A stretch of DNA of 64,000 bases. Origin: Branchiostoma floridae (lineage: Eukaryota; Chordata; Leptocardii; Amphioxiformes; Branchiostomatidae). Under the pieces are notes generated by a model, which worked only from the letters and a program-made list of their open reading frames with translations, was not told the origin of the DNA and did not search any database. Of this stretch, positions 1-64,000 are shown in pieces. Position 1 is the stretch's first letter, and the number at the start of each line of letters is the position of its first letter. The position numbers and the translations under genes were made by a program. The stretch is from positions 156,332 to 220,331 of the forward strand of contig NW_023365704.1 in the NCBI RefSeq assembly GCF_000003815.2, read 5' to 3'.

Positions 1-109
1 AAATTTGCCATTTCCCCGGGTAGCGAAACACACTCCTGAGCAGGCTTCACGCCTCTGGCAGCTTTTTATACTAATTTATTCTACCGTAGGATCTGCTTGG
101 AGATTAAAT

Positions 110-235
110 TGTATTAGGCTGGTAGACACAATATCAATGTCACGGGTTTGATTCCTGACTTTGTTTTCTTGGGAAAGGCACTTCTCCACCCAGGTGTAAA
201 ATGGGCACATGACTTCGGTTTAATATAGGGGGTAA
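110..235 (+). repeat. SINE fragment with conserved central domain
   Basis: A tRNA-like B-box (GGTTTGATTCC) is followed by CTTGGGAAAGGCACTT and CCACCCAGGTGTAAAATGGG. The same body recurs at 5945-6115 and, reversed, at 21800-21990 and 24520-24905, so it is a dispersed SINE family. This copy lacks a clean A-box and tail and is probably truncated. Confidence 0.6.
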
Positions 236-323
236 AAGGTGCACGTGGTGGAAGGAGAATGGGCCTCCAAACATCTGCTTGGAGGAAAACTGTGCATCTC
301 CCCTGAGGAGGAGTTCGTATTCG

Positions 324-347
324 TGACGTCAGGATTCAAAATGGCGG
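324..347 (+). promoter_or_regulatory. CRE plus YY1-like promoter block, ubiquitin-fusion copy A
   Basis: A full TGACGTCA palindrome (CRE/ATF) lies at 324-331, followed by AAAATGGCGG (YY1-like) at 338-347, about 205 bases before the ATG at 552. The paralogous gene on the minus strand has the same two sites in the same order and spacing (18348-18326), although the surrounding sequence has diverged. Conservation between paralogs supports a functional promoter; factor binding is inferred. Confidence 0.55.
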
Positions 348-551
348 TAGACAAGTAGAAAGGTCCTCTGTCTTCTATCAAAGAAGTTCTTCGGTACGGT
401 TGGACGATTTCCTCCATAGAAAGTGCTTCACATCAGGTTTATAGCAAAGGCTCGGGGCTCTAGACTCAAGTGTAAGAAACCCCACTTCCCTTGAAGTGCC
501 ATTGTACAGTGACGAAAGTTTACAGTCTTCCCGTCAAACTATTTTCATCTG

Positions 552-2925
552 ATGGCGAAACGAAAGCGAACAGGGGATCCTGACGAAGATGTCGTCACCA
601 TGTCGACATTGAGAGAACTTCTCGACAACCAGAAGAAGGAGTTGACCGGTCTCATGGAAGTCCAGGAGAGGAACTTCAGATCCTTCATGGAAACGGTCAT
701 GGTCACAACCAACAGGCGACTTGATGACCTCATCCGCGAGGTCCAGGACGTCAAGGGGAGCATGCAGTACTCTCAGGGGGACACAGGGGGCGCTGGGACA
801 CCGTGCAAAGAAGAACGGGAGCAGAGGATCGCTAAGATTGAGTCACATGTTGCACAACTCAGAGCCGACTACGAATCCAACATCTTGCGACTTCTTGTCA
901 AGGGACTCGATGGAAAAACAACCGTTATAAGAATCCACAAGGTATCTATTGTATGCTAAACACAATCAATTTTACTGTAGAATATAACAAACCTTTGCTT
1001 GGAGTAACTGTCAGATAGCTAAATTAGGCCACAGCAAGTCAATCTTATAGTTATGGATGGCATCCTCTGCAGACTGCAAAAATAGTAAGGTAGGTAAAAA
1101 CAAGATGGGTGAAAAAAAGAACAAGATGGAAAATGATCAAAATAGACACCATAAACATTGTTACAATGATTATAGTGACAAAATATAGCAATAAAACCAA
1201 CAAGGCATTCATTCCTGTATTCACCGAGTAAAATAGTGTAGTAAAAGTGACACTAGTGTGGTAGACTCGTATCACTAACCATGTTGGTTGCTTTATAGTG
1301 GTGCCACTCTTACAGGGAACGGGTTTTCTGCACGTTAAAAATCTGCGCGCGCGTTAAAAATCTGCGCGTTAAAAAATTAAGTTGTGCATTGATAAATTCT
1401 TAGTCAGAAAAATGTGACCCCATTATATGATTTTCCCTCTGCTACCTGAATTTTTGGTTTGAAAAGCCCCTAATTTTTTTGTTCCCTTGGGAATAGGTTA
1501 ATTTGCATATCCAGAAGATTTCAAAATCACTTGAATTTGACACAAAAACATGGAAAAATTACTAATATGAGGCTTTGTGTTGTAAAATATAACTGCTTGA
1601 GGCTTATCTCCATTCTAGAAGCTTCATTTCATGTTTTCTCAAGCAGATTGTTTCACATGCAAATATCAACCTTTGTTGCGCGTTAAAACTTAACATTTAA
1701 AAATCACTTTAAAACTCCTGGAATATTTAAAGAAAGGGATATTGTACTCTAGAATGCAACAATATGATACTTAATTTCATTTCATTTTGTGTTATCATCT
1801 TCAAGCTTTTAATTTAAAAACGGCAAAAAAGTTTTCAAATCCCGAGGGAATCAGCTAATTTGCATATTTTAACGCACACGTTTTTAACGCGCAAGTTTTA
1901 ACGCGCAAATTTTAACGCACACAAAACCCCAACCCCTCTTACAACTATCCAGCTAGTTTCACTTCTGCAAAAGTACAGTCAAGGCTACCTCTCTAGTGTC
2001 AATTCTACATACAATGGTTAGGTTACAACACAAGATACACAACCTATTTAACGTTACCCCTTTTGGCCTATCTAACTAAAAAAAGTTTTTTTCTGAAATC
2101 CGGCGAAAATTAATGAGCGTCACCCATAAAATTTACTTGCTGTGGCCTTACATTACCTAATAGACCAGGAAAAAGCGTGTTTCAGATTACGGTCCTGAAA
2201 AATAGTGTTGGTCGGTAGCTTGGGTTTCTCCTTATTTTAAAAACTGAAAAAAATCTTGGTTTAGGTTTACCTTTGGATCACCGCAGCAGGGTTGTTACGC
2301 CAGCACCCGTCATTCCGTCCTTTGACGGAATTTTGAGCTGGGGACAGAAAATAATTTTGCCCATTAAATCCTCTGTGAAAGACAAAGATGAAAAAAAAAC
2401 TGTCTCCCTCATGTAATCACTTAAACAGATGTCGTTGAACAGTTTGGTCTACCAGCAAAATCGACACCTCAAAAGGCATTTCAGATGGTCTAGAATTCAC
2501 AATTTTCAGGGGGAGTATGCCCCTGACCTCTCTAGGAATGTCCCACCTTGGGCGCTTGATAGGAATCAAAATCGAGGGGACGGAAAATGATTTCAGGCTG
2601 GCTACAACCCTGCACTGCAGTCTTAAAACAAATGGCTCAAAAGTCAAATGGCTCAAGAGGTAAGGACATGGCCTAGTAAACTATGGGTTGTTGGTTCATG
2701 GAGGTTACTAAAAACACAAGGAAAATACACCCATATTTCCTCTTGCAGGATGCCACAGTGGACCGGCTCTGCAGGGAAGTCAGCCAACGGCACAATATAC
2801 CACTTGGACAGATGCGTATCCTGTACACAACCAAGCAACTGGAGTATGGCGCTGGCAAATATCTGTCTGACTATGATATCCAAGACAAGTCTACCCTTTT
2901 CCTTGTCCTGCGTCTTTGCGGATAA
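552..2925 (+). CDS. Coiled-coil/ubiquitin fusion protein, copy A (tail altered to LRLCG)
   Basis: Two exons, 552-941 and 2749-2925 (stop included), joined in phase 0 by GT-AG splicing, give 188 residues. Residues 1-6 are basic (MAKRKR). A charged helical region follows (TMSTLRELLDNQKKELTGLM onward, about 16-76) that resembles the coiled coil of LINE ORF1 proteins. From about residue 111 the protein aligns with ubiquitin: ILRLLVKGLDGKTT, then the second exon with IP, KQLEYG (the Lys48 region, with two extra residues after it) and LSDYDIQDKSTLFLVLRL. Ubiquitin ends RLRGG, but this copy ends RLCG and stop, so the Gly-Gly used for conjugation is absent. The intron contains two MITEs. The paralog at 18113-16994 keeps LRLRGG. 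The ATG is preceded by a CRE/YY1 block. Either an expressed non-conjugating ubiquitin-like protein or an early pseudogene; no frame break is visible. Confidence 0.8.
1315..1935. mobile_element. MITE with 8-bp target duplication
   Basis: Terminal inverted repeats of about 34 bp begin GGG and contain GTTAAAA and TCTGCGCG; extra copies of the TTAACGCGC motif lie just inside each end. The element is flanked by perfect 8-bp direct repeats CTCTTACA (1307-1314 and 1936-1943). No ORF inside. An 8-bp duplication suggests hAT-type mobilisation. It lies in the intron of ubiquitin-fusion copy A and is absent from the much shorter intron of copy B. Confidence 0.7.
2287..2612. mobile_element. hAT-like MITE
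   Basis: Starts CAGGGTTGTTACGCCAGC and ends GCTGGCTACAACCCTG. Flanks CACCGCAG (2279-2286) and CACTGCAG (2613-2620) form an 8-bp target duplication with one mismatch. CCGTC/GACGG motifs inside are shared with the MITE at 7968-8320. Non-coding. Confidence 0.65.
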
Positions 2926-2999
2926 TAAGACTGTATCTGCTTCAGCCTCAAGTACAATTCTGATTCTACATCACTGTGTGACTCATTCACCCAACCACT

Positions 3000-3149
3000 C
3001 ACACCTACATCCAACCATCTATCCGTCCATTCATCTGTCCATCGATCCATTCATCCATCCATACACCCATCTGTCAATCCATTCATCCATCTGTCCATCC
3101 ATCCATTCATCTGTCCATCTATCCATCCATCTGTCTGTCCATCCATCTT
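3000..3149. repeat. (TCCA)n-type microsatellite, left part
   Basis: Interrupted TCCATCCAT/TTCATCTG repeats downstream of ubiquitin-fusion copy A. The array resumes at 4012-4115 after a LINE insertion. The reverse-complement counterpart next to copy B is at 16879-16912. Confidence 0.85.
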
Positions 3150-3965
3150 TCTTTTTTTTTTTTCTTTTTCTTTATTCATTAAAATCAACCTTACAGAGAT
3201 TAATTCTTAGCAGAAGCATCTCTGAATGCCGTTGATCTTTACAATGTGACTCAGAGTAAATACTTACAACGACTAGACAACATGTACAGTACGCATGACA
3301 TACACAGTGCATAGACAAATAAAACACTTAGGCACCAGTCATTGATTTGTTGTACAGTCTGATTGTATAGTGTAGGAATGAGTTGCGCAGTCTGGAGGTC
3401 CTTGCTTTTGGGACCGAGATACTACATGAGCTTCGAAGTGACCTCCCAGTGACCTCTGACCTGACCGGAGGGACCATGTCATGTAGCGGGTGATCCGGGT
3501 TCATCATTTGCTTGAGTAGCTTAATGGCAGCGAGTTCACGTCTCTCCTTGAGTGTGGGCAAGTCCGGAACGCTTCTCCTGCCACCCAGAGAGATGATCTT
3601 TAGTGCTCTCCTTTGCACTTTCTCGATTAACTGTTCTTGTTGTTTGGTGCAACCAACTAAGAGAACATGACCATACTCAAGTACGGGCCTGACCAGGGCC
3701 GTATACACCTGTACAAGGTCGGACACCGACATGCCTTGTTTGGTTAGGACACGTAGGTAATAAAGTCTGCGTGAGCCCTTGGTCACCATCGACGTAACCT
3801 GGTCGTTGAGGGTTAGACCTCTGTCAAGGATGAATCCTAGACCTTTAGCTGACTCCACGACGGGTACTGCTTCCCCCCCTAGAATCAGAGTAGGTGGCGT
3901 CGGAATGCTTTTGCAAAAGCAAATTTGAAGCTGCATGCTCTTCTTGCCGTTAAGGATCATCCTGT
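3150..3965 (-). mobile_element. 5'-truncated non-LTR retrotransposon (reverse transcriptase C-terminus)
   Basis: An open frame at 3960-3328 (minus) encodes about 210 residues typical of the end of a LINE reverse transcriptase: LGFILDRGLTLNDQV, then YTALVRPVLEYGHVL and QQEQLIEKVQRRALKIISLG. This is the thumb/C-terminal region of CR1/Rex/Jockey-like ORF2. A T-rich run at 3149-3176 on the plus strand is the poly(A) tail, marking the 3' end. The catalytic YXDD region and everything upstream are missing, so it is a dead 5'-truncated copy. It sits inside the TCCA array; I could not define a clear target duplication. Confidence 0.85.
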
Positions 3966-4011
3966 GACGACCAGCCCAAGAGTCGAGATTGGACGACTCT
4001 TTGATTCACCC

Positions 4012-4115
4012 ATTCATTTGTCCATCCTTCCACCCATCTTTGTCCATCCATCCATCCATCCATCCATTGATTCACCCATTCATTTGTCCATCCATCCACC
4101 CATCTTTGCCCAACC
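4012..4115. repeat. (TCCA)n microsatellite, right part
   Basis: CATCCATCCATC repeats continue the array that is interrupted by the LINE fragment. Confidence 0.85.
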
Positions 4116-4124
4116 CCCCTCCAG

Positions 4125-5160
4125 TTTGGGAATAGGTGCACTTGTGCGTTTACCAGTAACCTGAAAATTTAGGTGCACAACATAAAGTACAATGTCGACA
4201 AAAACTCATTGTAAACTGTTCTGCTCCTCTTCAGAGATTGTACGTAACCCCACAGAAATATCTAGGTGCACTTGTGCACCCACTGTCAAAATGTAGGTGT
4301 ACAACTCCAAAATTTTGTGTGTGCAGAATTGCATAATGCAAGCAGTATTTCAAGACTTGAGAGATAGATACATTCACACATAGATAGATAGATACATAGG
4401 TACATGCACATAGATACATATATAGAAGAGAAGACAAGAGAAGAAGAATATAGACATAGAGTATCAATTCTCATATATACATTTGGAGTCCGGATGTATC
4501 CAAGAAATATGTATTTTGTGATACTAGTAATAGTCTTAGTAATACTCCTTTTTCTGGTCAATAGATAGATAGGCACATAGATATAGATAAAGAGAGAACC
4601 TTTGAGACATAGATAGATTTAGATATAAAGAGATATCATATTATAACCGATTGCTAGTAACCTTTTTATGATTTTGTTTTAATTCAAATATATGTAAAAT
4701 CTTATACTAAGCATAGTTATATTGAATATGTCATGATTCGTAAGGTCAATAGATATGCATATAGATAAATAGATTTAGATACAGATTTATAGATACCCCT
4801 GTAGGTAGATACATTTAATGCTCTACTTTCGATATTGAATTTTTTAGTGAAAAGAAGAAGAATGTACAGTAGATATAGAATATTAACTCTCATAGTCATA
4901 TGTATGTTTGGAGTCCAGACGAATGCCAGAAATATGTATTTTGTGATACTAACAGTCTTAGTGATACTCGGTCGGTTATTCAAATTGTGACCCATTAGGT
5001 AACTCCACACACTAGAGATCTTTAAAAATGATGCATTATTTTGCATAAATTCTTATTTTATGATGTTATACGCAATGAACTGTATGCAACTGGCGTGTTA
5101 CACAGATGATCATTATTTTATATTTGTATCACATGAATAAAATGTATTCTCTGATCAACT
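4125..5160. repeat. AGGTGCAC motifs, ATAG microsatellites and a diverged direct repeat
   Basis: AGGTGCACTTGTGC-type motifs occur three times within 4134-4310. TAGATA/ATAC-rich stretches follow. Segments 4443-4556 and 4857-4973 are diverged direct copies (shared TTTGGAGTCC and AATATGTATTTTGTGATACT). No coding signal. Confidence 0.6.
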
Positions 5161-5179
5161 TTTGTAGCATTTGCTCCAA

Positions 5180-5870
5180 ATTCTCATTCACTTACTCAAT
5201 CCTCTAGCTCATTCACTCACCCACTCATTCACTTATCCTCTCACCCACTCAATCATTCACTCATCCTCTCACCCACTCAATCATTCACCCATCCTCGCTT
5301 TCATTCGTTCACTCACCTAATCATTCACTCATCCTCTCACCCACTCAATCATTCACTCATCCTCTCAATCATTCACTCATCCTCTCACCCACCCACTCAA
5401 TCATTCACTCACCCACTCAATCATTCACCCACTCAACCATTCACTCATCCTCTCACCCACTCAGTCATTCACTCATCTTCTCACCCAGTCATTCACTCAT
5501 CTTCTCACCCACTCAATCATTCACTCATTCTCTCACCCACTCAATCCTCCACTCATTCTCTCACCCGCTCAATCCTCCAATCATTCTCTCACCCGCTCAA
5601 TCATTCACTCATCTTCTCACCCACTCAATCATTCACTCATTCTCTCACCCACTCAATCATTCACTCATCCTCTCACCCACTCAATCATTCACTCTCATTT
5701 TCTCATCTTTTCGCTCATTCAATCATTCACACATCCCCTTGGTCATTCATTCACTAAGTGATTTACTTATATTCTCATGCTTTCACTCAATCATTCATTC
5801 ATTCATCCGATCGGCCACTCATGCTAATCCATTCTCATTCATTCATTCACTCACCCACCCATTCTTCTTT
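5180..5870. repeat. CTCAATCATTCACTCATCC minisatellite
   Basis: About 690 bp of tandem units of roughly 28 bp built from CACTCAATCATTCACTCATC and CTCTCACC. The inverted counterpart is the GTGAGTGAATGAATG array at 15885-16235. Flanking unique sequence (GGCCATCAGAG) is also shared, so both belong to one inverted segmental duplication. Confidence 0.9.
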
Positions 5871-5944
5871 AAGGCCATCAGAGTTTATATCCCTACATTA
5901 TGCTTATTGATAACTTTATCGGAACACTACCAAACTTCTGCGGC

Positions 5945-6115
5945 GGCGTTTGGCTCGGCTGACAGGCTTGGTATCAAGAGGTCACTGATTTGATTTCTGG
6001 TTAAACGATATGTTGTTGGAAAATGCACTTACTGAACACGACTTGCATCACTCCACCCAGGTGTAAAAATGGGTACTTGACTTTGTTGGGGAGGTAAAGC
6101 CCCTACCGCCACAGA
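5945..6115 (+). repeat. SINE fragment
   Basis: Contains TTTGATTTCTGG (weak B-box), TGGAAAATGCACTTACTGAA and CCACCCAGGTGTAAAAATGG, the same body as the copy at 110-235. Confidence 0.6.
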
Positions 6116-7135
6116 AAAAAATGCTGCATGGCACTACCTTTACCTATTTTCTTGACCATTGTGCGATTTTTCGAGGTCAGCTAAAGTTCGCAGGTGTTCA
6201 AACAAGAGCTTCTGAAAAAAGCTAGTCTTTCGCTTACTTATATTGTGTAGGTAAAAATGTTTGGCATAGTTTGGTCAAGCGTGGGTGCCAAGTCTGCAAC
6301 GTTGGCAGCTCTGGCACAGTTTGGTCAAGTGCTAGGTTATATAACTGTTTAGTAAGGTAGTGGTTCTCACAGAGTATATTTTACTTGAACTGTATAATAA
6401 CACAACTGCATGAATGATGTTAACTTTATTCGGATTGTTTTGCTGTTAAGAACGGCTCTGTTACAGTACAACAGGGTTTTATGAAAGTGCACTGTAGTAA
6501 TCAAATTTATCAGTAGATGTGTCCTGAATTTCTGCAAGAACAAACAACGTATTGTCACCATAAACAACATAAAATATTAACATGGCATATACAGTAATGG
6601 AAATATTTTTTTAATGGCAAGATCATGTGAAAGGTAGATATTTTAAACTAAAACAGGTCCGTGGTATGTTTAATGGAACGTTTCGTTTCTTTTAGTAACG
6701 CAATTATGCTTTTACTTGACGGAGTCGTGACGTCACGCGTCAGACTCACTCCGTCGAGCTCGGTCAGACTCTTCCCTTTCGAAATTATAAATTAAATGTG
6801 GGTAATTCTATTTTCAACGCATCCGAGGGCTACTATTTTGCTGAAAGAAGTTTGTTACACGAAAATAGCCTGAAATTTCTTAGAGTAAGAAATTTCCGAA
6901 TACGCCCCCCTCCCACACCATGTCAGATGCGGCGCACGCATCTTACACAATTCTAGATTTTGTAGCGGTGATTTTCCATAAAACAAAGTAAATCACATGT
7001 CAAACTGTTCTCTACAATGTCTGTTTTATTATAACCAAACAGCGAACATGTTAGTTTATAAATTGTATACAATCTTACGAAGAAATCCTCACCGTTCACA
7101 TCCGTCTCTGCAAATTCCTGCTTATAAGCCATGCA
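6116..7135. other. No gene recognised
   Basis: AT-rich, with short unconvincing ORFs only. A CGTGACGTCACG palindrome lies at 6726-6737 beside repeated CAGACTC/ACTCCGTC motifs; it could be an isolated CRE, but no adjacent exon is apparent. Confidence 0.5.
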
Positions 7136-7343
7136 GAAACCAAGCAGCACATTCAAGGTAGGCCGATACGTATGTCATAACGTTACATACCGTCGAATCT
7201 GCAGGGTAGAATATCTCGCTAGCACGATATGGCATGGACCGCAAACCAAGCAGCACATTCATGGTAGGCCGATACGTATGTCATAACGTTACATACCGTC
7301 GAATCTGCAGGGTAGAATATCTCGCTAGCACGGTATGGCATGG
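7136..7343. repeat. 106-bp tandem duplication
   Basis: Two nearly identical copies (about 7138-7240 and 7244-7343) of a block starting CCAAGCAGCACATTCA and ending TAGCACG(A/G)TATGGCATGG, offset 106 bp, with only a few mismatches. Non-coding. Confidence 0.85.
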
Positions 7344-7351
7344 TCGACCCG

Positions 7352-7450
7352 GACGGACGGACGGACGGACGGACGGACAGAAATCTAATATCGGTCTGAT
7401 TGCCTTTCGCCGCGGAAGCGCGGCGAAAGACAAAAACCCCGCCGATATTA
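7352..7450. repeat. (GGAC)n run and fold-back hairpin
   Basis: GGACGGAC repeats precede a hairpin with arms CTTTCGCCGCG (7404-7414) and CGCGGCGAAAG (7419-7429) around a GAAG loop. Outer partly paired TAATATCGG/CCGATATTA arms extend it. Looks like a small fold-back element. Confidence 0.65.
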
Positions 7451-7504
7451 CGCGGATGACAATCAACCGATCCCATATGCCCGCCCACCTGTTTCAAAGT
7501 GTTG

Positions 7505-7765
7505 GCCAACTTGCACCTACTCTGCCATTGGTCGAACCACTAATTGTCATTCTCTTATTGGTTGAACTTATGATTGTGTTAGACAGCCAGCTGCAGGATC
7601 TGTCTAGTCGCTCGTCACGTTGTGTCCCACACGTGTCCTACATGCATCCACTCTGTCATTGGTCAAGCCACTAATTGCCATGCTCTGATTGGTTGAACGT
7701 CTGATTGTGATAGACAGCCAGCTGCTGCATCAGTCGTATAGTCACGTTGTATCCCACACGTGTCC
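7505..7765. repeat. 131-bp tandem repeat with ATTGGT boxes
   Basis: Two units (from about 7517 and 7648) each contain CATTGGTC, ATTGGTTGAA, GACAGCCAGCTG and CCACACGTGTCCTA. Related ATTGGTTGA blocks occur at 29250-29315 and 35090-35764, so this is a dispersed family of inverted CCAAT-containing repeats. Confidence 0.7.
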
Positions 7766-7967
7766 TAGATTTCCGAGCAAAACAAATTATTATTCATTTA
7801 CGACATAAGCTTGCGTCAGGGGAAATTGTATACGTCTGAAAGGAACTATAACGCTGAAAATATAAACGTATTACCTTTCTCATCACCGTTGTTGTTATCA
7901 ACCCAGCAAGATATTATAACCTTATCATATGTCACCATTTTCAAACCACAAAAATGGTCACGACAGC

Positions 7968-8320
7968 CAGGGCTCTAGCCAGCTCGAAATGTTTTTCCGT
8001 CAGCCAATTCCCATTGTCGCAAAAACACTATTCCAGGAGTTAGAGAGACTGAACTGAGACCTTGAAAAATTGGTTTTAATGAGATTATCGTATGCGAAAA
8101 GGCACCGACACACATTATCAATAATCATAACAATAGCAAAACAAACAGTGTGTGGCTTTTACGGCCGTAGACGGCGTCCCCAAGCCGCCTGTAGCTTCCA
8201 CCAAGGAGCTTTTATCAGATTTTTGTCCGTCAAGGTTGACGGATTGGTTTTAAAATTTTTCCGTCACATGCACCAAATTTCCGTCAATTGACGGAAAAAC
8301 GGACGCTGGCTAGAGCCCTG
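7968..8320. mobile_element. hAT-like MITE (CAGGGCTCTAGCCAGC ends)
   Basis: Perfect terminal inverted repeats CAGGGCTCTAGCCAGC / GCTGGCTAGAGCCCTG, flanked by a perfect 8-bp target duplication ACGACAGC (7960-7967 and 8321-8328). The interior has several CCGTCA/TGACGG motifs and no real ORF. The 8-bp duplication and CAGGG termini fit hAT. Confidence 0.85.
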
Positions 8321-8849
8321 ACGACAGCCAAAACTAGTTGGGGTAAATGTTAATATATTCAGCAGAACTGAATTAACACATGAAAACACAACCTTCAAAC
8401 TCGGAGGGGGGGAGGGTCGCGAACTTCAACGTTGGCTATGTTCTCTTGTGTCGGGAAAGAGGGTTTGCCGAGGAAGGGAGTTTCGCCCCGTCTCGAAAAA
8501 AAATAAGAAGAAACAGACCCGTTCAAAGACTGCAACGAAGGCTATTCCACCACTACCAACTTGAAAATCTGAACATGGCTCCGAATTTACTAAAGTCCTG
8601 GAGAATTGTACTTGAGACCCTTCTTCTCTTGTATACTAGTATCCTTTGAAATGTTGCCTAAAAACTGAAAACGAAAGGTGAAACAAAACTCTTGTCTTTC
8701 TTGTCTATTTTTCCTTCTTTTTTTTTCTTATACCCAAATAAAAAACGGGTACTTGAGTAGAATAAATTTCTGTTTACAGAGATTCCACTGAAAAGGACTT
8801 CGGTGCAATGAACTCTTGAGTGAACGCTAAAAGCGCTTGCGCGAACCAA

Positions 8850-9090
8850 GCCATAGTCGGTCTTCACGTTGTATTCCATGTGTGTTCTAAATTTCGCAGC
8901 GATATGAGTTGATATTCAATCAGGATATGAACTAGCGTCACGGCAAATTGCAGACGTCCGAAGGTTTTATCAACGAAAAATATAAATGTATTACCTTTAT
9001 TACCACCATGGTGATTATTGACCCAGCAAAATATTCTAATTTTATGAAATCGAAATAATGTGCCAGTTAACGTTATCAAATCGTAAAAAT
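8850..9090 (+). repeat. Diverged copy of 7740-7960
   Basis: TCACGTTGTATTCC, CGTGTTCTAAATTT, AATATAAATGTATTACCTTT and TTGACCCAGCAAAATATT match the order and spacing of the segment before the MITE at 7968. This is an old local duplication, non-coding. Confidence 0.6.
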
Positions 9091-9985
9091 GAACAGGAAA
9101 TTAAAGATTGGTATAACGCTAGGGGTTCCTATAGACTTTTTAAAGGCATTTGATTGAGGTACCTCCAAAACATAAATTTAGTCCTTTTTGACATTTTGAT
9201 AATTATATATTTGGCAATAAGAGAAAAGTGATGGAAATGTGGCGTTGCACTCAAGTTTAAAACCTTCATTTCCGTAGGGGCAATAATAATAATGATAACA
9301 ATTAATAAAGATATGAATTTTGAGTGGAGATTGTGTTCTTGTGACTAGCACTTCACACGGAAGTCATCCTAGCAAATAAAACGTTGAAGATAAATTATAA
9401 CACAGTTGCAGCACTGTGCCTTTGGCCTTTTTTGTACATAAGAATCTCTGACTAAATTTAATAAACGTCCTATGATTTCAAGATGCACAGACATAGACAA
9501 CAGGCTAGGGCCATTAGAACATTTTCTCCCTGTGGTTGTCACCAAGACAACGTACAATTCTATTTAGAAAATAAAATTAGCGATGATCGTAAGTCATACT
9601 TTCAATGAAATTATATCTAATTCGATGCTCACGACATGCCCATCCACCTACGCACTTTGTGGTTGCAATAAGTGCTGTTCAACAGACATCGTTTCAGAAC
9701 TAGCGGCGAAGACTCAAGCGAAAGAGACTCAGCTCTCTTGTTTTGCAGATACCTTACCTTGGGCAGGTAAATGCATTTATTTCTTTCTAACTGTAGAGTT
9801 CCTCGTTCGTTTAGACTAGTGTAGTGCCTAGTAGCACATAGTGCAACAAGTTTTTTGCTGTTTCAGTAGCAGGGTACATTTTTACAGAGAGAAGCTGGCA
9901 TCTCTTTCCCTTTAACGCACTCAGGGCAACATCCTCGAAAACGGGCCCACTATCTTGTATGCTCCTACCGAAACTGTACGCCGTG
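9091..9985. other. No gene recognised
   Basis: No motif, splice pair or long ORF of note. The short frame at 9583-9819 shows no domain. Confidence 0.45.
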
Positions 9986-9987
9986 CA

Positions 9988-10056
9988 ACCGAAATGCCCT
10001 ACCCAGGATTGAACCTGGGCATCCCAGGCTTCTACCAGTCAAGCTACAAGGATATT
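9988..10056 (-). repeat. tRNA-like SINE head
   Basis: On the minus strand an A-box-like TAGCTTGACTGGTAGAAGCC is followed 16 bases later by a B-box-like GGTTCAATCCTGG. The acceptor stem and anticodon loop do not close, so this is a tRNA-derived repeat or dead tRNA. Confidence 0.5.
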
Positions 10057-10059
10057 CCT

Positions 10060-11140
10060 CAGATATTGTTAGAAATCTTCTGTGATTCGAATTTTCATCG
10101 ACGACCAAGAAGCTGTGAGTTTCAATCGCTCACCCAAGATGCACACTACGGGAAAGAAATCCACTTTGCGAAAGCCAGGTCCAATTCGGCGAATTCCAGT
10201 GAGATACGTACAAATATACTCCATGCACTATTGAAATATCCTTTCCGCTGAGGTTTAAATTAAAAAGAGAAATAATGTATATCGGACTATTATCTAAGAT
10301 TGGTCCGCCGAGAGAAAGAACTGTCTTTGAGATACCCTACACTCTTATCCGAGTGATTTGCGTTACGTTTTCAATCCCCGAATGTCCAATCAGTCTTCGT
10401 AATTTCCGGACTTTCATCTTATATAAAAGAATATGTAGCCTTTATTCTTGATTGTTCTTCCTTTCTCTTTTTACAAAGATGAGAGACCAACTACCAGCAC
10501 TGAAAAAAGATCTTTTCCCTTTCTTATATGATCTTAAAAAGCTTCTTTGAGGAGAAAACTACAAAAGCGTAGATCTTGAACTGCCCATGCTCCAATTGCT
10601 TTCTCTTGAACGTTTGTCGGCAAGCAAAAACAGAACCTCTGTGCATACGCTTATTACCTTTGTCTTCAAAGAAAACTATTATGTTTCAATGCGTTGGCAT
10701 TTCAGAAACGTAACGGTAGCTTTGTATCCGTTTGTAACAGCAACGCTGTTCAAATAGAGTTTGCTTTTGTTACCATGCAAATTTCTTTCTCGGATGATAT
10801 CTTACGAAATGTTGCAAATGGTGTGCTAGCCAATTAGGATGAGTGTCTCATCCCCCTTTGGGACCAATACATAGATTTAACAAGCCTATTACTATCAGTC
10901 CGTTAGTTCAAGATTCCAAAGCACCGACGATCTTTCTTCCATCCTAGAAGCTATCAGTAGAAATACGGGTAAGGGATTATTACTATACGTATTTAGAAAG
11001 GGAGACTATTTTGTGTTAGAATACCCTTAGATATTTTTATGGCTTCTGTCAGTTTTTGTATTCTCTTTTGATATTCTGCAATTTTTAATTGAACCCGAAA
11101 CATTTGATAGGCGATATGCATATGACATGGCAATGAAGTT
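10060..11140. other. No gene recognised
   Basis: Unique-looking AT-rich sequence without coding or repeat structure that I could support. Confidence 0.45.
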
Positions 11141-11535
11141 TCTGTAGCTCAGCTGGTAGCAGCCTCGCTCCTGGTTCCAATTAGTATACACATATTTGGC
11201 GAAAATCGATCGGACGACGATTCTGCGGCAATTGCCCGAGCCTTGCTTATAATAATAACTTCATTGCACAACCATTGTCCAAGGTACAAAGTATAGCTTG
11301 TATGTGACATGGCCGTTTTTCAGGTGAAAAATACGCGCAACCCTCTGTCGATCTTTAACATAGCGGATCTTCCATCGATACGCCCGAAGATCGTGGATAA
11401 TAATGTAACAGGAGTAGTAGGTACATGTAACTGGGAAGTCAATCCCAAATTTGTTCGCGGGCGGCACAGGCCTGTCTTTCGGAAGGGGCCCATGATCTAG
11501 AAGGTGCCTCGAGCACGTTAAAGGGGGAGGTACAT
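11141..11535 (+). repeat. SINE split by a MITE
   Basis: TGTAGCTCAGCTGGTAGCAG (A-box) and CTCCTGGTTCC (11146-11180) resume after an insertion at about 11424 with AACTGGGAAGTCAATCCC and GCACGTTAAAGGGGGAGG. The uninterrupted relative at 24905-25078 has the two parts contiguous. The inserted segment, about 11184-11414, is a reversed copy of the MITE at 13061-13283. Confidence 0.65.
11184..11414 (-). mobile_element. MITE, degenerate CCCCTGTCAC family
   Basis: Reverse-complement relative of 13061-13283 across its length (shared CGATCGGACGACGATTC, CATTGCACAACCATTGT, CCCTCTGTCGATCTT). The right terminus is degraded to GTAACAGGAG. It interrupts a SINE. Confidence 0.7.
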
Positions 11536-11869
11536 GGCAACTCATCCGTGTAAAAAATATATACTAACTGAAACAGCAAGGAATTCGAAATTTGCTGACC
11601 TATTTGCCATTAGGCACTACAAGGAACGACTACATTGCAATGACTGTATCTTTCAAGTTACATGCCACCTTTTTAACTTGACGCAAATTAATTTTTAGCC
11701 AAAATTCTATTCCGATCAATTGTAACAGAAAGGAAATTAGGCTATTGTCGCTTAAATGTGACCACAAATTATTCGCACAACCTATTAGAAGTGAAATAAT
11801 CTTTTCTATAGGAGTTATTAGATGGGGTCTATTATGAACACTATCTTGTTGCGTTCCTAGTTCATGGTG

Positions 11870-12055
11870 GTTGGTGCCCCTAGCTGCCTCTGAACCAAGA
11901 AGTCGTGAGTTCGAATCTTGACTGTGATATATGTTGTCGTTCGCCGGACATGCGAGCTCCTGGATATGGTCACAGTCCTTATATGATGGGACATTAAGCT
12001 ATGGCCCGCTGTAGTTTTGGTTGTCTAAAAGAGCTAGGGGAATTTCTCCGGTACA
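11870..12055 (+). repeat. tRNA-derived SINE
   Basis: A B-box GAGTTCGAATC is followed by a body with CGCCGGACATGCGAGCTCC and the tail GAGCTAGGGGAATTTCTCC. The A-box is weak. Confidence 0.5.
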
Positions 12056-12370
12056 ATGAACCTGTAACTACTGTATATCAATTGTCTACTCTGTTAAGAC
12101 CAGTGGATTGAGTAGCTCAATTGTTAATCTTCATTGAATTCATTTGACTCGATTGGCTAAATTGGTTCGAGATCGTTCACTTTTCACTTCTCTTCCTACT
12201 CTAGAAAGCATATGCTGTCTGTGATTTATATTCCTTACGATGGGGTCACGATTTAAACAAAAGGGGCGTGGAAAATCGGAGACGAACCGTACGAGCGTTA
12301 ACGTTGTGCTTCAGAAATGTTGTCATTCAATGGCAGACCATTTTCAACGTTTTCGGCCATTTCTGCAGAC

Positions 12371-12804
12371 TAGGGCTGGGTACCGGTACAGAAAATTCAG
12401 GTCCAGGTCCAGCTCAGGTCCAGAGGATCAGGTCCAGGTCCGGACCTGAACCTGGACCTGATTCAGTATGACTCATACCAATGGTCCATTTCACTACAAA
12501 GAAATCTGTTTGGTGGAGTACTAGACATAACACTGGCGTTTTAAAATACTACAACGCTAACTGCACCTGTACGATTGACTGTAAACATTGGTAGAATTCA
12601 CTATAAACTCTACTCTACTTCACTCTTGTCATTTTCTTCCAACTGCAAGCGCCAAAACGTATGAATGCCTTATAAAATAATATGTTAATTTTCTAATCGG
12701 TCCAACATCCGGTCCACCTAATTTTTTCAGGTCCGGTTTTTCTGGACCGGTCGAATAAGAAAAACCGGTTTTGTACCCGTACGCTGTACCGATACCCAGC
12801 CCTA
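12371..12804. mobile_element. hAT-like MITE (TAGGGCTGGGTACCGGTAC)
   Basis: Begins TAGGGCTGGGTACCGGTAC and ends GTACCGATACCCAGCCCTA. The 8-bp target duplication CTGCAGAC is perfect (12363-12370, 12805-12812). Subterminal tandem CAGGTCCAGGTCC motifs form internal palindromes. TAGGGCTGGG ends and an 8-bp duplication are typical of hAT. Confidence 0.88.
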
Positions 12805-13060
12805 CTGCAGACGATATACGTGTTGTCCATGCAAACCTGTCAGGATTCAGGAAGGTATTTGTCTTTCCTGTCACACCTCACACGAATTCTGGAATTTACA
12901 ATAACTTTAGGGTCCCGATTGCGCTAGCGCTCCACCAAGGTTTGCGCTAGGTTGTGAGTGGCCTGCCTAGAATCCAACTTGTTCTAGCTCAAGCAGAATA
13001 TGAATTTCCAAACTTTGTTTTTGTTTATTATTTTCAAAATCTTCAATTGGTAAGCGTATA

Positions 13061-13283
13061 CCCCTGTCACATTATTCCCGATCTTAGTGCGTATCGATGG
13101 AAGTTCGGCGATATTTAAGATCGACAGAGGGCGTATTTTACACCTGAAAACCGTCCCTGTCACATATAAGCCATACTTTGTACCTTGTACAATTGTTGTG
13201 CAATAAAGTTATAACTATAAGCTAGGCTCGGGCGATTGCCGCTGAATCGTCGTCCGATCGATTTTTGCCAAAGGTGACAGGGG
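13061..13283. mobile_element. MITE with CCCCTGTCAC ends, TA target
   Basis: Perfect 10-bp inverted ends CCCCTGTCAC / GTGACAGGGG flanked by TA on both sides (13059-13060, 13284-13285). A second, inverted and older copy lies at 11184-11414. Confidence 0.8.
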
Positions 13284-13443
13284 TAGTAAGACGACTTTGA
13301 AAGACTCGCGATCGTAGGCAACTAACCTGGCACCAAACAACAGATGGGACTACTTTCTTACGATTTATTCCCGACCATGCATCAGGTCTGGAGAAGGTCG
13401 GCAGACTTAAGTCGGCTTTGTGTCAAACGGACCTAAATTTTCC

Positions 13444-13480
13444 TGTATATATTGCACATTCTTTTTTCTCTCGATTTAGA
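13444..13480 (+). promoter_or_regulatory. TATA-type core promoter of the peptide gene
   Basis: GTATATAT at 13445-13452 lies about 50 bases before the ATG at 13500, leaving room for a transcription start near 13475-13480. A TTTTCTCTCGATTTAG run at 13463-13478 could instead be a splice acceptor for an upstream leader exon. Confidence 0.4.
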
Positions 13481-13499
13481 TACTACCACTTGCTCAACA

Positions 13500-14410
13500 A
13501 TGATACGACCGTTGCTGTTAATCGTGGCCATAGCTATGTCAGTCGCCCCAGAGGTTCACGGGAAACCGGCACTGGCACGGGAACAGGGTGACGAACAACA
13601 AGGAATTCAACAAGATCAAGGTAAGGTAGCAGAAAACAGTTTTTCTTCTCGCCTCTACATTCACATCGTTAACGACCCTATTTAGCTTCGACGATTTATA
13701 GTATGGCGCATTCATTTATGAGAAATTAACTGTCATCATAATCATTATTTTCTCCATATGTTATAATTATTATCATCATCAATATCATTATTACAATAAG
13801 TATTGTCATTATCAAAACAAAACAAAAAATTATAATCATAATCACTATTTTTATCATTCATTATCAATGTAATCATTATCATGTATCGTTATCATACCAT
13901 AACATTATCATCACTAACAGTAATTATCGTTATCTTCATTATCGTTCTATTATCATTTTTATAAATATCATCATCTTCATCATCATTTTTAAATACATTC
14001 TATTGATAACTCAAATATCATACAGTGAACCGTCCATCAAGAACATAAATAAAGAAATGCACATGTACTAAGAATGGTGCCTCAAGTAATTAAAGAAATG
14101 GTAATCTTAATCATTCACAGATGGGGGGATACCCACAGAAGTGACGCCCCACGCTTCCCACGACAAGTCTTCGGCCCACCGGGTCCTCTCTCTAACTTCC
14201 TCGGTGGGTAGTGCGATGTCGCCCCGCCGACCTCAGAGAGACGCGCCCCCTCGGCGGGACCAGAAGGTTGCCATCAAGGTCCGTCACCTGAGAAGGACCA
14301 AGCCGTCCAACAAGAAGCTGTGGCAAAAATTCCTGAGCATGCGCCGTATGGCCAACCTGAGCTACCTGGCTTTTCCCATTGCCTACCTTATGGACCCGCC
14401 ACGTGGTTGA
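13500..14410 (+). CDS. Secreted basic peptide precursor, unknown family
   Basis: Two exons, 13500-13620 and 14121-14410 (stop included), joined in phase 1, predict 136 residues. Residues 1-21 are a good signal peptide (hydrophobic LLLIVAIAMSV, cleavage after HG). The mature part has no cysteine and many basic pairs: PRRP, PPRRD, LRRTK, NKKLW, MRRMA. The last 20 or so residues after MRR are hydrophobic and end DPPRG before the stop, so processing could give an amidated peptide starting MANLSY and ending PPR. This layout is typical of neuropeptide or hormone precursors, and a nearby TATA box agrees. I do not recognise the family; a PTH-like or other class B ligand was considered without a match. 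The intron carries an ATTATCATC microsatellite. Confidence 0.65.
13735..14000. repeat. (ATT/ATC) microsatellite in intron
   Basis: ATTATCATCATC-like repeats fill most of the intron of the peptide gene. Confidence 0.8.
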
Positions 14411-14444
14411 AAAATGACAACCCCCCAAAAAAGGTCACAAAACG

Positions 14445-14645
14445 AAATCTGTAAAGTATTCGTAAAGAATACGTAAAACATTCGTCAAGCATACACAAGG
14501 TATTGATAAAACACACGTAATGCATTCGTAATGCTTACGTATAGCATTCATAAAGCACACGTAAAGCCTAGGTAAAGCATTTATAAAGCACAATTAAAGC
14601 ATACGTAGAGCATTCGTAAACCATACGGAAAGCCGTAACGCATAC
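14445..14645. repeat. CGTAAAGCAT minisatellite
   Basis: About 18 degenerate units of 10-12 bp (CGTAAAGCATT, CGTAAAGCATA) start directly after the peptide gene stop codon and so probably lie in its 3' UTR. Confidence 0.75.
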
Positions 14646-14859
14646 GTTAGTAATCACTTTTAGGAAAGAAATACATCTTTAATTATGCATGCTTTAAGAT
14701 ATGATTGGATTTTGTGCAGTGACTTCAACTACTTGTAATATTTACAGAGTCAAGTTGGAAGTAAAAGTCACAATTTTAATTGTAATTTGTCTAATTATGC
14801 TGCACTGTTATACCAAAGAAATTAAAAAAAGTAAGTTAAACGTACTTGAAGGCAATCTA

Positions 14860-14960
14860 CCAGTGGACTAGTCCCCTACTGTATGTGGCCTGTGTGGCCC
14901 AAGGGATATAGAAACTGAGATGTGCAACGCCCCTATTTACACCGAAAGGTGTGGGGAGAT
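14860..14960 (+). repeat. SINE-like fragment
   Basis: ACTAGTCCCCTACTGTATG, TGGCCCAAGGGATA and CGAAAGGTGTGGGGAG resemble the 3' part of a tRNA-derived repeat. Weak evidence. The flanking stretch 14961-15465 shows nothing else. Confidence 0.35.
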
Positions 14961-15465
14961 TTTAACTTTAACTTTACAAATTGTATACAATACATTTCAT
15001 CATCTGTAAGTGTTGTACAACTGTACTGTGATTCTAAACGATATCGAGAGCAATCTTAAGTTAGCATGATGTCAAATGTTTGACAGCATTTCTATTCTAA
15101 TACAAGATTTCAAGTACAAAACCGAGTCTCTTTGCTAATAAGAAAAAAAATGTAACATAACAACAGAATTTTCTTTGAGGTCATGATATTACAATGTAGG
15201 AACAAGATATTTACCACAGACATGCCATGCACAGAGTACTGTAATAGTTGTCTGCTATAATATAATAAATATATGCACGTATCTAACTACACCATAACGA
15301 CTGTGTGGCCATTTTCTTTTTAGCTATTTAATTTTTCTAGTTATTACAAGATAAGTTGGGACTTCGAGACCACCGGAATATCATTTTTAAGGTAAATGAA
15401 GTCCCATAGTCTTTCTTAGACTATAGTTGATAAAGATTATGCAGGTTAGACATCCAGGTAAGCAA

Positions 15466-15826
15466 TATTCAAATACAATTCAATCTCTACAACTGGATAA
15501 AAAACGGATATTTACTTCCGGACGTTTCGAGTGACATCCATCACTAGCAGAACAATTCAATACCAGTACAGCTTTATAGTTTTTTCTTATGGTATTGTCT
15601 GACCATAGGAACTATCCTAACATGATTTACATTTGTGTAACCTTTTGCATATGATCCTAACGATTTAGTGGTTAAACCAGTTTTTCTAGTTAGCTGTACT
15701 GGTATTGAATTGTTCTGACTAGTTCATTCCTTTTATGCTGAAGAAGAGTGACGGATGTCACTCGAAACGTCCGGAAGTAAATATCCGTTTTTTATCCAGT
15801 TGTAGAGATTGAATTGTATTTGAATA
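15466..15826. mobile_element. Penelope-like inverted-repeat relic
   Basis: Two arms (15466-15571 and 15692-15826) are near-perfect inverted copies: ATTCAAATACAATTCAATC, TTACTTCCGGACGTTTCGAG and AATTCAATACCAGTACAGC. Each arm carries a GGATGTCACTCGAAACGTCC block. Such blocks are found in the terminal repeats of Penelope-like retroelements, where they form hammerhead ribozymes. No reverse transcriptase is present. Confidence 0.6.
15738..15771 (+). ncRNA. Hammerhead-ribozyme-like core
   Basis: CTGAAGA fits the hammerhead CUGANGA box. It is followed by a perfect 7-bp stem GAGTGAC-GGAT-GTCACTC and then GAAAC GTC. The opposite arm (15550-15521, minus) has the stem and GAAAC but a damaged first box. 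One extra A lies between the first box and the stem. I did not locate stem I and the cleavage triplet with confidence, so activity is unproven. Confidence 0.45.
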
Positions 15827-15884
15827 GTAGTTGATAAAGGTATCTGTAGGATCATAATGATATAGGCTCTGATGGCCTGAACAA

Positions 15885-16235
15885 AAAATGAGTGGGTGAA
15901 TGTGTGAGTGAGGTGAGAGAATAAAAAGAATGAATGTGCTAGTGAGTGGGTGTGAATGAATAAGAGACCAATAGAGAGCTGGCCAGTGAATACATAAGTA
16001 AGCAATGAGAGAGCGAATGTGTGAATAAATGAGTAGGCAATGGAGAGAGTGGGTGAGTGAATAAATGAGCAACTGATAGACAGGGCAGGTGAGTAAATAA
16101 GGAAGAGAGTGTGGGTGAATGAATAAGTGATAGAGTGGGTGAGCAAATGGATGAGTGACAGAGTGGGTGAGTGAATGTATTGAATGAGTGATAGGGTGTG
16201 TGAATGAACGAATAAATGAATGAATGAATGAATGA
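15885..16235. repeat. GTGAGTGAATGAATG minisatellite
   Basis: Tandem GAATGAGTG/GTGAGTGAATAA units, the inverted counterpart of 5180-5870. The minus-strand frames running through it are repeat artefacts. Confidence 0.85.
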
Positions 16236-16718
16236 TTTAACCACTTTTGATGCCAGCTTATAGCACGTGTGGGAAATACTAGTAGTGTGAGAAAGGAGCA
16301 AATGTTTCATATAGTTGAGTACAAAATACATTTTGTTTGTGATGCACATACAAACGATAGCAATTTTATCTTTGTGACATGCCAGTTGCATATACTAGTA
16401 GTTCATTAGATATGATCTTATGCAAATTAGAGCACCACTAGATATAAATTCATGCAAATCAAAGTATGATTTCTAAAGTAATCAAAGAAAGCAATTATCT
16501 CTTCTGTCTAGTGTGTGGAGTGAAGACCTAATGAGTCCACTATCCAGAAAACAGACCAACAAAAGAGCAAAACTCAACATATTACAAAATACATATGATT
16601 GAGCTTGTTTGGACTCAAAATGTAAGCATATTTTCTGTCTATATTCTTCTTCGTTCTCTTGACTATTGGCACTTAGAAAAGACATGAAAAAAAAACAAAG
16701 TGTTACATGTCTGTTTAT
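16236..16718. other. No gene recognised
   Basis: AT-rich sequence between the minisatellite and the gap; no supportable feature. Confidence 0.4.
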
Positions 16719-16818
16719 NNNNNNNNNNNNNNNNNNNNNNNNNNNNNNNNNNNNNNNNNNNNNNNNNNNNNNNNNNNNNNNNNNNNNNNNNNNNNNNNNN
16801 NNNNNNNNNNNNNNNNNN
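16719..16818. other. Assembly gap (100 N)
   Basis: Exactly 100 N, probably a nominal-size gap inside the inverted segmental duplication. Confidence 0.99.
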
Positions 16819-16878
16819 TGAGAAAGCAGGGCACATCCAGACAGGCAGTTTGGCTGTTGGATGTCCCTGCCTAGCAGG

Positions 16879-16912
16879 ATGGATGGATGGATGGATGGAT
16901 GGACAGATGGAC
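16879..16912. repeat. (GGAT)n microsatellite
   Basis: GGATGGATGGATGGATGG, the counterpart of the TCCA array beside ubiquitin-fusion copy A. Confidence 0.9.
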
Positions 16913-16993
16913 TGCTAGCAACATGGTCCCATACTGTCCAACCCTGATGTAGACTCAGAGTTGTACTTGTTTGTTGCTAGAGCAGATACATTC

Positions 16994-18113
16994 TTACCCT
17001 CCCCTCAGACGAAGACAAACAAAAAGCGTAGACCCATCTTTCACATCATAGTCAGACAGATATTTGTCACCACCATACTCCAATTGCTTGGTTGTGTACA
17101 GGATACGCAAATCTTCAGGAGGTATCCTATTCCCCTTGCTGATCTTCCGGAACAGCTTGTCCACTGTGGCATCCTGCAAGAAGAAATATGGGAGTATTGT
17201 GATTGTGATGTATCTGTTTAATATGAAATTTGTCTCTCGCGACATGTCAAGTAATTTGTTATATTTGTCATTATGTTATATTGTCATGTTCGCATATACA
17301 TATACAAGGGTACAAATACACACGTGTGCGCGTGTGTTTGTGTTTTTGCATGACCAAGGTGCTTCTATTTTGATAAAATCTCCCTTGCATAACTTAAGAA
17401 CCCCTGGATGGATTGTGATAATATTTGGTATCTGATATGACCTACTACTAGTACTAGTAACAACATACAAACTATAATGACAATTCACCCATTTTATTCA
17501 TTATAGTTATGCTACTTATCTATTAACACACGCACAATATGTATATGTATATCTTGTATAATCACAATATGATGTTCCAATCGTTAGTGCCAGGTGCATT
17601 TCAGTTTTACAGTATCAAAATGTAATTGTAGGATTATTTACAAAAAAAGACACAGGTTATTGACAGGCTAGCCTGTCAAAAAAGAATTTCTTTCCAGGTG
17701 CTTAATATACGATTTAAGCTAATAAATACCTTGTGGATTCTCAAAACAGTTGTTTTTCCAGTGATTCCTTTAACGTAGAGGTGCAAGATGTTGGATTCGG
17801 CTCTGAGTTTTGCAAATTGTGACTCAATCTTAGCGATCCTCTGCTCCTGTTCTTCTCGACACCGTGTCCCAGCGCCCCCTATCTCCCCCTGCGAGTACTG
17901 CAGGCTCCCCTTGACGTCCTGGACCTCGCGGATGAGGTCATCAAGTCGCCTGTTGGTTGTGACCATGACCGTTTCCATGAAGGATCTGAAGTTCCTCTCC
18001 TGGACTTCCATGAGACCGGTCAACTCCTTCTTCTGATTGTCGAGAAGTTCTCTCAATGTCGACATGGTGACGACATCTTCGTCTGCATCCCCCGCTCGCT
18101 TTCGTTTCGCCAT
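16994..18113 (-). CDS. Coiled-coil/ubiquitin fusion protein, copy B (LRLRGG tail intact)
   Basis: Two exons on the minus strand, 18113-17730 and 17173-16994 (stop included), joined in phase 0, give 187 residues. Residues 1-6 are MAKRKR. Residues 17-76 are a charged coiled coil resembling LINE ORF1 coils (LQYSQGEI end). Residues 109-187 are a ubiquitin domain of 79 residues: LYVKGITGKTT, RIPPEDLRILYTTKQLEYG, LSDYDVKDGSTLFVCLRLRGG. Lysines equivalent to K6, K11, K29 and K48 are kept; those at K27, K33 and K63 are replaced. The Ile44 patch is Leu, Val70 is Cys, and two residues are inserted after the K48 loop. The protein ends exactly at Gly-Gly, so no C-terminal processing would be needed for E1 activation. 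Whether it is conjugated is inference. The coding frame is intact and the CRE/YY1 block lies upstream. Confidence 0.85.
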
Positions 18114-18325
18114 GATGGAAATGGAAATAGTTTACGAGGCGACTGAAACTTCTGTTGCTGTGTACAATGACTTCAGTCTGTTACACACTTGAGTCTGGTG
18201 CCACAAGTCTTTGCTAGCCTGTTGAGAAGTATTCTGTACGGTAGAAATCGTCCATTTATGTTTCCTTCCGTGTCGAATATATCAAAACTCTAGAAGACAA
18301 AACATCACCACAAAGACCGTCCTAC

Positions 18326-18348
18326 CGCCATCTTGATTCGTGACGTCA
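18326..18348 (-). promoter_or_regulatory. CRE plus YY1-like promoter block, ubiquitin-fusion copy B
   Basis: On the minus strand TGACGTCA (18348-18341) is followed by AAGATGGCGG (18335-18326), about 210 bases before the ATG at 18113. The arrangement matches copy A. Confidence 0.55.
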
Positions 18349-18929
18349 CGAATTTGAGACTACTTGGCTGATGTGCAGAGGCTGATGTGGAAACTTGTAA
18401 TCTCCAAGCAGATGTTGGGGAATCTCTCTGTCTGTCGAGGACATCATTATTCAATGCCAACTAAGGATCATATTCATCCTTCAAACAACCAATCAATCGT
18501 TCGCTTGCATCATGAGTTGATGCGTGGCGGCTACAGACAGTTCGGACAGTTCTCGCCAGTTATGATAACGATGGATAGGAAACATATATGGACGATTTAA
18601 ATTTCTGCCGTACAGAATACATGTACCTCTCAACAGGCTAGCAAAGACATGGGGCACGTTTATACCGTTTACAGCGGTCGACTGCACAACTCAGAACCCA
18701 GGACTCTGTACCTCCACTTTAGCGCCCGGCGGCTATCAAAAAACATTGTCTTCAGTTACAAACAAACTTTCGCCAATCTAACGTTTGAGATCAATTGGGC
18801 TGGGTAAAAGGGAATTTTTCACCGCTAAAACAGATGTCCATGCAGCCGTTTAATTTACTTTTTGGGCCGCCTTTGAAAATTGCTTATTTCACAATCAGGC
18901 CATGTTATTTTTATTATATGGATGACATA

Positions 18930-19134
18930 CTGTAAATGCATTTAAGTTCGGGGGGATTTAATTTCGCGGTGGCGGGAAAAAGGACTTTTCGCGGTTTTAA
19001 TTTCGCGGTAGCACCATGCACTGTAGTAACTTAATGCCCTGGGAAAATGTTCTCGGTGGTTTTAAATTCGCGGTGAAATGGCCAACGCGAAAACCGCGAA
19101 CATTAATCCACCGCGAACATTTCTGCATTTACAG
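18930..19134. mobile_element. MITE with CTGTAAATGCA ends
   Basis: Inverted ends CTGTAAATGCA / TGCATTTACAG enclose repeated TTCGCGGT / ACCGCGAA motifs. Further copies lie at 28737-28940 and 32210-32417, with a decayed relative near 61008-61091. About 205 bp and non-coding; mobilising family not known to me. Confidence 0.8.
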
Positions 19135-22100
19135 AAATCTAGGAACCGCAAAACTTATGCGAGTGTGCGAAGCGAAGAAAAAAATCCAATTTGGCAAAAA
19201 CAGTTGCCTTAATTATGAAATCTAAATGATTAGGAAAGTTGCATAAATGACTAAACTCATAAAGTGTGGGTATTCCGAATAATAGATAATCCATTTTTTG
19301 TTCGTTCGCATCCTTTTCTTTGATTTTCTGAGGCATAGATATCCGTTTTTCCCATCTTTTTGCAATTTATGACATATTTATTGGCTCATATTACAGCTGC
19401 CGCAGTTGCATAATTTACGGTATGCCAAAACTTGTTTTTTTTTTTAGAAAGTCAAAGAAGATTCATGCGCGAGGATGCAGTCATATCAAATCAACATGGC
19501 CTCACAGCAAAATACTAGCGTAATCCAACGTATTTTTTTCTTCATATTCTAATATAAGATGACTATCGCTGAGACAAACGTCAAACATGTTGTTCTTAAT
19601 GTATGTAAGAAATTAGTAGAACAACTGTCAAATCTTTTATAGGGGAAAGGGTTCGTATTTCTGCGAAATCTAGCGGTAAAACTGTGAACTGCACCACGTT
19701 TTTTTTTTGTCGCTGTTCTGCAACACTGATTTGCATTAGCTGATAGCGTCACAGACAAATAAGTATGCCCCGCGGCATGCCAGCGACATGGCGAGAACTT
19801 GTAGAACCGACCCGTCGACTTCCCCCGGTGTTTTTACACCTCTCCACACGCACACACGCATACATTAAAACGTCCCACCACACCTACGTGCCTGGGTGAC
19901 CTGGCACACCGAGGACTTACTAAAAACAACTGCGCCTCCTGATACGTCTAAAATCAAACCCGGTATGTATACCAACAATTTGATATTCATAACACGTGTT
20001 AAGATTATAAATCTTTAGCATAATTTCGTATAAATGTAAAATAAAAGGCTTATACTTTATTTTTTACGGTAGAGGGTATTTTTCAGTTGATAGGGGGGAG
20101 GGGCGGTATGGCATGCATGCGCCAGGTACAAAACGTATCATCTTACCAAGGTCATGTTTTCGAACTATGGTACGACTTTGAATGTCGAATTATGAGAGAG
20201 AAAATCAGATCGTAAACAAAAAGTTTGAAAGATATGCCCCCTGACTCATAGCTTTTGGATTTGTAGACGGTGATAATGGTTGGTTTTCAGTGTGGATAGT
20301 AATCATGTAATGATCACGCCATTGTTGAGAGGCTCGCCTAAGCAATAATTGTGGCAAGATTGGGAGTATTTTAAACACTTTATTATGCACTGTTGGGCAA
20401 CTTACAAGCATTCTACAGGAAATATACTTGTTTATCCACCTCAAAACACCCTATTTTTGCCGGATAGTTGCAAAATGGTAACAGTATAGTGTGGTCGTTA
20501 TATGGTGTAACTGCCAAATTCAAATCAAGGTAATCGTTGTGTTTTAGAACTTCCAATACCACGAAATGAACTAAATAAAGTAACAAACTTATCAAACGTG
20601 CATGTCATATGGACCCAAATTTGTGTAACAACTTATAATCGTTTATATCAGATATGTAATCATCGATTCGATTAGTCAAAAATCATTCAGAAAATATTTA
20701 CTACTGGTTTCCTTTAAAAAATCAATGTTTTGACGTAGGCTGTATTTTTCTTAGTTGGTTAATTCTACGGCACGCAAAACCCTTGACGAAAATCAGGCTC
20801 GTTTTTCTCATGAACATATCAAAATCTTCGTTAAAATTTTGAAAAATAAAGGAGGGGCACCTATTATGAAAGTATGACGGTTAATGACCCCTTTTAAAAG
20901 GTCATCACTTCAATCAGAATACTTGCAGACGACAGTATTTGACAATGGCTGACAGGGTGATACCACTCCACGATCTAGGGGTGTTTTGACGTAGCGCCCT
21001 CTCTTTGAACCCTTTATAGAGTTTTGCTATAGATTGAGTCGTTGAGACACCTCAAATAACCCCAGGTGTATTTACGTAAATACAATACACATTTCAGTGT
21101 CCACAAAGCTTTGAAAAAGATTATTGACCCGCCAAACCACGAAACATTCTTGATATTATCCCCCTTTTGTGACATCCGTAATACTGACGGCCACAGTCGG
21201 GTAAGATTCTTCCGTGACATTCTTACAGTGAATGGTTGGATTTTCGAAGTCCATCCCTTCTGACAATGACATGCAACAAATATATAATTTAGAACTCCTC
21301 CCACAGTCACGCTACCAATGTCAGTTCTCAAAGCATGGCTTAGAGTCTGAGGGAGGAAAATTTGGCGCCATTTTGTTCTCTGAGTCAAACCTGGCCTCGG
21401 TAGTTCATCCAGTTTGTGTCTATTAATAGAAGATTTGGCAGTATAGACCGATCTGGCTGTCAATCAAAAAAAGGCAGTCAGCCAATAAAACCTGGATCAA
21501 ATCGTCAAATGACTGCATTTCTGCATTTTAGTTTTAACGTTACATTTTTGAATGAACCTATTTCATGTATGAAACATTGATCCATATATTTCTTACCGTC
21601 TGCTTTTGCAAATCTAAAAAAAAAGTGATTTCTTTATTCGCTCTGAGACAGGCAAGGACAATATGCCATGGCTTTTATTGAACAGTGGCAAGTACAGAGA
21701 ATAGACAGACTGTAAAAGCCATTTATTAGGTTTTCAGTCCACAGTGTCTGGCTAGGACACCGTACCGATATTGGAAGGTAGAACTCCCTCCATCTCCTTC
21801 CGCTGCATTTTACCTCCCCAGGCAAAGTAAGGTACCCATTTTACACCTATCTGGGTAAATTGAGAAATGTTGTGTTAAGTATCTTTCATAATAAGGACAT
21901 AACGTTTAGCCAGGAATTTCAGGAATTCAATCCGTGACCTGATATTTACACCTGGATGGAGTGAATCAAAAGTGTCCCAATTTTACTATCAAACACTGGT
22001 GGATAAGTTGTGCTTGTTTGAACCGGTTATTGCATACAAAGTTGAAACAAGAGAAAATCAAATTTTGTTGTAATTTTGGTGAATGGAGCCCACGTGACTT

Positions 22101-22377
22101 TTATTTCCAGTAACACTACTTCAACTTTATCCGCAGGGCAACCTATATTCGTTTCTTAAAAAGTAATTATATTTAGAGAATGTCAAGTGAACGGATGTAT
22201 GGTTTTAAGCTGCAATATACTGACAATATTACAATTAAAAATACCGCACGTTAACACGATATCCCCAATACAAACTAACGAATATAGAATACCCAGTGAA
22301 TAAAATTGAACTAGTGTTAATCACAGATCCTCGTTTTTTTCCAGTGTCCTTATAGGGTTCACCGTAGGACATCCAAG
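19135..22377. other. Intergenic, no gene recognised
   Basis: No supportable exon. A reversed SINE fragment (ACCCATTTTACACCTATCTGG) lies at 21800-21990. GGCGCCATTTTG at 21363-21374 is isolated. Confidence 0.5.
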
Positions 22378-25300
22378 ATGGCGCAGACGCTGGTCTTGGA
22401 AAAGTTCCGCAAGTTTCAGAAGTCGGGAGTGAAACATGCCGATGTGCTCGACGTGTACAAAAAATGGGCCTCCACTTATGACAAGGTGACTTGAAATATT
22501 TCATCTCAATACACTGCATTTTATAGAATATCATACTTAAGTCCAATAGGCTAAACTATACAGTTGTGATTATCTTTCAATTTTTTATTGCCTGTTGTAT
22601 TATATTGTAAAGCTGTAACTATTACTAACTGCAGTTAGCGTACGTATATACGCAATTCATTCATTCATTCAAAGTCTGACACTTAGCTGACCCCTGCAGT
22701 TCCAAAAAAACCACCTTTGGGCCCAATCGCACAACACACACACATGAATCCAATAGCTATCTACCACTCAAAAATCCAGACTATAGCATGCATATGACTA
22801 GAACTCAAAATCAAAACAGAACATTCTGCGGCGGTACCGTAACAAGCCGGTAGGGGCTTAAAATCGAATCGTTTTCTGCTTTTATCAAGACCTACACACA
22901 TATCAAATATCAATAAAAGTCCATTTAGGTATTCTTGAGTTATGCTCGTCTTCTACACATGCACATTTAAAAACGCTACCCAAAACATGAGCTTCTAACG
23001 AAAGGCAAATATACTCTAGTGTATCGCTAATGTTATAGTCGGAAGGAATACTTGAGTTTTCGTCTGGTGCTTTTCGTGTGTCCTGTTTACATCTCATTAA
23101 ACTTGTGATAAAGACCAGCGGTTTCTTGTTTGAAATGTCAATGAAAAATTCTATTCTACATGTAAACGAATTTGTAACAGTAAAAGGTAAACAAGAGTCA
23201 GTAGAACACAAACCTACGTGAAGAAGTTATAGTGTTGGCTAAAAGATGTTTGGTACCCTCCAAAGTTTTTCATTGTACATGTTTTCATCTATGTACATGT
23301 GGTTGTTTTTTATAATACAAGGCAAGAACCAAGGCAGTGGCCTAAATCTCTGCTTAGAGAGTCGGATATTTAGCTCCAGGCAGTACATTCATCGGAGCAA
23401 ACCAGTCCTTCCCGCAAGTCATAAATCATTATCATAGAAGCAATTCTTTGCCTCTGTCTAAAACATTAGTAACACTAGAAAGGTAATATTTGCAAGCAAA
23501 TACAGAATGTTACCTTCACATGTTGTAGTCTAACACTGGCAACTGTTTTGTTCATTCTTATTTGAACACATTTCTAAAGGTAGTGACCCGAGCCCCTCTA
23601 GATCTGACATTTGCTACATTATGTAACCGAACACCACATGTTGCCTGCTACTTTATCGGTTACCATGGTGACAGCCGTCTGGTCCAGGTCCTTGACCTTA
23701 TCTGTGCGGAGAAGAAGAAGAAACAATGCGAAAACAATATGTTCCCTTCTGTGAAGGTAACATAATAACAAACTGTTTAATTTTACCTTTATCACTTAAT
23801 CTGTATGTACATGATGCTACCAAATACTGCTACTGTTCTAAGAGCACATAAAAGAGACAAATACAACTTTCAATAGAAAACTAAAACATTTTCATTTTCA
23901 GGACCTGGACCTAATAAAGCATGACTCTGCCCGTGCGGGAGCCTCAGCTCTAGCAGACGAGCTGCAGCGGTTACAGAAGCCGAAGAACATCCGTATTCTG
24001 GACGTGGCTGCCGGGACTGGGTACTGTGGTGTTGAGGTATTGTGTTCCTTGTTTGCCTGTTACTTAATTTACTTCCTCCTATACAAGCTTTTCAGTTGCT
24101 GTCATCAGAAAATATACCAAAGAATGTCTGGACGTACCCCTGTATTAAGTAGAATAGCCTTATAGAACTGTAGTTATGTATCAATAGATGCCATGTTTTG
24201 TACCTTGCACAGTACGTTGTTGCACAATAAAGTTATTTCTGTCATGTGCACCATGTTGGATTACGGCGTGCGTCTGTAAAACACAAAACGATGCTTGATC
24301 GAATTACTGAAGGATTCAACTTTTAATCATTATGACGTCAATAAAAAGCCTGTATATTACAAAATCCCCACAATGATTTCTAGATCTCCGAGATCTGTAT
24401 GATGTGTATGATGTGGTTGTACTTAGATCAAGGAGGATAACAACTAGGATCTAGATCTTCGCTTAGATAAACACATAATGAGGGAAAGTCCCTGTCGCTC
24501 AACTATTTATTTTTTTAATTCATTTATTGCCAATGATACAACTCATTACACGGATCTGCCTAGGCAGCTTTGGGGTGGTAGCGGCAGATCCACAGAGATA
24601 CAGACGAACATACACCATCGGTCGACGTGATCGCACATGTTCGCACATGTTTACACACGACGGGGTTATACCGCCCCTTGCGGGGTGACAAATCCTTTCA
24701 TATGCGCCAGGTCTCCCGTCCGGGTGAATGATGTAAATCACCGTGAGCCGAAGCTAGGTACTCATTTTCACCTGAGTATAGTGAGGAAAGCCGTGTAAAG
24801 TGCCTTTCCCAAGGGCACAAGATCGGTAACACGGCAGGCGGATTCGAACCCGCAACCTCTCGGTCACGGGACGAACACGGTCCCACTGCGCTACGCGGTC
24901 CCACTAGTAGCAGCCTCACAGTTGAGCTCCTGGCTTCAGTTAGTTGGCAACTGGGAGACCCCGGTTCAATATCGGGCAGGACATCTCGGTTGGTGCTGAA
25001 CCCGTCTTCTGGACGGGACGCAAAAATGAGGGTCCGGTCGTTCGAAGCATGTTAATCTAAAGGGGAGGGGCTTGCACCCCCTCCCTGTACAAGTACAGTA
25101 GAAGCCGCTTAATTGCACGGCCTATTTGCCAGTGAATTTGGTGCAATTATCCGGCTGGTGCAATAATGCGAAGTTATCTAACTGGATCGCACCGGTGTGG
25201 GATTCTGGGATTACGTGCAGTTAATAGAAGTGTGCGTTAATCCGATGTGCAATTAACTGGCTTCCACTGTATTCCCTGTTCCTGGGGCGGCAATTAACTT

Positions 25301-26968
25301 TGGCGCCCTACTTCATGGTTCAACAATTACGTCAGACGTCACATGCGAAAAAAACACCATTGCAACGATGCACATTGTGTACAAACAAGCAATCTTCATC
25401 ACAAAAAAAAAATCAAAAGGACGTAAACGTTTTCTTCGTCCATATCGATCTTACAGCTGAAGCAACGAGGTTTCACCAACATCGATGCCTTGGACGCCTG
25501 CCAAGAGATGCTGAACGTGGCTGGAAGTAAAGACGTGTACCAGTCCCTGATCTGTGAGGATGTGGTGGACAAGCCTCTCCAAATAGAAAACGGTAAGTGA
25601 CTTCTTTTTCCAGTCCGTGATGAGGACATGTATTTTTTGAGCAAGTTGAATTTTTTTGGTGTTGTTAGAAGTCATTCAAGATCTAAGTTGAATTATAATT
25701 GCCGACACAAAAAAATAGACTAGTCCACATTTACGAGTGATCAACTCCAGTCAAGGAATGAGCAATTCATAAATCCCTCAAAAGACACGGGGGCGAGATA
25801 GACTTTCTGCAACTTATGATCCACTGCTCGCCAAGTCACGTGTTCTATTTGCATAACGGGACGTCATAGCAGTGGATCGCTCATTTATTTACATGGAGTA
25901 CAGTTGATCAGTATGTGGACAATTTGGATACTGTTTTTTTACATTGGAAAAATAATAGATAAGTAGATTATTAAATGTTGAAAACATCAACATTGTACAT
26001 AATTTCCGTTTGGGGTCGCATCTTCCAGCAGCGACACCTATAGTTGCAGTACAATGTGAACTAGTCAGAGTTGCCCGGAGGAAGGTGACAGTCGCGATCG
26101 GTCGCCAAAAACGTCGGCTGTGCGTTTAATAACATTGGATGTGAATAAAGGACCTTTATCCGTCCATCATTAGATGTTTATTGCTTCACTGAATGTTATC
26201 GTGAAAAATAATTCTGATAGTAATTTTCTTTCAATCTACTTCAAATCGTTGCCCAGACACGTACGATGCACTCCTCTGCGTGGAAGGATTTATTGACGGC
26301 CACATCAAGTGTGACGCCCTGCCTCACCTGCTGAAGGTCGTCAAACCAGGTGAGAATACTTCGACGTCTTTTCAAGCATCGTCAGATCGCAAATAGAGAT
26401 AGAATTGTTGTTAACTAGCACTTTCCTCTTTATTGCCGCTCGACAATATCAACAGTGTATATAAGGCAATGCGTTTGTGGCGGCATTGTAAGCAGCGACG
26501 CCTAGCTGCAGTGCGAACTAGAGCTTTTAAGGATTGCTCTGAAAGGTGACAGAAGGTCACCGAAGCGTCGGTTGTGATTGAATGATATTTGATTTGCTAG
26601 CTTCACCTTTAATATTCGGCATTTTTTTCTTCATTTTTTTTTTGGGGGGGGGGAGGTCTTGATTTTATTAACTGGGGTTAATTACCCATCCCGAGATGGT
26701 GGCAACTGCAAGGTCGGCCGCTAGGAGCGCGATTTCAGTCAGGCTACTGATTCACCTAATATTGATCATTTTTCCCACCTTATAAGGGGGAACGGTGGTC
26801 CTCACCGTTCGGGAGGAGTTCCTCCACATCACCGCCGAGTACCGGAAGTTGGACCCGCTGATAGTGCGCCTGCGCGAGGAGGGATTGTGGGAATACGTCA
26901 TCCGTTACATCACGCCACACTACTTCGGCGACAAAGATGGCGTTATCTATGTCTACAGGCGCAAGTAG
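22378..26968 (+). CDS. METTL27: METTL27-like SAM-dependent methyltransferase
   Basis: Five exons: 22378-22485, 23902-24036, 25457-25592, 26257-26349 and 26787-26968 (stop included), all with GT-AG borders and matching phases, give 217 residues. The N-terminus has VYKKWASTYDK, the typical YD motif before a class I methyltransferase fold. Exon 2 carries motif I, ILDVAAGTGYCGVE, which binds S-adenosylmethionine. Exon 4 has YDALLCVEGFIDGHI and exon 5 PGGTVVLTVREEF followed by LREEGLWEYV. Order and spacing match METTL27 (WBSCR27), whose substrate is not established. The ATG is embedded in CCAAGATGGCGC, a YY1-like site. Introns hold SINEs, a pogo-type MITE and two ribozyme-like repeats. Exon 1 starts 54 bases after a TTTTCCAG, so a leader exon is possible. 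Confidence 0.9.
24520..24905 (-). mobile_element. Full-length tRNA-derived SINE
   Basis: The minus strand begins GGGACCGCGTAGCGCAGTGG (A-box) and continues with GTTGCGGGTTCGAATCC (B-box), then CTTGGGAAAGGCACTTTACA, CTCAGGTGAAAATGAGTACC and an AT-rich tail. It is the best-preserved member of the family whose fragments occur at 110-235, 5945-6115 and 21800-21990. It lies in intron 2 of the METTL27-like gene. Confidence 0.8.
24905..25078 (+). repeat. Second SINE family member
   Basis: GTAGCAGCCTCACAG, GCTCCTGGCTTCAGTTAG and GACCCCGGTTCAATATCGGG, then CATGTTAATCTAAAGGGGAG. This is the uninterrupted relative of 11141-11535. Confidence 0.6.
25096..25269. mobile_element. pogo/Tigger-type MITE
   Basis: Ends CAGTAGAAGCCGCTTAATTGC / GCAATTAACTGGCTTCCACTG, flanked by TA on both sides. 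CAGT(A/G)GAAGCC termini with a TA target fit pogo. 174 bp, non-coding. Confidence 0.8.
26000..26615 (+). repeat. Two related repeats with ribozyme-like stems
   Basis: Segments about 26005-26165 and 26470-26610 share GCAGCGACGCCTA-like and AAGGTGACAG blocks. The second has CTGAAA, stem GGTGAC/GTCACC, then GAAGCGTCGG; the first has AAGGTGACAG, GGTCGCC and AAAAACGTCGG. These are decayed relatives of hammerhead-type SINE or Penelope sequences. Confidence 0.45.
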
Positions 26969-27043
26969 TAACGTTAAATGTTTCTGAATTTTTGAAACAG
27001 ATCGTAACTTGAGATTGTGCTTGATATTGCTATAAGCACCTTC

Positions 27044-27223
27044 ACCGTTTTGAGTACGCATGTGCAGCGACAGGAATTGTGGGTAACATGTCAAAGGTTA
27101 AGGCCCCTAACTTGTAAACAGTTCTCGCCTCGACCATTAGCTACGTCTCAGGGGTCTTCACCCTTGACAAATTACCCATAACTCCTGTTGCTTCGCATGC
27201 GCACTTGAAACGGCGAACATACT
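27044..27223. repeat. Imperfect inverted repeat downstream of METTL27-like gene
   Basis: Arms of about 65 bases (27044-27107, 27151-27223) pair imperfectly: CGCATGTGCAGCGACAGGA against TCCTGTTGCTTCGCATGCG, and GGGTAA against TTACCC. Located just after the stop codon, probably in the 3' UTR. Confidence 0.6.
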
Positions 27224-27224
27224 A

Positions 27225-28630
27225 TAACCGAAAAGATACCGTTATTGTAATGACCAAATGTTGTTTTAAGATAATAAGATAAATTTATTTGGCGGCCAAT
27301 GGCACAGTTTGTGATAGACTATCAAACCATAACGAACGGCCACCTAGTCTGTTCAAACAATACATATCATAAATCGTTTAGAATGATAGTTTTGTACTAG
27401 AATTCACTCATCATACGAATTTTTGACAGTTGAAAAATCACAACACATGTATTACAAACAAGGAAAAGGCAGAGGTGTTTGGGTGATAGATATCCAGCTC
27501 AGAATATATCCATTATGAAGGAACCATTTATGTATACCATCCATATTACTTTGAATCCAGGTAGCAAAGAGGCGTTCATACACAGATCTACATAGATCTA
27601 TGAACAATCAACTTTAACTTTATTCAAATTGCACAGGTACAATACAATGTGGACACTAGGCAGCTACCTAGCTATAGCTAGCCGATATTGTGACCATATA
27701 CGATCAACATATACATATACAGTACAGCAATGGCAGCAAGAAACATTAAATATTGGGTTAAAAAACTGTTATACATCTTAAAACAGTGGCAGCTAGAATA
27801 ATATATGAAAATCTTACAGACCACAACTTACTAGATGGAGGAAGGGAACAGCTGGAAGATAATCTTTTAGTAGATGTCACATTCTCATGGAGTACATCTG
27901 ATAGTTGACTGTTGATTGCAAAGCCGTATGCGTGGTTTGGTGGTCTATGAACAATAGTACGAACGAACAATAGTACTTTTTCGATATTTTCTTGTGGTGA
28001 AATGTATTCACGTGTGTATTGAAAGGAATAGATGTACAAATATTGTACAGAGTATGACGTGTATAACAATAGTGTGGTACAAAAGATTTATGTGAATAGC
28101 TATGTTCGAATATACGTTCTATCAAAATTAAGACCAATGATATGGGTTTGCGTGCAATTCAATGTAATTGCGCGTATAATGTGTTTTTATTGATAAATGA
28201 TTTTTGATTAGAGTTCTTAGGAAATATATAAACTATAATCAAATGGTGCTTCTTGGTTTTCCCTAATAAAATGAAATAACGGGCATATGAGAGAAGGTGA
28301 CTTATGTGTCGTGTATCATTGAAGTATACTGTGCGCCAGATGGTTACTTATTTAGGAGTGCCTACGCATTTGCACGTACGAATGGTCTCAAAATCATGCC
28401 TTCTCCCTGGCTGCCCTTTTTGCATAAGGTTCGTGCAAATCTCATAAGGTTTGTGCGTTTTCGCATAGTATTTCGTGCGTATCACAAAATATTCAGTACG
28501 AATTTCATAGGGTTCGTGCAAATGCTTAGGCACCCATGGTATCAGGAATACAGAGGCAGGTCAATAACACATGTTATCGAATGTAGTAGGTGAGTAGCAC
28601 ACGTTGAGCATAACAGGTTATCGAATATAG
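27225..28630. other. No gene recognised
   Basis: AT-rich; short minus-strand frames have no recognisable domain. Nothing else supportable. Confidence 0.45.
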
Positions 28631-28632
28631 AA

Positions 28633-29058
28633 TGTTAGTTCACCTTTATCTGTAGGGTTACCTTTATCCGTTGTGTCAAAAACAGAGTACAAGTATCTAG
28701 GGATATCAAGTCCACGAACGGTGGTTCAAATTGGTTTGTAAATGCAGAAATGTTCGCGGTGGATTAATGTTCGCGGATTTCGCGGCGGCCGCTTCACCGC
28801 GAATTTAAAACCACCGCGAACATTTTTCCATAACAGTAAGAGACTACAGTGCATGGTGCTACCGCGAAATTAAAACCACCGCGAAAAGTCCATTTTCCCG
28901 CTACCGCGAAATTAGATCCCGCGAAATTAAATGCATTTAAAGTATTTTTTTTAGAATATTGCAGTTTGAAAGTCCGGCGACTTGTTATCCCTAAATACCC
29001 CGTTTTTAAATGTATCGGATATAGGTTACCCTGCGGTTAAAGGTTTAGCTAGCGTTAC
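28633..29058. mobile_element. MITE (TTCACCTTTATC ends) split by a second MITE
   Basis: Left part 28633-28735 (GTTCACCTTTATC, TTATCCGTTGTGTC, GGGATATCAAGT) and right part 28967-29058 (ACTTGTTATCCC, GGATATAGGTTACCC, CTAGCGTTACA) match the left and right halves of the element at 62036-62302. A CTGTAAATGCA-family MITE has inserted between them (28737-28940). Confidence 0.75.
28737..28940 (-). mobile_element. MITE with TGTAAATGCA ends
   Basis: Reverse-orientation copy of 18930-19134: TGTAAATGCAGAAATGTTCG at left, TTAAATGCATTTA at right, TTCGCGG/CCGCGAA motifs inside. Nested in an older MITE. Confidence 0.8.
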
Positions 29059-29244
29059 ATATCAGACATAAGGATTCGACTCAGTCTCGGTTAATTTCTT
29101 CAAATTCTTGCACCTTTTACAACGTCTTTTACTCCAAAATGCTGTGGCTAAAAAGATTAATAAAGAGTAAATTAACGCTGAGACGAAAGTCCGGATCCTT
29201 ACATCTTCTTGAAGATCATTCAAATTATCCTTGATTCGCTTATT

Positions 29245-29320
29245 CGCAGCCACTCTCTCATTGGTCGCGAGCCAGTAATTGTCAGCCTACGATTGGTTGA
29301 GCCGCTAATCCCTTTATCTT
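29245..29320. repeat. ATTGG-box repeat unit
   Basis: GCAGCCACTCTCTCATTGGTC and CGATTGGTTGAGCCGCTAAT belong to the family seen in tandem at 7505-7765 and 35090-35764. Confidence 0.6.
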
Positions 29321-29805
29321 GGTGCACGCAGCCAAGCCGGTTCTTGCGTCACTCTTGTTTCAGTGGTAACAGAAACAGCAGGCAGCAAAACACGTCCTCA
29401 GCGAGTTCTGAACGATTAATTCCATCCAGATGGGCGACCTTTTGCTAACACCAGCCAAGAGGCAGCCAACACGGCGTTACCCCTCGAGGTGTTCTAACTC
29501 CATTTCCGCCAAACTATCCAAGTTTTCACGGTGTTTTGCGTCCCGAAACACCACAGAAAACATCCATAAATGTTCAACGCTTGTAACATTTCATTGGGAC
29601 TTATGAATGCTGCATGTCTCGACAGTTTTGAACAGTGTGCCCGCTAGAGTCCCCCCTTTCTATACATTGGGCAGGCCCGTTCCAAGACCTCGATAATTTG
29701 AGTGAAGCCGTTCTTCCTACTACGTTCTTCCTAGCGCCATGCTAGGATGATAAGTACGTTGTTTGTGTAGTTTGGCTCAGACAGGGTTTCCCCCGGCTAT
29801 TGTCC

Positions 29806-29911
29806 GTATGTATAAAGAGTCAACAAACTACGCCTGTCTCTGTCAACAAACTCAGGGAAACTTGCATCAACTGGACTACACTAGACAAGAGGACTGGATG
29901 TAACAAAGGTA
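29806..29911 (+). promoter_or_regulatory. Putative TATA promoter and leader exon of the secreted TNFR/EGF gene
   Basis: TATAAAGAG at 29812-29820 is followed about 90 bases on by a donor, CAAAG|GTAAGGATG, at 29910. The next matching acceptor in the plus direction is TTTACTCCAG just before the ATG at 34557. A non-coding first exon (about 29840-29910) with a 4.6-kb intron is therefore plausible. No transcript evidence. Confidence 0.4.
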
Positions 29912-32900
29912 AGGATGAGTGACTCTATAGGTTGTCTAAAAGGTCCTAAAAGTCTATGATCTGAGACAATTTGGGGGAAGTATATGGCGTTTTTCACGAA
30001 AAAGATCAGGCCTATCCTTATTAAAGTAGCATATCCTATGATGTGAATGACTAGTGGAAAATGAACTCTATGCCAAACAGGTTGGGTAACTTCCCGGCGA
30101 ATTTCTGTAGAATTTTCTAATGTTTCATTTTATGAATTTGCAACGTTCATGCTCCAGGCCTTGTCTATAGGAGTGTTACAATAGTAGATGTGATCAAATA
30201 AAACTCATTTGTAGATTTGGAATCAGTTCTGCTCAGATACTGAGGCTCACACTGGTAGCTGAGAATTTTCACCTTGAAATGACCTTTGACACGACGATCC
30301 ATGCGACATCTTTTTGAAATGCAAGCAGCGATTGCTGAAATTACTGGCATCCAAACAAATCGCTACAGGCCAATTTCAGACGATATTGTCGCCGATAGAG
30401 TCACATATGCAAACATTTTTCAAAATATTTTCTGTTTCATCAACGAAGAAATTTGATGCGGTTTTTACTATAGTATGCAGTAGTATGTGATTTGCTGTGT
30501 GGGAGAAGGACACATCTGTTTCTCATCCGGCCTTGAAGGCCTTGAAAGCCAAGAGAGGATCAAGTAGCAAAGAAGCAAAGGGAAAGAACAAGGAAATAGA
30601 GAACAAAGGCTACTTGCCAGGTCTGGCTAATTGCCAAGACAAACAACGTTTTTGTCTTACGACCACGCAAGGTTCTAACGATTATAACGGCGATCCTAGC
30701 GGGACCTGACCTAGTTTGCAAGCCTTCACGGTAAACCAACATGTGACAATTCACATGTGTATTAAATTTGCCATAGATTGCATAGCATAATTATACTTCT
30801 TTCATGATTTCGTCTTATGTAAGCCACCCGCATACAGTATATTGCGTAGGTGCTTTGCGGTAACACACCAGAGGAAAATTAGTATATGCAATGGAATAGG
30901 AAGTCCGTCAGAGGAAGTGAAGGGTTCGTGTCGGTTTAATTAATATATATATAAAATATATAATTAATATATATATGAAATATATATATATGAAATATAT
31001 ATATATATATATATATATGTATAGATATAAACGTATATACAAATCACAAAAGAGCAGAATAAATATCATTCAACTACAAACATGTCTAATATGCAGTGTA
31101 CATGGGGCAATAACTTTATGCGACGCTCGGGATATATTCTCCATGCAAAAAAGAAACACACAGAAACTGAGAAAGTAAGAATTTAGCTCTTTTCTTCAAG
31201 TTATTCCATTCGTTTCAAGAGAATATTCTAGCAGCCATATTGGATCGTCATTTTTGCTGTCTGCATACAGCACGGGAATTTTTTTTAATCATTATCATTC
31301 TATCAAGATCATAATACAATGTGATAGTTTTAATACGTTTAGAAACAGTGTTTTTTAGCTTCTATCGTGTTGAAACAAACGTTTTGTAAAAGAAAAAGGA
31401 CGCATTTTTGTCTTTCCTGGCTTTCACAAAAAAATATCGCTCAGGTTAAATTCATTATTGTATTAATAACAAAATTTGTTCATTATGAATCATAGTATTA
31501 TAAGGTAACATGTCCAATGACAAATATCAATCTGTATGAAAGTTTTCATTACCACATGGACAAATGAACACTTCGAAAGCACAGAAACTTTTCACTTTCC
31601 ATTGCACAACGTAGTAGACCATATGACTTCGTTTATGATATGTCGTATTCACTCTCTACATTGAAAAATAATTAGAAGGGGCATGGTGGTACAATTTGCG
31701 TTTCGCTTTGACGACCCCCTCCCATTAACTTTCCTGATTTTTATTTTTCTTACCCACCTTATTACAAAAAATGACTGTATGCAACCAAAGTTTAACATAT
31801 CATTTTTTAAATATTCTACAACCATATTATTCCATTTACATGCACGTAAACGTACGAATTGCACCAGCAAATATACACACTTCTCCTGTAATTCAATATT
31901 GCGCTATCAAAAATAATGATTTGATCATAGACTCAAGAATTTTGTCGACGTCGCAAGGAAATCTAATTGTGACTACTGTATCAAGGACGTCACATGTTTA
32001 ACGTCACAACACGAAGTATACATGCATTGGGAAAATTGTATTGTGCACGTACATTATTGGTCTCCTTGGAAAGGTATTCCAAGCGTATACTGTACATGTT
32101 GCCACTCTTTCGCATATGTTGCTGGTTACGTGGCCAAGTTGGATCTTTTAACTGAAACAACCTCAAGATGGCAACTGCTATTCTCCAAGCAGAGGTTTAG
32201 AACGGAAGATGTAAATGCAGAAATGTTCGCGGTACTGTAATGCTCGCGGTTTTTGCGATGGCCACTTCACCGCGAATTTAAAACTACCGCGAATACTTAT
32301 TCCATTTATATCATGTGACTACAGTATATGACACTACCGCGAACTTAAAACCACCGCGAAAACTCCATTTTCCCGCTGCCGTAAAATTAAATTCTCGCGA
32401 ACATAAATGCACTTACAATAGTAGTAGCCGGGACTGAAAATCAAAGACCGGTCATAAACGCCTCCTTGTGGATTTTGTTGTTGATGCAAGAGTTGAAGAG
32501 AATTAAGAAAACATGTTTTCAAATTACCAAATTCGCCCCTAGTCTTTAAATTGGACAAAGGAACAACATTAAGTTTTGAGAGGACCTCGAAACGCAAAGT
32601 AGTAGACGATCCACAACTTTAGTTACTGAACGGTCCCGTGGTTTGCTTGCATACTGTTTCCGGCTATACAAAATGTTTCAGTGTTCTGTGGGATTTGTAC
32701 AGATAACGATCTCGTATTCAAACCATGCCGGATTTTCAAACTGAAAAAGGCGTATACACAGACTATAAACAATTCCCTTCCTTTTGAACTGACATAATTT
32801 TGAGGTGTTTGACATAATTATGATAAAGACCGTTGTCCTCCAGAGTCCTGGGTGCAAAGTTGGCAGGGTACTGGTTTGTAGCTTGTGTGCTGTGGCGGTG

Positions 32901-34545
32901 TCCGTATGTCCGAAGCCTTTTGTCCCGTGTGACCCAAGGATAATAATAGGGTGTACCCCTCATTACTACGTCGTTACCAGCTGTTACTTGTTGCCTCCAT
33001 TTTGGCAACAGTCTGATTCTTTTCACACTTGAGACACGACTACAAAGACAGCGTGCATTGGTGGTTCATGTTGTTTTGACTGGAACTAGTGGAAGACTCT
33101 TCTCTACTAAGCTGGATGTCTACTTGTCTAGCGTTATAAACTATGGATTGGACGCTTCGTCCTGACTGAATCTTCAACACAATCACGGTTTGTTTAGCTA
33201 CAAAGTGGCGGGAGTTCGCAATCAGAATACTGTTGTTGTGGATCAAAAGGTGGGCACCATATTAATTCCTGTACTACTAGTCGTATGTTTTCCCTGCGAC
33301 AATGCAACGTTCGTAGATATGTCTTACGGACAACATACGAGGTGGGTAGCTAGATAGCAATCTCATTCTGTAAAGTATAAAGGACGTTAAATAGACATTT
33401 ACACGTGCCAGTAACTACATAGTGTGTATGTGTGTGTGTGTGTGGGGGGGGGGGGGTCACTTCCTTGCTGCATTCCACTTGATGTTACTGTAAAAGAACA
33501 AATCTTTGCTTTATTGTGAATCCGAAACTGTAGTGTTTGTTGAAACTGTCGTTTATGCGTCTAGTCTGCCAAAGAATAAATGTTTCCTGTGGTTTCAAAA
33601 AGTTCTTAGTGACATTTTTAAGTCCATTGCGAACATAATACCATCACATTTCCCATTTACAGTATAAAGTCTACAATACTACCTACAGTACAGTACGTGA
33701 CGCTCGTGTTTTGCACTACGAGGGTTACAACGTTAACCCTTCGGTCTGTAGGACTTTTTTTTTTTTGTTGTTGTTGTTAAATGCAGATCATGCCTTTTAT
33801 GTTTAGGGAAGCTAGCGGCTAATTATGTTCAGTAGGATTAACATTCCTGTTTCCAAAGTTGATAACAGTAACCTCTACTAGGCTCTAGACCAAACCAGGA
33901 AGCTAGTCATTGATGTTGCTATTGGCAACATAAGTCGTAACAAACATTATTATTCTGTTATATGCACTTGCTGTTACATTTTTGGAGCAAAACGTGAAGT
34001 TTTCTGAGAATACCCTTTTTTCATGGGTCCGGCCAATACAATCAAATTAATGACGTCATAATTACGTCATATTACGTCAACGTGAAGTCAAACGTTTTAT
34101 ACTTGTAAGATATTATGTCCAAATCATTTTCTGAAAATTTGGTGGCCACACGACACGTCGTTCAAGAGTTATAGGACTTAGAAGTGGAGGGCCTCAAAAT
34201 TGCTTTCTTTGACTCAAAGATTTGCAGCGTCTTTGCAGACTTTGTTTACTGTCTGACTCTGACAGTCGTATTTGAATGATAGCATACTAATACAGTATCT
34301 AAAGTAGAGTACAGTGGTTTCAGCCAGGTAGCAGTTTAATTGTTTCATCTAGAGCCTTTCAATTGATAAGTAAAAATGTAAATCTTGAAAGCGTTTAGTC
34401 CATTTCCGCTCGTCTTGGCCTTTTGATTGGAAAGAATCTTCAACAAATAATTTAAATTTTTCTTGAGCAAATTATTTCTTCGTGTCGTTTAAATTTCAGA
34501 AGCCATTTTGTTTTATTTTTCATGTTTCTTTATTGTTTTACTCCA
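29912..34545. other. Presumed first intron, repeats only
   Basis: Holds an AT dinucleotide run at 30940-31020, a CTGTAAATGCA MITE at 32210-32417, a TG/G run at 33428-33457, a T run with GTT repeats at 33757-33778 and AT-rich unique sequence. No coding exon was recognised. Confidence 0.5.
32210..32417 (-). mobile_element. MITE with TGTAAATGCA ends
   Basis: Third clear copy: TGTAAATGCAGAAATGTTCG at left, AAATGCACTTACA at right. A CTCCAAGCAGAGGTT motif lies immediately to its left (32183-32197). Confidence 0.75.
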
Positions 34546-34556
34546 GATATTCCACC

Positions 34557-37500
34557 ATGGGTCATCTGAACTGGACAGTCCAGCTCCTGTCTGTCCTTGC
34601 CGTGTCCACCCTCCTGTGTGTCCGTGCCCAGGACATATCAGTGTTCGATGAATTCCCCGATGACCTTGGGTTTGATGACCTTGGGTCCGCCATTGGGCCA
34701 ATCTTCCCTCGTCCCGCAGTCTTCCCAGAGTGCACTGCGGGGAGCTCGTGTGTGCTGAGCTGCCGTTACACTGACGATAAGGGTATTTATTATCTCCATT
34801 TAAATTTGCATGTGTACTTCGTTATTTTGGAACTGCAGGGGCGTTTTTGTCAAAACATTCCAAGGAGGATAACTGAAGAAAGTAACGACGGATTTCCACT
34901 ATTTGGGGCTTGCAGGTAGCTTAGGCAAAGATGTACACAATGATGCAAGATGTTTAAAAATATGCATGTTATTATGTAAATAGCAACTTAATTTACATAA
35001 TTGATGGTGAACTTGTTTCAATTCCATTGTTTCCACCCAGGACTGAATGCAAACTGATAGACGTGAAAATGCAAATATTTCAGGACCACCTTGTCATTGG
35101 TCGAACCCATAATTGCCATTGTCACATTGGTTGGATCGCTAAATGTGATTGACAGGGAGGGTTGGTCTATCCATACATGTCCTTCATCTTGTCTCCCTCT
35201 AATTGTATAGGTAACGTCCTACACCGAACAGGGCGCTCGTCCGACTGACATGCAGCCAGTACTCTCTCATTGGTTGAAGCAATAATTGCTATTCTATCAT
35301 TGGTTGAAAGGCTAATTGTATTGGCAGTTAGGATCATGTCTCTCTCTCTGTCGTAAAGGTGGCGTCTTTCCGAACAGCTCACCCGTCCGACTGAAATGCA
35401 GCCACTCTCTCATTGGTTGAACCAAAAATTACCGTTCTCTCATTGGTTGAAAGGATAACTGTTTACAGGAAGGATAATGCTTCTCTCTATCATAGATGTA
35501 ACGTACTTCCGAACAGGGTGCCCGTCCTACTGACATGCAACTACTCTCTCATTGGTTGAAGCAATAATTGCTTAATTGCTAACTGTATTGGCGGGGTCAT
35601 GTCTCTCTCTGTCGTATAGGTATTTCCGAACAGGGCGCCCGTCGACTGACATGCTGCCACTTTCCCATTGGTCAAATCGATAATTGGCAAAAAATGTCAT
35701 TCTCTCATTGGTTGAAAGGCTAATTGTATCAGTATTCAGCATCATGTCTTTCTCTATCGTACAGGTAACGTCCTTCCGAACAGGGCGCCCGTCCGACTGA
35801 CCATGGACAAGCAGGAGGAACGCCTGAGGGCGCTGGTTTCCCGCCAAGAGGAGGTCATCTACCAACAAGGGCTGCTGGAACAACAGCAACAGCAGCTGGT
35901 CAACCTTCTACAGGCGTCCACTGCAGACCAACAGCTGGCAGCACTCGACAGCGAGGTGGGGGGCTAGGGAGTTCGTAGAATAGCCGCTATATGCCATATA
36001 TGGTTATGTCGGGCCAAAAAAGCCATATATGGTCATAAGTGGCTGTTTTACTACTTCTGAAAAGCAGCATTCTGTCACGTTTTGGCATAATATTATCGCC
36101 TTCGAAAAATAGGAGAAGGTACAAACCTACTAGTACAACATTATACAACCATAAGTAGCTCTCACAAGAAGGCAAAAGTGTGCTTTACTTCTTAAGTCTA
36201 CTGCTGTTGTTTCTCACTTTGGTGGGGAACCCTCTCCCATGTCTCCGGCCCTGTTAACTTATATTCGGCATTTCTACAGTGCTGAGGATCAGAGAGCCGA
36301 CGTGCGAAGGCATCAATAAACAATGAGGTTTGGCCCTGAGGATAAGGCTGGCGGGTTATCCGAGCTAAATCTGTGACATAGGACATATACAGAGGGTATA
36401 TAGAATGGGCCTTGCGTGGAGCTAGGCCTGCCTCTAGACGTGATCTAAAGTCTTGGTCAATTTCATGATCCATGGCTGCCTTAGAGGGAAGACTTATGCT
36501 ACCATCCAAGACCCCTAAAGCATACTTAATTTGGAGCTGAAACAAAGCAACTGGGACTTTGGGCATATCGACTTCCAAAAACCTTTGACACATTGCTGAC
36601 GTCACACTAGTCTGTGTAACACAAACTCCGCTGTCCAGGGCTGTAATTGGCCCCTCCCCGGATGTTTGGCGGGCTGCTATAAGCGAGATTTAATCAGGCT
36701 AACGTCACACGTGCAAAAAATCATTGTCATTGTTTTAGTTAATATTTGATATTGTTTTAATTGTTCCGTAAAATAACATTTTAATTGCTTAATTGTTTGT
36801 CCCTTCAGACTTGCCTGTCGTGCAGCCCGACCCAGTGGTGTGAGCGGGAGGGGAAGACGCAGTGCCGGGACTGCACCGTCTGCCAGGGCGGCTACAGGGC
36901 GCGGTCCGACTGCACCAAATTCTCGGACGCCACCTGCATCGACATCGACGAGTGTCGAGAGGGCACGGACACCTGCAAGGCCGACCAGCTGTGCGTCAAC
37001 ACCCAGGGCACCTTCGTCTGCGTCGAGAGCGTCGGAAGATGCCCCAAGGACAGCTACTTCGACTTGAAGACGAAGAAGTGCGAGAGTTGCAGCGTCTGTA
37101 CGGAAGGGATCAGCTTCTTGTACCTCCCGTGCGGCGTCGTGAACGATTCAGTCTGTACCCCCTCCGTAGGTGCCACGTTATCCTCTCTCTGGATGGGTAA
37201 AATAAACGATCCCAGCTTAGTCACCAGAGCTGAAAACCTCGCCAACGGCATCAAAGTAGACCTCAACTCATTCCACTCTCAAAACAATTCCTACTTCCAG
37301 AACATGCCAAGAAAGGGGATGGTCAAATTTCGCAAGCACGGATTCGTAACCGTGACGTTTAACTTCGCGGCTCGCCATTCTTGTAACGACTTCTTGCAGT
37401 TCGGCGTCAGGACTTCAGAACTGGGCGGGTTGGCTGCGGCACGGTTGACTGAGCTAAGCGGAAAATACTTCCAAGGTTCGACGATTTCTACCACGGTCGA

Positions 37501-38527
37501 GGTAGACCCGCAAGACGAGCTGTCTTTAGATGTCAAAAGTGGTACGTACTACTGTTTCAAGAACTCGAACGACGCTCGCTACTCGACGACGTTTGAAGAA
37601 ATCGCGGCGGACAACTTGGCGGGACCTATGAGTCTACTGTGGCTCTCACACGAAAGTGCCGCGGTATTCCTTCGTGCAGAAACCCGACAGACTACCTACG
37701 AAACCGGCTGGCGGGCAACCTTCAACATGAAGGAGACATCCGACCATTACATCCTTCGTTTGGACTCGTACACGTACTTTAACATCAGGGAGGGAGGGAA
37801 CCTAAGGTTTTCCTTCATGCAGGCGTACTTTTTAAGCGGACAAGCTTGCCGAAGCAACGGTTTAGTCGTCATACCGAAACTCTTAAAACGGGACGGGCAA
37901 GTTATAGACTTGTTTGAGAACTACCAAAGAGGGGTACCGCTGCAGTATAACTCGATTCTCACCGCTGGTAGCGTGCCTGTTGAATACAACGACAAACTGT
38001 TCTTCGACGTGGAAACCGCTAGGAGTTGTAAGATGTACTTTTACGGTAACAACGAAGGTGTAGGTACCGTAAGTTTGCTGTGGGTGCCGTTTCGACAATC
38101 GGCGTTGTATGCAGGAATGCTTGTGAATGGTGAGGACCTTTTTGGTGTAGGGGAAGAGACTCAGCTTCGGTTTCAGGAGGTAAACAACACGGACACACGC
38201 ACGCTTCGTCAGCTACGCAATGGGAAACTCAAGTTCAAACGCAGCGGCCGCATCCTAGTGGACTATCACGGCGTGCTCATGCACTCCTGCGCCTACGCGA
38301 AAGTCACGGTGTACTACGAGAACCGTCCAGGAGCGACCCCTATCCCTTTTGCCCAGCAAGTGCAGGGGAAGACGGACTCGGAGAAGGAGGGGTTAGTGCT
38401 GAGCGGGGCGTACACGGTCAAGGCTAACTCGAGGATATACTTGACCTTGACCTGTGCTGAGGGAAGAGTGAACGAAGTCTTTAACGGGAGAGTCAATGCT
38501 GTATCTGTATTATGGTTTCCTCCATAA
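34557..38527 (+). CDS. Secreted coiled-coil, TNFR-like, EGF protein with three ~147-residue repeats
   Basis: Exons 34557-34782, 35765-35955 and 36809-38527 (stop included), phases 1 and 0, give 711 residues. Residues 1-25 are a signal peptide. An acidic stretch (FDEFPDDLGFDDLG) follows, then a Gln-rich coiled coil in exon 2 (about 90-139). Residues 140-182 are a TNFR-like Cys-rich repeat (CRDCTVCQGGYRARSDC), 184-210 a calcium-type EGF start (DIDECREGTDTC), and 217-256 a second TNFR-like repeat. From about 260 three similar modules each end in a conserved Leu-Trp motif (SSLWM 265, SLLWL 414, SLLWV 561, SVLWF 705). The two Cys per module recur (HSC/YYC, QAC/RSC, HSC/LTC). Module size and the coil suggest a trimeric TNF/C1q-like beta fold, but that is inference. 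No transmembrane segment, so probably extracellular. Confidence 0.8.
35045..35764 (+). repeat. Tandem intron array duplicating the start of coding exon 2
   Basis: Four to five units of about 110-150 bp. Each carries CTCTCTCATTGGTTGAA boxes, a TCTCTCTATCGTA-like tract, then a copy of the first bases of exon 2 (CCGAACAGGGCGCCCGTC) at about 35213, 35360, 35508 and 35622, before the real exon at 35765. The decoys lead into CATGCAGCCACTCTC and not into the coil-coding sequence. Confidence 0.75.
36198..36605 (-). pseudogene. Flavin-containing monooxygenase C-terminal exon fragment
   Basis: A minus-strand frame encodes LGVLDGSISLPSKAAMDHEI and then a segment with SIYPLYMSYVTDLARI. This matches the C-terminal FMO pattern (VFKG..LPS..AMM..DI ... 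Y..YMD.LA). A likely acceptor (TTTGTTTCAG) precedes 36536. No flavin- or NADPH-binding exons are visible on the minus strand, and the piece lies wholly inside intron 2 of the plus-strand secreted gene. It is therefore most likely a stranded exon or pseudogene. The frame is intact to a TAG stop. Confidence 0.6.
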
Positions 38528-40310
38528 CGTCTACAGTTATTTCTTGCAGTCTACTTTTCATCAATTCAGTCACTACACATTAGTACTATCTATACACTAA
38601 ATTTTTGGCGACGCCTCAAGTGCTAGCATACCATGCGCCAGTATGTAATTGTCATTTTGTCCATGCCTAAAATGTCCATGTGTTTCTTTTAGGCAATGTT
38701 AAACGTTACGTTTTTTTTTTTAAATTTTGATTACTTGTATACTACTTGATATCAAAACTATAACTTTTCTGTGTATGTATCCTTCAGTTTTCTGCTTCTG
38801 TGGGCATGGCCTATAACCAACTGTGTCAGCTAATCAGGAAATCAGCATTACCTAAAGAAAACATGTAGACAATTCTCTGATTGGCTGACAGCCGGTCAAA
38901 AGCAAAGCCCACAAAAAGTGGAAACTTCAACCTGATAAGCAGAGCCTCCACAAGGTATAATTTATAGGCTTTGGGAAAGGCTCTGTATAGGGGAATGCCG
39001 ATTACTAATACTAAGCTATTTGTTTAGTGTATTTGTCACTGTTTTTGTGGAAGAGAACAAAGTTGTTCGCCGTTGGAGGTTTCATTCAACATAAAGAAAG
39101 TATTGTTCCATAGGTTTCCTTAATTGTTTTCCACGTATTTAGGAAGAAATTATTTTAATCAAGGTAAATGTATTGTTTTCTATCTAGGGTAGACTCACTA
39201 GGAATGTGGATAGGAAATGTATAATGAGATTGAATAAGAACATTGTTACACTAACTTTCAACTCAGAGCCTCCACCAGACTTCAGAGGTTGCTGGAAATA
39301 TAGGAGAACCAGGTCAAATACTGTAGAAATGGTATTAATTATTTGCGGGGAAGTCATTGCGTAAAAGCACAAACATAAAACCTTCGCAAAGTTACTGCAT
39401 TTACAGTAATACTTCAGAGGAGACGAATTTGTATCCTATGACCCACTCCTCTGGAGTAATATCTAGTGCATATGTCATATTTCTACTATCTTCCTCTTAG
39501 TCTAGGGTGTCCGTTAGAGACTATACAGCTCAATGACTGATAATGTGATCATGGAAAATAAACTATCATGACATTTATCTACTGTTTGGTGACTCACTCA
39601 ATGTTTAATTGTGATATTCAAATTCACATGCATACATGATAGTACATGTATATTTACCATTGGTCATTTGAGAAGGCTTCTTAGGGAACCCCATAAGTCA
39701 TTAAGTGCAACATTTTGTCAAAATGATACATGTATCTTTGCTGAAATGACAATCCTTGTCCAAAGTATAAAAGACATTATTGGGTAACAGAAAAGTCATC
39801 GACTCTTACAAAATAAAGCCATCAAGGATTTTTATTCAAAGTATGTGATAACATGGGCCAAACATGGCCAGTTTGACAACTGTCTGTTACCATGGTTTGG
39901 GAGGCTGGGATGACCAAGTACCATGGTGACAGAGTTCTGAGCTCCGATTGGGCAGATTTATAAAGTGATTAAAAATCCTGCGCTCCTATTGGACAGATTC
40001 TTAAAGTGATGAAAAATTCTGCGCTCCTATTGGACAGATTTTCAGTGATCACGAATCCTGTCTTACTATTGGTGAGTCTAGGAAAGGTAAAGGTTCCATT
40101 GGGTAGAAGGGCAAATCATCCCCCACAGCAAGAGATCAAGTATTAAACACAGACTACATACTAGTACATGTATTCACGCATCCCCTCACGATTTGTGTTG
40201 CTAATTTCACAATCCAGTCTGCTTTGTAAGTCCTTGAAAAGTCCTTGAAATGTCCTTTGAACAACTCTGTACACACAAATGAGAAAATAGACATCCAGAA
40301 ATGAGGGTTG
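38528..40310. other. 3' flank between convergent genes
   Basis: Contains AATAAA signals on the plus strand (39557, 39812) and an AATAAA on the minus strand near 39830, so the two genes may end close together. At 39945-40080 three ~47-bp units repeat GCTCC(T/G)ATTGG(A/G)CAGATT. A possible decayed MITE end (ACTGCATTTACAGT) is at 39393-39406. Confidence 0.45.
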
Positions 40311-43300
40311 TCATCCAGCGAAGGGTGTCTTCTGAACTATTTTGCCCTCTCTGTCCACCGCAAAGTTGTAGTTCTTAGGATCGGCGAGCGCACTTTCAAT
40401 GGCTTCCTCCACATTGTCTAATGTTATGAAGTGCTTACTGGCTTCCTATAACATAAGGCAGAGAGAGAGAAAAAGTTATTATCAATAGATTATTTCTTTA
40501 GTTGTAAAGTTTGAGCTTTGTTCCAAAACAAAAGAAACACTAGAATAAAGAAGTACTATGTTTAGTACAGTTTACTACACATTCTTATGAAATAAACACC
40601 AACTATCTGAAGTCATAATCTGTTATTGTTAATAGTATAGAACACAGGAAATCATTTTCGAAATGTCATCACTCAGTTGTTGCATCTAAATTATTACGTC
40701 TCTTAGCAGTGGCTGACAAAAAATGCTACGGTCAGCAGGTTTTTGCTTGGGTCAGTTTGGTAGCCCGACATACACTTTTTGGGGCTAGGTCTAGCAAGTT
40801 CTAAAAGTAAAGACCTACCTTTTCCTGTCTGACTAGTTCATCCATCCGTTCCACCATCTCTTGTTCCCTCTGTTCATTCTGTATTGACATCTCCAGATCT
40901 GCCTGTTCTCTCTCCAGGGCTTGTCTTTGTTCTCGAACCAACCTGTCAACAAACAAACAAACAAAGAAACAAACAGTCATTACACACGTATTAACACCTT
41001 GGGGTATTTGTTTCAATGTTTGTGTTGTATAACCAGTAAAATGTATCATGTCATAACATACATGGATTCTACTGAAGAGTATAGGTTGCATTTTCAGACA
41101 GAAGGACCCCTATATCTACTCTTTTTTACTGTGCAGGGTTCTTTTACATGCTGGAGGCGTGGCTTTCCTCAGACACCAGTATTTGAGTAGTTTCTTTTTA
41201 TGAAAATGCTCATTGTCTATTGTTATATGTTACATTGTCTATTGTCCACTATGTTTCTACCATGTACTTGCAATTGCCTCCAGACATAAACTTAAATACA
41301 GTCAAACCTGTCTAAAGCGACCACTCAAGGGACTGGAGAAATATGGCCCCTATAGACAGGTGGCCACTATAGAGAAAATGTTGATCAATTGACCATGAGC
41401 AAGCTACACATGATTTAGTTCCCACTAATCTTTCTCACCAAGAAACATTGTCTCGATCGATGTCTCACCGACAAAGACTTGCACTTTAATGCTTAAGGCA
41501 TGCATACCGTCTGCTACCGCCAAAATGACCCTGTCAGTGTCAGGAACTCCAAATCCTCGCAAACTACAATTTCAAACTCGATGCAGGGTGACATAATGCT
41601 GCAGTGTGGTCGCAATAGGCAGTGTTTCTGTATCAACGGGATCGGAAATTGTGTGGCCGTGGCCGCGTTGGACAGGTGGCCGCTAAGCCTATTTCTTAAT
41701 CATTACGAATCCAAGGGACCGACAAAAAGTGGCCACTATAGCCAGGTGGCCGGTATGCAAAGGTGGCCGCTAATACAGGTTTGACTGTATAGCAAATTCC
41801 ACTAGAAAAAATCGATAATGTACTGTGCATCAATTATGCTTTACAGCTGTAACAGCTAGGCAGCACCATAGACAGTGTTACATATGCTAAATGCCTGCCA
41901 CCGAAAACACCAAAAAACAATCACTGGACTTAGATTAGATGGACAAACAGCTCGAAGCACTGTATAAGCTGTGCAACAAACGTACAAGCCTCACTGTCAA
42001 CAAAAAGTGGAACATGCTAGTTTTTTCATGTCTGGACACTACAGTGTCTACACACCTGCACAACAGGCTTTAGGATTTGCCTTGATAGGATATAAGAAAT
42101 CCAGAAAAGGAAGACACTGCAAGAACGTTCTAAAGGCCGACCTCAAAGACAGAGGACTAGGACCGTTGCTGTCAGGAAGAAAACTATGGGAGCTAATAAG
42201 GAAGCTCGTGATGAACATGATGAAGTGGATAGAGTTGAAGAAAGACTGATTGCAGATGCAGGGTGTCCAGACCACTGCAGCAGCAGAACATGTAGTGGAT
42301 TCCTACTACTGGAACACTTACCTTTCCTGGTGCATCCGTTCGTTCTCTCTCCTGTTGAACTCCATCAGTTTGAAGTGTTCCTCATCCTCCTCCTTCTCTC
42401 TCTTAGCTGTGTCTGCTCCCTCCTCCTGACGCTTCCTGGCGAGGTATTCTTCCTGGAACAAACTCCTGGAAAGGTATGGAGAGTTCTAGTGTAACTGTAA
42501 GGTAGCAGCTGCAGGATACAGTATTTATCCATGACCCCCGGAGTATTGACGTAGGGGTTAAAAAGTAGTGCGGCAGAAATCTGGAAGTGTCTGTAAACAC
42601 TAATGTGAAAGATGGCGGGACATGAACCTTGCTATATGGTAATGTAATGAGTGGACTTTCAGATCGTATGTCCGATCGTGCTGAAGTATCCACAAGCACT
42701 GGCAAATCCAGTGCTGAAGGTGAGGTTTTTGTAATTCAGCACTCGGTTCCAGTGCTGACGGCGATTTTGGCACTGGAGAACCAGTGCTGAATGACATTTG
42801 ACCTGGCCCGGCCCCGCTGTCCCCGGATTTCAGCACTGGTAACAAGAGTGCTGACGGCAGTTCAGCACTAGAAAACGAGTGCTAAAAGATATTCAGCACT
42901 GGAAAACCAGCACTGAGGGAGCTTCAGCACTGGAACAAGGCCGATCAGCACAGGAAAACCAGTGCTGAGACAGTTTAGACAATAGAGTTAATTCCAGTTG
43001 TGGCGGCCATGTTGGATTTCTGGGGTCATCCGGGGTCATGGCACCAGAACGAGACTGCAGGTGGTACCAGCTGGGCATTCTACTATATAGGCTGTATTGC
43101 AGACATAAGTATGCCATCTTCGGGAGTGCATTTCACCCCTCTAAGGTTAACAACTGCACACTATATGCCTGTTATCTATAGAAAATATTGTTTTAGACAT
43201 TTGAACTTGATTTTGGTGATATTTTTTATTAATTTTTCACATTTTTTGACGGGTGACCTGAGAACAACTAATGTCAGTATTAATATCCTCCATGTGCGCT

Positions 43301-46300
43301 GTGTATTGGTAACTGTGATTAAACCATACAAAAACATGGAAATATCGGACTGACAGACCTTTGGGTAGAAAATTAGAAGACATTTGGCTGTTATTCTGAT
43401 GATTTCTCGATGCCAAGAACTGTTCTGCAAACTACACTCTATGGGAAAATCCTGCGGCACTCAATGGGGAAGGCGGTGTATGTACCTGGTGTGCTCCTCT
43501 ACTTGTTTCCCAATTTATTTGACAGTGTTTTTTTTTTGTTTCATTTTATTTTAGTTTAAACAACATGCCCCGTAACAAAAATGTCCACATGTTGCATAAC
43601 ATTGTGGGATACAATGTAGCAGATTGTTTACTGTTGTTTTTGCAATTTTTCAATGCCAAGGTGGAAAAAAAACATAACTTTGATCATAAGTGCCAGCGGA
43701 GGAGGGATTGTAGCCTGAGTGTCATCCTAGGTAGCTTACCGGGCTCCCATACTCACCCCTCACAAACCAGAGGGGTGAGAATGAGAGCCTCGGTAACCAA
43801 CTAGGATGACACTCAGGCTAGAGTCGGCCCTCACATTACTCTAAAAACCGGGCTTCATGCCAGTTTCAGATCAGTGTGGGTGGAATGTGATAGAATTTTC
43901 ACAGATGCTGCGAAGATCTGTTCATAAAACTATGTATTACTAAGTTCTATCACCAATTTACCCCTGTAGCTCTTCAAGTGGGATTAACCCCACATATGTA
44001 AAATGTTACAAGGGACAAAGTGATATGCTATGTCTAGTCTACTATTTCTACACTCAGGCAACAATTCCTCTTCCACAGACGATAAAATTGACGTTGGCAT
44101 TGAAAAATCCCTAACAGAAAAAATCTGCTACATTTCATCCCACAATTTTATGGACCCAACATGTGGACTTTGTTGTGTAGGGTTATGTTGTTTAAACTAG
44201 AATAAAACAATGAAAACATGAATTGGAAAGAAAGTAAAGGAGCACAACCGGCATGATATTCCCATGGAGCATAGTTTGCAGAACGGATCAATAAATCATC
44301 AGAACAACTGCCAAATGTCTTCTAAATTTCTACCCGCAAAGATGTTATCCGCATATTTTATGTATTTGTAGGGTTTAATTCCAATAGTAAACCTACTATA
44401 TCACAGTTACCAATACAAAGCACTCATGGATGATATATACACTGACACTAATTGTTCTTAGGTCACCCATTAAAAAATGTGAAAAATTGATAAAAAAATA
44501 TCACCAAAATCAAATTCAAATGTCCCAAACAATATTTTCTATATATAACAGGCATACATTGTGAAGTTGTTAACCTTAGAGGGGTGAAATGCACTCCCGA
44601 AGATGGCATACTTGTGTCTGCAATACAGCCTATAAAGTAGAATGCCCAGCTGGCACCACCTGCAGTCTCGTTCTGGTGCCATGACCCCGGATGACCCCGG
44701 AAATCCAACATGGCCGCCACAACTGGAATTAAGGTAGCAGAACACAGTTTTTCTCCTATGGGGATTTCTATAGTTAAGGACCCCAAAGTGAGGTGGTTCG
44801 ACGACTCAAAAGATATATCAGGGTGCAAAAGTAATTAACAAGAATTCAATATGTTGGAGTTCAGGGTAGAATCTACAACATATGTGAAAATGAGCATAAG
44901 TTTGTCGGCTCGTTTTCCCAGAAAGAACACTTTGAAATGACCCCCAGCGGAGGTCACCATACTGCAGCCGACACACGGAAGTAGCGGGAACCGGATTCGT
45001 GCGCGAAATTCTACCCAGCCAAAAAAGCATCGTAACCCAACTCATACAGCCTCAAAACTTACGTATTCCTCTACTATCCACCACAGTTTCCGACTCGCTG
45101 ACGTGCACAGAAAAATTTCTATGGCTTTTCAAGAACTGCGACGACCTATTTTGTGCCCGGCCTATTTATGTCCACGGGGGTCGCCCATAAATACTGTGTT
45201 ATGCGACCTTAAGCAAACTTGAACTGTCATTTCTTTTAATTCATACAAGAGAACAACTCTTGCTGAACATGTGTACCAAATATGGTTTTGTTCCAATGGA
45301 CTTTCGCTGAGATATTGCGAACTTTGTACTTTGTTATCTCGCCGTCTGCCACGTGGGTACTGTCCTTGGTACTGTGCGTGCCATGTACAGGACTGTCTTG
45401 AAGCTGTGTGAATAAAATGTTTGCGATACAAACCTATTCTGCGCTTTATTGAAATCATTATTGATTGGAAGCTTTAGTTGAGCTAATTTCAAGGCTTTCT
45501 TTGTTCTTCTTTGTTGGAAGAAGGCTAGCAAGGGATTGTTTGTGTGTGTTGAGAGCTTACGTTAGGGGCCAAGAAGAGAGTAGCAGATAGATGGAGACAG
45601 ACAAGTACTAAGGACTTTCTCCAGACTGTGGACAGAGAAAAAGTAGCAGAAACTGTAGATCTTGTAACCATTCAGTGCCCTTACGAGTATAGCTTTTATC
45701 AAAGTGTCACTTTAGCGTGATTTAGGAATATCGCGGGGTTACGTAATGTCGGTCTCCCATGCAGGTGCAGACCTTATCATTGACGGTGGTGGGTGAAATG
45801 TGCCTTTATCTTTAATATTAATCCACTTATTATTGTTCCGTGTCGACGATTAAAAGAGTTTTACACGTTCAGACTAGATCATTTGCATGTGCGCCAGTTG
45901 GAAAGGGGAAGGGGGGTGTAAGGTAGTTCGCACCTCCGCTCTAAAATGCGGTCGCGCTTAGAAGAAACAATAATGTTTATTGCAAGTGAGAAGAAAAGTG
46001 CCGACTTGGGCATTATTCCTACACACTGTCTAGTCTGCAACAACCACGGTCGCTTCCTGACAAAGTTCGTTTACCATGGGTCGTCCAGCCGGTAGCCGAG
46101 CTTTGAAAAATCGGATGGTTCGCAACAGCAAGTTTCAAGCTGGGAACACCCCCTGGAACAAAGCTTCACTAGCGGAAAGTGTAGAGAATACAGGGACGGA
46201 AGAGCCCTCTGCCTCTACCGTCGCGTCATGTAGCAGCTCGAGCGGCGTGGAGCAGGAGTCACAGTCGGAGCCGACACACACTGCGTCCGCCATCGATGTA

Positions 46301-49300
46301 AAAAAGAGGCTAGATGAAGACACGTACAAGATGCTCTGCAGGCCCAGAGATCGTGTCATCATCCCTAGACTCCGCGTTACCAAGACGAAGTGCTACACAG
46401 AGCCGAAGAGGTCTTACAAGAAGAACCAAGTAAGTGGAAGCAGAATCATCGATTTGCAAAAGATGGAAGATTTGATGAATCTGTTCAATGCCGGGCACCG
46501 AAAAGCGAACGGCAAAAGGATCTGCAAAGGAGACTGGAAGTTTTCCAGAAAACTAGAAAAGAAGATAGGGTTCGGGTGTATGGAGGCGCTTACCTGCAAG
46601 ACCTGCGGCTACAATACCACACCCGCAGAGCTCTTCCGACACCCGTCGCCCGGGCGCCCGTGGCCCCCTCCCCGTGAAAAGCAACATCCAGGCCGTTACT
46701 CCCGGTGCCAAAGACAGGTACGGTATAAGTGCCATAAAGCCTTTAATGGCTTCGCTTGGCATTCCCGACCCGTGCCGCACAACACTGCAGAGAAAGATGA
46801 ACGTGGTGGGTGAAGCCTACGCCGAATTGAATAAGAGACAGATGAAGAAGAGCTGTGAAACCTTGGCGGAGGTGACGCGCCATCGTGTAGAAGCGGGACT
46901 GCAAGAAAGCGCCTCAGTGGCAGTTGAGATGGATGTTGGGTATAACAATCCACCAAAGGGAAAGTCCAGAGGACAACCAGGGACACAAGCGGAATGCCCC
47001 ATGTTTGATGGCGTGACGCAGAAGAAGATGCTATTGGCCTTAAGTACAGCAAACCAGCATTGTGTGGATTGCGATAAGCTGGAGGAGCAAGGCCTGCCAT
47101 TCGGACCCGGCTCTCATGAAGGGTGTACCCGGACTTTTGAGAAACACATTAAGATGGGTAGCAGTGAGAGAAAGATGGCGAAGGAAAACACAAAGACAGC
47201 CTTGAAGAACGGTATAATCCCGGGAATTGTCGAAACTGACAATGACTCTAAGATTTCCGGTGGCACCAACGAGGCCCTGCATGAAGCCGGCTTGCCTCCT
47301 GCAGAAAAACAAGACTGTATGCAACATATGAGCAGAAATCACCGAAGTAAAGCGTACAACCTGTGTCTGGAAGTGTTTGAAGGAGGAAACAACACCAAGG
47401 TCACGAAACAGGAGGCAAGTCGGCGGGTAGGACTATATATTGTCGACAGATGCGTGAGGGCACTGTACACCGCCAGAGCACACCATCCTGATAGTGACGA
47501 GGACTTTTTCCGAGAGGTGGAACGCGGGCGCCCGACAATAGTTAGTTGTGTATCCGGGGAACATTCTGAATGCACTTCTGACTTCGGTTGTCCGGAGTAC
47601 ACCCGAGAGGGTCGCCGCCCTGCCCCAGACATTCCAGGCGGAGGGAACTTGGCTCTGTCCGACAACGACCGACGCACCCTGCAAAAGTTGGTAGACTATA
47701 GACTTGCAGAAGAATCAGTGAAAAGGCAGCGGACATTCATGAATACCAACAAGAGTGAAGCCTTCCACAATCGTGCTTTGAAGGCCGTCCCTAAGGCCGT
47801 AACGTGGAAGCGAAATTACGAGGGTCGTGTTCATGCAGCCGGACTAGCGGACTCCGTCGGATCGGGTTCCGCCATACTGCGAGCCAACGAATTCCTGGGT
47901 GCGGCGCATCCCCAGGGGAGTTCCGGGACTGCTGCACTTGAAGGCATCGACAAAGAAGAGGAATACCATAAGAAAAGGAAGGGGACTTTTAAATATAAGA
48001 TGAGGCGCTACATTCTGCGCAAAAGGAAGGTAGAACAGAAAGATAGGAAAGGGGTTGGATATGAGACGGACTCTGTACACGCTATGTCTAGGGGAGACCA
48101 TTGTTACGCGAAGTAGGCGGACTATAAATCGTCTTATGACAGGAAAAACTGTCTTTAGTGCAAGACGCATCCCTGTCCTGCTTAGGGAAACGTGGAACCC
48201 TTTAGGTTTGGGGGGGGGGGGGGGTTCCGAGCTGGGGTGTGTGGGCTGAGGTGTGGGGAGGGGGGCGATGCTGAGAAGTCACCGTAAGACGCAGTTTCTG
48301 TATTCCCCGTGTTTCTGGCAATGTCCACCTATAAGACACGTCTTTCGCTCATTGTTGACATCATGCGGTTCTAAGGACAGATGTTCTTCTGCTACACATT
48401 TCTTTTGATGACACAGATGACTTATATCTCTTCCATCAATAAATCCGTTGTACAGAAAATATGCAACCCTCGGTAGTCTTTCATCCCTACATTTAGGTCC
48501 AATCTGCACACTTATTCTGCCGTAACCATCTCCATCGGTCCTCCCATTCCACAAAACACATCCTTTGTCATCTGTAGACACTTCGGCACGGATTCTTTGT
48601 AGCACAGATGCCTTGTACGCGTCGCTCCACGCGCTGTATCCCGCCATTGCTAATATATAAAACAGATGTGCTGTGGCCCCGTACAAGGCATATCTGGGGG
48701 CCGGCAATTGGTCTCATTATCTAAACAAATTTAATATTCCGGGTGACTTTTTCTTCTACAAGGAGCTTGCCAGACCATAATCTAACGTTCTAAGCGGTGG
48801 GGGTTGGGGGGTTGTCTTTTTTAGGGCGGAAAAGAGGGGTGGGGGTCGAGCGGGCTTGGGGCCACACTAAGTCCTATACTTAAGCATAGGGAGCGGTCTT
48901 GGCGGCCGTTGCCATGGTAACGGCGGGTGTGGCGGTAAAAAAAATGTTACATTTCAAGTCAGCCGACGTCATTCCCTAACATATCAGTCAAATTCAATGC
49001 CGTTTACCGTCCCTAGGGAATTACCACTGTGGTTAAAGGTAGCAGAACACAGTTTTTCGCCTATGGGGATTTCTATAGTTAAGGACCCCAAAGTGAGGTG
49101 GTTCGACGACTCAAAAGATATATCAGGGTGCAAAAGTAATTAACAAGAATTCAATATGTTGGAGTTCAGGGTAGAATCTACAACATATGTGAAAATGAGC
49201 ATAAGTTTGTCGGCTCGTTTTCTCAGAAAGAACACTTTGAAATGACCCCCAGCGGAGGTCACCATACTGCAGCCGACACACGGAAGTAGCGGGAACCGGA

Positions 49301-50001
49301 TTCGTGCGCGAAATTCTACCCAGCCAAAAAAGCATCGTAACCCAACTCATACAGCCTCAAAACTTACGTATTCCTCTACTATCCACCACAGTTTCCGACT
49401 CGCTGACGTGCACAGAAAAATTTCTATGGCTTTTCAAGAACTGCGACGACCTATTTTGTGCCCGGCCTATTTATGTCCACGGGGGTCGCCCATAAATACT
49501 GTGTTATGCGACCTTAACTCTATTGAATCAGCACTGGAACACCAGTGCGGAAGGCGAGGTTTTCGTAGTGCGCCCTGGTATAATTTTATCCGTGTCGATG
49601 TCAGTCACCTTGTAGTCCTTAACTATAGGAATCCCCATAGGCCTAAAACTGTACTATGCTACCGTAACTGCACAAGAAACTTTGCCCCCCTCCCCATCCG
49701 TCCCCTCCCACAATTTTTAATATTTCCTGACAGTACATGTGTGTTTAGGTCCAAACATCACCCCTTACCTGACAGCCCGGAATTGAGTCCTGTAATGATT
49801 GTAAGCCGTCTTCAAGAACACGTGCTCGTCCGGATCTATGGGCGTGGGTTTCCTTACGTAGTTAGCCTTGGACGGAGCCCTCGGTACGTGTCTGGGTTTT
49901 CTACCGCGGAAGAACTGCAAAACAACCGGCGCTGCAGCTGGAATTCCCGGTGATTTCACTTGTCCGAGACGGCACAAAACGCCCGGAACTTGAGGAAACA
50001 T
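40311..50001 (-). CDS. MRPS26: Mitochondrial ribosomal protein S26 (mS26)
   Basis: Four exons on the minus strand: 50001-49769, 42465-42322, 40942-40819 and 40445-40311 (stop included). Phases match and give 211 residues. The N-terminus is basic and lacks acids (mitochondrial import). DPDEHVFLKTAYNHYR and FRAVR match the MRPS26 family start. A long charged helix follows (EYLARKRQEEG, MEFNRRENERMH, REQRQALEREQADLE). The C-terminus HFITLDNVEEAIESALADP with KNYNFAVDREGKIV is the family signature. Role: structural protein of the mitochondrial small ribosomal subunit. Intron 1 is 7.3 kb because of nested transposons. Confidence 0.92.
41299..41787. mobile_element. pogo/Tc1-type MITE
   Basis: Ends CAGTCAAACCTGT / ACAGGTTTGACTG, flanked by TA. 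The interior repeats AGGTGGCC(A/G)CTA motifs. A truncated relative is at 51880-52075. It lies in intron 2 of MRPS26. No transposase. Confidence 0.85.
44733..45208 (+). mobile_element. 476-bp terminal MITE, left copy
   Basis: TIRs GGTAGCAGAACACAG / CTGTGTTATGCGACC, TTAA on both sides. Nearly identical to 49038-49513; I saw only a few base differences, for example TTTCTCC versus TTTCGCC. Confidence 0.85.
46076..48116 (+). pseudogene. Mutator/Kolobok-type transposase with one frameshift
   Basis: Frame 1 (46076 to about 46640) starts MGRPAGSRALKNR, contains GNTPWNK and a CKTCGY zinc-type motif. Frame 2 runs from about 46640 to the stop at 48116 with RRPGARGP, KDRYGISAIKPLMASLGIP, MDVGYNNPPKGKSRGQPGTQ, a CVDC pair, ETDNDSK, and NTNKSEAFHNR. 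This series is what I know from eukaryotic proteins annotated with a Mutator-like transposase domain. Candidate DDE residues are the D of MDVGYNN, a D in ETDNDSK and the E of KSEAFH. A one-base shift near 46630-46645 divides the gene; it may be a real lesion or a sequencing error. Otherwise the frame is open over 2 kb. Confidence 0.75.
48279..48707 (-). CDS. I-PpoI-like His-Cys-box (zinc-loop) endonuclease
   Basis: Intact 142-residue frame; a start at the internal MAGYSAWSD is also possible. The C-terminal half has the zinc-loop homing-endonuclease signature: SHLCHQKKCVAEEHLSLEP, then NNERKTC, then CQKHGEYRNC. The His of SHLC is the expected general base and the Asn of VNNER the metal ligand. 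WNGRTDGDGYGRISVQ matches the region before the box. Family: DNA endonucleases with a beta-beta-alpha metal finger. It lies convergent to the transposase inside the same TTAA-flanked unit, so I infer it is cargo or part of the mobility machinery. Confidence 0.75.
   Translation of the reverse strand: MPAPRYALYGATAHLFYILAMAGYSAWSDAYKASVLQRIRAEVSTDDKGCVLWNGRTDGDGYGRISVQIGPKCRDERLPRVAYFLYNGFIDGRDISHLCHQKKCVAEEHLSLEPHDVNNERKTCLIGGHCQKHGEYRNCVLR
49038..49513 (+). mobile_element. 476-bp terminal MITE, right copy
   Basis: Same length and orientation as 44733-45208. Its left boundary is TTAA plus one extra A. Confidence 0.85.
49607..49664 (-). mobile_element. End fragment of the same TTAA MITE family
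   Basis: The reverse complement begins GGTAGCATAGTACAGTTTTA and continues CCTATGGGGATT and TATAGTTAAGGAC, matching the first ~55 bases of the 476-bp MITEs with mismatches. An older, truncated copy. Confidence 0.75.
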
Positions 50002-50595
50002 GTTTCTGTGTAAAATGATACCTACAACAGAAAATGTCTTAGGTAAATATCAATTTTAAACGACCTGATATGGAGTCACGGCGGTTTTTTTTCAAACCAT
50101 GGGCGCGGCCATTTTGATTTTCATATAAGAGGGCAGGAAAACGAAAAAAAAACTTTGATAGAGACTTTAAAAATGATAAAAGAAATAATCATATCACAGT
50201 ACCGAATCTATGAGATCTTTTCATATAATTCTATACTGAAAAATTATAACATGTGTTTTTTCTACTTCGTAAACATTCTATAGAAAGTGTTTTGTCGCCC
50301 TCAATCCTATGACCTTTTGAGTGATTCCAAAATATGACAAGGTAAGATAAGATTTATACAAGTTGCTAGATTGGACATGACGCATTCAAAACGACATGTA
50401 AAGCTAAAAGAGACATATAAAAGAGTACACAATTATATTTTTGGCGTATAAAACGACACAATAGGTAAATTAGTAATTCTTTGAAAAGTGGAAATATAGA
50501 AAACCACCCCTAGCATATTTCGAACAGTCTATTTTCCAAGATTCGTTTGGCAAGAAGTGAAATCAAAACCACCACTGTCCATATGTCCTGAGGTA

Positions 50596-52379
50596 CTCTC
50601 ATGTCCCTAATAAACGTACCGGGACGTTTATTTTTTTCAGCCTCACAATCCACCCGGTACGTTCTTATTTTGGACGGTACGTTTATTTTTTTTTCCTGAA
50701 AATTGGGGCTTTGCTTAGCCAGGACCCTCAAAGAATTGAAGTTTTGGGGGTTTCTGCCCATATTTCCGAGGTATTTTTGCTCAAAATTCCCTATTTTTCG
50801 GGCGAAACGGCGCGGATTTCCATGAGCGTGTACGCGTACGCGGTACTCTTTCGGTCGATCTCGCTATGACGCTATGAAGTAAATGTTGTTTTTGGGGGAA
50901 AATAAAACACCACACTGACGTTTTGAAATACAATTTTTACATAAATAACTTTTAGTTTTAATTTAGTAGTAGTTTAAAGTCTCTGTTTACATCGTAAACC
51001 AGCACCTTGCACGAGGAATTTCCGGTCTTGTGGTTCCATGCGCTTTCGGCAGCGAGGCGGAAGAGTGATTCGTTCACATAATAAATGCTGGACGTAAAAA
51101 TAACAACTATAACTTCGTTTCCCTTGTGATATGAGTTTTGACGCCGCAAATTCTCCCAAACGACAGGAATTCGTCGGTAAAAACAGCAAGTTCATAATCA
51201 CAACTTCCTTTGTAGATGCATGTGCCATTATGCCGAGGTGGTCACGTCGAAATAAAACTTTCTCTACGTAGGCTTATTTCTTTGACAAAAATCAACCTTA
51301 GTCTAGTTCTCACATAACTAACTTTCATTTAATAGATTTTAATCATTTTTATACCGTAATCACTGTATTTTATGCTACACATCAGAAATCTTGTTGCGAT
51401 ATTTTACCTTGGTAAAAGTGGAGTCGTCCACTGACCCCTAGTGACCTTGTTTATGCTGCTGCGACGCCATGTTGGAGAATAACGCAAAGACGGAGATTTC
51501 CATTTTTGGCCCGCGGAATACGAAAATTGGGACAGCTTACATGCATTTCAAGAACCTAAAACATCAGATACATGAACGGACGGTCTATTTGTAAAATCTG
51601 CCCATGTAGCCTTCCAGTCTGCACAGAAATGACGATGTAGAGAAGGGTAGAAGTGCAAAGAGTCTGAGATGAGAAAAAAACGCCACGTGAATTCAACAAC
51701 ACTTCGCATAAAATCACATAATTTTGTATAATGTTTCCTTTCTTCAAATTATGTTTCCTTCATAAAGACTCCAAGTTGAACCGACATTTTGCTGATGTAG
51801 TACAGAAAAAAGAAAAGTGATTCCCTCGTGGATAATTTACTATTTAGCGCAGCGTAATGCGGCCGGCCACGCGACCGTGACGGCAGTGTTGGCATAGCGG
51901 CCGGACTGAAAATCGTCTGGCCGCGACCACATTCGACAGGTGACCGCTATAGACTATTTCTTAATGCTTAGGTCAACGGGAAAAATCCAAGGGACCGACG
52001 AAAACTAACCGCATGGCCAGTTACGTGGCCCCTATACTCAGGTGACCCCTAAGGCAGGTTTCACTGCGAATTTTAACTTACCTTTTATTTAAAAATTGAG
52101 AAAACAATGTTCATGATTCAAACAAGATATCTATAGTTCTTCAGCTCATCATTTATAGAACTAACTGATGTGGTTCTTAGGCATAAATGAATAAAAAGAC
52201 CTACCTGCTTATCATCTCCTTTTCTTTGGACAGAAGTAGCATGGTCACAGTTAAATACATGTCAATTTGGTAATTTTCCGGGGGGTATGTTTATTCCGGG
52301 GGGTACGTTTATTAGATATTGATGATTTGTCCGGGGGGTATGTTTATTCCGGAGGGTATGTTTATTAGGGACATGAGAG
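50596..52379. mobile_element. 1.78-kb TIR element, CTCTCATGTCCCTAATAAAC ends
   Basis: 25-bp inverted ends differ at one position, with TA outside each. Subterminal copies of GGGTA(C/T)GTTTATT recur (four on the right, two or three on the left). No transposase frame was found; short minus-strand frames at 50958-51228 have no recognised domain. It contains a truncated pogo-like MITE at 51880-52075. Confidence 0.75.
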
Positions 52380-52544
52380 TATGATGTTTTGTGTCCAAAT
52401 TTCTGTATTAAAGCCATTTCGATATTCCCTGTATAGCAATTTCATAGGATGATTTGTGAGACCGTAAGAAAGGGTGGGCGTACCGTGGAGGTCCTGCCAA
52501 ATTTTTCCTGCACTATTCAATTCTATTGACAGGATATATGTTTG

Positions 52545-53515
52545 AGTTGATGAGATTATTATGTACTATATAATGTGCTATTGACAGGATGCAGATGTCA
52601 ATAATATTTTTCTTACTTGCACTGTTGACAGGATATTTCTGTCAAGAATATTTTGTACCATTGACAGGACAATAATAATTTTCTTTGCACTATTGACAGG
52701 ATGCAGATGTCAATAATATTTCTAATTTCTTGCACTATTGGCGGGATATTCCGGTCAAGAATATTTTGTACCATTGACAGGACAATAATAATTTTCTTTG
52801 CACTATTGACAGGATGCAGATGTCAATAATATTTTAAATTTCTTGTACTATTGACAGGATATTCCTGTCAAGAATATTTTGTACCATTGACAGGACAATA
52901 ATAATTTTCTTTGCACTATTGACAGGATGCAGATGTCAATGATATTTTAAATTTCTTGTACTATTGACAGGATATTCCTGTCAAGAATATTTTGTACCAT
53001 TGACAGGACAATAATAATTTTATTTGCACTATTGACAGGATGCAGATGTCAATGATATTTTAAATTTCTTGTACTATTGACAGGATATTCCTGTCAAGAA
53101 TATTTTGTACCATTGACAGGACAATAATAATTTTCTTTGCACTATTGACAGGATGCAGATGTCAATAATATTTTAAATTTCTTGTACTATTGACAGGATA
53201 TTCCTGTCAAGAATATTTTGTACCATTGACAGGATGATAATAATTTTCTTTGCACTATTGACAGGATGCAGATGTCAATGATATTTTTCTTGCTTTCACT
53301 ATTGACAGGATATTCTTGTCAAGAATATTTTGTACTATTCACAGGATAATGATAATTTTCTTTGCACTATTGACAGGATGCAGATGTCAATAATATTTTT
53401 AATTTCTTGCACTATTGACAGGATATTCCTGTCAGGAATATTTTCTACTATTGACAGGATGTTCCTGTCAATGATAATTTTTTTTGTACTATTGAAAGGA
53501 TGTCGGTTGTGTGGC
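52545..53515. repeat. 113-bp minisatellite of GACAGGAT hairpins
   Basis: About 8 units of 112-113 bp (GACAGGATGCAGATG starts at 52583, 52695, 52808, 52921, 53034, 53147, 53260 and 53372). Each unit has self-complementary blocks: ATTGACAGGATGCAGATGTC/AAT and TTGACAGGATATTCCTGTCAA. The sequence is regular and non-coding. Confidence 0.9.
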
Positions 53516-56785
<3,270 letters not shown>

Positions 56786-59170
56786 AGGACGTTTACAAGT
56801 TACGGTCAAGGTTGAAGAGGTTTACAAATTTTACAAGGCTTAATTCACCTTGAGTATTCACCTTGAGAGACAGCCAGTAGGTACCCGTTAGAGTAATGAG
56901 GCTGTACATAGTTAAAAGCTCTATTTATATTAATATTATGGTAGAACTGACTCACTGGGACATGCGGCTTTCTGACATCACTAAATACTATCAGTCACAT
57001 ATTTGTCAGCACAGCATAGTTTCAAATGGTGGGAGAGCACAGAACTATGACAGATTTATGTAAAACAAGCAAGAACTTGACTTTGGAGTATATTTAACAT
57101 AGTATGATATAGTAGGCTTCTCAAACTCTCCTAGAAAGTTAAACATTATGTTGTGGCAGTTTTTTTATTAAAGTGATTGACAACAGGTCAGTTTACTTTG
57201 CTGGAAAGTCAATTCCATATCACCGCAGGATTTTCAGAGAATACTCAGTGCATTTACCTACATATGCTCATTTTGCAACCGCTTTGTACATTCTACGATC
57301 TACAGTATTGTCATGAAAATCTTTTTTGGGGTAACAGTGTACAGAATACTTTTCTGAGCCAGGTTGCACAGTCTGCAACCTGGGGCAAAAACTAGGTTGC
57401 ACAACTTAATATCAAGTTGCACCACCTACAATTCACTAATTTCTGAAAAAAAAGGTACAATACATACATTTTTGGTTGATTATGAAACGGAGCTGCCTCA
57501 GTCCATTTATTTCTTCCAAGTAAATTGACGACAAAATCAAATTCTGAAGCTCAAAATCTTCAAATGTAAGTTGCACCCTGTGCAACCTGAGTTTAGAAGT
57601 AAGTTGCACCAAGCAAAAAGTGGTTGCAGTGTGCAAGTGGGTATTTTGCATGCTGTTGCTGGGTAAACTGATGAAAATTGGTAAGCTTGCTGGTGATAAC
57701 CATGTACTAGTATTATGATTGTATCAAAATGGCATAAGTATCCTTATATACTTTGATGATTCAAGAACTTAAACTTGTCACGAACTTGTTACAATTGTTA
57801 CGTTGATTACATGCAGGGTATTATAAAAAAAAGAAATTCACAAAAAAAAAAAGATACAAATGTAAGCTATCAAATATGTTCGAAAAGAGACATTACAACC
57901 TGTGAAAAATATCAGAAATACAGTCACAGGTGTACATTCTTGTAGTTCTGGTATTTCGTAACACTTCTTTGGTGCATGCACTTGTCATTGTAGCCCATAG
58001 GGGGATATACAATATTGTATTTAATGTGTCAGTGTGTTTGTGGTCAGCATAACTTCAGAACCTGTGGATGGATTGTGAATTTATCTATTAGTTAATTTGA
58101 ATAACAAGTAATATCAAGGTCCTCCCTTTGATCCAAGAGTGGCACCCATCTCCCATTCAATGACCCTTGGGCCACACAAGTTTTATTTGCGCCATCACGA
58201 CAACAAGGAGTAGTCCGCTGATAGTGGTGTGTGTTCAAGTACTACATTATTGTGTAGTCCTCTAAACTACTAAATTTCCCAAATGCTGAGTGATAAGCAG
58301 AGAAAGGAGTACTTTGGTGATTTACGATTTTTCTACTCTCCAAGCACAGGTTTGGCTCCTTCTGTTAGTTGGTTGTTGTTGTTTTTAAACGTTTTGTTTT
58401 ATGCATTTTTATCGGGTCTCCTATTTTGTGCTGTTTTCTTTTGTTTTTGGCTGGAAGACATTTTAGAAAAAAATTTTAAAAAAGCACAAAATAGAAAGCC
58501 CGATAAAAACTCATAGCTTAAAACACAGCCGTAGCCGAAACTCTGTTTGAAGAATATAATCTTCAACATATAGGAAAAGGTTGTCTATTTTTGTTTCTTT
58601 TACTTAATGATCTCCACGTAAACAAGACCTGATTTCAAGGTGGGACCCGAAAGCCACTCAACTTCTCAAGGTTTCGGGTTACATTGTATACTGTAACGGC
58701 ATCTCTTCTGCCAAGGTCAGAAACATCATGATGGAGACCAGCTCAATTGCTCACTATGAGCGAAAACTAACTGACCCACTAGGCGAAGCAGGGGTTACAT
58801 AGGCTATTAGGGAAATTCCCTACTCCTGGGCTATGCGGGCGAGAAAGAGAGTTTTACCGCAACTACTCCCTTTTTGTCGCATGCAACTCCGAGCCAATGA
58901 AAGAACTGGGCGGGCGGGCAGCACCTTAGCACCGTAGAGACATCTGGAAGCTCACGATGGTATATTTACCACCATCATGCATATCCCACAGGGCTACCAT
59001 GGTCATGTATACAGAGGTTGTCCCAGAATACCTCCTAGTCACAGTACGAACATGCCCTGTTCACGCAATCACACACAAAGGCGGGCGTGTTCGGTCAATT
59101 GCGCAACTGTGTCACTGTACACAAGTGTATCATGTTCCACTATACCTAACATACAACTGTGTGTCAGAAG
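56786..59170. other. TRIM 3' flank, no further gene recognised
   Basis: A cluster of GTTGCAC / GTGCAAC motifs in both directions lies at 57360-57635, a fold-back-like repeat. A single CTCTCCAAGCACAGGTT motif is at 58336-58352. 58650-58940 is GC-richer but without an identifiable exon. Confidence 0.45.
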
Positions 59171-59330
59171 TACTCTCCAAGCAGAGGTTTGACTCAGTCT
59201 GTTTTTTGACGTTTTTAGTCGTTTTTATCCGGCTTTTATTTTTTTACATGGCCGTGAGACATAAACGTTATAAAAACGACTCAAACAACGTAAAAATAAA
59301 TCCAGCTGGAGTCTAACCTCTGCTTGGAGA
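59171..59330. mobile_element. Palindromic CTCTCCAAGCAGAGGTT MITE
   Basis: CTCTCCAAGCAGAGGTTTGA and GTCTAACCTCTGCTTGGAGA at the ends, with internal GTTTTTAGTCGTTTTTAT pairing to ATAAAAACGAC. Same family ends as 55464-55623 but different interior. Confidence 0.75.
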
Positions 59331-62035
59331 CTATGCCCGAAGTACAAATTACTAGTTTCATATAAAGAACTAGTACTATATATAGTTATTGTACTTAGAT
59401 TATTTAGAACTTCCCAGAATTCCTTATCATCCTGACCTGTTCTTAGCTTGTAAGACCAGGAACGTACATTTAAAGTCTTCTCCGTTCATTCATTAGAATC
59501 AATTTTAAATGTCTTAGTTGTGTCACTTTCAATACTAATAATTCTGAAGTAATATCAAAGACAATAGTGTGTAATACAAATATTATTGAACAACGGATTA
59601 ATAAGTCCACGTAACGTTAGTTTTTATCGTCCAAATCTAACGTTATTTGCATTATATTTAGGTGACCTGGTGACCTGGCTAAGGTTCATAATAATACCCC
59701 CCTCCCCCCTCCCAAACTGTCTTGTGCATGTGAAGAAGACAAGGGCGAGGACTTCGTTCATAACTTAGATCTCAAAAGCCGTATTATATCAAAGATCATA
59801 TACTGTTTCTGCACGGGGCGGTACGTTTTAGAAAGTACCGGATATGCAATACAAACAAATATACATATCGTTTCACCTCTCGGCCTTTTCTTTGCTTGCA
59901 CTGCATCATGTATTTGTATAAACGTTGATTTATAGGTGGTGTCGGTAACTTGAGTAGGTGCTGCACGTTGAAAAAGGATATACCCCCATGACTCCCATGT
60001 TTTACCCCGCAGAGCTCACACGGACCGCACACACGTGAATCCGCCCCGTCCCACGCGCACGTGTCCCCGCAACGTCACACCAGTAACGCCACCTGATTGG
60101 CCGAGGCTAATTCGATCACGCAGACGAAAAGGGCTCGCCGAAGGCGGGAACCAATCAAACGCATGTACAGGACACCGGCCCACATGGCTACCACGATACG
60201 ACCCTCGACGATACTGTAAAATGACCGTGATTTGGGCAACTTTATTCTATTTGAGGGGTTTTTCAGTTTTTAGAAATTAAAAAACCTTTACAGTTTAGAG
60301 AAACAGTCAAAAAACTTTATAGCAACTTTTCTAATAAAGTAATAAAGATTCTTATTTCTAACGAAAAAATCAATTTTATAATAACTATATGCTTTTTGTC
60401 TCAAAACATGTGACATAGAAAACCCTTTTTCTGTCCTAAGTGGACTTTACCGTTTCTGGCACATCTTATGAGAACGAATCTTGGCATAGCATACCATCCT
60501 CGGAACAGGTCCAAGAACGCACGTGTGTGTGAGAGCGAACTACATATCCGCCACAGTTTTAATCTATTTATAGGTAAGTGGAATGTTTGTTCATTTGTTT
60601 GTTTTTCCCTCATGTTTATACCTAGATTACAATATAATTATCAGGCGCCCGATGTCTTAAAATTTCATGATCTTTCATTGACCGAAATTTCGGAATATTT
60701 TGGTGACACATAAACTTTGAAAATATAGATGATGGTATTCACAAGAGAGATGTTTTGCATGTGTTGTGTGTACGTTAGGTCCGATCTTGTGCGCAGTCGT
60801 GCGATTGACGTACGATATATTTTTGTCCTGCAATTGTAATCTTCAGTGACACAAACACACGTACCTTACAGTCTACCAGACTATACTATACCGTAAAGTG
60901 GGAAATGTTCACTTGTTTTAAATTTCGCAGTGGGTAGAAAATTGAGTGTATACTCTCGGTTATTTTTGCGTGGTTGATACTGCTAAATGCAGAGTTTTAC
61001 TGTAAATGGCTTTTATTTCGAGATGAAGCCGTTACCGTGAAAACCTCGAATATAACGTTAAAACAATCACGAATATTTTTCCATTTACAGTAAGACTACT
61101 GTCACAAAGTAGCGCTGAAATGGGCGATTTGTTGCCGTAAACATATACAAAACGGAATGACAGTTGACGTTACATCAAGGAAATTGGCTATGTATTCATA
61201 CATTTTTTTTCAGTTGTATTTTCCTCTCTCTCTTTTTTTCTTCTTTTAATCCTATAATTTACCCATTGTGTGTGGTACAATGACCCAACGTATCATGTTG
61301 AACACTAGCGACATTATACAAAGAACGCAGTTCATGATTTTGTGTTAACGTTATATCTAAATATTTTCCCTGTTTTTTGTTTTGTTTTTTGCTGGTAGGA
61401 GTTCGCTTCTCTTGTTGTTGTTGTTTTAGCAATATTGTAGTTTACTTTGTATGGCTATTTATAGCTTAGCTAAAAGCCGTTAGAAAAATGCATACCTAAC
61501 CGAAGACTTGATGAAGCTTTATACTCTCGTTCGATGTTGACACAAACATATAACGTTATATGTATGTAGCTCAATTCGAATTTTCGGTCTTTTGCTTTTG
61601 CATGCGGTCATGTATACTAGCATGTGAATAAGACAAGGACGGGGATTTATGGTGGGAAAAACGAGAGAAATAACTACACAAGTGGGATTCGGTTGCCTGG
61701 TCCGTAGAAAATTTACTGTGATTGTTGAAACTTTAGCGTAATCACTAGGGGTGGCAAAAGACATCTCAGCATAAAAGTCTGCGAACATAAAAATCACCCT
61801 ACCATGCGCCCAACGAAGATACGAACGTTAGCACCCTCTTCGTTAGTTAGCCCCATATATATCTAAACCAAAAGTTTCTAAACGTCATCCTGGGAGGCCT
61901 TCTTTTGAAAGCTATCGTCTGTTATTGGTTGCAAGGTCATATGATGCAAGGTAATATGACACACTGTGTCCTTCAATAAGGACGAACGCTGACGATGGAA
62001 TATAAGAAGGAGGCCGTTGTTACTTGGGTGGGCAG
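59331..62035. other. No gene recognised; CpG-rich patch
   Basis: 60020-60200 is GC-rich with CACGTG-like, AACGTCAC, GATTGG and CCAATC boxes, so it may be a promoter, but no adjoining exon could be identified. A decayed CTGTAAATG MITE relative is at 61008-61091. The rest is AT-rich. Confidence 0.4.
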
Positions 62036-62302
62036 TAAAGCTAGTTCACCTTTATCCGAGGGGGTATCCTATATCCATTGTTTTAAAAAACAGGGTATTT
62101 ATTTAGGGATATCAAATCAGCGGAAGCGGTTTCAAACAACGGTACTTTGAAAACATTGCAGTATCAAATTATCATCAGGCTTTCGACTTGATATCCCTAA
62201 ATACATTTATTCAATTCAATTATTTATTTATTTGTTCAGCTGCACATTTTATTTAGACAACGGATATAGGTTACCTCCCAGATAAAGGTGAACCAGCGTT
62301 AA
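62036..62302. mobile_element. MITE with TTCACCTTTATC ends
   Basis: GCTAGTTCACCTTTATCC at left and GATAAAGGTGAACCAGCG at right; subterminal ATCCATTGTTTT/ACAACGGAT and GGGATATCAA/TTGATATCCC also pair. It is the uninterrupted relative of 28633-29058. Confidence 0.8.
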
Positions 62303-62693
62303 GGTGGGGATGCATTTCGCCTTGACTCTTTTGGTCAGTCGGATTGTCTTAGGAACTCTTAATGAAAATATGCCGACAAACCATTCGAATTGGAAGACCT
62401 AGCTACGCAACGACAAATGCTATTTATTTGTTTACAAAGTTCGAACTTAGGACGCCAGCATTTGAAGATAAGTTGTTGCTATGCAAGTAACACTATTCGA
62501 AGTCAATGCATATAGCATGTGCATTAGCATGCATATATATAGTGTACCATTGCAGCTATATGCCGGAAAAGTATATGTCAAACCCTGGTTTATTATACAT
62601 GTTTAAGCATGTATTACACAAACTCTCGCAGCCAGGGACTCGCAATAGGGGGTCAGTTTGAGAAGCCACTAGTAGCGCATGCTATTCTCCAAG

Positions 62694-62815
62694 AAAAGGT
62701 TAGGTTTTGGCTTGTTTTGAGAATTTTTTTAGATGGCCATATCTATGTAATTTTGTCAGGTTTCCCTGAATTTTTTGTCCGCCGATCAGAGTTAGAGCCT
62801 AACCTCAGCTTGGAC
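62694..62815. mobile_element. Decayed CTCCAAGCAGAGGTT palindrome
   Basis: TTCTCCAAGAAAAGGTTAGG at left and CCTAACCTCAGCTTGGA at right: a degenerate inverted pair of the same family ends. Confidence 0.55.
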
Positions 62816-63665
62816 GACGATTTAGTCGGACTGTTTGGTCAAGTCGTTGAAGTTGACGTGTCGCACAACGGTTTCTGTTAGCACAGGTGTCTGACCAGAT
62901 CTGGCGACCAAAAGTACACACGACGTCATTGACACACATACGCCCAGTGTAACGTTATATACTGTCGCCCCAAGTCAAGTGTTCTGTGCACTTTAATTTC
63001 AATGGTAGCCGCAGGTGACATCCAAGGACCACGTGCTGAGGGCGTGTCTACACTTCAGTTTCACGTGATCAATCACGTGACACGTCATGAACATTATTTG
63101 TCCCCATACCCCGTCCCCAGTAGTACTTTAAACAGGGTATAAAGTCACAGTACTTGACAAATTTTGTAGTCAGTATTCTTCTGTGAGGTGGAAGCTGTGT
63201 ATTGAACGTTGCTTTGTAATATGACACTCACTTAAAAATCCATGCAGACCCTACCAATGCATTTCCTACACGTGTGCACGCTTCCTTTATCATGTAAAGT
63301 TTCGGCATAAATGAGGGCAATAATTTATAAGCACACAAAGAAGGCCAATTGTTCACAAGATAATAGATAACACATAAGAAGACGAGTTTGTCTTGTCACC
63401 CCTAAAATTAGTTTTGGAACCTGAATTTTGTCAGACCTTGTCAAACACATTGTTTTCAGCCATTGGCTGAGATTACGCCCGTACTTCATTTGAGTACTAA
63501 CTTGTTAGTACTTTATAGCAGAATACAAAATGCTTTTTGATATTATGTAGGACTAGTGTGTACTTTATCCTATAATGTGAAGTAGCATTTCTTACTTCCT
63601 AAAATCAACGGCCAAATAATGTTCTAATTCACCATCTCATGCGGCTAAAGAATTAGGTAAACTGT
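62816..63665. other. No gene recognised
   Basis: No repeat or coding structure that I can support. Confidence 0.4.
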
Positions 63666-63738
63666 AGTCTGGTATCCAGCCGTATTATATAGCTCCCGTG
63701 TCATTCGGGAGCTATATAATACGGCTGGATACCAGACT
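63666..63738. repeat. Perfect 33-bp inverted repeat with 7-base loop
   Basis: Arms 63666-63698 (starting AGTCTGGTATCCAGCCG, ending AGCTCCCG) and 63706-63738 are exact reverse complements; the loop is TGTCATT. The flanks beyond are not complementary. It could be a fold-back MITE or a small-RNA hairpin. Confidence 0.9.
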
Positions 63739-64000
63739 GCAAGTCAACAACACTAACTACAATAACAATTTACCATTCTTATCACAAGACTAGCCTGTGT
63801 TTACACAAGAAACTTTTATCAGATAAAAGCTCAGCGTTGTACACAATCTCTCGCTTACCTCGCTAACTGTGTCAATAGCCCCTTCCCCGACATAGGACGG
63901 GGGTCATTAACCCCAGTGGTCTGCGGTCATTAACCCCTGCGGTCGGCGGCTATTTTAGTCAGACCAATTACTTCTTCACATCTCCTCGGAGATGATTCAA
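63739..64000. other. No gene recognised
   Basis: Near the end, GGTCATTAACCCC occurs twice (63902-63914 and 63927-63939). Nothing else seen. Confidence 0.4.

Follow-up and report, generated by a model that had tools for sequence, protein, structure and literature searches.

KolobokP DNA transposons were described in 2022 (Kojima & Bao, Mobile DNA 13:24; PMC9587614), and Branchiostoma floridae is among their hosts. The paper sets out the LTDR-INT-LTDR architecture (an internal region, INT, between two long terminal direct repeats, LTDRs) and its gene pair, together with LTDR excision and the solo and multimeric forms. The LTDRs are of about 450 or about 660 bp, and each has terminal inverted repeats of 11-18 bp (5'-RR...YY-3'). 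The transposase is of the DDD/E type, with a CxxH motif and a CCHC finger after the first D; an I-PpoI-like His-Me finger nuclease is encoded downstream on the complementary strand. Reported forms include solos, (LTDR-INT)n-LTDR arrays, and INT-INT junctions with micro-deletions of 3 or 4 bp. Kolobok elements are defined with TTAA target site duplications (TSDs); those of KolobokP are 3-5 bp, without strict specificity (PMC9587614).

The DNA analysed here (the window) is a stretch of 64,000 nucleotides from B. floridae. It contains an LTDR-INT-LTDR unit of 4781 bp (44733..49513) which is almost certainly a KolobokP DNA transposon, inserted whole; this assignment is made because of its architecture, genes, junctions and empty sites. 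The left and right LTDRs (44733..45208 and 49038..49513, both + strand), delimited by sequence comparison and genomic matches, are each 476 bp long, lie in the same orientation and differ at 2 of 476 positions. Each begins with GGT and ends with ACC, and has imperfect inverted ends of 15 bp (GGTAGCAGAACACAG on the left, and GGTCGCATAACACAG as the reverse complement of the right end). The INT (45209..49037, + strand, 3829 bp) starts with TTAAGC and ends with GGTTAAA, and its inner junctions are common to other units. The unit lies between TTAA duplications at 44729..44732 and 49514..49517, read from the sequence; the left one is uninterrupted in both arms of two other copies of the host element. 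A preliminary description of this DNA had reported two same-direction 476-bp repeats with their own inverted ends, a 4.78-kb unit between TTAA sites, and a transposase and nuclease inside, all of which are borne out. It had called the repeats MITEs; the repeats are real, and they are properly the terminal direct repeats of the published KolobokP lineage. Its comparison with bacterial composite transposons also stands.

The transposase is encoded on the + strand in two overlapping frames. The 5' part is an open frame of 245 aa (46076..46813) matching PF20700 profile positions 1-65; the main part is of 480 aa (46674..48116) and matches positions 71-352. The shift from one frame to the other falls between 46652 and 46676. 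The match to PF20700 is strong (E 6e-49; Pfam labels the family Mutator-like). Motifs are D87, D189, a CxxH ending at H218, and E362, with roles assigned after PMC9587614 and our own reading; D87, D189, H218 and E362 are invariant across five aligned transposases. A C-C-H-C finger after the first D is present in the window transposase and missing in that of locus L044. Judged by sequence, this is a Mutator/Kolobok-type DDE transposase. Among the genome matches listed, the window copy is the sole close relative within its family that is full-length and coding. As its transposase frame is broken, it has probably lost the ability to move, except with transposase supplied in trans. The preliminary description had missed the break.

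The second gene encodes a His-Me finger (His-Cys box, I-PpoI-like) nuclease of 142 aa on the - strand (48279..48707; PF05551, E 5e-10). A profile of four such nucleases, including that of L045, matches I-PpoI (E 7.9e-6) with the SH..C, H and N residues aligned; the L041 nuclease was omitted, having stops in the frame tried. Alone against PDB, the window nuclease matches I-PpoI weakly (E 0.61). A higher match to an ADP-ribosylcyclase toxin chain (E 0.03) is unrelated and looked like chance. The L042 nuclease found no match in a single-sequence PDB search, and searches of Rfam and NCBIfam found nothing.

The unit sits in a fold-back element. The left arm, core and most of the right arm of this element lie at 42981..44732 (+ strand; the end is at 42981 or 42982), and the last bases of the right arm resume at 49514-49525, so that the TTAA lies within the arm. 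The left arm carries the mirror-image uninterrupted site CAATAGAGTTAATTCC (42981..42996, + strand), as the preliminary description had noted. When the genome was searched with the arm (best 40 of 194 candidates scored), the 39 matches listed besides the window began at query positions 1-10 (38 at 4-10 and one at 1). The TTAA is at query 15-18, downstream of the start in all 39 listed; these matches therefore run through it. Two of these copies, retrieved with both arms and having unrelated flanks (L046 and L047), read AATAGAG-TTAA-TTCCAG in both arms. The uninterrupted arms of these two copies therefore uphold the earlier claim that the whole unit was inserted with duplication of TTAA.

All of this appears to be nested in a solo LTDR that is related and older (42501-49663, minus strand); the fold-back element probably entered it first and the unit second. 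The 3' part of the older LTDR is at 42501..42980 and its 5' part, with a GGTAGCATAGTACAG end, at 49526..49663, flanked by GTAA duplications at 42497-42500 and 49664-49667. The 5' part is well matched (nhmmer E 9e-9); the match of the 3' part (E 0.023 for 42511-42670) is weak alone. The matching TTAC duplication and the GCTACC end accompany these matches. This nesting was absent from the preliminary description.

A genome search with the LTDR (best 40 of 985 candidates scored) listed 42 matches, window copies included, at 28 separate places with the window counted as one. Monomers account for 7 of these (3 being truncated, gapped or internally deleted), multimers or INT-INT forms for 4, LTDR-INT for 1 and solos for 16; in the short units, INT is reduced to ~120 bp at its left and ~364 bp at its right. 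With one junction taken per locus, all ten left inner junctions read TTAAGCAAACTT, and the right ones read GGTTAAA in nine of ten and GGTTCAA in the other. The search suggested in the preliminary description found other units with the same inner junctions; sister units with internal deletions of INT have inserted elsewhere, several with 4-bp duplications. Rearranged forms are also seen among the genome matches listed: one array contains five LTDRs, INT abuts INT at two junctions and LTDR abuts LTDR at one, all of these being minimum counts. The INT-INT junctions read GGTTTTAAGC in L012 and GGTTAAGC in L013, with footprints or losses of 3 and 5 bp; L012 also has one LTDR-TTAAA-LTDR junction. 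Six further loci were fetched. A nuclease with paired long direct repeats is found in three (L041, L042 and L045, the L045 ends being placed at the limits of the repeat match); no assignable LTDR pair was seen in the stretches fetched for L040, L043 and L044.

Of 25 usable insertions, 12 are flanked by exact 4-bp duplications; shuffling gave 3.2 on average and at most 11 in 20000 shuffles. The other 13 lack them, which counts against the best explanation. The count omits L009/L029, L012/L030/L031, L018 and L028/L039, each with an outer end that is cut, gapped or absent, as well as L001-L008, which overlap. For L027, the final flank base was counted as an altered first base of the LTDR; L032 has ATAAA on both sides, yet fails the strict 4-bp test. 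TTAA is duplicated at the window unit, L014 and L026, and other copies have TTAT, TTGA, ATGT, ATAT, ACAA or TTAC; units elsewhere in the genome carry TTAT or TTAA. Measured by the TTAA definition of Kolobok, this variety is a further point against, although the KolobokP duplications in PMC9587614 are likewise not strictly specific.

The LTDR pairs of eight units differ at 0, 0, 0, 0, 1, 2, 2 and 9 sites. The window pair differs at 2, whereas the nearest outside copy differs at 6 and the median among the LTDR copies compared is 21. The L011 pair has 2 differences against 7 to its nearest outside copy, and LTDRs of the L009 array differ at 0-2 sites internally against 3 to the outside. In the young subfamily of L010, L012-L015 and L036, LTDRs of different units are only 1-5 sites apart, one solo matches the L010 LTDR exactly, and the two LTDRs of L036 are 9 sites apart, more than the 3-5 that separate the left one from those of other units. 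Pair likeness supports the whole-unit reading for the window, L011 and L009, and is uninformative in this subfamily. The preliminary description took near identity as a sign of recent activity; with a range of 0-9 differences, and with exchange as a possible cause of likeness, such activity is neither shown nor excluded.

In the proposed mechanism, the DDE transposase would bind the short inverted ends of the LTDR. As in bacterial composite transposons, it could act on the two ends of a single LTDR and mobilise that LTDR alone, or on the outermost ends of the LTDR pair and mobilise the whole unit. Solos and multimers would arise when LTDRs undergo unequal exchange, which may also keep the pair alike. 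The probable role of the nuclease is to cut within or at LTDR ends and so to provoke this exchange, a hypothesis put forward in PMC9587614.

Two MITEs could have inserted independently around a resident transposase-nuclease pair, making the composite look accidental. Single LTDRs do seem to be mobile, with solos at 16 of the 28 listed places and two INT-INT junctions without an LTDR, and one subfamily shows no greater likeness within LTDR pairs than between units. However, other units show the same inner junctions, fold-back paralogues exist without the whole unit, and LTDRs of the window, L011 and L009 are nearest to their own partners. The preliminary description had itself raised independent insertions around a stationary gene pair; checked in the genome, that picture fails on the inner junctions common to units. 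These junctions and the empty sites therefore effectively exclude two chance hits around a fixed gene pair, and we hold this reading to be extremely improbable. We give equally little credence to the repeats being LTRs of a TRIM-like retroelement that captured a DNA-transposon gene pair. Solos, tandem arrays and 4-bp duplications resemble TRIM/LTR behaviour, but each repeat has 15-bp imperfect inverted ends and starts with GGT rather than having TG...CA ends. Inspected by eye, the inner junctions show nothing resembling a primer-binding site or a polypurine tract, and no reverse transcriptase is found among the reading frames of the unit. In addition, L042 and L045 hold the same gene pair between differently ended LTDRs, and loss of an LTDR between INTs would be an unusual LTR product.

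A closer rival, unlikely in our view, accepts the KolobokP unit and derives solos only from exchange between LTDRs, never from transposition of a single LTDR. It predicts the exact duplications seen in 6 of 15 solos; transposition would predict the same. However, the INT-INT junctions without an LTDR, with 3- and 5-bp footprints (L012 and L013), fit LTDR excision, which PMC9587614 likewise argues for from Corbicula. INT-INT forms could alternatively result when a multimer loses an entire monomer.

The I-PpoI site CTCTCTTAAGGTAGC has TTAAGGTAGC in common with the outer left end of the unit, and the unit ends TTAA-GGTAGC equal ten bases of that site. The window family has the GGTAGC half site, and so do L041 and the older solo LTDR; two divergent KolobokP families, those of L042 (CGGTGC) and L045 (GGCTAC / GGGCAA), lack it. 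As a general KolobokP end it was rejected, being absent in two of three lineages. The I-PpoI 15-mer has one match with 3 mismatches in the window against 1.2 expected, which is not above chance. It is conceivable, though very doubtful, that the nuclease cuts at the TTAA that joins an LTDR end to INT, to an adjacent LTDR or to the target. The end itself would then be the site, and the nuclease would be a second, site-specific excision engine as well as a spur to unequal exchange. An I-PpoI cut leaves TTAA overhangs, and the compatible overhangs of two cut TTAAs could rejoin. Release of INT would give LTDR-TTAAA-LTDR, seen once (L012), and release of an LTDR would give INT-TTAA-INT, seen in L013.

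This kind of element is already known (KolobokP, 2022, lancelets included); only two details are new, its apparent nesting within an older solo LTDR and ends that agree with the I-PpoI site over ten bases. A composite-transposon architecture in animals is nevertheless striking, and it is real at this locus. The locus contributes a clear example, with empty sites in paralogues and probable nesting, and offers a concrete, cheap test of the nuclease target, a question left by PMC9587614.

Like TRIM/LTR retrotransposons, the family has direct terminal repeats, solos and tandem arrays; unlike them, the unit has a DDE transposase and inverted ends in each repeat, and lacks a reverse transcriptase frame. 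By eye, its junctions do not show the TG..CA ends, primer-binding site or polypurine tract of LTR/TRIM elements. Bacterial composite (IS-flanked) transposons and IS26 pseudo-composite units share with it individually mobile direct-repeat ends that move the segment between them (discussed in PMC9587614); in KolobokP, however, the transposase is interior and the end repeats are without one. The nuclease is allied to I-PpoI by family profile and aligned residues; it differs in lying outside any group I intron, and two other KolobokP families of this genome end differently. From KolobokP itself, as described in PMC9587614, there is no essential difference. The 5-bp INT-INT loss is one above the usual range there, and the LTDR-TTAAA-LTDR junction of L012 was not seen among the forms listed in the sections consulted. 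The window unit has the paired LTDRs of the ~450-bp class with short imperfect inverted ends in each, the direct-strand DDE transposase with CxxH and CCHC, and the downstream opposite-strand His-Me nuclease; solos, multimers and INT-INT junctions with micro-deletions are likewise present in the B. floridae genome.

The unit at 44733-49513 (4781 bp) consists of two long terminal direct repeats (LTDRs), termed MITEs in the preliminary description, which enclose an internal region (INT) of 3829 bp. The LTDRs lie at 44733-45208 and 49038-49513, and their length of 476 bp, same orientation and own inverted ends, which are imperfect, hold base for base as first described. The transposase and nuclease proposed between them were both found. 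The transposase (PF20700) is split over two overlapping frames, which cover profile positions 1-65 and 71-352; the frame therefore shifts between 46652 and 46676, and the window copy seems to be broken. The nuclease (142 aa; PF05551, E 5e-10) is encoded on the opposite strand. As a single query it matches I-PpoI in the PDB weakly (E 0.61); a profile of four nucleases from the B. floridae genome matches I-PpoI at E 7.9e-6, and in this alignment the SH..C, HL and N positions coincide.

The host fold-back element has many genome copies (the best 40 of 194 candidate matches were scored). All 39 listed matches besides the window begin at query positions 1-10 (38 of 39 at 4-10), in every case before the TTAA, which occupies 15-18. 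The TTAA is therefore inside the arm, which confirms the earlier assumption, and does not represent the target duplication of the fold-back itself. Two further copies, L046 and L047, were fetched with both arms; each arm reads AATAGAG-TTAA-TTCCAG and the flanks are unrelated. These arms are paralogous empty sites, and their uninterrupted TTAA bears out the empty site and target duplication claimed earlier: the entire 4781-bp unit inserted into a single TTAA, which today stands on either side. Judging from sequence, fold-back and unit appear to be nested in a minus-strand solo LTDR that is older and diverged (42501-42980 and 49526-49663; duplication GTAA/TTAC). The matches cover 49663-49566 for the left end (E 9e-9) and 42670-42511 for the right part (E 0.023) of this LTDR. 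TTAC is common to both sides; the net length is ~620 bp, including a ~30-bp minisatellite with palindromic units (TCAGCACTGG...CCAGTGCTGA). A candidate decayed LTDR left end, GGTAGCAGAAAACAG, was seen at 13625-13708 (nhmmer E 0.24, weak); by eye, it could sit at an intron start.

A repeat search of the genome listed 42 matches (40 scored of 985 candidates) in 28 separate places, including the window, and the sequence of all 28 was obtained. Seven are LTDR-INT-LTDR monomers (window, L010, L011, L015, L016, L023 and L036); L016, L023 and L036 carry truncations, internal deletions or gaps. Four are multimers or INT-INT forms (L012, L013, L014 and L009, an array with five LTDRs), one is an LTDR-INT form (L028) and 16 are solo LTDRs. 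The INT of short units (~505 bp) is composed of the two edges of the window INT (left ~120 bp, right ~364 bp), so these units are internally deleted derivatives and did not arise as separate MITE accidents. Taking one junction per locus, the left inner junction TTAAGCAAACTT occurs in 10/10 loci and the right, GGTTAAA, in 9/10. The proposed search for units with the same ends thus found them, with common inner junctions. Exact outer 4-bp duplications flank 12 of 25 usable insertions (5/9 units, 6/15 solos and the older solo LTDR); in 20000 trials with shuffled flanks the mean was 3.2, and no trial reached 12. About half of the 25 have no exact 4-bp duplication, which we take as age or footprint damage.

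LTDR pairs differ at 2 (window), 0, 2, 1, 0, 0, 0 and 9 sites in eight units, and at 0-2 sites over ten comparisons within the L009 array. Pair likeness is informative at three loci: the window (2 differences versus 6 to the nearest outside copy, median 21), L011 (2 versus 7) and L009 (0-2 versus 3). Six units (L010, L012-L015 and L036) form a young subfamily; their LTDRs are only 1-5 sites apart between units, and the test is therefore uninformative there. At 9 sites, the L036 pair diverges more than the left LTDR of this unit does from the LTDRs of other units (3-5). The near identity of the window repeats, 2 differences per 476 bp, stands, and these counts argue that the pair moved together or became homogenised. 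It speaks neither for nor against the suggested dating to recent activity, because LTDR pairs could also stay similar through exchange.

A transposase search gave 48 matches from 62 candidates, all scored; the only full-length close copy among them is that of the window. Next in rank come pieces on C6 and C8. That on C6 matches at 68 percent across 153 residues and has shorter neighbours that reach at most 74 percent (34 residues); those on C8 match at 58-60 percent. Among six fetched loci (L040-L045), the nuclease is present in L041, L042, L044 and L045, and assignable paired LTDRs in L041 (91 percent alike, with gaps), L042 (a 483-bp match, 100 percent, flanking TTAA included) and L045 (470 bp, 99.8 percent, same contig as the window). 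The fetched sequence of L040 and L043 has no assignable LTDR pair; L040 has a partial LTDR on one side. L044 has other long direct repeats, none resolvable into LTDRs. By window numbering, five aligned transposases share D87, D189, H218, E362, C292, H297, C300 and C306; L044 lacks the C-C-H-C finger that follows the first D. L045 (C146:250000-256500), ~46 kb from the window unit, is another family of the published KolobokP lineage, with an open 735-aa transposase and a nuclease; part of a second unit adjoins. An 'AGN-PWNK' N-terminal stretch ahead of the Pfam domain is common to its transposase and that of the window (46076-46190); we take it to resemble NUMOD-type motifs of homing endonucleases.

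The outer left end of the window unit, TTAA-GGTAGC, equals ten bases of CTCTCTTAAGGTAGC, presumably the I-PpoI site. This string occurs once in a paper on I-PpoI breaks (PMC6294500). Neither GGTAGC nor TTAAGG turned up in a string search of the KolobokP paper's main text (PMC9587614). The GGTAGC end recurs in L041 and in the older solo LTDR; the ends are CGGTGC in L042 and GGCTAC / GGGCAA in L045, so this half site is no general KolobokP property and was rejected as such. The match may be coincidence. INT-INT junctions without an LTDR occur in L013 (GGTTAAGC, 5 bp lost versus two INT tips) and L012 (GGTTTTAAGC, 3 bp lost). An LTDR-LTDR junction, GCGACC-TTAAA-GGTAGC, was seen once, in L012; assembly gaps lie beyond both L012 junctions. 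A narrow case can be made from these TTAA-centred junctions for putative nuclease-made excision in the window lineage. The two L012 LTDRs (C2:20548500-20558499, 1021-1921) lie head to tail via TTAAA, without INT, and a gap adjoins; the Results and first half of the Discussion of PMC9587614 do not list this abutted form.

Whole-unit insertion, deleted units elsewhere, solos, multimers and INT-INT junctions were all observed. The transposase would act on LTDR ends and could take a single LTDR or the whole unit; solos and arrays would arise by exchange between LTDRs. This exchange may be provoked by the nuclease, as the authors of PMC9587614 hypothesise. A full-text literature search for 'KolobokP' found no other paper. 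KolobokP was described by Kojima & Bao 2022 (PMC9587614), with hosts including B. belcheri, B. floridae and B. japonicum. Every KolobokP-defining feature tested was found in the window unit; the preliminary description was correct and well argued, and the element is of this known kind.
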